From the NCBI GenBank assembly GCA_012026835.1, contig VEPN01000033.1, forward strand, positions 1-35,386: DNA of 35,386 nt. The letters are read 5' to 3'. The number at the start of each line of letters is the position of its first letter. The stretch's first letter is position 1. A program made the position numbers and the translations under genes. This document shows, in pieces, positions 1 through 35,386 of this stretch. The DNA is from Candidatus Methanoperedens sp. (GTDB lineage: Archaea > Halobacteriota > Methanosarcinia > Methanosarcinales > Methanoperedenaceae). The notes under the pieces were generated by a model. That model did no database searches. It worked only from the letters and a program-made list of their open reading frames with translations, and was not told the DNA's origin.

Positions 1-289
1 AAGCTTTTAATGCCTCATCGTATTTATTAAGCAAACCAAGCGCAGTACCCTTGCCAACCCAAGCATCGGCATTCTTTGGATTTAACTCGATGGCTCTATC
101 ATAAGCTTTTAATGACTTTTCGTGTTTATTAAGCAAACCAAGCGCATTACCCTTGCCAACCCATGCATCGGCATACTTTGGATTTAACTTGATGGCTTTT
201 TCATAAGCTTTTAATGACTCTTCATATCTTTTAAGATTACAAAGGTCAACACCTTCGCGATAACAAGCACCGACGTCCTCTGGAATCAT
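1..289 (-). CDS. TPR-repeat protein, 3' end cut by window edge
   Basis: A minus-strand frame open from position 289 to the window edge encodes at least 96 residues made of 34-residue tetratricopeptide repeats. Repeated blocks such as NPKYADAWVGKGNALGLLNK and NPKNADAWVGKGTALGLLNK carry the TPR pattern of W, G, Y/A and P at fixed spacing. TPR arrays are protein-protein interaction scaffolds; the partner is unknown. The ATG at 289 was chosen because AGGAG lies 5 bases upstream. The same frame stays open further upstream (about 28 codons with plausible residues) to an in-frame TGA at 374-376, preceded by a 13-codon ATG frame starting at 415. An older, longer N terminus may therefore have been lost. 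The C terminus lies outside the window. Confidence 0.85.
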   Translation of the reverse strand, partial: MIPEDVGACYREGVDLCNLKRYEESLKAYEKAIKLNPKYADAWVGKGNALGLLNKHEKSLKAYDRAIELNPKNADAWVGKGTALGLLNKYDEALKA

Positions 290-558
290 AAGAACTCCTA
301 ATTCCTTTTTAAGCCCAACCAGTTTTTCTTTACCGGTTTGTTCAAGCTTTAAAGATAAGCATAATATATAAAATCATTTCTTCGAATTCGAGTTATCTTC
401 CTTCTTTTGTACCATATTTTCACTCAATTTTTATTACTTCTTATCTATAGTATTTTGCAAAGGTCATAAACTGTCTAATGAATCTTGAAAAATAGATACA
501 TAGAGCCACATCAGTGCACTATTTTTAGCGACACGATTATTACTCAGGAGAAACGCCA

Positions 559-801
559 ATGAATTCACATAAACTCTATTGTTTTGTCGCTATACTCCGT
601 ATTAAGATTAATATACTCCGTATTAAGATTAAGATAATATATTGCACATTGACAAAACTACCACCACTAATTGAAACAATCTCCATATTTCAAAAAAGTC
701 AACCTTATCTTCTCCGGCGAATGCTTAAAAAAATTGTATATAGAGGCCTGGCCTATGCCCCGGCTTCACCATATACGTCCGATCTCAACTCGCAGTTATG
801 A
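559..801 (+). CDS. doubtful 80-codon ORF with tandem 7-codon duplication
   Basis: The ATG at 559 follows AGGAG with 8-base spacing, which is the main reason to list it. The N-terminal third is hydrophobic and basic and contains ILRIKI twice, from a perfect 21-bp tandem duplication. The rest has no recognisable domain and runs into the 3' flank of the flavodoxin gene on the other strand. I do not recognise a family. It may be a decayed gene or a chance frame. Confidence 0.25.
   Translation: MNSHKLYCFVAILRIKINILRIKIKIIYCTLTKLPPLIETISIFQKSQPYLLRRMLKKIVYRGLAYAPASPYTSDLNSQL
591..632 (+). repeat. perfect 21-bp tandem duplication
   Basis: Two exact copies of a 21-bp unit lie head to tail at 591-611 and 612-632 (unit begins TATACTCCGT). 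The length is a multiple of three, so the open frame that spans it keeps its phase. It looks like a recent slippage event. Confidence 0.9.
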
Positions 802-808
802 CTTCGTT

Positions 809-1309
809 TCAGTGTCCTCCCTCACCCATTTTGACTTCCACGCCTTCAACTTTTCCTGTCTTGATATGTTTTTCAGCGGTCTTTTTCAGTTTATTAGCGA
901 TATCTTTTCCAAGCCTTTTACATTCTTCAAGATCTTTTTCGGCAGGCTGGTACTGGATACGTAATACCGGGTCTATTACATCCATGCCAAGCCCACGCAT
1001 TTTTTCAGCGATCATTACAGGCGCTTCGCCGCTCCATCCGTAAGAGCCGAAAGCTGCCCCGACTTTGCCTGATACATTTGCTTTTTCAAGGCTCTCAAGG
1101 AATTTTTCCATAGGAGGCAGCATTTTATAATAGAACGTCGAAGAGCCGATCGCAACGGCGTCAGCAGCTTTTATGTCCTCTATTCTTACTTCATGGAAAT
1201 TCACGGCTTTAGCGTCGGCGTTTCTTGATATTGCACCTTCTACAATGGCATCTGCCATCGCTTTCGTATTACCCGATGTACTGAGATATACAATAACTAC
1301 TTTTGGCAT
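809..1309 (-). CDS. flavodoxin-family protein
   Basis: A 166-residue single-domain flavodoxin that carries FMN and passes electrons in the cytoplasm. The N-terminal phosphate-binding loop is STSGNTKAMA (residues 10-19) after strand VVIVYL. The later AAFGSYGWSGEA segment closely resembles the flavin-binding region of the flavodoxin domain of FprA-type flavodiiron proteins, but the metallo-beta-lactamase half is absent. GGGAG lies 8 bases before the ATG. It is transcribed away from the flavoprotein gene at 1442 and shares a 130-bp promoter region with it. The redox partner is unknown. Confidence 0.88.
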   Translation of the reverse strand: MPKVVIVYLSTSGNTKAMADAIVEGAISRNADAKAVNFHEVRIEDIKAADAVAIGSSTFYYKMLPPMEKFLESLEKANVSGKVGAAFGSYGWSGEAPVMIAEKMRGLGMDVIDPVLRIQYQPAEKDLEECKRLGKDIANKLKKTAEKHIKTGKVEGVEVKMGEGGH

Positions 1310-1363
1310 ATTTTTCTCTCCCTTATTGAGTGTGTGGTGTTATTGCACCCACTCACATTAATG

Positions 1364-1372
1364 TTATATGTT
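1364..1372 (+). promoter_or_regulatory. TATA-like box upstream of the BaiN-type flavoprotein
   Basis: TTATATGTT lies in the divergent intergenic region. Archaeal transcription would begin about 25 bases downstream, near 1393. This argues against the ATG at 1334 and for a start at 1406 or later for the downstream gene. Confidence 0.45.
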
Positions 1373-1441
1373 ATAACGATAAAAGCTTTCGGTCAACAGA
1401 GCCACATGAACAGGCAAATGAAAGCCAACATTCGGGAAAAT

Positions 1442-2617
1442 ATGACCAGAAAAGATGTTATCATCATCGGGGCAGGCGCATCGGGCCTGATGTGCGCGAT
1501 CGAATCGGGGAAAAGAGGTCGCTCTGTCCTTATTCTTGACCATGCTGATAAAACCGGGAAAAAAATCCGGATTTCAGGGGGTGGAAGTTGTAATTTTACA
1601 AATATGAATATGAGCCACAGGAATTTCATCTCAAGTAATCCTCACTTCTGCAAATCCGCCCTTTCCCGTTTTACGCCCCGCGATATTATTGCCCTGCTTG
1701 AAAAACATGGCGTGGATTATGAGGAAAGGGAACAGGGCCAGCTATTCTGCACAAAAGGGGCGCAGGATTTGACCAGAATGCTGGAGAGCGAATGCAACGA
1801 TGCAGGTGTAAATATTATCCTGAATTGCCGGATACTGGACATAAAAAAAAGCGATTTATTTATAGTATCGACAGACCGGGGCATTTTTGAGTCAGAGTCG
1901 CTTGTGATCGCTTCTGGCGGATTATCTTATCCGGGATCAGGGGCTTCAGGCATAGGGCATAGAATTGCAAACCAGTTCGGTCTTAAACTTACGGACATCC
2001 AGCCCGCACTTGTTCCTTTCATTTTTCATCCTGAGGACAGGAAAATATTAAGTGAATTAAGCGGCATCTCGATTGAAGCCGCTGTCAAATGCAACAATAT
2101 GGGATTCCGGGGAAGCATCCTTTTTACTCACAGGGGACTTAGCGGCCCTGCAATACTTCAGATATCCTCATACTGGAAAAGAGGCGATGCCATTGTAATT
2201 GACCTGCTGCCTGGTACTGATATTTACAGTGTTTTCATTGAGAGGCAACTTGGCAAAAGTAAGATCGGTATTCATAACGTGCTTTCCGGTTTTTTACCTC
2301 TGCGCCTGGCAAGAGTCTGGTGCGGTTTGGAAATCCAGTCAAAACCTGTCAATCAATATAATGAAAAGGAACTCAGGGAAATCGCCCAAAAAGTCCATAA
2401 CTGGAATATCATGCCAGAATCTACGGAAGGATTCAAAACTGCTGAGGTCACACTTGGCGGAGTTGATGCGGGCGAGCTCTCCTCCAAGACAATGGAATCA
2501 AGAAGGGTCAAAGGTCTCTATTTTACCGGTGAGGTCATAGATGTAACAGGGCAGCTTGGGGGATATAATTTGCACTGGGCATGGGCTTCAGGTTTTGTGG
2601 CAGGACAGTATGTGTGA
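1442..2617 (+). CDS. NAD(P)/FAD-dependent oxidoreductase, BaiN/HI0933 family
   Basis: A flavoprotein of about 391 residues in the family called aminoacetone oxidase-like or BaiN (HI0933). Visible are the N-terminal FAD-binding Rossmann motif GAGASGLMCAIE, the family signature GKKIRISGGGSCNFTN, the middle block FTHRGLSGPAILQIS, and the C-terminal FTGEVIDVTGQLGGYNLHWA that closes the FAD site. The frame is open from an ATG at 1334, but the extra residues are unlike the family and precede the likely transcription start, so I use the ATG at 1442; 1406 and 1418 are alternatives. The true substrate of archaeal members is not known. Confidence 0.88.
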   Translation: MTRKDVIIIGAGASGLMCAIESGKRGRSVLILDHADKTGKKIRISGGGSCNFTNMNMSHRNFISSNPHFCKSALSRFTPRDIIALLEKHGVDYEEREQGQLFCTKGAQDLTRMLESECNDAGVNIILNCRILDIKKSDLFIVSTDRGIFESESLVIASGGLSYPGSGASGIGHRIANQFGLKLTDIQPALVPFIFHPEDRKILSELSGISIEAAVKCNNMGFRGSILFTHRGLSGPAILQISSYWKRGDAIVIDLLPGTDIYSVFIERQLGKSKIGIHNVLSGFLPLRLARVWCGLEIQSKPVNQYNEKELREIAQKVHNWNIMPESTEGFKTAEVTLGGVDAGELSSKTMESRRVKGLYFTGEVIDVTGQLGGYNLHWAWASGFVAGQYV

Positions 2618-2642
2618 GTTCTTCACCCGTTTTTTCCATGAC
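2617..2642 (-). repeat. 26-bp exact copy of an acyl-CoA dehydrogenase segment
   Basis: The 26 bases from the stop codon of the flavoprotein gene onward are identical to 8859-8884, inside the acyl-CoA dehydrogenase. Read on the minus strand both give VMEKTGEEL in frame. The flanks on either side do not match convincingly. It is probably a scar of recombination or a fragment of a lost acyl-CoA dehydrogenase copy next to the thiolase operon. Confidence 0.7.
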
Positions 2643-2663
2643 AGTTGGATATGATTGGTGGCT

Positions 2664-2680
2664 AAAATTTATATATAATA
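2664..2680 (+). promoter_or_regulatory. TATA-box promoter of the thiolase operon
   Basis: A run AAATTTATATATAATA forms an archaeal BRE/TATA element. Transcription starting about 25 bases downstream (near 2703) gives a leader of about 125 bases before the thiolase start. No other gene lies between. Confidence 0.55.
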
Positions 2681-2828
2681 AATAACACTGATTATTAATA
2701 ACAACGACCTATTCTAATAAAAAGGTCGAGTGTATGCGGGGAGTTATGTGAGGGATTATATTCTATCCTCTCCTTTTATCCTATACCAAAAATAGACGGA
2801 ACAAAGTTGGGAATGGAGGCTTATAGCA

Positions 2829-3995
2829 GTGTCTGAAGAAGCTGTTCTGGTTAGCGGAGTAAGGACTGCTATTGGTAAGTTCGGTCGTGCGTTTAAGGAT
2901 GTCTCTGCTGTTAAACTGGGAGCCACTGTGATAAGAGAGGCTGTAAAGAGGGCGGATATCCAGCTGCAAGACGTGGAGGAAGTTATTATGGGTAACGTAA
3001 TTTCCGCTGGCCTGGGTCAGAATCCTGCCAGGCAGGCTGCGATCTATGCTGGGGTTCCACCTGAAATAGGTTCGTTCACTGTAAATAAAGTATGCGGCTC
3101 AGGACTTAAAGCTGTTATGCTTGCCGCCCAGGCGATAAAAGCAGGCGACTATGAAATAATAGTTGCGGGCGGGATGGAAAATATGAGCGCTGCTCCCCAT
3201 TTGCAGAGAAGCCTTCGTTGGGGAGTCAAGCTCGGGGATGCTTCAATAACAGATGCTCTCGTTTTCGACGGTTTATGGGAAGTATATAACGATTATCACA
3301 TGGGCATTACAGGAGAAAGAATAGCCGAGAAATATGGCATAACCAGAGAAGAGGCAGATGAGTTCGCTCTAAAAAGCCATCAAAGGACCTTGCAGGCAAT
3401 AAATGGCGGAAAATTCAAGGAAGAGATAATAGCGGTTAAGGCCCAGGGTGTGGAAGTCAGGAAGGATGAAGGAGTAAGAGAAGATACAACTTTGGAGAAA
3501 CTTGCAAAACTTCCGCCTGTTTTTAAAAAAGATGGAATCCTGACTGCTGGCAACAGCTCCCAGATAAGCGATGGTGCTTCTGCGCTTGTTGTAATTTCGG
3601 AAAGAAAAGCGGAGGAACTGGGAATGAAACCACTTGCAAGAGTGATTGATTACGCAACCGGGGGAACAAGGCCTGAGGATGTTATGGAAGCCCCTATCCC
3701 GACGGTCAGGAAATTATTGAAAAAGACGGGTTTTACGATAGAGGAAATGGATCTGGTCGAGCATAACGAAGCCTATGCCTCCGCCTCGATTGCAGTAAGC
3801 AGGGAACTTGGTATTGACCCTGAAAAGTTAAATGTCAACGGCGGAGCTATTGCGCTGGGCCACCCGATAGGGTGCAGCGGTGCAAGAATACTTGTAACGT
3901 TACTGTATGCTTTGAAAGACCGGGGACTTAAAAGAGGACTGGCAACACTCTGCCTGGGCGGGGGGAATGACGTGGCAATGATTATTGAGAGGTAA
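2829..3995 (+). CDS. acetyl-CoA C-acyltransferase (thiolase)
   Basis: A complete 388-residue thiolase that condenses or cleaves acyl-CoA and acetyl-CoA. The nucleophile Cys89 lies in KVCGSGLKA, His345 in GGAIALGHPIGCSGAR, and the second catalytic Cys375 in LCLGGG. The usual NEAFA motif reads NEAYA. It starts with GTG, preceded by GGAGG with about 9 bases spacing. It heads an operon with 3-hydroxyacyl-CoA dehydrogenase and crotonase, so it acts in a fatty-acyl or butyryl/acetoacetyl-CoA cycle whose direction cannot be told from sequence. It belongs to the bacterial-type thiolases rather than the HMG-CoA-linked archaeal thiolase/DUF35 pair. Confidence 0.95.
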   Translation: MSEEAVLVSGVRTAIGKFGRAFKDVSAVKLGATVIREAVKRADIQLQDVEEVIMGNVISAGLGQNPARQAAIYAGVPPEIGSFTVNKVCGSGLKAVMLAAQAIKAGDYEIIVAGGMENMSAAPHLQRSLRWGVKLGDASITDALVFDGLWEVYNDYHMGITGERIAEKYGITREEADEFALKSHQRTLQAINGGKFKEEIIAVKAQGVEVRKDEGVREDTTLEKLAKLPPVFKKDGILTAGNSSQISDGASALVVISERKAEELGMKPLARVIDYATGGTRPEDVMEAPIPTVRKLLKKTGFTIEEMDLVEHNEAYASASIAVSRELGIDPEKLNVNGGAIALGHPIGCSGARILVTLLYALKDRGLKRGLATLCLGGGNDVAMIIER

Positions 3996-4011
3996 ACCGG
4001 AAATCATTAAA

Positions 4012-4875
4012 ATGAGACATCGTATGGAAATTAGAAAAATAGGGGTGATAGGTGCAGGAACAATGGAAGGGGGCATAGCACAGATAGCAGCGCAGAGCGG
4101 TTTTGAAGTTATCATGGAAGATGTGAGCGAAGAATATGTGAGAGCAGGGCTTGAAAAAATAAGAGAAAGGCTCGAAAAAAGATTTAGGGAAGGAAAACTT
4201 GAAAACCAAGAGAAAGAGAGAATACTTTCGAATATAAAAATCACAGCAACCCTGGAAGACTGCAAAGATGCTGATATGATAATCGAAGCTGTTGCAGAAA
4301 AGGAAGATACGAAAAAGCAAATTTTCAAAGGACTGGATAATATATGCAGTGAGGATGTTGTTTTTGCAACGAATACCTCTTCCCTGTCCATAACAAGGCT
4401 CGCAAACGTTACAGGAAGACAGGAGCGTTTTGCAGGCATGCATTTCATGAACCCCGCTTTTATAATGAAACTTGTAGAGGTTGTGAGGGGTTTGCGGACA
4501 TCGGATGAGACGATCAGTATTGTAACCGGAATTGCCGGGAAAATGGGAAAGATATCTGTTATTGTCAATGATTCCCCGGGTTTTATTTCAAACCGCGTAC
4601 TCATGCCCATAATAAATGAGGCGATCTACTGCCTGCAGAATGGGGTCGCTTCAAGGGATAGCATAGATAATATCATGAAGCTTGGTGCCAACCATCCGAT
4701 GGGACCCCTTGAACTCGCAGATTTTATCGGCCTTGACATCTGTCTTTCGATACTTGAGGTTCTCCATAACGAGCTGGGAGATAAATACAGGCCCTGTCCG
4801 CTTCTTCGAAAAATGGTGGCAGGTGGAAAGCTCGGGAGAAAAAGCAGAGAAGGATTCTATGAATACACGAAATGA
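4012..4875 (+). CDS. 3-hydroxyacyl-CoA dehydrogenase (3-hydroxybutyryl-CoA dehydrogenase type)
   Basis: About 287 residues, the length of stand-alone Hbd/PaaH enzymes that interconvert 3-hydroxyacyl-CoA and 3-ketoacyl-CoA with NAD(P). The Rossmann loop reads GAGTMEGG where the family has GAGTMGxG, so the third glycine is a glutamate (E19). Catalytic His144 (MHFMNPA) and Glu156 (KLVEVVRG) are present, as are NTSSLSIT, PGFISNR and LGANHPMGPLELADFIGLD. The frame also allows a TTG at 3985 overlapping the thiolase and an ATG at 4024 directly before EIRKIGVIG. Translation is probably coupled to the thiolase gene. Confidence 0.93.
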   Translation: MRHRMEIRKIGVIGAGTMEGGIAQIAAQSGFEVIMEDVSEEYVRAGLEKIRERLEKRFREGKLENQEKERILSNIKITATLEDCKDADMIIEAVAEKEDTKKQIFKGLDNICSEDVVFATNTSSLSITRLANVTGRQERFAGMHFMNPAFIMKLVEVVRGLRTSDETISIVTGIAGKMGKISVIVNDSPGFISNRVLMPIINEAIYCLQNGVASRDSIDNIMKLGANHPMGPLELADFIGLDICLSILEVLHNELGDKYRPCPLLRKMVAGGKLGRKSREGFYEYTK

Positions 4876-5635
4876 ACCCATAAAGATGGAGAAGAAAAAA
4901 GAGATCGGAATTATTACTTTGAACAGGCCCGAAGCTTTGAATATCCTGGATACGGGAATGATACAGGAACTCGGGAATTCCCTGACCCAAATAGGAATCG
5001 ATGAGGAGATAAGGGCTGTAATCGTAACAGGGGAAAAGAATTTTTGTGCGGGGGCAAATATTAAAGAATTGAAAGAGAAACATCCTTCTGAAGCTGAGGT
5101 TTTCTCAAGACTGGGCCATAAAGTGTTAAGCCTTGTGGAAAACATGGAAAAACCGGTGATTGCTGCTGTTAAGGGTTATGCCATGGGCGGGGGATGCGAA
5201 CTGGCTCTTGCGTGTGATATAAGGATCGCAGGAGAGAGTGCAAAATTCGGCCAGCCGGAAGTAAATCTCGGTCTTATTCCCGGTTTTGGGGGAACGCAGA
5301 GGCTTACAAGACTTGTGGGAATCGGGAAAGCAAAGGAAATGATCCTGACAGGGAGGATAATAGATGCAAAAGAGGCCTTCTCAATTGGGCTTGTCAATAA
5401 AATGACAGGAGATGATGAACTGATGGGAAAGGCAGAGGAAATGGCACTTCTTCTTGCAGAGAAAAGCCCGATAGCTATAAAAATGGCCAAAAGTTTGATA
5501 AATAAGAACCAAGAGATAGACAGGGGGCTTGAGATGGAGATAGTTTCATTTTCCGGGTGCTTTGCTTTCCATGACCATGTGGAAGGTATAAATGCTTTTC
5601 TGGAGAAGAGAAAGCCAGGGTTCAAGGGAAAGTGA
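4859..5635 (+). CDS. enoyl-CoA hydratase/crotonase
   Basis: A 258-residue crotonase, the usual length. Both catalytic glutamates are present: Glu114 in GGGCELALACD and Glu134 in FGQPEVNLGLIPGFGG. The oxyanion-hole segment is CAGANIKEL. The ATG at 4859 was chosen because AAGGA lies 5 bases upstream; the gene then overlaps the end of the dehydrogenase by 17 bases. A longer in-frame extension from 4682 is a shadow of the dehydrogenase gene. It is the third gene of the thiolase operon and would hydrate 2-enoyl-CoA. Confidence 0.94.
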   Translation: MNTRNEPIKMEKKKEIGIITLNRPEALNILDTGMIQELGNSLTQIGIDEEIRAVIVTGEKNFCAGANIKELKEKHPSEAEVFSRLGHKVLSLVENMEKPVIAAVKGYAMGGGCELALACDIRIAGESAKFGQPEVNLGLIPGFGGTQRLTRLVGIGKAKEMILTGRIIDAKEAFSIGLVNKMTGDDELMGKAEEMALLLAEKSPIAIKMAKSLINKNQEIDRGLEMEIVSFSGCFAFHDHVEGINAFLEKRKPGFKGK

Positions 5636-5651
5636 TTTATTAAACATAAGT

Positions 5652-5659
5652 TTTATATC
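5652..5659 (+). promoter_or_regulatory. TATA box of the NTF2-like/YceI pair
   Basis: TTTATATC lies 45 bases before the ATG at 5697 and gives a predicted start near 5682. It lies between the crotonase stop and the next gene, so the pair is likely transcribed separately from the fatty-acyl operon. Confidence 0.45.
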
Positions 5660-5696
5660 GAATGCGCTGCCATAAAAATATGGGAGTGTGAAAATC

Positions 5697-6131
5697 ATGG
5701 TACAACAAAATAACCTGCAGCTGATGAAAACGTTAGACGACGCATGGAATTCCCAGGACTGGGAAACGTTTGGCAAACGCCATGCCGAGAATACTGCTGT
5801 GTACTGGCCGGGTCAGCCAGAGCCAACGAGAGGAAGAAAGGCGCATTATGATGAAGCCGTGGAATTTTTTAAGACATTTCCTGACAACCACCTTGTGAAC
5901 AATCCGTATAAGATCCTTTTCGGCCAGGGCGACTACACATGCTCGGTAGCTGAATTTACAGGTACAATGAAAGGGCCCATGAAGGGTCAGGGCGGCAAAA
6001 CGATCCCGCCCACGAACAAAAAATTCCGGGTAGAGTTTTGTACGGTCGCCCACTGGAAGAACGGGGAGATCCTCGAGGAAAGGCTCTTCTACGACCTTGT
6101 GGAATTGATGAAGCAGATCGGTCTCGGTTAA
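5697..6131 (+). CDS. NTF2-like / SnoaL-type ester cyclase family protein
   Basis: A 144-residue small alpha+beta-barrel protein. The pattern LMKTLDDAWNSQDWETFGKRHAENTAVYWPG followed by a paired-helix and beta-rich region ending KNGEILEERLFYDLVELMKQIGL is typical of SnoaL-like polyketide cyclase relatives in the NTF2 superfamily. These have very diverse or unknown functions, and no catalytic assignment is possible here. A GTG at 5688 is an alternative start, but the GGGAG at 5682-5686 fits the ATG at 5697 better. It lies 3 bases before the YceI gene, so the two are probably made together. Confidence 0.8.
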   Translation: MVQQNNLQLMKTLDDAWNSQDWETFGKRHAENTAVYWPGQPEPTRGRKAHYDEAVEFFKTFPDNHLVNNPYKILFGQGDYTCSVAEFTGTMKGPMKGQGGKTIPPTNKKFRVEFCTVAHWKNGEILEERLFYDLVELMKQIGLG

Positions 6132-6134
6132 ACT

Positions 6135-6713
6135 ATGAGCCAGACCAAAAAGGCATCCCAAATATATAATGGAGCACTTTTTCCGATAGCAGGGGACTAT
6201 ATTATAGATCCCCAGCACAGTTTTGCCGGCTTTATTGCCCAACATCTTATGGTTGGACAGGTAAGGGGAAGTTTCCACCCGCTCACAGGAAATATCAGGA
6301 TAGCCGATGATCCGGCACTGTCATCACTTGAGATCAGTATTGACACAGCAAGTATCAACACACACAACGCGACACGAGACGAGGACCTCAGGAGTGAACG
6401 ATTCCTGGATGTTAGGAAGTTTCCAGCAATGACCTATAGCAGCACTGCTGTTACTGCTGAACCCAGAGGGCATTTGACGGTTGAAGGTGAACTGACCATT
6501 CGTGACGTCACACGCCCGGTATCCTTTGACGTGGTTCTTAATGGCATTGCTGATGATCCGTGGGGCAATACGCGAGCTGCTTTCGAAGGGAGTGCAAAGA
6601 TCAGTCGAAGGGATTTTGGTCTAATGACCGATTTGATGCGAGAAACCGGCGGGCTGCTGGTCGGTAAAGACATAGTAATCAACATTGCCGCGGAACTCCT
6701 GCTTAAGAAGTAA
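6135..6713 (+). CDS. YceI family lipocalin-like protein
   Basis: 192 residues with the YceI hallmarks: DPQHSFAGFIAQHLMVGQVRGSF near the start, then a beta-barrel with LSSLEISIDTASINTHNATRDEDLRS, FLDVRKFPAMTYSS, GELTIRDVTRPVSFDV and a final RRDFGL. YceI proteins bind long isoprenoid or amphiphilic ligands and are often exported. This one has no signal peptide, so it is probably cytoplasmic. It starts 3 bases after the stop of the NTF2-like gene. Confidence 0.9.
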   Translation: MSQTKKASQIYNGALFPIAGDYIIDPQHSFAGFIAQHLMVGQVRGSFHPLTGNIRIADDPALSSLEISIDTASINTHNATRDEDLRSERFLDVRKFPAMTYSSTAVTAEPRGHLTVEGELTIRDVTRPVSFDVVLNGIADDPWGNTRAAFEGSAKISRRDFGLMTDLMRETGGLLVGKDIVINIAAELLLKK

Positions 6714-6778
6714 ATAAGCTCCTTCTCTTATTTTTTCTCTCCTATGTTTCAAGACAATATTTTTATATAGGGCATAGT

Positions 6779-6979
6779 TTCAGAGAATTCTTCATCGGCT
6801 TATTTTTCTTTAGTTTAGGAGCATTTCTACTATATTTTGGAGTGCATTCGAGCGATTTATTCAATTTCCTGATGGGCCTGTTATTTGGGGGAATTTTTTG
6901 TTTGGGTGGATTATGCTGGTTACTGATTAATGAATCAATAACCATCAATAAAAATAATCAGAGCGTGGTTGTTGATTAG
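6779..6979 (+). pseudogene. small two-helix membrane protein frame without a start codon
   Basis: A plus-strand frame encodes two hydrophobic helices (FFIGLFFFSLGAFLLYFG and NFLMGLLFGGIFCLGGLCW) and a polar tail ending at TAG 6977-6979. Composition is clearly that of a membrane protein. No ATG, GTG or TTG precedes the first helix. A TATA-like TTTTTATATAG at 6760-6770 lies just upstream. An ATG at 6744 is in a different frame. It is either a decayed gene or one with an unusual start. The family is not recognised. Confidence 0.45.
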
Positions 6980-7015
6980 CAAAATGACAAATAAAGAAAT
7001 ATTAAGGGGTAATGT

Positions 7016-7246
7016 TTATTTGGTTCCAAGCGGGCCAGATTTTGTGGATTGAATAAAAACATCTTTGTGATTTATGAGTGATGCAATAGCGATACGTTGC
7101 TCTGGCGGAACGTACCTTTGATGAATATTATCGAAATGAATCACAGGCAATCGTTTTAAGTGAACAGCTTCAAGCCTCTTGCGAATGAAAAACCCGATGC
7201 TGCGTAGTTCGCAGGGCCGCCCGCCCTCACCGACACCGGGCGCGCC
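7016..7246 (-). pseudogene. unrecognised protein remnant that overlaps repeat copy A
   Basis: A minus-strand frame is open from repeat copy A down to a TAA at 7016-7018. It reads RKRLEAVHLKRLPVIHFDNI, then HQRYVPPEQRIAIASL and DVFIQSTKSGPLG. Composition is protein-like, but no ATG start and no known domain are seen. Its upstream end aligns with the frame running through repeat copy B (shared RLE-V and G-P pattern). It is probably the tail of a degraded gene. Confidence 0.35.
7168..7246 (+). repeat. 79-bp GC-rich direct repeat, copy A
   Basis: It starts CTTCAAGCCT and ends CGGGCGCGCC, as copy B at 7993-8071 does, with a shared GTTCGCAGGG core and near-identical GC-rich 3' half. The copies have diverged by substitutions and single-base gaps. 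They bracket the toxin-antitoxin module. GC content is far above the flanks. Confidence 0.75.
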
Positions 7247-7324
7247 GTCACCACATTGAAATCCTCATCGTTAGATTGCGAACACAAGGCTTGATACGGA
7301 TTAGCTTATCTGGAAGTAAGATAA

Positions 7325-7334
7325 GTTTATATCT
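7325..7334 (+). promoter_or_regulatory. TATA box of the toxin-antitoxin operon
   Basis: GTTTATATCT lies 46 bases before the TTG start at 7371, followed by a second AT-rich TATATACTAAATATATAC stretch in which an AbrB-type antitoxin could bind. The autoregulation is inferred from family behaviour. Confidence 0.45.
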
Positions 7335-7370
7335 ATCCAATATATACTAAATATATACAGGAGATGAACC

Positions 7371-7616
7371 TTGCAGGACATCCATAGACTCCCCATCTAT
7401 TTCAAGAAACACACTGCTCTCCGGCTTTTGCAAAGATTTGAGCTAAGTCTGGATGAAGTAAAGCATTGTATCAAGACAGCAAAAATCATAAAACCAGTCG
7501 AGAAAGATGGGAACATTGGAATTATGCAAAGTAATCTCGGAGACTCAAAAATAAAATTCGTATTCACGATAAGAGAAAAAAAGTTATGGATAATAACAGC
7601 GGAGGAATGCAAATGA
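7371..7616 (+). CDS. DUF4258-domain putative toxin
   Basis: 81 residues starting with TTG, preceded by AGGAG with 7-base spacing; the ATG at 7364 leads only to an 8-codon frame. The pattern YFKKHTALRLLQRFELSLDEVKHCI followed by KIKFVFTIREKKLWIITAE fits DUF4258, a RelE/BrnT-like fold found as the toxin of type II pairs. The stop overlaps the start of the zinc finger-AbrB partner as ATGA, and toxin-first order is common for this pairing. Toxic activity is inferred from family and context. Confidence 0.75.
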   Translation: MQDIHRLPIYFKKHTALRLLQRFELSLDEVKHCIKTAKIIKPVEKDGNIGIMQSNLGDSKIKFVFTIREKKLWIITAEECK

Positions 7617-7900
7617 GTAAATGCCCCATATGCGATACGCCTATGCACAAAGAACAAAGGGAGATTCAGAAAGGTATCTACGCTCAGGTCGAAGTATGCC
7701 CCAAATGTGAAGACGAGTGGATTGATGAGAAAGAGTACGAAACTTTATATCAAATGTTCACTCGAAAAGCATTTAAGATAGGTGGAAGCCTTGCAATCAG
7801 GATACCTAAAGAACTCGCAAACGTCATAGGCTTAAAAGAAGGCAGCAATGTTAAGTTAGCCATCAAGGATAAAAAATTAGTGATAGAACCGGGATCATAA
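7613..7900 (+). CDS. YgiT-type zinc finger plus AbrB-domain antitoxin
   Basis: 95 residues in two parts. The N-terminal zinc finger has CPIC (about residues 4-7) and CPKC about 30 residues later, the YgiT/MqsA N-terminal type. The C-terminal AbrB/MazE-like DNA-binding strand-swap domain reads FKIGGSLAIRIPKELANVIG. The ATG at 7613 has GGAGG 7 bases upstream and overlaps the toxin stop by ATGA; an ATG at 7586 is less likely. It is predicted to neutralise the DUF4258 protein and repress the operon. Confidence 0.82.
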   Translation: MSKCPICDTPMHKEQREIQKGIYAQVEVCPKCEDEWIDEKEYETLYQMFTRKAFKIGGSLAIRIPKELANVIGLKEGSNVKLAIKDKKLVIEPGS

Positions 7901-8056
7901 TTTTTCATTCGCCGGCTGCTGCGTATCACTTTTTAAACGTTTTTGAAGTGCGCCGCCGCAAAGACACCGTTGCAAGGTCGCTACGGGTACAACTTCAAGC
8001 CTTTCATGAAAAGAAAACCGCGACGCTTTGCAGTTCGCAGGGTCGCCCGACCTCAT
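7895..8056 (-). other. 53-codon repeat-borne ORF covering repeat copy B
   Basis: A minus-strand ATG frame starting SGDPANCKASRFSFHERLEV after two codons and ending near the antitoxin stop on the other strand. It contains CLCGGAL. The frame in repeat copy A aligns with it at protein level, so this may be a carried reading frame of a repeat family rather than an ordinary gene. I recall similar short hypothetical proteins being frequent in ANME-2d annotations but cannot confirm that here. Confidence 0.3.
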
Positions 8057-8071
8057 TGATACGGGCGCGCC
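7993..8071 (+). repeat. 79-bp GC-rich direct repeat, copy B
   Basis: Second copy of the repeat at 7168-7246, same orientation, starting CTTCAAGCCT and ending ACGGGCGCGCC. The distance between the copies is 825 bp, and the toxin-antitoxin pair is the only intact module between them. Confidence 0.75.
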
Positions 8072-8105
8072 TCAAAATGCGGGAACCCCATTCCTAATAC
8101 CATCA

Positions 8106-9304
8106 TCAAGAAACTTCCTCTTTCCCCAAAACCTCCCTCGCAATAATCACCCTCATAATATTCTGTGCCCCTTCAGCCCCGATTATATATGAAGCCACTC
8201 CCCTTAAGCCCCGCTCAAGCCCTGCCTCCTTCGTATAGCCGTATGCCCCGTACCACGTAAGTACATCCTTAATTATATCAAAAGCTGTCGTGGGTGCAAC
8301 AAGTTTGGCGCTGGCAACGGCTTTGTTTATTTCCGCATGGCTGAACCTGCCTTTTTTGTACATCTCATCGAACATCCAGGCAGCTTTATAGACAAGAAGC
8401 CTTGCTGATTCAAGCCTTGTATGATCCTCTGCAAGCTGGAACTGTATTCCCTCAAACCCTGCCAGGGGCATGCCGAACGCTTTCCTCTTTTTTATATGCT
8501 CGATCCCGGATTCTAAAACTTTTTCTGCCGCCGCGCCGATGCATGCTGCTGCCACGAGCGTCCTTGCGCAGTTAAAGCCTTCCATTGCGTAATAAAATCC
8601 GCGGTTCCATTCCCCTATGAGATAATGCCCCGGTATCTCCACATTTTTTATATTTATAGTGCCTGTGGATATCCCTTCCCTGCCCATCTGCTTAAAGATA
8701 CCTGTACTTATTCCGGGTATATCTTTACCGGAAGGTAGCAGAGCGACAGGCCTTTATGCGCAAGTTCGGGGCTCGTTTTAACGATTGTTACATAACCTCC
8801 TCCGTATTTTGCAGCTTCCCTGACCCCGCTTATGAAAATCTTTGCGCCCCTTACGACCAGTTCTTCACCCGTTTTTTCCATGACCGTAGATATTGAAGCA
8901 ATATTTGAGCCCCCGGTCGCTTCGGTTGAAGCTATGCCCAGGAAGGCTTTTCCTTTTGTTACATCAGGCAGGATTTCCTCTCTTGCTCTTTTGCTCCCGT
9001 ACCTGTCCATCAGGAAACCCCAGCCTGCCTCTACAAGATAATAAACAGCAGTGGCCATACTGATATCGGCTCTTGCTATCTCCCCGGCCGCAATAGCTGC
9101 CGTAATAAAATCTGCTCCCCGGCCGCCGTATTCTTCTCTTATGGTTATGCCAAGAAGGCCAAAAGCTGCCATATCTTCCAGGACTTCATGCGGGATCTCT
9201 CCTTTCTCATCGATTTCACGGGCACGAGGCGCAAGTTTTTTTTCGCAGAACTCTCTTACAGACGTTTTAAAAAGTTCCTGTTCTTCGGTAAATGAAAAAT
9301 CCAT
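8106..9304 (-). pseudogene. acyl-CoA dehydrogenase split by a -1 frameshift
   Basis: Two frames together encode one acyl-CoA dehydrogenase of about 400 residues (FAD enzyme making 2-enoyl-CoA, electrons to ETF). The N-terminal half (9304 to the stop at 8708) has FTEEQELFKTSVREF, LLGITIREEYGG and the FAD/substrate block FLGIASTEATGGSN. The C-terminal half (8106 to about 8735) resumes with DIPGISTGIFKQMGREGIST and has RKAFGMPLAGFEGIQF. The tail GAEGAQNIMR aligns with the usual YEGTSEIQR and keeps the likely catalytic glutamate. Shifting back one base at AAAG (8723-8726) restores a continuous protein. ATG 9304 follows GGGG. The break could be a mutation, a sequencing error or, less likely, programmed slippage. 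Confidence 0.85.
8859..8884 (-). repeat. 26-bp segment duplicated at 2617-2642
   Basis: Coding segment of the acyl-CoA dehydrogenase (VMEKTGEEL) identical over 26 bases to the sequence just behind the flavoprotein gene. See the entry at 2617. Confidence 0.7.
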
Positions 9305-9316
9305 GTTTTCCCCCAT

Positions 9317-9586
9317 TTATGTTATTTCACTGGTTGTTGATTAAGTTATCCCCTGGCCGTTTATTATCGGTGATTGCCAAAACCTTCCCAAGATACCTGG
9401 TAACTTTTTTTGTCTTATTATGTCAAATAGGCAACTGAAGGAAGAATTCTATTTTATCGTAAATACTATTGTTTATAAATCGAATATACCCGTTTAGGAA
9501 ATCTTGGTTAGCTCCTTCCGCAATAAAGGATTTTATCCGACATGCTTTTCATCTTTTCCTCACGATCGTTGTTCATTCCCCTCTCT
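9317..9586. other. gene-poor gap between the acyl-CoA dehydrogenase and dph2
   Basis: About 270 bases AT-rich near the dehydrogenase start. A TATA-like TTTATAAAC on the minus strand near 9470 could serve the dehydrogenase with a long leader. I see no coding frame with protein-like composition. Confidence 0.4.
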
Positions 9587-10564
9587 TTACTTTTCTTCCA
9601 ATATCTCATCCATCCCAGCATTCCCCCATTCCTTCTCCCCCATCACGACCTCAAATTCCTGCGGGGTCAGGACAGGCACATGGAATCTTTCTGCATCATC
9701 AATCGTTATCCTCGGACATGCAGTATTCACATATGCATCTGCCTTAAAAGCCAGCAATTGCTCAGGTGTAACAAGATCCATCAAAACAATATATCCTTTT
9801 TTACTGTGTTTATTAGCCATTTCCCTGAGCCTTAATGCAAGTTCCATCCTATGCTGCCCGCTTTTTGAGGAAACGATAATACCGAAAACCTCTGCATCCA
9901 TTGCCTTAGCGATATATCCGCTGCGCTTGCGCAGGAACTTCTCAGGGGCCACTTCAACTGCCCGGTTCATGTAAGGGTCAGCAGCTATCACTCTTTTTCG
10001 TGTGGCGATCGCAACTCCAAGGGGATGGAAAATCCCGCCCCCGATATAGAGATACTCATCGCAATCGATCCGCGCCGCCGAAAAATTGCATCCCAGAACC
10101 TGGCCAGGATAGCAGGTTCTCAAATCCCCTTTCCCGATAACACTTTCTTTCCCGTTTTCCCTCAGGAACAGGGAGACTTCTTCTAATTTATGGACATGCT
10201 GTACTGTGGTAATAAGGCCAATCCTATCGTTTTTTAACATTTCAAGGGCCTTTTTGACCGCTGGCGTAACGTCAATGTCCGAGCGCGCTTCTATAAAGAC
10301 CACATTATCATATTCCCCTATCTTTGCATGCCCGAAGTGAAAGAGTATATCCACCCTGCCTGCAAGTGTGAGATCAACATCGCATGCCCCAAAACATGGG
10401 TTCCCGGAAATGATAACTTTTGTTCCCGTTTTTTCCTCAAGCAAAGCTGCAACATTTATTGCCTGCCTTTTTAAACCCTCAGGGAACTGGAGCCCTGCTT
10501 TCCTACAATCCTTATCCTTTATGATTTTTATTACACGTTCCAGGTTAAAATCAAACTGTTCCAT
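9587..10564 (-). CDS. dph2: 2-(3-amino-3-carboxypropyl)histidine synthase, diphthamide step 1
   Basis: 325 residues, the length of archaeal Dph2. This radical-SAM-like enzyme binds a [4Fe-4S] cluster, cleaves SAM at the methionine Cgamma-S bond and transfers 3-amino-3-carboxypropyl to the conserved histidine of elongation factor 2. The three cluster cysteines are visible as Cys57 (GNPCFGACD), Cys159 (YPGQVLGC) and Cys283 (VNTACPRI), close to the known archaeal spacing. The ATG overlaps the stop of the upstream methyltransferase gene by one base (TAATG), so the pair is translationally coupled. Confidence 0.96.
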
Positions 10565-11211
10565 TACAATTTCCTTGCGATTATATACGCTTCTTTTTTT
10601 GGAGATTCCATTATTTCGATGATTTCAAGTCCGAGAGAAGATAGCTTTCTGAGTATTGGCTCTCTATCCCTATTTTTGGGCAGTTTTACGACCTGCAAGA
10701 GAGAACCCCCTTTCTTTAAGGCAGGCAGCACATTCCCAACCGCTTTAACAGAAGACAGGGGGCTTACTGTGATGTCGATGATTAACACATCGAATTTTTC
10801 CTCATCAAAAGGCATTGCGAACACATCCCCGAATTCCACGGTCACGTTGGGATGTTCATGAGCAATCCTTCCAAGCTCTGATCTGAACTCATGGCTGAAC
10901 TCGATACCGTGGACATGCGAAGCAATCCCTGAAGCGAACATGAGAAAGCCCCCTGCGCTTGAACCAATGTCCAGCACTGCATCGCCTTTCCTGATAATAT
11001 TCGTTTTTTCCTGGATTTCCTTAAGTTTCCAGTAGCCAGCGGGCTTATCCAGCCCGTCTGTTATCTCAACTGTATCAGAGTATGCAACATCATGAGATGG
11101 TTTGATGATTACCCCGCCATTGACCTTCACATACCCTCCGGTAATGGCGCGTTTTGCGCGCCCCCGCGAACCAAGATTACCGATCCCTACAAGATAGGAG
11201 TCAAGCCTCAT
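10564..11211 (-). CDS. S4-domain plus FtsJ-like SAM-dependent RNA methyltransferase (TlyA-like)
   Basis: 215 residues. The first 50 form an S4 RNA-binding domain ([11 protein letters not shown], then [17 protein letters not shown]). A class I methyltransferase follows, with SAM loop [18 protein letters not shown] and later FDVLIIDIT and [12 protein letters not shown]. The architecture matches TlyA/YtxC-like rRNA 2'-O-methyltransferases, though a methyl target cannot be assigned. It is coupled to dph2, which fits a shared theme of translation-apparatus modification. The next upstream feature is the divergent tRNA-Ser. Confidence 0.85.
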
Positions 11212-11300
11212 AAATGTTAAATGTTAGATGCCAAACGCTAAATTTCTTAAATTATATTGTATTATCTTTATTGATTTTCCAAAGCTTAATAGCTAACGAA

Positions 11301-11310
11301 CTATATTAAA
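11301..11310 (+). promoter_or_regulatory. TATA-like box of tRNA-Ser
   Basis: CTATATTAAA lies about 12-20 bases before the mature tRNA 5' end, in the position expected for an archaeal tRNA promoter with a short leader. Confidence 0.5.
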
Positions 11311-11321
11311 AGCATACCTGT

Positions 11322-11407
11322 GCCGAGGTGGCAGAGCGGACTAACGCGGCAGGCTCGAGACCTGTTTTACCTTCTGGTAAGCTAGGGTTCAAATCCCTAC
11401 CTCGGCG
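11322..11407 (+). tRNA. tRNA-Ser (anticodon CGA)
   Basis: A perfect 7-bp acceptor stem (GCCGAGG with CCTCGGC) and discriminator G. The anticodon loop CTCGAGA gives anticodon CGA, reading UCG serine codons. The T arm is TAGGG-TTCAAAT-CCCTA. A long variable arm (TACCTTCTGGTA stem-loop) marks it as a class II tRNA, as expected for serine. CCA is not encoded. It lies just upstream of a tyrosine recombinase, and tRNA genes are common integration targets, but I find no second copy of its 3' end in the window. Confidence 0.95.
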
Positions 11408-11489
11408 TCACAATTTTTGTTTAACGCCCTTCTTAGTATGAATCTTTTTTTGGCAGTGCATTTTCACTTTCACATATACTTGGCTGTGG

Positions 11490-11498
11490 ATTATATAC
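11490..11498 (+). promoter_or_regulatory. TATA box of the recombinase gene
   Basis: ATTATATAC lies 26-34 bases before the ATG at 11524. The predicted transcript would have almost no leader beyond the GGTGG ribosome binding site. Confidence 0.5.
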
Positions 11499-11523
11499 TC
11501 AAGAGTAAAGGTGGTAGTTGACA

Positions 11524-12720
11524 ATGGACATACATGATTACAAGAAGAGATTGGAAAAAGTAGAAAAAAAGATCGGAAATTCAATTATTAGTGAGAGAAA
11601 TAAGAAAATTATATTCGATTATGAAAAACAAATGTTCATAAGAGAGTTCAGTATAGCTAGAATAGAAAGATGCATTTCTATTATCGGGATAATAAGCGAA
11701 AAATTAAATAAAGACCTTGATCTTTTGGAAAAAGAAGATATTGAAGAATCTTTGCAGTGGATTCAGCGCAGAGACTTAACAGACTGGACGAAATACACAT
11801 ACAAGCAGGTTTTTAAGACTTTTCTTAAGAAATCAGGGAAAAACGATCTAGCCAGCTTGATAGTTTTGAAATCGGTAAGAAATAAAATACCTGATATTTT
11901 TACCAGGCAAGAGATATTAAAAATGATAGAATTTGCACGGCATCCGATGGACAGGGCTCTCATAGCTGCGCTTTATGAAACTGGCTGCAGAATAGGTGAG
12001 ATGGCGAGTTTACAAATTAAAAATGTTCATTTTGATAATTACGGCGCAATTTTAATTGTGGATGGAAAAACAGGCATGAGACGTATAAGGGTCATATTCT
12101 CTGCTCCATATTTGAGTGCCTGGTTAGAGATGCATCCACAAAAATTAGATCCTGCCGCTCCTTTCTGGATTAGATTTGGGAAAAATGGAAGAACCAATGG
12201 ATTGGAAGGAGATATCTGCGAACAACTAATGTATCCTGCAATCACCATGCGAATAAAAAGAATCGCAAAAAAGGCAGGAATTAGAAAACGTGTATATAAT
12301 CACCTTTTCAGGCATACAAGTGCTACTGAAAAATCCGAAATACTGACAAGTGCACAAATGTGCGAGTATTACGGCTGGACACAGGGATCCAAGATGACTC
12401 AAATATATGTCCATCTTTCAGGGAGGAACATGGATGATACACTTCTCAAGGCATACGGCATCACAAAAGAGAATACACCGAAAGAAAAAGACCTCAAGCC
12501 CATCCAATGCCCCCGATGTGGTACAATAAATGGGGCTACTGGCAAGTTCTGCTATAAATGCGGTGCTGCGCTGGATCTTGTTACAGCCGTTAATGTTGAT
12601 AAAGAGCGTGCGTCACTCACTATGGAACTCATGGATTTGATACGGCGGGAACCGGCTCTTCTGGAGCTGTTAAAAGGGCATATAGAAGCCAGAAATGAAA
12701 CAGAAAAAATAAAGAAATAA
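11524..12720 (+). CDS. tyrosine recombinase/integrase with C-terminal zinc ribbon
   Basis: 398 residues. An N-terminal SAM-like core-binding domain (to about 115) precedes the catalytic domain. The expected residues are present: Arg156 (ETGCRIGEM), Lys182 in the beta-hairpin, His260-x-x-Arg263 (HLFRH), Trp285 where many relatives have His, and nucleophile Tyr295 (MTQIYVHLS). A zinc ribbon (CPRCGTINGATGKFCYKCG, about 326-344) follows, a feature of archaeal XerA/integrase-like proteins. ATG 11524 is chosen over TTG 11518 by the GGTGG spacing. Next to tRNA-Ser and followed by ORC1/Cdc6, it is probably the integrase of an inserted replicon. Confidence 0.92.
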   Translation: MDIHDYKKRLEKVEKKIGNSIISERNKKIIFDYEKQMFIREFSIARIERCISIIGIISEKLNKDLDLLEKEDIEESLQWIQRRDLTDWTKYTYKQVFKTFLKKSGKNDLASLIVLKSVRNKIPDIFTRQEILKMIEFARHPMDRALIAALYETGCRIGEMASLQIKNVHFDNYGAILIVDGKTGMRRIRVIFSAPYLSAWLEMHPQKLDPAAPFWIRFGKNGRTNGLEGDICEQLMYPAITMRIKRIAKKAGIRKRVYNHLFRHTSATEKSEILTSAQMCEYYGWTQGSKMTQIYVHLSGRNMDDTLLKAYGITKENTPKEKDLKPIQCPRCGTINGATGKFCYKCGAALDLVTAVNVDKERASLTMELMDLIRREPALLELLKGHIEARNETEKIKK

Positions 12721-12840
12721 TTCAATACAAGAACACTTTCACCACGCTATAGTAATAATTAATATAAAGCAAAATGATTCTCAACAAATCAAAAATGCGC
12801 ATCTGAACAGTTAATAAAAATATGCGCCAGGATGTGAACA

Positions 12841-13926
12841 ATGAAAAATTTTCTGACATGGGAGCAGACGCTCTTCAAAGATAGGGATATATTTGATTCC
12901 GGGTATGTCCCTGATCAGTTTCTTTATCGAGAAGCCCAAATGAAAAGCATAGGTTATGCTATTGCGCCCGGAATAGAAGGTAAGCAACCACAGAATGTAG
13001 TATGCGTTGGTCCCCCCGGAACGGGGAAGACCACATCATTCAAAAAGATCATTGAACAGGCAGAGCAAGTATCTCCTTCAAACCTCATTCTGGCTTATAT
13101 CAATTGCAGGTATACACAAACACATTACTCAGTTCTTGCCGAGGTTTACAAACAGATCACGGGAATAGAACCTCCAACATCAGGAATAGCAATGAAAAAA
13201 GTATATGAAAAGATAGCACGAACTCTCGTGACCAAGAATAAGAGTATGTTTGTGATACTGGATGATGCAGATTTTCTGATTTCAAGGAAAATTTTCCATG
13301 ATATAGTGAATAATTTTCTAAGACTTCATGAGGAGTATCCCCTTTCTATTGGTCTAAGCACGGTACACAGCACCCAATATCCATTACTTGATGATGGACT
13401 CACTTCGGTATTTATACCCACAATAATAAAATTTCCATCATATAGCTGGGATGAAATCTTTGATATCCTGAATAAGCGAGCAAAGATTGGATTATACCCG
13501 AATGTTGTGAAAAACGAAATTTTAGAAAAAATCACTGACTATGCTGTATCAAAAGGAGATATCAGGTTTGGAATTGATCTCCTGAAACGTTCAGTTATTA
13601 GCGCCGAAAAGCGTTCATCTACTTTTGCAGAGCTCACCGATGTGGATAATGCACTTATCGAAGCCTCAAATGAAAGGATGAAAAAATATCTAAATGCAAT
13701 CACGGATTCGGAAATGGCACTTCTAAACTTAGCCTCAGACATGGGAACATCCCAAGCTGGCGATCTATTTTGTGCTTTCAGCAAACGTACCAGAAAAGGA
13801 TATACTACATTTCATAAATCGCTAAACAAGTTAGTCGATGCTAAATTGGTCGATTCACACATTGAAAACCGGGGTAAAAATGGAAGAACACGAATAATAA
13901 CCGCAAAACAGCTATCAACGTGCTGA
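12841..13926 (+). CDS. ORC1/Cdc6-family replication initiator-like AAA+ ATPase
   Basis: 361 residues, somewhat shorter than chromosomal archaeal Cdc6. Walker A is GPPGTGKT (57-64), Walker B is FVILDDAD (137-144), and the sensor-2 region is SKGDIRFGIDLLKRSV. A C-terminal winged-helix domain (about 280-361) contains TFHKSLNKLVDAKLVDS. Such proteins bind origin recognition boxes and load MCM. Divergent copies beside integrases usually belong to integrated plasmids or viruses, which is how I read this one. No clear origin boxes are seen in the 120-bp gap before it, only an imperfect repeated AAAAATGCGC / AAAAATATGCGC at 12791-12827. Confidence 0.9.
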   Translation: MKNFLTWEQTLFKDRDIFDSGYVPDQFLYREAQMKSIGYAIAPGIEGKQPQNVVCVGPPGTGKTTSFKKIIEQAEQVSPSNLILAYINCRYTQTHYSVLAEVYKQITGIEPPTSGIAMKKVYEKIARTLVTKNKSMFVILDDADFLISRKIFHDIVNNFLRLHEEYPLSIGLSTVHSTQYPLLDDGLTSVFIPTIIKFPSYSWDEIFDILNKRAKIGLYPNVVKNEILEKITDYAVSKGDIRFGIDLLKRSVISAEKRSSTFAELTDVDNALIEASNERMKKYLNAITDSEMALLNLASDMGTSQAGDLFCAFSKRTRKGYTTFHKSLNKLVDAKLVDSHIENRGKNGRTRIITAKQLSTC

Positions 13927-13969
13927 TAGCCAGCAGTTCATGAAGTGCTGTCAAGTCTTCGGTTGTTAA

Positions 13970-14209
13970 AAGGAAAGGGCTACTTTAAGAAAGGCAACTG
14001 CGTATGATTTACTTAATATTATAATATTAGCAACCGATAACTTTACAGAACCTTCCCTCATCAATGACTGCAATGCAGTGCTTTGCAGCAGGATCGACGG
14101 AGGCGCGGCTGAAGGATTGCTCAGCAGGGGAATAGAACCTGTTGAAGCTCCCGGATTTATTGAGGAAAATGTCCTTGCTTATGGCAGGTACAGGTTGAAA
14201 GAATCGTAG
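13970..14209 (+). pseudogene. 3' fragment of a NifX/NifB-type cofactor-binding domain gene
   Basis: A frame without start codon runs from after an in-frame TAA (13967-13969) to TAG 14207-14209. The part from about 14030 reads TDNFTEPSLINDCNAVLCSR, then IDGGAAEGLLSRGIEPVEAP and a short basic end. It matches the second half of the dinitrogenase iron-molybdenum cofactor biosynthesis (NifX/NafY/NifB C-terminal) domain, where a cysteine-containing strand is followed by RIGGGAAEAL and GI-P. The first half is missing, and the integrase/Cdc6 genes lie exactly there. It is probably a gene cut by insertion or deletion. Positions 14210-14388 hold no recognisable gene. Confidence 0.65.
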
Positions 14210-14388
14210 ATCAGCATGGGATGTAAAGTCTAAGTTCCTGTTTTTTTATAATTTTAAACCAAAACCGCCTTGAAGAAGGAAAGTATAATTTTTACTTGAA
14301 ATAATGTGGGCAGAATTAGTTCACCATTTCATACATGTATGTGAAAAGATTGTAGTAAGACGAGTACGGACTATAATAGGCGGAGAGT

Positions 14389-14880
14389 ATGGCCGATAAA
14401 ATTACTTTTACCATATCACGAAGAAAGTTTGCTGAAATTCTAATTGGTTTAGTTTCATTATTTTTTGCATCCGGAACTGTAGCTACGATATTGAAATATT
14501 TATGGCCGGAAACTGTAAAAGCTGCTTCAAGTGAAGTAAGAATAGCTTCAGTGGACGAGGTTACAACTGGAACTGCCAAAAAGTTTATGTTCAATGGCAA
14601 AGCAGCCGTCCTTTTAAAAATGCCCGCTGGTTTCAGGGCCTTTGGGGCTGTATGCACGCACCTTGGTTGTATCGCTTATTGGAAACCGGATGAGAATCTT
14701 ATTTTCTGTCCCTGCCATTTAGGCAGGTTTGATCCAAATACAGGGTCTGTCATCTCAGGACCACCGCCATCTCCTTTGCCTGCTATTGATATTACTGTAA
14801 AAGAGGGTGCAGTATATGCTCTCAGGTGGAAAGACCCGGATTATGTGAGATCCATCTCATTCTATGCCGGTGCGGCATGA
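14389..14880 (+). CDS. Rieske [2Fe-2S] protein, membrane-anchored
   Basis: 163 residues. The N terminus has a twin-arginine-like SRRKF (10-14) and a hydrophobic anchor (15-37), so the soluble domain lies outside the cytoplasmic membrane. Cluster ligands are Cys89/His91 (CTHLGC) and Cys107/His110 (CPCHLGRF). Cys94 and Cys109 can form the disulfide of high-potential bc1-type Rieske proteins. GGAG precedes the ATG. It overlaps the upstream end of the following ferredoxin frame and is probably co-transcribed with it. No cytochrome b gene is adjacent, so the complex it serves must be encoded elsewhere. Confidence 0.93.
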   Translation: MADKITFTISRRKFAEILIGLVSLFFASGTVATILKYLWPETVKAASSEVRIASVDEVTTGTAKKFMFNGKAAVLLKMPAGFRAFGAVCTHLGCIAYWKPDENLIFCPCHLGRFDPNTGSVISGPPPSPLPAIDITVKEGAVYALRWKDPDYVRSISFYAGAA

Positions 14881-14896
14881 GGCGATATGTGAAAAA

Positions 14897-15706
14897 ATGA
14901 ACATATCAAGAAGAGAATTTACCAAGATTGGATGCAAGATAATAATAGGAGCTGCTACGGGTACCGTTATTATCAGATCCTTTTTTAAAAACGGCATTGC
15001 AGCTGAGAACCCGGCCGATGGGGAAAAATATGATTGGAATGAACATTATTGGGGGTTTGTGGTTGATAACAATAAATGCATAGGCTGCGGCAGGTGTGCA
15101 AATGCATGCAAACTTGAAAACCATGTCCCTTTTGACGAACCATGGTACAGGACATGGGTCGAAAGATATCGAATCAAAAAGGACGGAGAAACAAAAATCG
15201 ACTCGCCCGATGGAGGTATAAATGGATATAATGATGATCTCCCTGCCGAGGATATAAAAAAGGCATTCTATGTTCCAAAATTATGTAATCATTGCGATAA
15301 TCCTCCATGTGTTCAGGTTTGTCCGGTGGGTGCGACGTATTTAACAAATGACGGGGTTGTTCTTGTGGATTATGATTACTGTATAGGCTGTCGGTATTGT
15401 ATCCAGGCATGTCCTTATGGCGCCAGATACTTTAACTCAAAAGAGAGCCCACATCACAAACCTCACCCAAATTTAGGCGGTGGCGTTGCTGATAAATGCA
15501 CATGGTGCTATCACAGGATTACCAGGGGCCTTTTGCCTGCCTGTGTTCAGGCATGCCCGGTCGGAGCAAGGGTATTCGGAGATTTGAAAGATCCTGATAG
15601 CGCAGTCAATAAAATACTGGATAAAGAGAGAATCAATGTTCTTAAACCCGACCTGGGAACAAGGCCGAAGGTATATTATGTCGGTCTGGACAGGGAAGTG
15701 CGATGA
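14897..15706 (+). CDS. Tat-exported ferredoxin with four [4Fe-4S] motifs (DmsB/NrfC/HybA type)
   Basis: 269 residues. The Tat signal is SRREF at residues 4-8 followed by a hydrophobic stretch. Four cysteine groups follow: CIGCGRCANACK, CNHCDNPPCVQVCP, CIGCRYCIQACP and CTWCYHRITRGLLPACVQACP. The arrangement is that of electron-transfer subunits of molybdopterin oxidoreductases and related membrane complexes. The ATG at 14897 is chosen because the Tat motif follows directly; an in-frame ATG at 14864 adds residues that would bury the signal. Its partner here is the Rieske protein just upstream. A catalytic subunit and NrfD-type anchor are absent. Confidence 0.92.
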   Translation: MNISRREFTKIGCKIIIGAATGTVIIRSFFKNGIAAENPADGEKYDWNEHYWGFVVDNNKCIGCGRCANACKLENHVPFDEPWYRTWVERYRIKKDGETKIDSPDGGINGYNDDLPAEDIKKAFYVPKLCNHCDNPPCVQVCPVGATYLTNDGVVLVDYDYCIGCRYCIQACPYGARYFNSKESPHHKPHPNLGGGVADKCTWCYHRITRGLLPACVQACPVGARVFGDLKDPDSAVNKILDKERINVLKPDLGTRPKVYYVGLDREVR

Positions 15707-15739
15707 TTTAGAAGTTTATCTAGCTCCCTCTTTTTACTC

Positions 15740-15838
15740 TTACTTATACATCAACCAAAAAATAGCCAGGCCCAGAAATGCAAAAAATATGAACATGAAA
15801 AAAAACACAAGCATCATTTCTTTGTTTTTATCTTGCAT
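15740..15838 (-). CDS. 32-residue single-span membrane microprotein
   Basis: A minus-strand ATG frame has a polar start (MQDKNKEMM), a very hydrophobic span (LVFFFMFIFFAFLGLAIFWL) and a short basic end (MYK). It lies between the ATP-cone nuclease gene and the end of the ferredoxin gene. Size and shape resemble small subunits of membrane oxidoreductases, but I recognise no family. No strong ribosome binding site is seen. Confidence 0.5.
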   Translation of the reverse strand: MQDKNKEMMLVFFFMFIFFAFLGLAIFWLMYK

Positions 15839-15949
15839 AGCTAATCATCTAATGAAAAAAGGGTCTTGTTTTTTAATGCTGTTTTTGGTTTAAATTTTAA
15901 AAATTTCAAACAATCGCGCTTCTTGATTCAGCATAAAAATATGCCAGAC

Positions 15950-16753
15950 TTAACAGCAAATCTCCTTGGCTTCATCCACCAATTCCCTGATTTTCCGATC
16001 TTTTAATCCGGTTTTCCTTCCTATGTTCCTGAAATCCTCTTGAAGGAGATCTTTTACCAGCATGTATCCCGCTCTTGAAAACCTTTTAATGATATCTGGC
16101 CCGGCTGACTGTAAAATCGTTATGGGGTACAGATTTTTTTCAGCTATCATTTCCTCAAGGCTTCCATGTCTCCAGCAAAGCAGCCTGATATTCATACACT
16201 CAGCGTATTTCTGTGCCTCGGTTGATGCTTTCGTATTGCATGAAAGCCATGCGCCGTCAAAAGAATTGTTCCCGTTATTCAAATCCAATAGCCGTGCATA
16301 TGTATAAAGCGCTTCTTTCAAATCAATATAAGTACCTGGAGAATTGTGGAATTTGCACTCGATGATATATCTCTTGCCCATGTTATCAGTGGCTATTACA
16401 TCAATTTCGTGTTCTACACATTTCCCTCTGAGTTTTGTACGCAGCACCGTTTGAAACCCATGTTCTTTTAAAATCTCAGCAATGAAGGTCTCAAACGGGA
16501 ATCCGGCAGGTCTGAGGCGCATTATAGCCTCTTTGAGGTCATAACACGATGCCTTTGCAGGCGAACGCTCTTTCAAGATCTCCATGACCCTCTTGAAAAT
16601 CGCACCAGTGGTCATGCCATCGAACAATTCTTTTTCTACCTGCCCTATGACCTCATCTGAAATTGTTCTGTCCACTCCTGCCCTCAGGAATGAACTTCTG
16701 ATCTTTTCGGGATTGAACTCTTCTTTCTTGCCGCTGGCTTTAATGACTTGCAT
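15950..16753 (-). CDS. ATP-cone plus PD-(D/E)XK nuclease-like protein
   Basis: 267 residues. The first 90 form an ATP-cone (MQVIKASGKKEEFNPEKIRS, ending before DLKEAIMRLRP), the nucleotide-sensing domain of ribonucleotide reductases and NrdR. A restriction-endonuclease-like core follows: glutamate helix FETFIAEILKEHGFQ, then EHEIDVIATD and YIIECKFH, which give the E...D...ExK catalytic set. The last 50 residues look like a helix-hairpin-helix. It starts 14 bases after copA. Role unknown: a nuclease gated by nucleotide levels is an inference from the domain pair. Confidence 0.8.
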   Translation of the reverse strand: MQVIKASGKKEEFNPEKIRSSFLRAGVDRTISDEVIGQVEKELFDGMTTGAIFKRVMEILKERSPAKASCYDLKEAIMRLRPAGFPFETFIAEILKEHGFQTVLRTKLRGKCVEHEIDVIATDNMGKRYIIECKFHNSPGTYIDLKEALYTYARLLDLNNGNNSFDGAWLSCNTKASTEAQKYAECMNIRLLCWRHGSLEEMIAEKNLYPITILQSAGPDIIKRFSRAGYMLVKDLLQEDFRNIGRKTGLKDRKIRELVDEAKEICC

Positions 16754-16767
16754 AAGTATTGTTAGAG

Positions 16768-18870
16768 TCAGACTTCTCTATCGAACTTGAATCTCCTGAG
16801 TAAAGCGGAGTTCGCCACAACCGAGAGAGAACTTATAGCCATGGCAGCCGCTGCAATTATTGGATTCAATAGCCCAACGGCTGCTATAGGTATTGCTGCT
16901 GTATTATATCCAAGTGCCCAGAACATGTTCTGTTTTATTTTCTTCATCGTGGCTTTACTCAACTTGATCCCTGAAACTACGTCCCTCAGGTCGTCTTTGA
17001 TCAGGACTATCCCGCCAGTCTCCTTTGCCACATCAGAGCCGCTGCCTACTGCTATTCCGATATCCGACTGTGCAAGGGCGGGAGCATCATTTATGCCGTC
17101 ACCTACCATTGCAACCACTTTGCCCTCTGCCTGCAATTTCTTTATAACATCAGCTTTTTCTCCAGGGAGAACATTCGCAATAACTCGATCTATCCCCACC
17201 TGCTTTGCAATTGCCTTTGCAGTTCTTTCATTATCCCCGGTGAGCATAATTGTCTCAATTCCAATCTTTTTGAGTTCAGCCACAGCTTCGGCTGAGTTCT
17301 CTTTAAGGGTATCAGCCACTGCTATTATGCCAATGAATTTCTTGTTCGTGACAACGAGCATTGCAGTTTTTCCCTGCGTTTCAAGAGTCTGGATATTCTG
17401 CTCAAGATTGCCTGTATCTATACCATTGACCTGCATTAGCCTGCGGTTGCCCACTAACACTTGTTTTCCTTCCACGGTCACCTTGATACCGTGTCCCGGC
17501 ACAGCTTCAAAGTATTCAGCATCTTTTACATCGATACCCTTTTCTCTGGCGGACCTTACTATCGCCTCGCCAAGAGGATGTTCCGAGCCTTTTTCAGCGA
17601 TTGCAGCCAGACTCAATACCTCATTATCGTCCTCTGCGATAATATCTGTGACAGAAGGCTCTCCTTTTGTGAGCGTTCCTGTCTTATCAAATACCACGGT
17701 CTGAAGTTTCTGCGCCCGCTCAAGGTATTCTCCGCCCCGTATCAATATCCCGGCTTCAGCACCTTTTCCCACGCCCACCATCAAAGCGGTTGGTGTAGCT
17801 ATACCCAGGGCACACGGGCATGAAATGATAAGAACCGCAACGAAAGCAAGAAGTCCGCCTGTGAAATTTCCAAAGATAAAATACCATACCGCGAATGTGA
17901 GAAATGCCGTGATAATTACAGCAGGCACAAAATATGCGCTGATGCGGTCTGCCATCCTCTGGATCGGCGCGCTTGATGCCTGTGCTTCCTCAACCATCTT
18001 TACGATCTGCATCAGCGTTGTATCAGCCCCAACCTGCGTGGCTTTGAACTTCAGCATACCCACCTTGTTCAAAGTTGCGCCTATCACTGCGTCTCCAGCT
18101 TTCTTTTCAACTGGTATGCTCTCGCCCGTAATCATTTTTTCATCGACAGCAGATTGTCCTTCTACGACCACGCCGTCTGTAGGTATCTTTTCGCCAGGGC
18201 GCACCACAACTACCTCACCTACCATGACGCTTTCTGCGGGAATCTCTACCTCTTCGCCATTCCTGATAACTTTTGCCATGCTGGGGCGCAGGTCCATGAG
18301 CTTTCTTACCGCAGCCGAGGTGCTTGATTTCATATAATCTTCCATGAATTTCCCGAGCAGCACAAAGGCTATTATGACCGCGCTTACCTCAAAATACACA
18401 TCTTTTTCTTTTATAGGCAGAGCATCGGGGAAGAATAGTACAAATACGCTGAAGAAATATGCTGTCAGAGTTCCAATTGAAATCAAGAGGTCCATGTTTG
18501 CTCTTCTAGCCTTGAGGGCAGTGTAAGCGCCTGTATAAAAACTCCAGCCGCCTATGAACTGGACTGGGGTGGTCAGTATAAACAACCAGTAGCCCCATGT
18601 AAACCAGGGAAGCTCGGGGATAGGTGCCCATGTGACCAGCGTAACTCCGGCAGCCAGGCTGAACATTGCTATTACTCGAAGGGCTGCCAGCAGCAGCACT
18701 CCTGAGAGGGCTATTGTAACCCTCCGCTTCATGCTTTTTAACTCTTTTTCAGGGTCTTCGAACGTCTTTAGGCAGCTTTCACTGCAAAAATAGTAAGTTC
18801 TATTCCCAATTACTTTTTTAAGGGAAGTCTTTTCATCAACGTACATTCCGCATACCGGGTCTTTTGGCAT
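16768..18870 (-). CDS. copA: copper-translocating P1B-type ATPase with N-terminal YHS domain
   Basis: 700 residues. The N terminus is a YHS/TRASH metal-binding domain ([10 protein letters not shown], then YYFCSESC), in place of the usual CxxC ferredoxin-like domains. Eight membrane spans, ion-site SCPCALG (Cys351, Cys353), phosphorylation site DKTGTLT (Asp395), actuator TGES, and hinge [10 protein letters not shown] are all present. YN and [12 protein letters not shown] in the last spans indicate Cu(I) specificity. GAGGT precedes the ATG. It lies 29 bases after ccmD in the same direction, and downstream of UspA. It exports copper from the cytoplasm or feeds it to envelope enzymes. Confidence 0.94.
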
Positions 18871-18899
18871 ATTTTACCTCTTTAATCTCATTATGATTA

Positions 18900-19034
18900 T
18901 CATAGCTTTAAACTTTCTACGGTATTAAGTTCATTATTTAATGACATGCGCAATCGAAGCAGGTTTAAAAGATACCCTATCAAGACGACCCATACGATGC
19001 CGAAAGCAGTATATAGATAAATCATATCGACCAT
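18900..19034 (-). CDS. ccmD: CcmD-like small membrane protein
   Basis: 44 residues: a short outside start, one span (YTAFGIVWVVLIGYLLNLL) and a basic then polar tail (RLRMSLNNELN). This is the CcmD layout, with the aromatic AxGIVW start and a basic arginine-rich exit. CcmD helps release holo-CcmE from CcmABC during haem delivery for cytochrome c maturation. It starts 17 bases after UspA and ends 29 bases before copA; ccmC lies 1.4 kb away on the other strand. It is too short to show up in most gene calls. Confidence 0.75.
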   Translation of the reverse strand: MVDMIYLYTAFGIVWVVLIGYLLNLLRLRMSLNNELNTVESLKL

Positions 19035-19051
19035 TTCTATATTACTATTAC

Positions 19052-19504
19052 TTATTTTCTTACAGTCAAAACAGGAATTCTTGAATTTCGTATAACTCTA
19101 TCCGCAACACTTCCGAGTAGAAATCTTTCAATACCGCTGCTGCCCAGTGTGCCCATTATTATCAGATCAACTGACAGATCCTCTGCAAGCCTCATTATCT
19201 CTTCAGCCGGGTGTCCTTCCACAATCCATCTTTCAGTATGGATACCTTCTTTTTTTGCCAATCCCTCGATATATTTTATTGCTGTATCACCCTGACATCC
19301 CAGGATACTTTTTATCCTTTCAGGGGATGTGTCAGAAAGAATGCATGATTCAGGACCGCAACCATATCTTGTATCTATCACGTAAATAGCAAGAAGCTCT
19401 GCTCCGGAAAGTTTCGCAAGCTCTATCGCGTGGTTTGTCGCCTTTTTTGTGTACTCTGATCCATCAGTTGCTACTAAGATTTTTTTATATAGCTTATTCG
19501 TAAT
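19052..19504 (-). CDS. universal stress protein, UspA family, with non-AUG start
   Basis: About 150 residues. Strand KKILVATDGSEYTKKA at the N terminus is the conserved first part of the fold. The ATP-binding signature GTLGSSGIERFLLGSVADRVI near the C terminus is of the GxxG-9x-GS type, so it likely binds ATP. The domain begins about 40 codons before the first usual start codon (GTG at 19381), which would remove strand 1. AGGAGAG lies 5 bases before ATT at 19504 and 8 before ACG at 19501, and an in-frame TAA closes the frame further upstream. I therefore place the start at this unusual codon. It leads the ccmD-copA run. Confidence 0.82.
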   Translation of the reverse strand: MTNKLYKKILVATDGSEYTKKATNHAIELAKLSGAELLAIYVIDTRYGCGPESCILSDTSPERIKSILGCQGDTAIKYIEGLAKKEGIHTERWIVEGHPAEEIMRLAEDLSVDLIIMGTLGSSGIERFLLGSVADRVIRNSRIPVLTVRK

Positions 19505-19611
19505 TCTCTCTCCTGAGATGGGTTTAAAAGTAATTATCTTTTTATTTACTTATGCGGTTTTCCCTTTAAGTTTTCTCACTCAGTAGGCACCGTTCTTTAA
19601 TAAAACGAAAT

Positions 19612-20277
19612 CTAAAGACGTTTTTTTATTACATCTTCACTTTTAATAAACCCTATATACATAACAGCAATCCCAAGCAGTTCAAGTATATACAGCGCCC
19701 AGTCTATGCCGAATCTGGATAATCCTCCTCCTGCTGCCACAAGGAGAGCCCCTATTGCTATGAACAGGTTATATCTCCTCCGTGCCAGATACCATGAATA
19801 TAATGCACCGCCAATTAACGCTATTGAACCTGGGATTGTAAGGAATGGAGACATAATCCTGACATGAGCAGGCATGGCGCTGCCTCCGACTGTTCTCTCT
19901 TTCAGTTTTTCAGTATCTATCTGTCCATTCAAGGTCAGGATTATTAAAACCGTAATAACTACCGCAAAATAAAGGGTTAAATATTTTCCAGCGCGCCTGT
20001 TAAAAAGATAAACAGTCCCAAGCCCCAGAATTGCAACGAGGGAAGCAATCAGGACATAATAAGCACGGTACATTGGTATATTCCATCCATAGACTTCAGA
20101 AATGAACTCAAAGAAGGTCGTGACTGAAAAAATAAGAAACCCGGTTCCCCAGATGAACTGATAAATTTTCTTTCTCCTTGAATACTGACGGAATACGGAA
20201 GCTGTGAAAAATAAGCTTACAAAAGTGGTTATCAAAGGCGCTAAAGATTGTATTGCAGCATTCAAATTAGACATCAT
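19612..20277 (-). CDS. multi-span membrane protein of unknown function
   Basis: 221 residues with about six or seven hydrophobic spans (for example LITTFVSLFFTASVF, YVLIASLVAILGLGTVYLF, YFAVVITVLIILTL and YILELLGIAVMYIGF). Conserved-looking polar points within the membrane region are FEFISEVYGWN and PAHVRIMSP. I do not recognise the family. It is divergent from ccmC and shares a 180-bp intergenic region with it, which suggests a role around cytochrome or quinone metabolism, but only by position. Confidence 0.65.
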   Translation of the reverse strand: MMSNLNAAIQSLAPLITTFVSLFFTASVFRQYSRRKKIYQFIWGTGFLIFSVTTFFEFISEVYGWNIPMYRAYYVLIASLVAILGLGTVYLFNRRAGKYLTLYFAVVITVLIILTLNGQIDTEKLKERTVGGSAMPAHVRIMSPFLTIPGSIALIGGALYSWYLARRRYNLFIAIGALLVAAGGGLSRFGIDWALYILELLGIAVMYIGFIKSEDVIKKRL

Positions 20278-20459
20278 TTCTACGTTTTAATAATTATTAC
20301 TTATATTAGCTGTAAACAAAAAGGATTTACTCCTTAAATGGTTTGTGCTTTAAAATCAAAAAAAATAAAAAAATATTACTCATTTTTGTAAATGGAAATC
20401 AATATTACTACTAAATCTAACAGTGTTGTTATTATCAATATGCTAGAGATTTTTGAAAT

Positions 20460-21155
20460 ATGCTCAGGAAAATACTTTTTCCATTAACTGCGGCAGCACT
20501 TGCGGTTTCAATCTACCTGATATTCTTTGTCGCCCCGATTCCCATAGACCCAATGGATGCTGGTGGAAATCCCATAAACTTCAAGATATTTTACTTTCAT
20601 GTCCCAATAGCTGCCACTGCATATGTGGCTTTTGGCATTGTATTTGTTTCAAGTATCATGTATCTTAGAACAAAACATGAAAAGTGGGATACCATAGCAG
20701 TTTCTGCATCAGAAGCAGGGGTGATATTTGCAGTCCTTACTTTGATTACAGGTTCGCTCTGGGCAAGATCAGCATGGGGTGAATATTGGGTAACCTGGGA
20801 TGTCAGGTTGAATACGTCGCTTGTTCTTTTTTTAATTTATTTATCTTATCTTATGGTGAGAAAATCCGTGGATGAACCCGAGAAAAGAGCAAGGCTTTCA
20901 GCGGTGTTTGGTATAATCGGTTTTATAAGTGTGCCTCTAAGCTTCCTTTCTATCAGGTTGTGGAATAGAGCCACTGTTCACCCCGTTGTAGTGGGACCGG
21001 GCGGAGGAGGGATTGGCGGAGATGTTGTAATCGGCACGGTTCTCATGAATATTATGGCGTTTTTCCTTCTCTTGACATCAATAGTTGTATTACGCATAGA
21101 AAATGAGAAGCTTTCTGAGGAAATTGCTTTTATCAAACGGACGAAAAATCTGTAA
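20460..21155 (+). CDS. ccmC: cytochrome c biogenesis protein CcmC (haem handling)
   Basis: 231 residues and about six spans. The tryptophan-rich WWD motif reads WGEYWVTWDVRLNT, placed in the extracytoplasmic loop as in CcmC/CcmF. Flanking haem-ligand histidines occur in IFYFHVPIAA and ATVHPVVVGPG. CcmC presents haem to CcmE. The small partner CcmD is encoded at 18900-19034, and CcmH at the window's right end. CcmA, CcmB, CcmE and CcmF are not in the window. Confidence 0.94.
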   Translation: MLRKILFPLTAAALAVSIYLIFFVAPIPIDPMDAGGNPINFKIFYFHVPIAATAYVAFGIVFVSSIMYLRTKHEKWDTIAVSASEAGVIFAVLTLITGSLWARSAWGEYWVTWDVRLNTSLVLFLIYLSYLMVRKSVDEPEKRARLSAVFGIIGFISVPLSFLSIRLWNRATVHPVVVGPGGGGIGGDVVIGTVLMNIMAFFLLLTSIVVLRIENEKLSEEIAFIKRTKNL

Positions 21156-21171
21156 CCGTAAAGTACTTAAG

Positions 21172-21189
21172 TTTACACTGTATGTAAAG
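21172..21189 (+). promoter_or_regulatory. palindromic operator before the Lrp-TRASH regulator
   Basis: TTTACACTGTATGTAAAG is an inverted repeat TTTAC-N7-GTAAA ending 2 bases before the ATG. Its reverse complement matches the site at 31941-31958 at 15 of 18 positions. A second overlapping arm, GTAAA-N9-TTTAC, extends it to the left from 21158. Its place on the start codon suggests autorepression. Confidence 0.7.
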
Positions 21190-21191
21190 TT

Positions 21192-21797
21192 ATGAATATG
21201 GTAGAACTGGACAATCTCGATGTTAAGATATTGACCCATTTGCAGAGCGACAGCAGGAAGTCGTTCCAGGAGATAGCCAGGAACTGCCTGACAAGCGTGC
21301 CAACAATCAAGAGCCGTGTGGACAGGCTGACCGAACTCGGTGTTATCAGGAAATTCACATTAGATATTGATTACAGCAAGCTCGGTGTATCCGAAGCGAT
21401 ACTCCTTGTAAATGCAAAGCCCATCGCAGTGAACAGGATAGCACAGGAACTCATGGGACTGGAAGAGGTAAAGGAACTGTACATTACATCTGATTCTGAT
21501 GCTGCCATTGTATCCAGGATAGCAGGTGATCTGCAGCATATAATTTCAATACAGGATCGGATCAACCTCACTGATGTGAACAACATCCGCGTTATCTCCG
21601 TAAAAAGCCTGTTTAGAAAAGACGCAACCATACCGCTGGCTTCCTCCAGCATAACCCTGACCTGTGCTTATTGCGAGAAAAAGGTGACAGGGAACGCGGT
21701 CAGGAAGAAATTCGACGATAAAGACTATTTCTTTTGCTGCGATACATGTGAGGGGGAGTTTGAAAAGAAATACGCGAAATTGATTGCTAAAGTTTGA
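21192..21797 (+). CDS. Lrp/AsnC-type regulator with C-terminal TRASH metal-sensing domain
   Basis: 201 residues. The N-terminal helix-turn-helix is LDVKILTHLQSDSRKSFQEI followed by SVPTIKSRVDRLTELGVIRK, and an Asn/Lrp-type alpha-beta domain follows. The last 45 residues form a TRASH domain: CAYCEKKV and, after a spacer, YFFCCDTCEGEF, with cysteines that bind a metal. This layout is that of archaeal CopR/CopT-type copper regulators. It sits between ccmC and a TnpB element, with copA 2.3 kb away. Metal identity (copper likely) is inferred from family and neighbours. Confidence 0.88.
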   Translation: MNMVELDNLDVKILTHLQSDSRKSFQEIARNCLTSVPTIKSRVDRLTELGVIRKFTLDIDYSKLGVSEAILLVNAKPIAVNRIAQELMGLEEVKELYITSDSDAAIVSRIAGDLQHIISIQDRINLTDVNNIRVISVKSLFRKDATIPLASSSITLTCAYCEKKVTGNAVRKKFDDKDYFFCCDTCEGEFEKKYAKLIAKV

Positions 21798-21803
21798 GAT
21801 ACA

Positions 21804-21840
21804 ATAATTTTGACACTCTCCATGCTAAAGCCGGGAGATT
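21804..21840 (-). ncRNA. 3' end of a TnpB-associated guide (omega) RNA and element right end
   Basis: On the minus strand the end of tnpB folds as TCTCC-loop-GGAGA (21835-21839 with 21818-21822), with the tnpB stop codon TAG inside the loop, and is followed by GTGTCAAAATTATTG. In IS605/IS1341 elements this is the scaffold end of the omega RNA, and the bases just after the element act as guide. The guide would be about 16 bases starting near 21812 and running towards 21797. Exact ends are not visible. Confidence 0.5.
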
Positions 21841-23039
21841 CTTGGTTCGCTGATAAAAACTTGTTCTGGATTGTTGACATCCAGAATAGAGGTTCTTATC
21901 TCCGCAAGCGTGTTGAGTTTTCCCATACCCATATCGAGAAAACACGGTTCGGGTGTGCCCCACCCTACCTTTTCTATACCTCTTCGCCTGATGTTCATTG
22001 AAGAATTATAGTCTCTGGGCATGACCGAGCCGCAGTACGGACATGAATGAGTCCGATCTTTCAGGTCTTTCGGTACTGTCCTGCCACAGATACAGCAATC
22101 CTGCGTTGTCCCTTTTGCTATGACACTGACTGCATACTTACCAGCATTCTCGGCTTTGTATTGTACGTAGCTGTTGAATTTACCCCATGAAGCGTCAAGG
22201 ATAGCCTTGGACAAACCGGAATTACCGCTGTGAACCATCCCGGCTATGCTCAAACCCTCAGAGGCTATTAAGTCATAGTTATCAACATAATACCTGCTTA
22301 TCTTGTGCAGGAAATCACTCCTCCGATTCTCCACTTTTTCATGAACCTTCGCCACTACCCGCCTCTGCTTCTTCCTGTTGTGGCTCCCCTTCACTTTTCT
22401 GGACAGTTTCCTCTGCTGTCTCTTCAATCTCTTTTCTGCCTTCTTAACGTTCTTCGGATGCTCGATTACAAGACCGTCACTGTCTGTTGAAAAATTGGAT
22501 ACATTCAGGTCGATTCCCACTGCTCTGACCTGTTTCGGCAGGAGATATGTTCTCCTGAATGCAAACCAGTCGTTGATCGCTGTAGTCTCTGAAACCACAG
22601 ATGCAAACCAATCATTGGTTTTATTGTGCTTGATGATAATCTGCTTGATTTCTCCTTTTATCGGTCTGCTCAGAACTATGGGTATCGCTCCTATTTTGCT
22701 GAGTTTCAAGATGTCTTCATCAATTTTGAATCCTGTCTGCTCAAATATCATGCTGTGCCTTGATTTGTGCCTTAACCTTCCAACCCTTTTACCTTTTTTC
22801 TTCAGTTCTGAAAGAGCTTTGATGTTATCTCTTATTTGATGAACTACATTCTGAAGCACTATGCTGTGGACTTCTTTGATGTCAGGGTATACTTCTTTCA
22901 ATTGAGGTAGTACAGAATCGTTCCAGATATTATGTTCCAGACACCAGTTATAGACAAAGCTGCAAATGCGAAGATTGGAAAAGAGTTTATCCTCAACTTC
23001 CTTGTTTGGATATAGCTTGAATCTGGTTACTTTTATCAT
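21825..23039 (-). mobile_element. tnpB: TnpB RNA-guided nuclease of an IS200/IS605-IS1341 type element
   Basis: 404 residues, the ancestor type of Cas12. The RuvC-like catalytic residues appear intact: Asp in VGIDLNVSNF, Glu in LIASEGLSIAGM and Asp in MPRDYNSSMN. A zinc finger lies between them (DCCICGRTV, then CPYCGSV). The basic region KRLKRQQRKLSRKVKG is typical. No tnpA transposase is present, so it depends on one elsewhere or no longer moves. It is inserted convergent to the Lrp-TRASH gene with 27 bases between the stops. Confidence 0.93.
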
Positions 23040-23122
23040 ATATTATCAATCAACAACATTATAAGATTGGTATTGGTATGATTGCGTATATATCAAATCC
23101 AAGCAGCGCGAAAGTATTATAG

Positions 23123-23183
23123 CAAAGGGGCAATTGGACAATTCATCTCCACTCCTCTTGCCAGGAGCTTTCTTGCCCCTTTG
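23123..23183. repeat. 11-bp perfect inverted repeat with inner hairpin
   Basis: CAAAGGGGCAA at 23123-23133 pairs perfectly with TTGCCCCTTTG at 23173-23183. The 39-base interior contains a second hairpin, CTCCT-cttgcc-AGGAG (23152-23167). It lies 85 bp before the tnpB start, so it could be the left end of the IS element, or a structured RNA of unknown role. Confidence 0.6.
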
Positions 23184-23307
23184 AACCCGATTCTGTAAAA
23201 ACCAGTGAAATTATTTCGCATTTTCAAATAATTAAGTTGAGCGCATTCTTACTTTAATTTTATAAACCGCAACTTACATGAAAAGTTAGAATCTATTTTC
23301 AATTATC

Positions 23308-23442
23308 ATGCAGGAGGTTAAAATATCAAAACTGTCAATGATACTGCTTGGAGATTTTCCAGCCACAGAAATTTTAAATCGTGTATTAAATGCTGAATGT
23401 AATATTGTTTTCAAAGATGTTTTCTCGATCCGGATGTTCTGA
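23308..23442 (+). CDS. 44-residue protein translationally coupled to the TusA-like gene
   Basis: The frame starts at ATG 23308 and stops at TGA 23440-23442, overlapping the next ATG as TGATG. The sequence contains KLSMILLGDFPATEILNRVL and no known domain. AGGAGG occurs just after the ATG (23312-23317), so the true start could be shortly downstream; no usual start codon is at the right distance. A TATA-like TTTTATAAAC near 23256 would allow a short or leaderless transcript. The tight coupling is the best evidence that it is real. Confidence 0.5.
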   Translation: MQEVKISKLSMILLGDFPATEILNRVLNAECNIVFKDVFSIRMF

Positions 23443-23687
23443 TGACAGAGATAACCCCTGATGCCGTACTGGATGTGAGAGGCGAAGCATGCCCTTATTC
23501 CTTCATAAGAACAAAATGGCTTATGGAACAGATTGCCAATGGCGAGGTGATAAAAGTAGTTGCAACTGATCCTGATGCGCTCGAGAATATCGATGCATGG
23601 ACTAAAAGATCCGGCGACAGGATCCTGAGGATTGAAAATGAAGGTGATACTTGCATTATCTATATAAAGAAGAAAGGGATGAAATAA
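23442..23687 (+). CDS. TusA/SirA-family sulfurtransferase-like protein
   Basis: 81 residues. The start VLDVRGEACPYSFIRTKWLME matches the TusA fold with the active cysteine (Cys17), but the usual CPxP reads CPYS. The rest, GEVIKVVATDPDALENIDAWTKRSGDRIL, is typical of the family. Such proteins relay persulfide sulfur. It is coupled to the 44-residue ORF and followed 27 bases later by the beta-propeller gene. Confidence 0.88.
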   Translation: MTEITPDAVLDVRGEACPYSFIRTKWLMEQIANGEVIKVVATDPDALENIDAWTKRSGDRILRIENEGDTCIIYIKKKGMK

Positions 23688-23714
23688 TAACAGGCAATTG
23701 GTATTCAAACCCTG

Positions 23715-25130
23715 ATGAAAGAAGAAAAACGTAATTTATTAATATATATAATAGTATTTATTGTCATGAATATTAATTTTCATGGCAGTGCATTTTCTCC
23801 TGAAAAACAGGACAATTCTCTCCAGTGGTTCCCATCTTTAGCTGCTGATAATGATACCGTGTATGTTGCATGGGCCGATGAAAGAAACGGCAATTATACG
23901 CGGATAATGAATAACCAGCCTCATAAATCCGGGGATATATACCTCTCAAAAGGAAATTTTCAGGATGGTTGGGTTTTTGATGAGAATGTCAGGATTAATG
24001 AAGTCAAGGGAACTACCGGACACGGCTCTCCCTCGATAGCAATTGATAACGATAACCTCTATGTTGTATGGGAAGATGACAGGTTCGGGTTTGAAGAACT
24101 GTATTTTACATCATCCCCGAAAAAGAACATCAAATTCAGCAAGGATTCTCAGGTTGTAGCAGAAACGGGGAGCCGGGTACTGCCTTCAATTTCGGTCCTG
24201 AACAGAACAGTATATGTTGCGATGATGAACAAGAACAACTGGGATATCGAGTTCACAGAGGGGCATCCTGTCAATGGTATGTACAGGTTCGATAAACCGA
24301 TACGAGTGAATGATGACCCCACAGGCAACTGGCACTATGCTCCTTCACTCGCAGTGGATGATGAAATAAATATGTGTATCGCATGGCTTGATGCGAGAAA
24401 TAGTGATTATGATATTTATTTCTCACATGGAATAAAAGAAAACGGGATATGGCGGTTTAGCAAAAATGTCAGGGTAAACGGTGATTCTGCGAACGCATCC
24501 CAGTACACACCTTCGGTAGCCTTTGAGAATGGAAATGCTTACCTTGCATGGTATGATGACAGGAATAAAAATTTTGATATATACTTCTCAGCGGGCAGAT
24601 TGGAAAATAATAACTGGAAATTTGAGAAAAACATCAGGGTAAATGATAAAGTGGATGGGGATCAAATGCATCCCGTCATTGCGTCTGGAGACGGCGAGAT
24701 TTTCATTGTCTGGGAAGACGGCAGGGATGGCGGCTCTGATATTTATTTCTCAAAAAGTGTAATGAAGAATGCCTCTCTTGAATTTAGCAAAAATATTAAA
24801 GTAAATGATATCAAGGGCAGGCATTACGATCCCCAGATCGCGATATCAGGTGCCAGCGTTTATGTTGTATGGCAGGCGGAAAAGATCCCGTATAACGACC
24901 CCGTATTTAAATACGAGGAATATGGGGCTGACAGGGGAGACATATATTTCTCGCAAGGAATATATGATGGTGGAAACTGGAAGTTTGGCAGGAATATAAA
25001 AGTAAATGATGATTTGACATACCCTTTTGCAAAACCTGATGTCTTATTTCTGGGTTCAGTGATTGGAACAGTCATCTTATCGATAATGCTCGTTGGCTTT
25101 CTTAAGAGGAAAAATGAAAAACGAAAGTAA
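23715..25130 (+). CDS. exported, membrane-anchored beta-propeller protein with BNR-like repeats
   Basis: 471 residues. A signal segment (LLIYIIVFIVMNINF) begins the protein, and a C-terminal span (VLFLGSVIGTVILSIMLVGF) with a basic tail anchors it outside. Between lie about seven repeats of 50-60 residues, each with P-S-hydrophobic-A, VYVAWxDxRN and DIYFSxG, then WxFxKNxRVND, resembling sialidase/BNR-type propeller blades. No catalytic residues of a sialidase are evident. It overlaps the next gene, a membrane polyferredoxin, by 17 bases, so the two are expressed together and may form an outward-facing unit. Confidence 0.82.
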   Translation: MKEEKRNLLIYIIVFIVMNINFHGSAFSPEKQDNSLQWFPSLAADNDTVYVAWADERNGNYTRIMNNQPHKSGDIYLSKGNFQDGWVFDENVRINEVKGTTGHGSPSIAIDNDNLYVVWEDDRFGFEELYFTSSPKKNIKFSKDSQVVAETGSRVLPSISVLNRTVYVAMMNKNNWDIEFTEGHPVNGMYRFDKPIRVNDDPTGNWHYAPSLAVDDEINMCIAWLDARNSDYDIYFSHGIKENGIWRFSKNVRVNGDSANASQYTPSVAFENGNAYLAWYDDRNKNFDIYFSAGRLENNNWKFEKNIRVNDKVDGDQMHPVIASGDGEIFIVWEDGRDGGSDIYFSKSVMKNASLEFSKNIKVNDIKGRHYDPQIAISGASVYVVWQAEKIPYNDPVFKYEEYGADRGDIYFSQGIYDGGNWKFGRNIKVNDDLTYPFAKPDVLFLGSVIGTVILSIMLVGFLKRKNEKRK

Positions 25131-26520
25131 TGGAGAAAATCCCCGGGTAAAAGACCTCCTGGAGTTCAATGAGATTAAATCCGTTTTCGCAAAGCGCAAA
25201 ACCCAGTTCCTCTTCCAGCTGCCGGCAGTCCTGCTTTTAATTATAGTCATATTTGCAGGCTTCTTCGGAATTCAAAACAGCAATAAGAGCCTTGCAACCA
25301 TTTCAATATGGGTTGTCTGGTGGTCGCTTCTTATAATAAGCCTGGCTCTTCTTGGAAGGGCCTGGTGCTTTATGTGTCCTTTCGGGGCAGCCGGGGACTG
25401 GGTACAGCGCCGCACTTTTTATAAGAGGATCGGCAGAGCGTTCAGTTTAAACAGGAGGTGGCCCGCTAAATTCAGGAATCTCTCCCTGGCTGCAATATTT
25501 TTTCTCGCAATCACATGGGCGGATTTCCAGTTCAACCTTGTAAATAGTCCAATGAACACTGCATACTTTATTTTTGTTTTACTCGGTCTTGTTGTAATGG
25601 TATCAATAATCTTCGAGCGCCGTACTTTTTGCAGATATGTATGCCCAATAACAGGATTAATAGGCTTATATTCAATGTTTGCTCCTTTTGAATTAAGGGC
25701 AAGGGAAAAAGAAACCTGCAAGACATGCAAAGAAAAATACTGCATCTCGGGGAATGAAAAGGGATATCCCTGCCCGGTATTTGAATATCCAGGCACAATG
25801 GAGAAAAACACTCATTGCATTCTCTGTACTGAATGTGTAAAAACCTGTCATAGAAATAACATTTCCTTTAATCTTCGCCCCTTTGCAGGAGATTTTTTGG
25901 CTATAACAAAAACCCGGATGGATGAGGGGCTCTTCGTCCTGATGCTGCTTGGAGTTACGATATTCCAGACACTGGTCATGATAAGGCCATGGGCGGGTTT
26001 CACACGGGATTTAATGATTTATACGGGCGCCAGTTACGATTCTGTTCGATTCATCTTATTTATCACAGCAGCGATTCTTCCAGTCCTGATCTATTCGATA
26101 GCAGTCGGTATTTCAAAATTGTTCAACAGGAAAATAGTTTTTAAAGACCTTTTCACAGCCTATGCCTACTCTATTATTCCTCTGGGATTGATGATGCATC
26201 TTTCCCATAACATCCGCCATTTACTGGAAGAGGGCGCAGGAATAATTTCTGTTCTTTCTGATCCATTTGGCTATGGGTGGGATTTATTCGGGACTTCAGG
26301 ATATATGCCTGGCCCGATTCTTGGTAGTAATGGTATTCTCCTTATCCAGTGGTTGCTGATGTTCATCGGGTTGGGATTTTCGGTATCTGTGGGCAGGAAT
26401 ATTTCAAGGAGGATGTTCCGGGGGAACGATTCTGCATATATCCCTGTACTGATATTCATTTTTATCTTTTTCGTGTTTAACCTCTGGGTGCTGGGGCAGC
26501 CGATAATGCATAAACACTAA
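25114..26520 (+). CDS. NapH/NosR/CcoG-like membrane polyferredoxin
   Basis: 468 residues with several spans and cysteine groups typical of the 4Fe-4S-binding membrane family: GRAWCFMCPFGAAGDW, FCRYVCPITGLIG, CKTCKEKYC and HCILCTECVKTCHRNN. The C-terminal half has additional spans with histidines (LMMHLSHNIRHLLEE) that could bind haem or metal. Relatives move electrons from quinol across the membrane to envelope reductases or help cytochrome oxidase/N2O reductase assembly. The ATG at 25114 has GAGG 4 bases upstream. Convergent with DUF63; only the stops overlap. Confidence 0.85.
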   Translation: MKNESNGENPRVKDLLEFNEIKSVFAKRKTQFLFQLPAVLLLIIVIFAGFFGIQNSNKSLATISIWVVWWSLLIISLALLGRAWCFMCPFGAAGDWVQRRTFYKRIGRAFSLNRRWPAKFRNLSLAAIFFLAITWADFQFNLVNSPMNTAYFIFVLLGLVVMVSIIFERRTFCRYVCPITGLIGLYSMFAPFELRAREKETCKTCKEKYCISGNEKGYPCPVFEYPGTMEKNTHCILCTECVKTCHRNNISFNLRPFAGDFLAITKTRMDEGLFVLMLLGVTIFQTLVMIRPWAGFTRDLMIYTGASYDSVRFILFITAAILPVLIYSIAVGISKLFNRKIVFKDLFTAYAYSIIPLGLMMHLSHNIRHLLEEGAGIISVLSDPFGYGWDLFGTSGYMPGPILGSNGILLIQWLLMFIGLGFSVSVGRNISRRMFRGNDSAYIPVLIFIFIFFVFNLWVLGQPIMHKH

Positions 26521-27353
26521 ACCCCAAAGACCATGGCAAGCAAATTCCTTGCACCCATAGAGAAGCCAAGAACGATCAACGTCAATGTCAGCATGTACTT
26601 CTCATCCTTATTTTCATCTGTCTTTGAATCTTTTTCAAGCAGCAGGATTATCAATAAGACCAAGATCAAAGATAAGGGTATCAACACGATCCCTGTTCCA
26701 AAAATTGAGGCAAGAAGGGAGCTGAATGGATGTTTGTTCGTATATCCCAGCATATCCACACCTATATATGTTGTGAACGAATCAAGTAAAAACGAAAAGA
26801 TAGCAAATGAATACATCCTGCTGCGAAGATAGGTCATGCGAATCACAGGTGATACTCTCCTGATGAATTCGGTCACAACTATAGATGGGACCAGGCTGTA
26901 CACCAGGATATCGAGATTCCAGCCATATGAATTATTATAAACAAGGAAAACAACGCCCGCTAACGATAATACCACCCCGGCGATAGCATATACACGGAGA
27001 TAATTTTCTATTTTCCGGATTTTCTCAAGATATCTCGTTAAGAGAAGGATTCCGAAACATATCGCAAATATCACGAAATAAATGAGAGGCGTAATAAAAA
27101 AATATTTGACAGGTGGGTTGAGAATATTTGCATCCTCAATTACCCTGAATACTGAACCCATGAAAATATATGGAATCGTGGCAATGACAAATTCTTCATC
27201 AATTTTGATTCTCAATTTATTCAATAGTTTCAGGACAGCATAAACTCCTGCAAATAAGATAATGACATAGGTGATCATGTCAATATGATTGTAGCTGGTA
27301 TCGTTAATGATGCCTTCTATATAATTCCTCTTTATGAAATCGATTAAATCCAT
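26517..27353 (-). CDS. DUF63 family archaeal membrane protein
   Basis: 278 residues and about eight spans. Features of DUF63 are the N-terminal YNHIDMITYVIILFAGVYA, then PYIFMGSVFRVIEDANI and the tyrosine/proline-rich KYFFITPLIYFVIFAI. Function is unknown although the family is widespread in archaea. It is the last gene of the minus-strand run, 7 bases after archaeosortase A, so it may take part in the same envelope process. Confidence 0.85.
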   Translation of the reverse strand: MDLIDFIKRNYIEGIINDTSYNHIDMITYVIILFAGVYAVLKLLNKLRIKIDEEFVIATIPYIFMGSVFRVIEDANILNPPVKYFFITPLIYFVIFAICFGILLLTRYLEKIRKIENYLRVYAIAGVVLSLAGVVFLVYNNSYGWNLDILVYSLVPSIVVTEFIRRVSPVIRMTYLRSRMYSFAIFSFLLDSFTTYIGVDMLGYTNKHPFSSLLASIFGTGIVLIPLSLILVLLIILLLEKDSKTDENKDEKYMLTLTLIVLGFSMGARNLLAMVFGV

Positions 27354-27360
27354 ATCAATT

Positions 27361-28164
27361 TCACCTCATGGACAGCCTGCGAAGTTCCATTTTCATCATC
27401 TTCACGATACCATCTATCATATCTGAAACCTCTGGAAGCATTTTAAGGACCATGTATGATATCAACATTAAAGCAAGTATCGAGCCCGCCTTGGTAATAA
27501 TATGCTCTGAGATATGAAAACTTTCATCAGGCGTGCCAAACCAGCTAAGCCCGTATGCTGAGGCCGTAAAAGAAACTCGCAGGATATTCAGGACATAAAT
27601 AACAGGCACAGAGATCATAAACGCCCTGAGTTTTTGCACAGCAGGCGCACCTGTGGCTGAAATGATCCCCATGAACAGGGCTATGCTCTCAATGGCTGTA
27701 CATGCAAGTATTATTTCAACAAGCATACCGTTAACAGCAAGCTGGTTCCAGGCTACCTGTACAACAGGGAACCCGAATGTTTCGGTGATCCATGTTGCCT
27801 GATTTGTAACGACTGATATTATTGCTATATTCAAAGGCCCTACTTCTGCAAAGAGGAAATATATCAGACCCCCGACTGAAGCAGCCCTTGATAGCGATAT
27901 AAGAATCTCTCCCTGGCCTCCTTCTTTTCCATTCCTTGCCTGGAAGGTTATTCTCGCAATGAAAATACACATTATGGCAGCAATAGTAACTAAAAACGCA
28001 TTAAAATAATCCTGTACCCTGATATATGCTTCAGGCTGCAAAAACCAGTAGATCGACAGGAAAATCCATCCCAGCCCTGCAAAAATGAATCTTGAATTAT
28101 AAGCTCTGGGGAGCGCTGATGCTGTTGCCAGCAGGCCGAGGGATATCCAGAGAGCTGCAATCAC
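27361..28164 (-). CDS. artA: archaeosortase A
   Basis: 267 residues and about eight spans. The exosortase/archaeosortase catalytic set is visible: Cys155 in LACTAIESIALFMG, Arg196 in LNILRVSF and His221 in HISEHII. ArtA removes C-terminal PGF-CTERM anchors from surface proteins and replaces them with a lipid. It starts with GTG, and GTGA overlaps the stop of the ICMT-like gene, so the two are translationally coupled. No PGF-CTERM protein is seen in the window; substrates are elsewhere. Confidence 0.92.
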   Translation of the reverse strand: MIAALWISLGLLATASALPRAYNSRFIFAGLGWIFLSIYWFLQPEAYIRVQDYFNAFLVTIAAIMCIFIARITFQARNGKEGGQGEILISLSRAASVGGLIYFLFAEVGPLNIAIISVVTNQATWITETFGFPVVQVAWNQLAVNGMLVEIILACTAIESIALFMGIISATGAPAVQKLRAFMISVPVIYVLNILRVSFTASAYGLSWFGTPDESFHISEHIITKAGSILALMLISYMVLKMLPEVSDMIDGIVKMMKMELRRLSMR

Positions 28165-28934
28165 GGTACAGCCTGCCCTTTTTTTGTTATCGAAGGAAAG
28201 AACATGGGCGTTCGGCTCTCATACTCCTGATATCTTTCACCGAATGTCTCTCTTGCCTCTCCTTCTTCTCTTTTCGCAAGCCTGTAGTACATTATAATAA
28301 GAACAGGCCACATGGCAACAGTGATTATGGTTGGCCACTGGATAAGCAGCCCCGCAGTTATTATTATAAGCCCGAGGTACTGGGGATGCCTGACATACCT
28401 GTAAATGCCTCCGGTTACAAGTCCCCCGCGGGAAGCATGTATCATGCTCCAGCCCCTTGACATCAGGAATAATCCGAGGAATATAACAGCGCTGCTTGTC
28501 ACCATCACAAATGCCCACCCAGCTTCCATGCTCATTACACCTGCTTTAGAAAGGAATACGCCGAGCAGATGCCCCTGCGCATGTCCGAAAGACAGATTCA
28601 CCCCGAACAGCGAGGAGAGCACATAGATTGTCAGCGGGAAACCGTACATTTCGGAGAACAGCGCAATTATGAACGCCTCGTATATTCCTAGGGTTCTCCA
28701 GTTCTGTTTCTTCAGCGGGGTAAGGAAGCTTAACACGAAGACCGAAAAGATACCGATGCTAAGAAGTGTTGCTGCCCAGTTACCATAAGCGTTTCCTGTC
28801 AGGTCATGATGATTTCCGCCTTCAATATTTTCAGGTTTTTCAAAACCAAGAAGGATAGAAAGACCCGAGATGAGAATTAAAACCATGAGCAGGATGAATC
28901 CGGCCGAAATAATATCTCTTAAGATTTTTCTCGT
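28161..28934 (-). CDS. integral-membrane methyltransferase, ICMT/PEMT (NnrU-like) family
   Basis: About 257 residues. The C-terminal SAM-binding part GGIYRYVRHPQYLGLIIITA followed by KREEGEARETFGERYQEY is diagnostic of isoprenylcysteine carboxyl/phospholipid methyltransferases. The first usual start is ATG 28886, but this cuts into the first span. The frame continues upstream with TRKILRDIISAGFILL, and ACG at 28934 has GGTGG 6 bases upstream. I give the longer form. Substrate unknown; coupling to archaeosortase suggests a lipid or C-terminal anchor. Function by analogy only. Confidence 0.8.
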   Translation of the reverse strand, partial: TRKILRDIISAGFILLMVLILISGLSILLGFEKPENIEGGNHHDLTGNAYGNWAATLLSIGIFSVFVLSFLTPLKKQNWRTLGIYEAFIIALFSEMYGFPLTIYVLSSLFGVNLSFGHAQGHLLGVFLSKAGVMSMEAGWAFVMVTSSAVIFLGLFLMSRGWSMIHASRGGLVTGGIYRYVRHPQYLGLIIITAGLLIQWPTIITVAMWPVLIIMYYRLAKREEGEARETFGERYQEYESRTPMFFPSITKKGQAVP

Positions 28935-28936
28935 AA

Positions 28937-29452
28937 TTATCCACCTATGCTTTTTACGGCTTCATCGATGAGCTCTGAACGGTATATCCTGTCCTGGTTG
29001 CTGATGGCTATCCAGATAACAAGATTGTTTTTCGAGTAATAGTAGTGATACCCCCCGCCGCCTTCAGTATAGTATATTTTCAGTCCATCTATTTTTAAGA
29101 CTTCCGGAATACTGAACATACCACCTACGCCCATGCCTCTTGTCATGTTGTCTACCTTTTCGGTTGCCTTCTTTTCCGTATCTGCTGCTGTTATAGAAAC
29201 TGTCGCTCTGTTGCCTGCGCTGTTTCTGTATTGAGCTACGTGGGCTTGATCCGGGCTGACATTATCCTTTGCAGAGTGCGAATTTTGTATCTCACGAACT
29301 GCCACCTCGCCCTCCCTGTGGAGTTTAAGTTCCATGTCGCCGAGTTTCTCAGGAAAAAGTGGTTTCTGGCCAAGGGATAAAAGTACTGCTGATGCAATTA
29401 TAATTATAGCAAGAACCGCTATCAAAAAAATACCATTTTTTTTCTGTTTCAT
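28937..29452 (-). CDS. anchored paralog 1 of the LGDM family, function unknown
   Basis: 171 residues: one N-terminal span (FLIAVLAIIIIASAVLLSLG) and an outside domain starting LFPEKLGDMELKLHREGEVA. The domain is shared with the two genes upstream: LGDM followed by a glycine-rich helix start, then a YRNSAGNRATVSI-like strand and IDGLKIYYTEG...YHYYYSKNNLVIWIAI. I see no cysteines for haem or metal. The start resembles weakly the EpsI/DUF3485 or DUF6599 type, but I do not claim membership. It follows paralog 2 after 4 bases. Confidence 0.75.
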   Translation of the reverse strand: MKQKKNGIFLIAVLAIIIIASAVLLSLGQKPLFPEKLGDMELKLHREGEVAVREIQNSHSAKDNVSPDQAHVAQYRNSAGNRATVSITAADTEKKATEKVDNMTRGMGVGGMFSIPEVLKIDGLKIYYTEGGGGYHYYYSKNNLVIWIAISNQDRIYRSELIDEAVKSIGG

Positions 29453-29456
29453 TGCA

Positions 29457-29981
29457 TTAAATCCGTTTTATAGACTCTTTTACGAAGTTAAGCCTGTAAG
29501 CTTCGTCCGGGTTATCTACCTGTATCCAGAACAACATTTTATCTTTGGCATAAAAGTAATGATACAGGCCAACCTCCGGTTTTCCGCTCACAAAGTAAAC
29601 CGTGATACCTTCTATATTCATAGGCGTGGAATCACTGAACATGCCTGATTTTCCAACCCTGCTGTTCATAGATTCAAGAAGGGATGCTGCTTCTTCCCTG
29701 GTTTTTGACTCGGATACCCAGAACTTGGCTTTGCTGGCAGGTGTACTCCTGTAGTTAGCTATATAGGCGGCCTCGATTTTTACATCGGGACTATTGCCAT
29801 GCAGTCCCATTACCTCATTCATGGCTGTATCCCCGTCCCTGTAGAGAGCTATTGTCATATCACCCAGTTTTTCAGGGAAAATGCCGTAGGGGTTCTGCGT
29901 TTCCAGGTACAGGAATGCAGTAACAGCTATAACAGCGATTATAAATATTGCAAGGTATATTTCAGATTTATTTTTCCTCAT
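29457..29981 (-). CDS. anchored paralog 2 of the LGDM family, function unknown
   Basis: 174 residues with an N-terminal span (IYLAIFIIAVIAVTAFLYL) and an outside domain FPEKLGDMTIALYRDGDTAM, then YIANYRSTPASKAKFWVSES and VGLYHYFYAKDKMLFWIQVD. It is clearly related to paralogs 1 and 3 along the whole length, so the three arose by tandem duplication. GGTGAG precedes its ATG. Confidence 0.75.
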   Translation of the reverse strand: MRKNKSEIYLAIFIIAVIAVTAFLYLETQNPYGIFPEKLGDMTIALYRDGDTAMNEVMGLHGNSPDVKIEAAYIANYRSTPASKAKFWVSESKTREEAASLLESMNSRVGKSGMFSDSTPMNIEGITVYFVSGKPEVGLYHYFYAKDKMLFWIQVDNPDEAYRLNFVKESIKRI

Positions 29982-29989
29982 GGTCTCAC

Positions 29990-30580
29990 CTATATGTCTA
30001 TTACCGCCTGCTTCACAATCGACATTTGGTAGCCCGTATCAGGAGAATCAAAAATTATCCAGTAAACTCTCCCCATCTTATAATCCATCTTAAAATAATA
30101 GTAGTTGTATGCATTATTTGCTATAATCATATATACTTCAGGCTTCACAAACTCCATAACGTCTACTTTTACGGGTTTCGTATTGTTCCCCATATCATTA
30201 TCGCTATGCCCTTTATGCGACTCCGTCTGGCCCACATCACCTGAGTATTCATGTCCTTCGTGTCCTGTTGAAGCTCCCAACCCTGAATTCATTTCATTGA
30301 ATGCATCGTTTGCGATGTTATGATCCGGAGCCTCGGCAACCCAGATACGCATGGTAGCGTTCCTGCTTCTGTACTCTGCTGAATAAGCTTTTGCCAGTGG
30401 TATGTCCTTTAGCCCGTACATATTCGAGATCTGCTGGGCAGCAACTTCCCCGGTTTCATATCTGGCCAAAGTCATGTCACCCAATCTTTCAGTAAAGATG
30501 CTTTTTCTGCTATCCGATAGGTACAGGAAAGATACTGACAGCACAGCAGCCACGATAATTACTATATATATTTTTTTCAT
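29990..30580 (-). CDS. anchored paralog 3 of the LGDM family with histidine-rich insert
   Basis: 196 residues. The N-terminal span (IYIVIIVAAVLSVSFLYL) is followed by FTERLGDMTLARYETGEVAA and the paralog strands YRSRNATMRIWVAEA and YNYYYFKMDYKMGRVYWIIF. Unlike the others it carries an insert of about 30 residues with HEGHE and SHKGHSDND, rich in His and Asp, which could bind copper or another metal. AGGAG lies 5 bases before the ATG. It is the first of the three tandem copies. Confidence 0.77.
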   Translation of the reverse strand: MKKIYIVIIVAAVLSVSFLYLSDSRKSIFTERLGDMTLARYETGEVAAQQISNMYGLKDIPLAKAYSAEYRSRNATMRIWVAEAPDHNIANDAFNEMNSGLGASTGHEGHEYSGDVGQTESHKGHSDNDMGNNTKPVKVDVMEFVKPEVYMIIANNAYNYYYFKMDYKMGRVYWIIFDSPDTGYQMSIVKQAVIDI

Positions 30581-30589
30581 AATCTCCTG

Positions 30590-31084
30590 TTATACCATAG
30601 TTTTTTTTGCTTCTGCAATAATCACTTTATCTTTTAAGATGGCCCTTGCAATATACGCGCTACCGACCAGGTTAGCCAGTAATCCAATTATGATTATGGC
30701 GTCTTTATACTGGATAAGGAATGATGATGCTGCAAGAATAAAACCAACTGTAGGCAACACGTCACTCACATGATGCAAGCAGCATGCCAACATCGTAAAC
30801 GATGAAGTAGCTGAGCCTGCTACACCCATCTTTTCAGAGCCACGTAATTTATTCTCCGTGGTCAGATTCCTATGGTGTCTGAAAAGCCCCATTTGCACGC
30901 TAACTGCCAGGGGGATAATGTACACAAATATCCCATTAGTAAGAAATATCTGATACCCTTTCTCAAATGAGCCTTCTGCTAAGGATGCAATTGAGATATT
31001 AAAAACGATTACAAATATCCCGACGATCGCTCCAAAAGCAAAGGGATTTTTTAATATGTTCTTGATGGTTTGTTTTCCTGACAT
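30590..31084 (-). CDS. four-span membrane protein with CCLHHVSDVLP motif
   Basis: 164 residues and about four spans. Between spans two and three is SSFTMLACCLHHVSDVLPTV, a CCxHHxxDxxP motif placed at the membrane edge; two Cys and two His so close together strongly suggest metal binding. I recall similar motifs in unnamed membrane proteins near copper and cytochrome genes but cannot name the family. It starts 1 base after the lipoprotein stop and lies in the YHS-led operon. Confidence 0.75.
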   Translation of the reverse strand: MSGKQTIKNILKNPFAFGAIVGIFVIVFNISIASLAEGSFEKGYQIFLTNGIFVYIIPLAVSVQMGLFRHHRNLTTENKLRGSEKMGVAGSATSSFTMLACCLHHVSDVLPTVGFILAASSFLIQYKDAIIIIGLLANLVGSAYIARAILKDKVIIAEAKKTMV

Positions 31085-31085
31085 T

Positions 31086-31553
31086 TTACACTTGCCATTT
31101 TAAGACTCTTTCTTTTACTCCTGCAACATCCTGAATAACAAGTTCAAAACCTGCCCGATCATCAAATTTCGGGAATTTAAGGGTGCCTTCAAAATGATGT
31201 CCTCCGATGCCTCCATCCCATGATTCTGGTTTGATTGCGTTCCCTGTACTGTCGCGAATGTATGATATCTTGGTCATATCATAATCCAGCGAGCCTGAAT
31301 GAGTATCCATTTTAATATCAAAGGCATTATTTCCAAGATATACGGCAGTGATGGTCACTCCCGCCTCTGAATTTTCTCTCTGCTGTGATGAATCTGTGGT
31401 AGATGTTTTATCTACAGTAGCTGTTTTATCTACAACTGCTGTTTTATCTACAGTAGCTGGTTGTTCAGTTTTAGGCTCATTGCTTGATAAACATCCGCTT
31501 ACTGCTGCTGTAATCAAAACCAATAGTGCAATTATAATACCTGTTTTTCTCAT
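31086..31553 (-). CDS. exported lipoprotein with VDKTA repeats
   Basis: 155 residues. A signal peptide ends in a lipobox VSGC (Cys about residue 21). A tandem repeat linker (VDKTAVVDKTATVDKTST) follows, then a compact beta domain with ITAVYLGNNAFDIKMDTHSG and GGIGGHHFEGTLKFP. The HSG and GGHHFEG histidines may bind metal. I do not recognise the family. GAGGA lies 7 bases before the ATG. It lies between a small membrane protein and the CCLHH protein. Confidence 0.78.
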   Translation of the reverse strand: MRKTGIIIALLVLITAAVSGCLSSNEPKTEQPATVDKTAVVDKTATVDKTSTTDSSQQRENSEAGVTITAVYLGNNAFDIKMDTHSGSLDYDMTKISYIRDSTGNAIKPESWDGGIGGHHFEGTLKFPKFDDRAGFELVIQDVAGVKERVLKWQV

Positions 31554-31665
31554 GTAAGTTCCTCTCTTTTAATGTCCCGAAAAAAAGTATGTTCTGCGGG
31601 ACGCCTGCAAGCCATAGAATCCCGAGCAGCACAAGTGATATCAGGCAGCCGAGCACCGTCATCAA
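31477..31665 (-). CDS. small single-span membrane protein
   Basis: A frame of up to 62 codons whose first 35 residues matter: MTVLGCLISLVLLGILWLAG is a clear span, and the tail overlaps the lipoprotein gene. Starts are TTG 31665 or ATG 31662. Before it the same frame continues as far as the YHS stop with a histidine-containing NHRHT, reminding of DUF2933-like small proteins that have a His motif before a single span. Probably real because it fills the only gap in an otherwise tight operon. Confidence 0.5.
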   Translation of the reverse strand: MMTVLGCLISLVLLGILWLAGVPQNILFFGTLKERNLHEKNRYYNCTIGFDYSSSKRMFIKQ

Positions 31666-31707
31666 TGTGTGCCTGTGATTGCTGCGAGCCCCCTCTATTT
31701 GAATATG

Positions 31708-31899
31708 TTACCAGAACTTCCACCATGGTTTTTTCTCACCCATACCCACGGGTCCATTTTTCAGGTATTTTTCAGGCTCTGAATCAAACGCTTTCTTGCA
31801 TCCGGGAGCGCAGAAATAATATGTCTTTCCCTTATATTCTGATTTGTACTGTGCTGTGTTCTCATCAACCTGCATTCCACACATAGGGTCTATTTGCAT
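31708..31899 (-). CDS. YHS-domain metal-binding protein
   Basis: 63 residues, a stand-alone YHS/TRASH domain: DPMCGMQVDENTA, then GKTYYFCAPGCKKAFDSEPE. It is related to the N-terminal domain of the CopA in this window. Such small proteins bind Cu(I) or similar soft metals in the cytoplasm. GGAGG lies 7 bases before the ATG, and the palindromic operator and a TATA box lie about 35-60 bases upstream. It leads the ten-gene run down to DUF63. Confidence 0.9.
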   Translation of the reverse strand: MQIDPMCGMQVDENTAQYKSEYKGKTYYFCAPGCKKAFDSEPEKYLKNGPVGMGEKKPWWKFW

Positions 31900-31930
31900 A
31901 ATTTGTCCTCCATTTTTAAATGTGGCTTAA

Positions 31931-31959
31931 GATATATGTACTTTACGTCAAGTGTAAAG
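31931..31959 (-). promoter_or_regulatory. TATA box and palindromic operator of the ten-gene run
   Basis: On the plus strand CTTTACGTCAAGTGTAAAG (31941-31959) is an inverted repeat CTTTAC-N7-GTAAAG. Immediately next to it, on the minus strand, ACATATATC (31939-31931) is a TATA box for the YHS gene. The palindrome thus covers the BRE position. The site matches the one before the Lrp-TRASH regulator at 15 of 18 positions. Confidence 0.72.
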
Positions 31960-32120
31960 CACTGTTTTATATGGTCTATCGCCAAATTCATAATATTTTC
32001 ATAATCTTCTTTTCTTAATAGGACTGTGGTTAAAATCCTGAAAGAAATCAATACCGATTCCTTTCTTTTTATAAATTTAAGATCTTCTTTTCAAACCTGC
32101 ATACCATGTGTTTATGAAAT

Positions 32121-32237
32121 AGGTAGGGTGACCGGAGGCGGGGAAAAAAGTAGAAGTGTTTATTTGATCTTTTCCGGTCACTAATTCCTAATTACGCAGT
32201 CCTTTTTTATGTCGGTTGCGGTTTATGAAATGCAAAT
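32121..32237 (+). ncRNA. hairpin element copy 1, candidate small RNA
   Basis: A stem GTGACCGG (32128-32135) with CCGGTCAC (32174-32181) is followed by CTAATTA and then TTTTTT at 32203-32208, terminator-like on the plus strand. A TATA-like TTTTTATAAATTT lies at 32066-32078. The same order of motifs (stem, GGAAAA, AGTAGAAGT, TTTCCGG, CACT, CTAATTA, T-run, GGTTG, ATGCAAAT) is found in copy 2 about 190 bp further on. No protein frame fits both. Confidence 0.5.
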
Positions 32238-32314
32238 CAAAATATCGTTTAATTAAAAATCACAAAGTGTCGGGATTAATTTGTGCCGCCAATATACATT
32301 ATTACCTATCAAAT

Positions 32315-32421
32315 CGGATAGGAGTGACCGGGATATGCTGGAAAATAGAAGTAGTTTCCGGCCACTGAAATACTAATTATAGCTGCGTTTTTATGTGGGT
32401 TGTGCTTAATAAAATGCAAAT
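32315..32421 (+). ncRNA. hairpin element copy 2, candidate small RNA
   Basis: Stem AGTGACCGG (32323-32331) with CCGGCCACT (32358-32366), then CTAATTA and TTTTT at 32388-32392. The loop is shorter than in copy 1, yet pairing is kept. AATATACAT at 32291-32299 is a candidate TATA box at the right distance. The shared 3' part reaches ATGCAAAT. Between these elements and 31960 no gene is seen. Confidence 0.5.
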
Positions 32422-32454
32422 TTATTCGGTACTTGCTTGAATATTATAAACCTG

Positions 32455-32937
32455 TTACGGCGGCATCGGCGTATCAGTCCCGACCCCCCTGCCTGAATAT
32501 CCGTCATCAATGGTTTTCCTGACATCTTTCAGTGAACTCCCTTTCATCAACATGTCCCTTGCTTCCAGTGTTATATCATTGCACAGCTTGCATTCAGAAG
32601 CATGCGGCTCAAAACTCCCGTCGGGTTTGATGTAGCAATCCTTCAGGCTTTTATGCGAAAGGAGTTTGTCTGAGTGCTCCATGCCAGCACAGCCGCAGTA
32701 GCACGCAAGATACTTGAGCTTGTCTTGGTTCTGTGCTGCATATATGTATGCTTCAGCCACACGAGCTGTCTTTTGTGCGAACTCAGGAAGTTCAGGTTTC
32801 GCGGGTTTTTTTGTATTATTGTCTGCTAATTTTTCACCACCTGCGTTGTTTAATAGTTGTGTGCCTCCCAATAGAGTGTAGTAAATTATTATGACAATTG
32901 CAACAGCGATTGCACCGGAAATGATTTTCGTTTTCAT
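32455..32937 (-). CDS. PCYCGC-motif membrane-anchored protein
   Basis: 160 residues: one N-terminal span (SGAIAVAIVIIIYYTLLG), then an outside helical domain with ACYCGCAGMEHSDKLLSHKS, KDCYIKPDG and HASECKLCNDITLEAR. This is the PCYCGC family, where the leading P is A here. Cysteines and histidines suggest metal (copper or haem) or thiol chemistry. The ATG at 32937 follows GGAGG by 5 bases; the upstream in-frame ATG at 32949 overlaps that site. It starts 13 bases after the CcdA-like gene. Confidence 0.87.
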   Translation of the reverse strand: MKTKIISGAIAVAIVIIIYYTLLGGTQLLNNAGGEKLADNNTKKPAKPELPEFAQKTARVAEAYIYAAQNQDKLKYLACYCGCAGMEHSDKLLSHKSLKDCYIKPDGSFEPHASECKLCNDITLEARDMLMKGSSLKDVRKTIDDGYSGRGVGTDTPMPP

Positions 32938-32950
32938 ATTGTCCTCCATA

Positions 32951-33646
32951 TTAAATTATCATCAGTATCACGAATCCCATTACCACCATGAATGAGCCCA
33001 TTAAAAGTCTCACATTTCTTTTGTTCCCTGACTGCCATGCCACCATTTTATCAACTACTATCCTGTTTGATGAGGCAAGAAGTACGGCCACAAGAGGCAC
33101 AATAAGCATCAGGTTGTAAATAAGAAGGTAAACTATACCCTCGGCCAGTGTGGCCTGAAGTGTAATTAATCCCAGAACTGCAAGATATATGCCGCCGCTG
33201 CATGGAACCGTGCAAAGGCCGACAAGGACCCCGGCACCAAAGACCCCAGGTATGGATGTTTTTTTTATCCAGGTATTTATCGTGGTGTGCATACTTTGCG
33301 GTATTGCAAGGCCAAAACCGCCGGGCACAAAGTAATCCTTCATTAAAACTAAACCAAGCAGCATGGAAATTAAGGCTGCTGCCTTGCCCACAGCATGTGT
33401 TGCGGAAAAGAATGATATGGCGCTGAGAAAGCCTACACCTATTAACACGTAGGTTACGAATATGCCGCTTATGTATATCGACCCTACTTTCATTAACCCG
33501 AACCTGTAATCCGTATTCATCTGGAGCATACCCATAGTAAAGGTTATGAACAGCAGCAGGACCGCGAAAGCACAGGGGTTAAACCCGTCAATTAAGCCTG
33601 CTATCATTACAATGGGAAGCGTTAATGTCTGTGGGTCGATTGCCAT
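32951..33646 (-). CDS. ccdA: CcdA/DsbD-type membrane thiol-disulfide transporter
   Basis: 231 residues and six or seven spans. The two redox cysteine sites are GFNPCAFAVL (Cys25) and GLCTVPCSGGIY in the fourth span region. CcdA carries electrons from cytoplasmic thioredoxin to outside thiols, which keeps the CXXCH cysteines of apocytochromes c and copper-binding proteins reduced. It lies between the cupredoxin and PCYCGC genes in the same direction as CcmH. Confidence 0.93.
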   Translation of the reverse strand: MAIDPQTLTLPIVMIAGLIDGFNPCAFAVLLLFITFTMGMLQMNTDYRFGLMKVGSIYISGIFVTYVLIGVGFLSAISFFSATHAVGKAAALISMLLGLVLMKDYFVPGGFGLAIPQSMHTTINTWIKKTSIPGVFGAGVLVGLCTVPCSGGIYLAVLGLITLQATLAEGIVYLLIYNLMLIVPLVAVLLASSNRIVVDKMVAWQSGNKRNVRLLMGSFMVVMGFVILMII

Positions 33647-33658
33647 ATTTCTCTTCCT

Positions 33659-34132
33659 TCAGGCAACGATTAGAGTTCCATGCATGCTTGGATTCTCCTT
33701 ACCTCCACAGCATGAATCGCAGTACCAGTGATATTCTCCGGGCTGCGTGGGCGTGAATGTGAAAACTTTCTGGCTTTCAGGCCCAACCGTGACATCCACA
33801 TTTGCAAGGCCTGCTGAAAGCAGGAAGTTATGGACTCCACCCCCGTCTGTATGCATGGAGGTATCAGGATTTATCAGGTTTACTGTCACAGTCTCCCCTG
33901 TCTTTGCCCTGATTATATTAGGTTCAAAACCTGCCATAGTGATAGTCATTTTAATGGCATCTTTATCAACCGGGTCCAAGGACGCCGATTTGCTCATGAC
34001 CAAATATAATGCAGAACCGAATATCGCGATAACGATAACCATGAACAAAATACTTTTGAGCGGGAATTTTTTCGCCCTTTTGTTTTGTTTTTCGTTCTGC
34101 CTCCTCTCTTTATATTTTTTTGATTTTGACAT
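33659..34132 (-). CDS. membrane-anchored cupredoxin, CuA-like ligand loop
   Basis: 157 residues. A very basic N terminus (SKKYKERRQNEKQNKRAKK) precedes one span (ILFMVIVIAIFGSALYLV), then a beta-sandwich: ITMAGFEPNIIRAKTGETV, VNLINPDTSMHTDGGGVHNF and a C-terminal ligand loop WYCDSCCGGKENPSMHGTL. Histidine in VHNF, cysteines in CDSCC, and Met/His in SMHG resemble the CuA site of cytochrome oxidase subunit II or nitrous oxide reductase. It probably accepts copper or electrons outside the cell membrane. Confidence 0.87.
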   Translation of the reverse strand: MSKSKKYKERRQNEKQNKRAKKFPLKSILFMVIVIAIFGSALYLVMSKSASLDPVDKDAIKMTITMAGFEPNIIRAKTGETVTVNLINPDTSMHTDGGGVHNFLLSAGLANVDVTVGPESQKVFTFTPTQPGEYHWYCDSCCGGKENPSMHGTLIVA

Positions 34133-34147
34133 ATATAACTCTCCTGA

Positions 34148-35035
34148 TTAAATTTTATTTCTTATTTTATCCATTTTAATAAATATCTGGATCGCCTTTT
34201 GCCTGTATTCCTCCATCAGCCTTCCATATTCTTCGGATTTCTCCGCTCCAGCATGTTTTTCAAAACTCCTGATAGCATGGAAAATCTTTTTTTTCTCAAC
34301 CTCAAGTTCATCCAGAGTGTACTCTTTTGTTTTCCTGAAGATCTTAACCTTATAATAATAAACTAAACCCGTTGAAAATAAGAGAAAAAGGCCAATCCCG
34401 GCATACAGGAAGCCCTGCTCCTGAGTCATTTTAATTGGAATGCCAATCATTTCACCTGCTTCAAGGTCATTAAAAGCAATAACGTTGTATTCATTTCCCT
34501 GGAGTGTTACTGTCTTGTACTGGCCTTCACTGACAATCCCGCTTTTCCTGTCAACGAACAACAAAAGAGAAGTAGTATTGTACATGGCGCTTTTATTAAA
34601 CATATATTCCATTCCCTGGGGAAGAAGTGTATAAGATACTTGCATTTCAAAGTTTTCACCGGGCTTAATCGGCTGCATGGGATCCATAAACACAGCCCCT
34701 TCTTCCTGCACAAGACAGCACTCCATAACCTGGGTCTGCAGGTCTTTCAAGCCAGGCGGCGTTGATATTGCAAAAAAAGTGTGGTTATCCTTACTATAGT
34801 ATATCTCGGGGCCTTCATTCCTGAATATAACGTTCTCGGAAACTTTGAGGGAATTATTCTCCTGTTTTATGAAGATATGGTCAATGACAACCTTTATATT
34901 GAAACTCTGATTGACATGCCCGACGTTAGAGTTAGATGTTGTATAATTTTTTTCACCTGGAGTACTTTCGCCGGCTTGCACTGAGATAACACCTAACAAA
35001 TACAATAGTATAAACGCAGGAAGAATTATCCTCAC
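34148..35035 (-). CDS. cytochrome c maturation-associated membrane protein with CcmI-like tail
   Basis: 295 residues. A signal segment (ILPAFILLYLLGVISVQAG) is followed by an outside beta-rich domain (about 25-210) with a CC pair in VMECCLVQE, one span (GFLYAGIGLFLLFSTGLVYYY), and a cytoplasmic helical tail EYTLDELEVEKKKIFHAIRS ... YGRLMEEYRQKAIQIFIKMD. The tail has the L-E-K-I-AI--E...Y--L---Y---A--I pattern seen in CcmI/CycH-type N termini and other cytochrome c assembly proteins. It overlaps the ccmH end by 4 bases. Family assignment beyond that is not possible. Confidence 0.7.
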   Translation of the reverse strand: MRIILPAFILLYLLGVISVQAGESTPGEKNYTTSNSNVGHVNQSFNIKVVIDHIFIKQENNSLKVSENVIFRNEGPEIYYSKDNHTFFAISTPPGLKDLQTQVMECCLVQEEGAVFMDPMQPIKPGENFEMQVSYTLLPQGMEYMFNKSAMYNTTSLLLFVDRKSGIVSEGQYKTVTLQGNEYNVIAFNDLEAGEMIGIPIKMTQEQGFLYAGIGLFLLFSTGLVYYYKVKIFRKTKEYTLDELEVEKKKIFHAIRSFEKHAGAEKSEEYGRLMEEYRQKAIQIFIKMDKIRNKI

Positions 35036-35386
35036 ACTTCCTCCTCAGAAATAAATCTCCGGTATTCCTCTTCAAAGCGCTGCTCGTACTTTTTTTTATT
35101 AGGGGCAGGTATAATATCCGGATTTGGTTTTCTTATCATTGTGTATTCGAGGAACACAAATATGAGGATCAATGGTATTCCTGCAAGCCACAGGGGTATC
35201 GAGTTATCCTTTTCAGGACGTACCAGGATATCACTGCCATATTCCGCCTTTAGCGCTGAAAATATTTGTTCTTCCGAAAAGCTACTCTCCTTCATCTGGC
35301 TGATCTCTTTTTTGATCTGTATCGCAGTAGAGCAATCGCATGTTGAAATAATCATGGCGCATTCACAGGGGCATATCAGGTGGGAT
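35032..35386 (-). CDS. ccmH: CcmH-type cytochrome c maturation protein, 5' end outside the window
   Basis: At least 118 residues; the frame stays open to the window edge. Reading in from the edge gives HLICPCECAMIISTCDCSTA, the archaeal CcmH redox motif, in which two CxC-type pairs replace the bacterial LRCxxC. A helical bundle (EISQMKESSFSEEQIFSALKAEYGSDILV) and one span (LWLAGIPLILIFVFLEY) follow, as in CcmH. CcmH reduces the haem-binding cysteines of apocytochrome c. An ATG at 35355 lies inside the redox motif and is not the start. Confidence 0.9.
   Translation of the reverse strand, partial: SHLICPCECAMIISTCDCSTAIQIKKEISQMKESSFSEEQIFSALKAEYGSDILVRPEKDNSIPLWLAGIPLILIFVFLEYTMIRKPNPDIIPAPNKKKYEQRFEEEYRRFISEEEV

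Follow-up and report, generated by a model that had tools for sequence, protein, structure and literature searches.

Three adjacent genes of Candidatus Methanoperedens sp., here called A, B and C, are tandem paralogs of a family that lies in a conserved gene cluster linked to cytochrome c maturation (Ccm) genes and whose core members are restricted, within the genomes sampled, to those that also encode CcmH. The genes are located in the window analysed here, a stretch of 35,386 nucleotides (assembly GCA_012026835.1, contig VEPN01000033.1). We give an even chance to the reading in which A, B and C are accessory proteins (carriers or chaperones) of the CcmH-type archaeal Ccm system, where their role would probably be the handling of metal, haem or unfinished protein. 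In Methanoperedens and in iron-reducing Archaeoglobi, extracellular electron transfer depends on many multihaem cytochromes, and a family that tracks with CcmH inside ccm clusters is a concrete and testable candidate for a missing part of Ccm. Whether archaeal haem loading without the full bacterial Ccm system relies on non-orthologous replacement of the missing parts is a question raised in the accessible portion of PMC9084895. The fold and the host system were already known. No description of the family, of its association with CcmH-type Ccm or of the histidine trade-off discussed below was encountered in the accessible portions of the open-licence PMC literature, including those of PMC9012536, PMC5244752, PMC9084895, PMC4429474 and PMC4600277.

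Paralogy, predicted fold and family limits

The genes are transcribed in the order A, B, C, with gaps of 8 bases (A–B) and 4 bases (B–C). Their minus-strand operon is tight: up164 lies 9 bases from A, the methyltransferase gene 50 bases from C, the methyltransferase and archaeosortase genes overlap by 4 bases, and 7 bases separate the latter from the DUF63 gene (Table 1). The first-pass annotation of this DNA had described three tandem paralogs, and this description is confirmed. Three open reading frames (ORFs) are present, and local alignments of their soluble parts score above all 500 shuffles for each pair (z = 30.6 for A–B, 17.7 for A–C and 48.6 for B–C). When B is used as query against the 3.3-Mb host genome, C is retrieved at E = 7.7e-31 and A at E = 4.2e-15, and C aligns with B over the whole length at 34% identity. 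The shared motifs that had been noted (F(T/P)E(R/K)LGDM, a YRS/YRN strand, and a Y-rich followed by a W-containing strand) are present in all three proteins, and the His-rich stretch HEGHE...SHKGHSDND is confined to A, correctly called the first gene as regards transcription.

Table 1. Position, strand and assignment of the features of the window
Feature	Coordinates	Strand	Description
CcmC-type haem handling protein	20460-21155	+	PF01578 E 8.7e-33
DUF63 membrane protein	26517-27353	-	Operon end; PF01889 E 2.5e-69
Archaeosortase A	27361-28164	-	TIGR04125 E 7.7e-67
PEMT/ICMT-type methyltransferase	28161-28886	-	Integral-membrane; PF04191 E 9.1e-9, PF04140 E 8.3e-8
Gene C	28937-29452	-	ORF of 171 aa; third paralog, both histidines kept
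Gene B	29457-29981	-	ORF of 174 aa; predicted membrane helix 5-28 and Mog1/PsbP-like domain 35-174; H61 and H141
Gene A	29990-30580	-	ORF of 196 aa; predicted N-terminal membrane helix, Mog1/PsbP-like domain and disordered His-rich insert (~106-132)
up164	30590-31084	-	164-aa membrane protein; CCLHH..D.LP motif
lipo155	31086-31553	-	Predicted lipoprotein; GGHH motif; also in L120 and L141
YHS-domain protein	31708-31899	-	63 aa; putative metal binding; PF04945 E 2.1e-20
PCYCGC-motif protein	32455-32949	-	PF13798 E 1e-18
DsbD_TM/CcdA-type membrane protein	32951-33646	-	PF02683 E 1.1e-6
Cupredoxin	33659-34132	-	Membrane-anchored; PF13473 E 1.7e-13
w34148	34148-35035	-	Conserved membrane protein of the cluster; no significant Pfam family
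CcmH homolog	35032-35385	-	Cut by contig end; PF03918 E 1.5e-7

Structure prediction, which had been put forward as the check that could reveal unrelated folds, gave models of A and B that agree in element order and in best structural neighbours. The AlphaFold model of B (40-row alignment, pLDDT 89.8, pTM 0.78) is composed of the membrane helix followed by strand–helix–strand–strand–helix–four strands–helix; that of A (42-row alignment, pLDDT 77.9) has the same order, and the His-rich insert is predicted to be disordered, residues 106–132 having a pLDDT <50. The alignments included 37 (B) or 39 (A) of the 68 family ORFs from loci L037–L070, plus the three window proteins. With the aligner VIA, the model of B matched the PknH sensor domain (4esq; Z 10.5, 133 residues, 3.1 Å), TM1622 (1vr8; Z 10.3) and TiME (7cu8; Z 9.9), and the model of A matched 4esq (Z 9.1) and 1vr8 (Z 9.3); for CyanoP (2lnj) and Mog1 (1eq6), the predicted models gave Z values of 6.7–6.8 and 6.7. 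Other neighbours of B are DcrB (6e8a), the C-terminal domains of RseB/MucB, EagT6 (6xrf), CyanoP and LpqN (6e5d), while those of A are much the same with the addition of Mog1. This set of neighbours corresponds to the Mog1/PsbP-like fold. Likeness to this fold (4esq, 1vr8, 7cu8, 6e8a, 6e5d, 6xrf, 2lnj and 1eq6) consists of the alpha/beta arrangement over ~110–133 residues at Z 6.3–10.5, and several proteins of the fold are extracytoplasmic. However, they share only ~3–16% identity with B, show no sequence-family match and occur in other genomic contexts, and no profile match to Mog1/PsbP-like Pfam families was listed for any family member. The best Foldseek E values were 1.2e-3 (B) and 5.9e-3 (A), none <0.001; Foldseek alone being weak, fold membership rests mainly on VIA. 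At this moderate similarity, which does not indicate a function, the models support one common topology for A and B, in which a membrane helix precedes a Mog1/PsbP-like domain.

Given that the best structural neighbours include the membrane-anchored PknH and TiME, both mycobacterial, the three proteins might be extracytoplasmic sensor domains. This is improbable, as they lack a cytoplasmic signalling part and the model of B has few residues before the membrane helix.

As to sequence families, A, B and C have no significant Pfam or NCBIfam match, no model matches consistently among 40 family members, and the distant family domains tested likewise gave none. A likeness to EpsI/DUF3485 or DUF6599 proteins, suggested as a weak one in the first-pass annotation, is not supported. 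For EpsI/DUF3485 (PF11984), it is limited to a short FP...LG(D/E) start and an archaeosortase nearby: none of the 40 members matches PF11984 at E ≤1, nor does any protein of the host genome at this threshold, and hhalign against a bona fide Methanoperedens EpsI returned a probability of 2% (E 0.025, 58 columns). Moreover, true DUF3485 proteins are separate genes in 11/34 Methanoperedenaceae genomes, and the SFH..IC.EGAGW region conserved in the local EpsI proteins, including its GAGW motif, is missing from the A/B/C family alignment. In the loci with EpsI proteins over the PF11984 cut-off (L071–L081 and L083), many of these genes come directly after a possible exosortase gene, an ORF of ~271 aa. 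For DUF6599, no PF20244 match was obtained among the 40 members (hmmscan, E ≤1); a PF20244 search of four genomes was also negative, but its positive control was silent too. A DUF4367 similarity of C (E 0.09, sub-threshold) and SidD_C similarities of a few members (4/40, best E 0.00068) were judged to be chance, and the family profile retrieved among PDB sequences RNase H alone (E 0.26 and 0.46).

A conserved gene cluster linked to ccm genes

In Methanoperedens, the cluster comprises ccmE, ccmF, ccmH, a gene for a large conserved membrane protein, a second ccmH, w34148 and the cupredoxin, CcdA/DsbD and PCYCGC genes, followed by the YHS gene, lipo155, up164, A, B, in some cases C, and the genes for the ICMT-like methyltransferase, archaeosortase A, a ThiS-like protein and DUF63. 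The contig end of the window falls inside the second ccmH. Among 26 loci containing B (L036–L060 and L062), whose flanks are limited by contig ends, the neighbours counted were A (25), lipo155 (23), up164 (20), the ICMT-type methyltransferase (20), archaeosortase A (18), PCYCGC (17), YHS (17), CcmH (16), DsbD/CcdA (14), CcmF (13) and CcmE (9), and gene C was present in nine. Linkage to ccm genes is conserved, at least one Ccm gene being found in 19 of these loci (CcmE and CcmF identities were confirmed with Pfam in L040) and several in L141. The seven loci with no Ccm gene in the available DNA are L036, L037, L043, L049, L050, L052 and L060; in L037, L043, L049, L050 and L060, the stretch ends little upstream of the trio. 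Seven additional loci contain A without B, four of them with CcmH. In L141, from an ANME-2 archaeon of another family and thus an independent lineage, the genes run in the order CcmF, CcmH, lipo155, a DsbD/CcdA-type protein, A, B, CcmE, thioredoxin, PCYCGC and DsbD; A overlaps the preceding DsbD/CcdA-type gene and B overlaps A. One distant archaeal member, in L128, is a fusion protein in which a thioredoxin (PF13098 E 4.7e-10) precedes the domain, and its gene comes after one for a rhodanese.

The sortase-type enzyme pointed out near the trio in the first-pass annotation is indeed an archaeosortase A (225.6 bits for a cut-off of 75). By analogy with EpsI, which is regarded as a companion of exosortases, A, B and C could serve this enzyme by presenting or folding substrates with sorting signals. 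Such a role would fit the frequency of archaeosortase A in the B loci (18/26), the window operon A–B–C–methyltransferase–archaeosortase A–DUF63 with its short gaps, and the fact that the archaeosortase A of the cluster is an extra copy, three such genes being present in the host genome. We nevertheless find it unlikely: homology to EpsI was not found, no archaeosortase was detected by library comparison in L141 or in L121–L129, and the third archaeosortase A gene of the host (C66:10584-11369) is not near the family matches, which are confined to the window (contig 46 of 116, C46) and to contig C52.

The latter contig carries the whole cluster once more (L036, C52:8000-27000), in a copy from which gene C is absent. 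Its products are identical to those of the window at 95% (B), 93% (methyltransferase and archaeosortase A), 77% (up164), 76% (A) and 41% (lipo155), and beside it lies a gene for an EpsH-family exosortase/archaeosortase (L036:17760-18593; PF09721, E 4.1e-13) not seen with the window copy.

The main rival explanation, which we rate as rather unlikely, is that the trio is part of a module for trafficking or stress involving a metal, probably copper, and that this module stands beside Ccm genes by chance. In such a module, the His loop of A would bind metal, up164 (CCLHH) would move it, lipo155 (GGHH) and the YHS protein would bind it, and B and C would be receptors; most predictions are common to this explanation and to the Ccm reading. 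It would account for the place of lipo155 (23/26) and up164 (20/26) among the trio's nearest and most regular neighbours, and for the YHS protein and cupredoxin within the cluster. In L120, a B-like gene adjoins homologs of up164 and lipo155 on the opposite strand, and no library Ccm gene matched in the DNA read there. In 7/9 of the loci L121–L129 (one genome family, f9), the family gene is directly followed, within ~60 bases and on the same strand, by a gene for a small CxxC..CC..FCxxxC protein; this protein is TRASH-like, but its similarity to DUF7576/TRASH is below the Pfam cut-off in the three proteins tested. No library Ccm gene matched near the family gene in these nine loci. Also encoded in the window are an AsnC regulator with a TRASH domain and a metal ATPase with a YHS domain. 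However, a metal module alone fails to explain the placement in L141, between a DsbD/CcdA-type gene and ccmE, and the co-occurrence with CcmH described below. For the Ccm reading as well, the YHS protein and cupredoxin of the cluster and the CxxC/CC protein of L121–L129 count as supporting metal context.

As for individual neighbours, the similarity of up164 to CDF transporters is sub-threshold (E 5.3e-5), and neither up164 nor lipo155 had a useful relative in the PDB. The motif CC(L/A)HH..D.LP is kept in up164 and in its homolog L120:4452-5057, which are without a Pfam family. An apparent up164–A fusion in L143 was dropped as evidence, the join containing ambiguous bases. At 23715-26520 of the window, a YVAWADERNG-type repeat protein (no Pfam family) adjoins a polyferredoxin (Fer4_5), and it is found beside the cluster in several relatives.

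Distribution and co-occurrence with CcmH

The search for relatives with protein sequences yielded 82 pattern stretches, of which 36 were confirmed in 34 loci, most of them in records of Ca. Methanoperedens or Methanoperedenaceae. The family was found in 28/34 Methanoperedenaceae genomes and in 24 of the 392 sampled genomes of the phylum. A, B and C form distinct groups in the FastTree phylogeny, with ANME-2 sequences placed next to the A as well as the C group; read from this topology, support values aside, the duplications appear older than Methanoperedens. An A–B–C triad with 74–78% identity is also found on a contig assigned to a Ruminiclostridium MAG (L059), which is probably a mis-binned Methanoperedens contig.

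The family genomes are divided into two sets: 13 form the core (E ≤7.1e-17), and the other 11 belong to a divergent clade (E ≥1.6e-13; L130–L140 in the tree). CcmH is rare in archaea. It occurs in 23/392 sampled genomes, namely in 13/13 core-family genomes versus 10/379 others, a split drawn after both lists had been seen, although the tree separating the two groups predates the CcmH search. The association has a Fisher p of 1.7e-18 by genome and, with CcmH in 6/6 core genera versus 6/130 others, of 1.2e-7 by genus, phylogeny being ignored in both cases. Without the split, CcmH is found in 13/24 family genomes versus 10/368 others. None of the 11 genomes of the divergent clade has a detectable CcmH, and no library Ccm gene matched in the loci read; this subfamily is of the VKKSHRGPIKYVKD type and has no common neighbourhood evident in these loci. 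Conversely, 10 of the 23 genomes with CcmH are without the family. CcmE is present in 22/24 family genomes versus 164/392 genomes overall. Basic Ccm can do without the family, given that CcmE is encoded in all 34 Methanoperedenaceae genomes, including the six in which the family is absent.

This distribution can be set against what the accessible portions of earlier reports state on archaeal Ccm. There, CcmH was found in Ferroglobus only (PMC4429474), pairs of CcmH flank duplicate CcmF in Geoglobus ahangari, G. acetivorans and F. placidus (PMC4600277), ANME-2d has CcmH (PMC9012536), and CcmABCEF alone suffices for cytochrome c in Methanosarcina acetivorans (PMC9084895). Within our sample, the core family is restricted to genomes with CcmH, the type of Ccm known from Geoglobus, Ferroglobus and ANME-2d; it goes unmentioned in the accessible portions of PMC4600277 and PMC9012536.

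Proposed role and conserved histidines

Under the preferred reading, in which the three proteins are accessory to CcmH-type Ccm, the N-terminal helix would tether the Mog1/PsbP-like domain to the outer side of the membrane, the site of haem attachment to apocytochromes. Most likely, the trio would act between the thiol-redox parts (CcdA/DsbD, thioredoxin, PCYCGC and CcmH) and the haem ligase CcmF, as a carrier or presenter of metal, haem or apocytochrome. The paralogy, the common predicted fold, the conservation of the cluster, the association with CcmH and the pattern of histidines are observed, and the membrane topology, ligand, partners and order of events are inferred. The presence in the cluster of archaeosortase, DUF63 and methyltransferase genes, which have no known Ccm role, counts against this reading, as do the Methanoperedenaceae and CcmH genomes without the family, the divergent clade in genomes without CcmH, the loci L121–L129 and the sufficiency of CcmABCEF in M. 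acetivorans. A possible analogy is with CcmI, the bacterial apocytochrome chaperone, as regards a role beside CcmH and CcmF. However, CcmI is a TPR protein, and no similarity between it and the A/B/C family was found. Tentatively, and with some doubt, the family may be viewed as an archaea-centred part of a distinct CcmH-type Ccm machine, either in place of the bacterial CcmI that is missing or as an additional chaperone for haem or metal with a two-histidine site. The operon would then link the attachment of haem with thiol redox, the supply of metal and the anchoring of large multihaem cytochromes by archaeosortase.

Two histidines, H61 in the first helix and H141 in a late strand (B numbering), are conserved in B, C and most relatives, whereas A-type copies lack both and nearly all have the insert. 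In a 66-row alignment, both are present in 47 sequences, one in 4 and neither in 15; of the latter, 13 are of the A type and carry the insert, and the other two are an ANME-2 A-like protein without it and a bacterial protein. In the first-pass annotation, A was suggested to be the copy that took on metal binding. This remains plausible from sequence, the insert recurring in A orthologs; in the refined reading, a conserved two-histidine site was lost on the A branch, and A proteins of Methanoperedenaceae acquired an insert, in most cases rich in histidine. B and C would then use the ancestral site, and the flexible loop of A would suit the collecting or sensing of metal. The H61/H141 pair and the His-rich insert are not known from the Mog1/PsbP-like proteins compared above, and the fold together with the two histidines offers residues for mutation. 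The bacterial protein without either histidine is a distant member from a Syntrophomonadaceae MAG (L065:5992-6636), encoded beside aromatic amino acid genes. As to the insert of A, at least three histidines are present in 17 of 23 automatically parsed sequences, and ten further sequences have three or four (nine cases) or two (one case). In some A proteins of A-only clusters (L063, L064, L066 and L067), the insert has a single histidine and is Met/Asp-rich.

Follow-up and report, generated by a model that had tools for sequence, protein, structure and literature searches.

To our knowledge, very few archaeal small RNA (sRNA) families combine support from compensatory changes with wide conservation. 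The closest described systems come from Methanosarcina mazei, in which loop 2 of sRNA154 bears an anti-RBS (ribosome-binding site) sequence and sRNA41 acts on the ribosome-binding sites of ACDS mRNAs to repress their translation (PMC5867862). A third M. mazei RNA, the 191-nt sRNA162, has three stem loops, lies beside MM2441/MM2442, masks the RBS with a single-stranded region and occurs in duplicated copies (sRNA162/sRNA171), with homologs only in three Methanosarcina species (PMC3510493).

Here we analyse two hairpin units in a 35,386-nt stretch of Candidatus Methanoperedens DNA (contig VEPN01000033.1; hereafter the window). In keeping with this origin, all close relatives of CcdA come from Methanoperedens (ANME-2d). 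We consider it probable (about 0.62 for the explanation as a whole) that each unit is an independent minus-strand sRNA gene of a multi-copy family whose products would act in trans. Compared by published description, the units resemble sRNA154 and sRNA41 in being intergenic and in belonging to the same order, and they share with sRNA162/sRNA171 the order Methanosarcinales, a putative single-stranded masking of the RBS and the presence of duplicated copies. However, sRNA154 has two required loops, whereas the units have a single closing stem and a very large open loop; furthermore, unlike sRNA154 and sRNA41, they are present in many copies and are tied to cytochrome c genes. Assignment to sRNA162 itself was rejected because the units are only ~80–110 nt long, have one closing stem and lie beside other genes. 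In bacteria, C-rich-loop sRNAs, including multi-copy families, use a stem to present C/U-rich unpaired sequence complementary to Shine–Dalgarno motifs. The archaeal units would work alike, a likeness of mode of action across two domains of life.

Two hairpin units in an intergenic gap

The units span positions 32113–32237 (A) and 32309–32421 (B). The initial annotation had described the same order of motifs in both, and this holds: the copies share a 34-nt end block that is 85% identical and are spaced 184 bp apart. Their location, in the gap between the PCYCGC gene (stop at 32455) and the operator TTTACGTCAAGTGTAAA (Table 1), is also as it had been described. The accompanying claim that the stem pairs in both copies stands on the minus strand but not on the plus strand, where copy B has one A·C mismatch; full pairing in both is restricted to the minus strand because this A·C is a G·U there. 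The plus-strand hairpins alone both fold better than dinucleotide shuffles (z −3.5 and −3.1), and the somewhat longer minus-strand units A and B give z −2.3 and −2.6. For unit A, the predicted start lies at ~32202–32206, from which ~88 nt extend until conservation stops near 32117, and the loop contains a U-run and a C-rich stretch. Searching the same genome with blastn revealed further copies of the element on contigs C52 (E 7e-34) and C79 (E 2e-14), and also on C76. Together with the 31 full covariance-model copies found across the genus (see below), these argue that the hairpin units are not chance.

Elsewhere in the window, an 86-base tRNA (11322–11407), which may have a long variable arm or an intron, matches Rfam over the full model, and a minus-strand ORF near the cytochrome genes (21825–23039) was judged from its sequence to encode a TnpB-like (IS605/OrfB) transposase.

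Table 1. Features of the window, with positions counted from its first nucleotide
Feature	Positions	Strand	Evidence or remark
Second exact operator copy, TTTACACTGTATGTAAA	21172–21188		Ends 3 nt before the AsnC-TRASH gene start
AsnC-type HTH and TRASH regulator gene	21192–21797	+	Adjoins ccmC; Pfam PF13404, PF24273
Hairpin-less promoter block before tusA (23442–23687)	23259–23273	+	Pattern match
Palindromic operator TTTACGTCAAGTGTAAA before the YHS-domain gene	31942–31958		Type-1 sRNA promoters and ccmE regions have this type of site
Copy A, plus-strand reading	arms 32128–32135 (GTGACCGG) and 32174–32181 (CCGGTCAC); T-run 32203–32208	+	Conserved block ends at 32237
Copy B, plus-strand reading	arms 32324–32331 and 32358–32365 (CCGGCCAC); T-run 32388–32392	+	Block ends at 32421
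Unit A, predicted small RNA	32117–32205	−	Alignments A8, A9; R1 92.6 bits (element), R2 62.7, R3 49.4
Unit A, stem 5′ arm, GTGACCGG on minus	32174–32181	−	Stem counts
Unit A, loop AAAAGAUCAAAUAAACACUUCUACUUUUUUCCCCGCCU	32136–32173	−	Long, C/U-rich, predicted unpaired in the minus-strand fold; every member has a corresponding loop
Unit A, stem 3′ arm, CCGGTCAC on minus	32128–32135	−	Stem counts
Unit A, T-run (plus) or A-run (minus)	32203–32208		Read as unit A start region, not terminator
Unit A, promoter: TATA box TTCATAAACC, ATTTGCAT upstream	32215–32237	−	Exact pattern match 32215–32229 on minus; TATA test
Unit B, predicted small RNA	32313–32389	−	R1 71.8 bits, R2 54.4 bits
Unit B, stem 5′ arm, GTGGCCGG on minus	32358–32365	−	G·U with the other arm on minus, A·C on plus
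Unit B, stem 3′ arm, CCGGTCAC on minus	32324–32331	−	Stem counts
Unit B, promoter: TTTATTAAGCACAAC, ATTTGCAT upstream	32399–32421	−	Pattern match and TATA test

Relatives across the Methanosarcinales

Relatives were gathered with iterated covariance models, the E-values of which are rough. Model R1 was oriented along the plus strand and included the end block, R2 is a minus-strand model and R3 a combined one; re-orienting the model and adding the diverged units of genome G027 (locus L148) exposed a wider family. Whereas blastn found related elements in 12 of 31 Methanoperedens genomes, R1 recovered 31 full hairpin copies across the genus and about 20 matches of the end block alone. Among 186 Methanosarcinales genomes scanned, R1 matched only Methanoperedens, a restriction that arises because R1 modelled the ccm-type promoter. 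R2 revealed a second, larger group, termed type 1, with stem GTGGGCAG/CTGCCCAC, which is present in nearly all Methanoperedens genomes and often in tandem. With R3, all 31 Methanoperedens genomes matched, with 1–20 copies each (12 in the source genome). Across the phylum, 21 of 393 genomes matched, all of them Methanosarcinales, the matches outside Methanoperedens being weaker; the covariance models found no related units in about 200 genomes of other orders.

The stem occurs as GTGACCGG, GTGGCCGG, GTGGGCAG, GTGGGCAA or GTGAGCGG, each with its complement. The ccm-type subtype has stem GTGACCGG, as in the window, and a ccmE-type promoter; most members outside Methanoperedenaceae share stem GTGAGCGGG and the loop CCCCCACTCCCC, the conservation of which is striking. 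Several genomic positions are conserved: adjacent to the genes for a CCG-domain (HdrB-like) protein and Dus (around ten genomes), as a tandem pair flanked by ubiD and an integrase gene (two genera, including genome G072 of the other genus), and between aminotransferase and THUMP methyltransferase genes. One longer member, in which the C-rich loop motif CCCCCCACTCCCC is duplicated, was observed in Methanosarcina-size genomes (L279–L282), between an MFS gene and a H+-pyrophosphatase gene. Three tandem units at L148 (850–1483) have their predicted start site covered by palindromes, TTAGTTCGTATATATACGAACTAA, that are perfect or nearly so and may serve type-1 sRNAs as a second operator.

The window, 13 type-1 loci and 16 order-level loci gave no Rfam 15 match at the gathering threshold except tRNA, and a search of the literature on regulation and small RNAs in Methanoperedens/ANME-2d found nothing relevant. 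Candidates set aside were the Rfam His leader, which was the sole match at relaxed thresholds and at chance level, and two weak R1 matches in the window (14255–14332 and 15836–15892), which have no hairpin and were judged to be chance or promoter-like. The hairpin units appear to belong to a new sRNA family that extends across the order, includes a subtype linked to cytochrome c and has no equivalent in Rfam 15.

A conserved stem closing a large open loop

A covariance-model search of related genomes, which the initial annotation had proposed as a check, found homologous loci with covariation in the stem. The 8-bp stem is maintained through compensatory changes: in minus-strand alignment A9 (73 units), 99.3% of stem cells are paired and 87 changed on both sides, and in A8 (minus strand, 34 units) 98.2% are paired with 9 double-change cells, with 0 of 500 shuffles as high in either case; both alignments used sequence only, but their members had been collected with structure-aware models that reward the stem, so these counts lean towards it. 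Such conserved structure is one of the marks of a trans-acting archaeal sRNA; another, the lack of a conserved reading frame, is also seen, as loop-length steps are not multiples of three and, judged by eye, ORFs in the units cannot be aligned. The suggestion that structure rather than coding is kept is therefore upheld by the compensatory stem changes, the freely varying loop length and the absence of a stable frame. Likewise, many copies, tandem arrays and compensatory stem changes support the description of the pair as tandem small-RNA-like genes with conserved structure. Each unit consists of a leader of ~20–25 nt, the closing stem, the long open loop and a 3′ tail rich in C, such as ACUCCUAUCC. 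An A-run, a U-run and a C-rich stretch recur in the loop across members, and the folds, a short stem closing the large open loop, have z values of −2.3 to −7.4.

A promoter and an operator shared with ccm genes

The end block behind the T-run is best read, from its distribution, as a promoter and not as part of the RNA gene. In many genomes it is found without a hairpin directly before ccmE–ccmF, with the start codon 40–110 nt downstream, and it also precedes tusA; its orientation is always the same and corresponds, at the units, to the minus strand of the window. The hairpin-less copy upstream of tusA in the window (Table 1) supports both the promoter reading and its direction; this arrangement, a ccmE-type block before tusA (23259–23687 in the window), recurs at three other loci (L151, L157 and L163). 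The block carries a TATA box, TTATAAACC, and the leader is common to hairpin units and hairpin-less ccmE promoters up to the point at which the hairpin begins. Some units form additional tandem copies ahead of the ccmE promoter (L155, L145), some are fused with this promoter, and others are solitary with no downstream gene. In type-1 promoters, CGTAAACTATAAATAC lies 25–30 nt before the predicted start. Both groups therefore have a promoter of their own (TATA in ccm-type, CGTAAACTATAAATAC in type-1), a further mark of a trans-acting intergenic archaeal sRNA.

The operator TTTAC-N7-GTAAA also links the units to these genes. An exact site within 60 nt upstream, at a fixed distance from the start, was found in 23 of 42 type-1 copies versus 5 of 785 background windows, and ccmE promoters are flanked by this site, which ccm operons carry as well. 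The number of operators in the window alone is not significant (3 matches with at most one mismatch versus 1.34 expected), and the case for the operator therefore rests on position and on other genomes. We propose the AsnC-TRASH protein, as a candidate only, as the regulator that the sRNAs and the ccm genes have in common; with the palindrome upstream of its own gene, it may be a metal or redox sensor that serves cytochrome c maturation and controls its own expression.

Strand and alternative explanations

The initial annotation had placed the RNA on the plus strand, with the T-run as its terminator and GGTTG-ATGCAAAT as part of the gene. These parts are better explained as the start region and TATA promoter of a minus-strand RNA: the run is also found in hairpin-less ccmE promoters and is absent upstream of type-1 stems, which argues that it is a start region, and the block supposed to follow the terminator acts, on the reading above, as a promoter. 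A minus-sense TATA lies at the expected place in 31 of 31 ccm-type copies (mean score 5.6 versus a background of 3.2). Plus-sense TATA scores are also raised (4.0 versus 2.9), but the excess comes from copies fused to ccmE operators, in which an operator-flanked plus TATA lies upstream; in copies without the operator module, the plus-strand TATA is not above background, and the operator–TATA–operator module occurs without a hairpin too. Stem wobbles point the same way: across the family, 19 favour minus (G·U) and 2 favour plus (A·C on minus), and in 11 of 31 ccm-type copies an A·C on plus is a G·U on minus, with the reverse in 1. The diverged units of L148 have another minus-sense TATA, TTTAAATAC, in the corresponding place and lack the plus T-run, and none of 44 type-1 units has a plus-strand T-run. 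What a plus-strand terminator would predict is seen in nearly all ccm-type copies, in which the T-run of 5–7 is longer than in hairpin-less ccmE promoters, and the plus-strand hairpins fold well; moreover, a minus-side oligo-T terminator is missing in the ccm-type (a run of at least five T within 50 nt in 3% of copies versus 12% when shuffled). Weighing TATA scores, wobbles, the L148 units and the type-1 units without a T-run, we conclude that the RNA is most likely encoded on the minus strand; the plus-strand reading is probably wrong, and a plus-strand small RNA seems quite unlikely to us.

A hairpin on the minus strand could instead be a cis-acting 5′ leader, an attenuator or ligand-binding element, of the downstream cytochrome-biogenesis mRNA. 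About nine copies are indeed fused as promoter, hairpin, operators and ccmE with no terminator between. By contrast, several ccm-type copies (L168, L178, L161 and L142) have no downstream gene in the sense direction, type-1 copies mostly face convergent genes, and at L155, L145, L141 and L149 a distinct ccmE promoter that lacks a hairpin comes after the last tandem unit. Between unit A and the YHS gene, the window contains a TATA-like stretch (32066–32078). On this balance we regard a cis leader as unlikely. That the arms act as DNA, either as a spaced inverted repeat to which a protein binds or as part of a miniature transposable element, would fit a multi-copy, intergenic inverted repeat, one copy of which (on C52) lies close to IS3-type transposase fragments (L002, 195–1289). 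Yet arm spacing ranges from 24 to more than 50 nt, the arms change in compensatory fashion through one-sided wobble intermediates, and the loop motifs and promoter are conserved. The neighbours, too, are common to species and genera, whereas a miniature transposable element would vary in position, and no target-site duplication was seen, although the search was not systematic. A DNA-level element is accordingly highly improbable.

Proposed role and significance

The sequences show the family, its structure, the direction of the promoter and the shared operator. On the reading of the units as independent minus-strand sRNA genes, each would be transcribed from its own TATA promoter, codirectionally with the cytochrome-biogenesis genes around it, with the AsnC-TRASH protein acting as the common regulator. 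The most likely role of the RNAs, to judge from their composition, would be trans-acting pairing with ribosome-binding sites, because a C-rich loop and tail are suited to pairing with purine-rich sites of this kind, a mechanism for which the M. mazei sRNAs described above offer a precedent. Predicted duplex energy against the start regions of the 39 ORFs in the window peaks at the Shine–Dalgarno position, with shuffled loops about equal, so that the test supports base composition and not target specificity. Such pairing would reduce protein synthesis from other mRNAs as cytochrome c maturation is turned on or off, and the U-run could, speculatively, be a binding site for an archaeal Sm/Lsm protein.

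More tentatively, this order-wide C/U-loop family might form the post-transcriptional arm of an AsnC-TRASH metal- or redox-sensing regulon, with around ten copies per genome in nitrate- or metal-dependent methanotrophs, that coordinates cytochrome c maturation with the translation of competing mRNAs. The family is testable: it has a candidate regulator, and related units occur in genera with some Methanosarcina-size genomes, in which genetics is possible. It is uncatalogued where checked and occurs in every Methanoperedens genome examined (31 of 31), and it shares its promoter and operator with the ccm genes, on which the extracellular electron transfer of these methane oxidisers depends.
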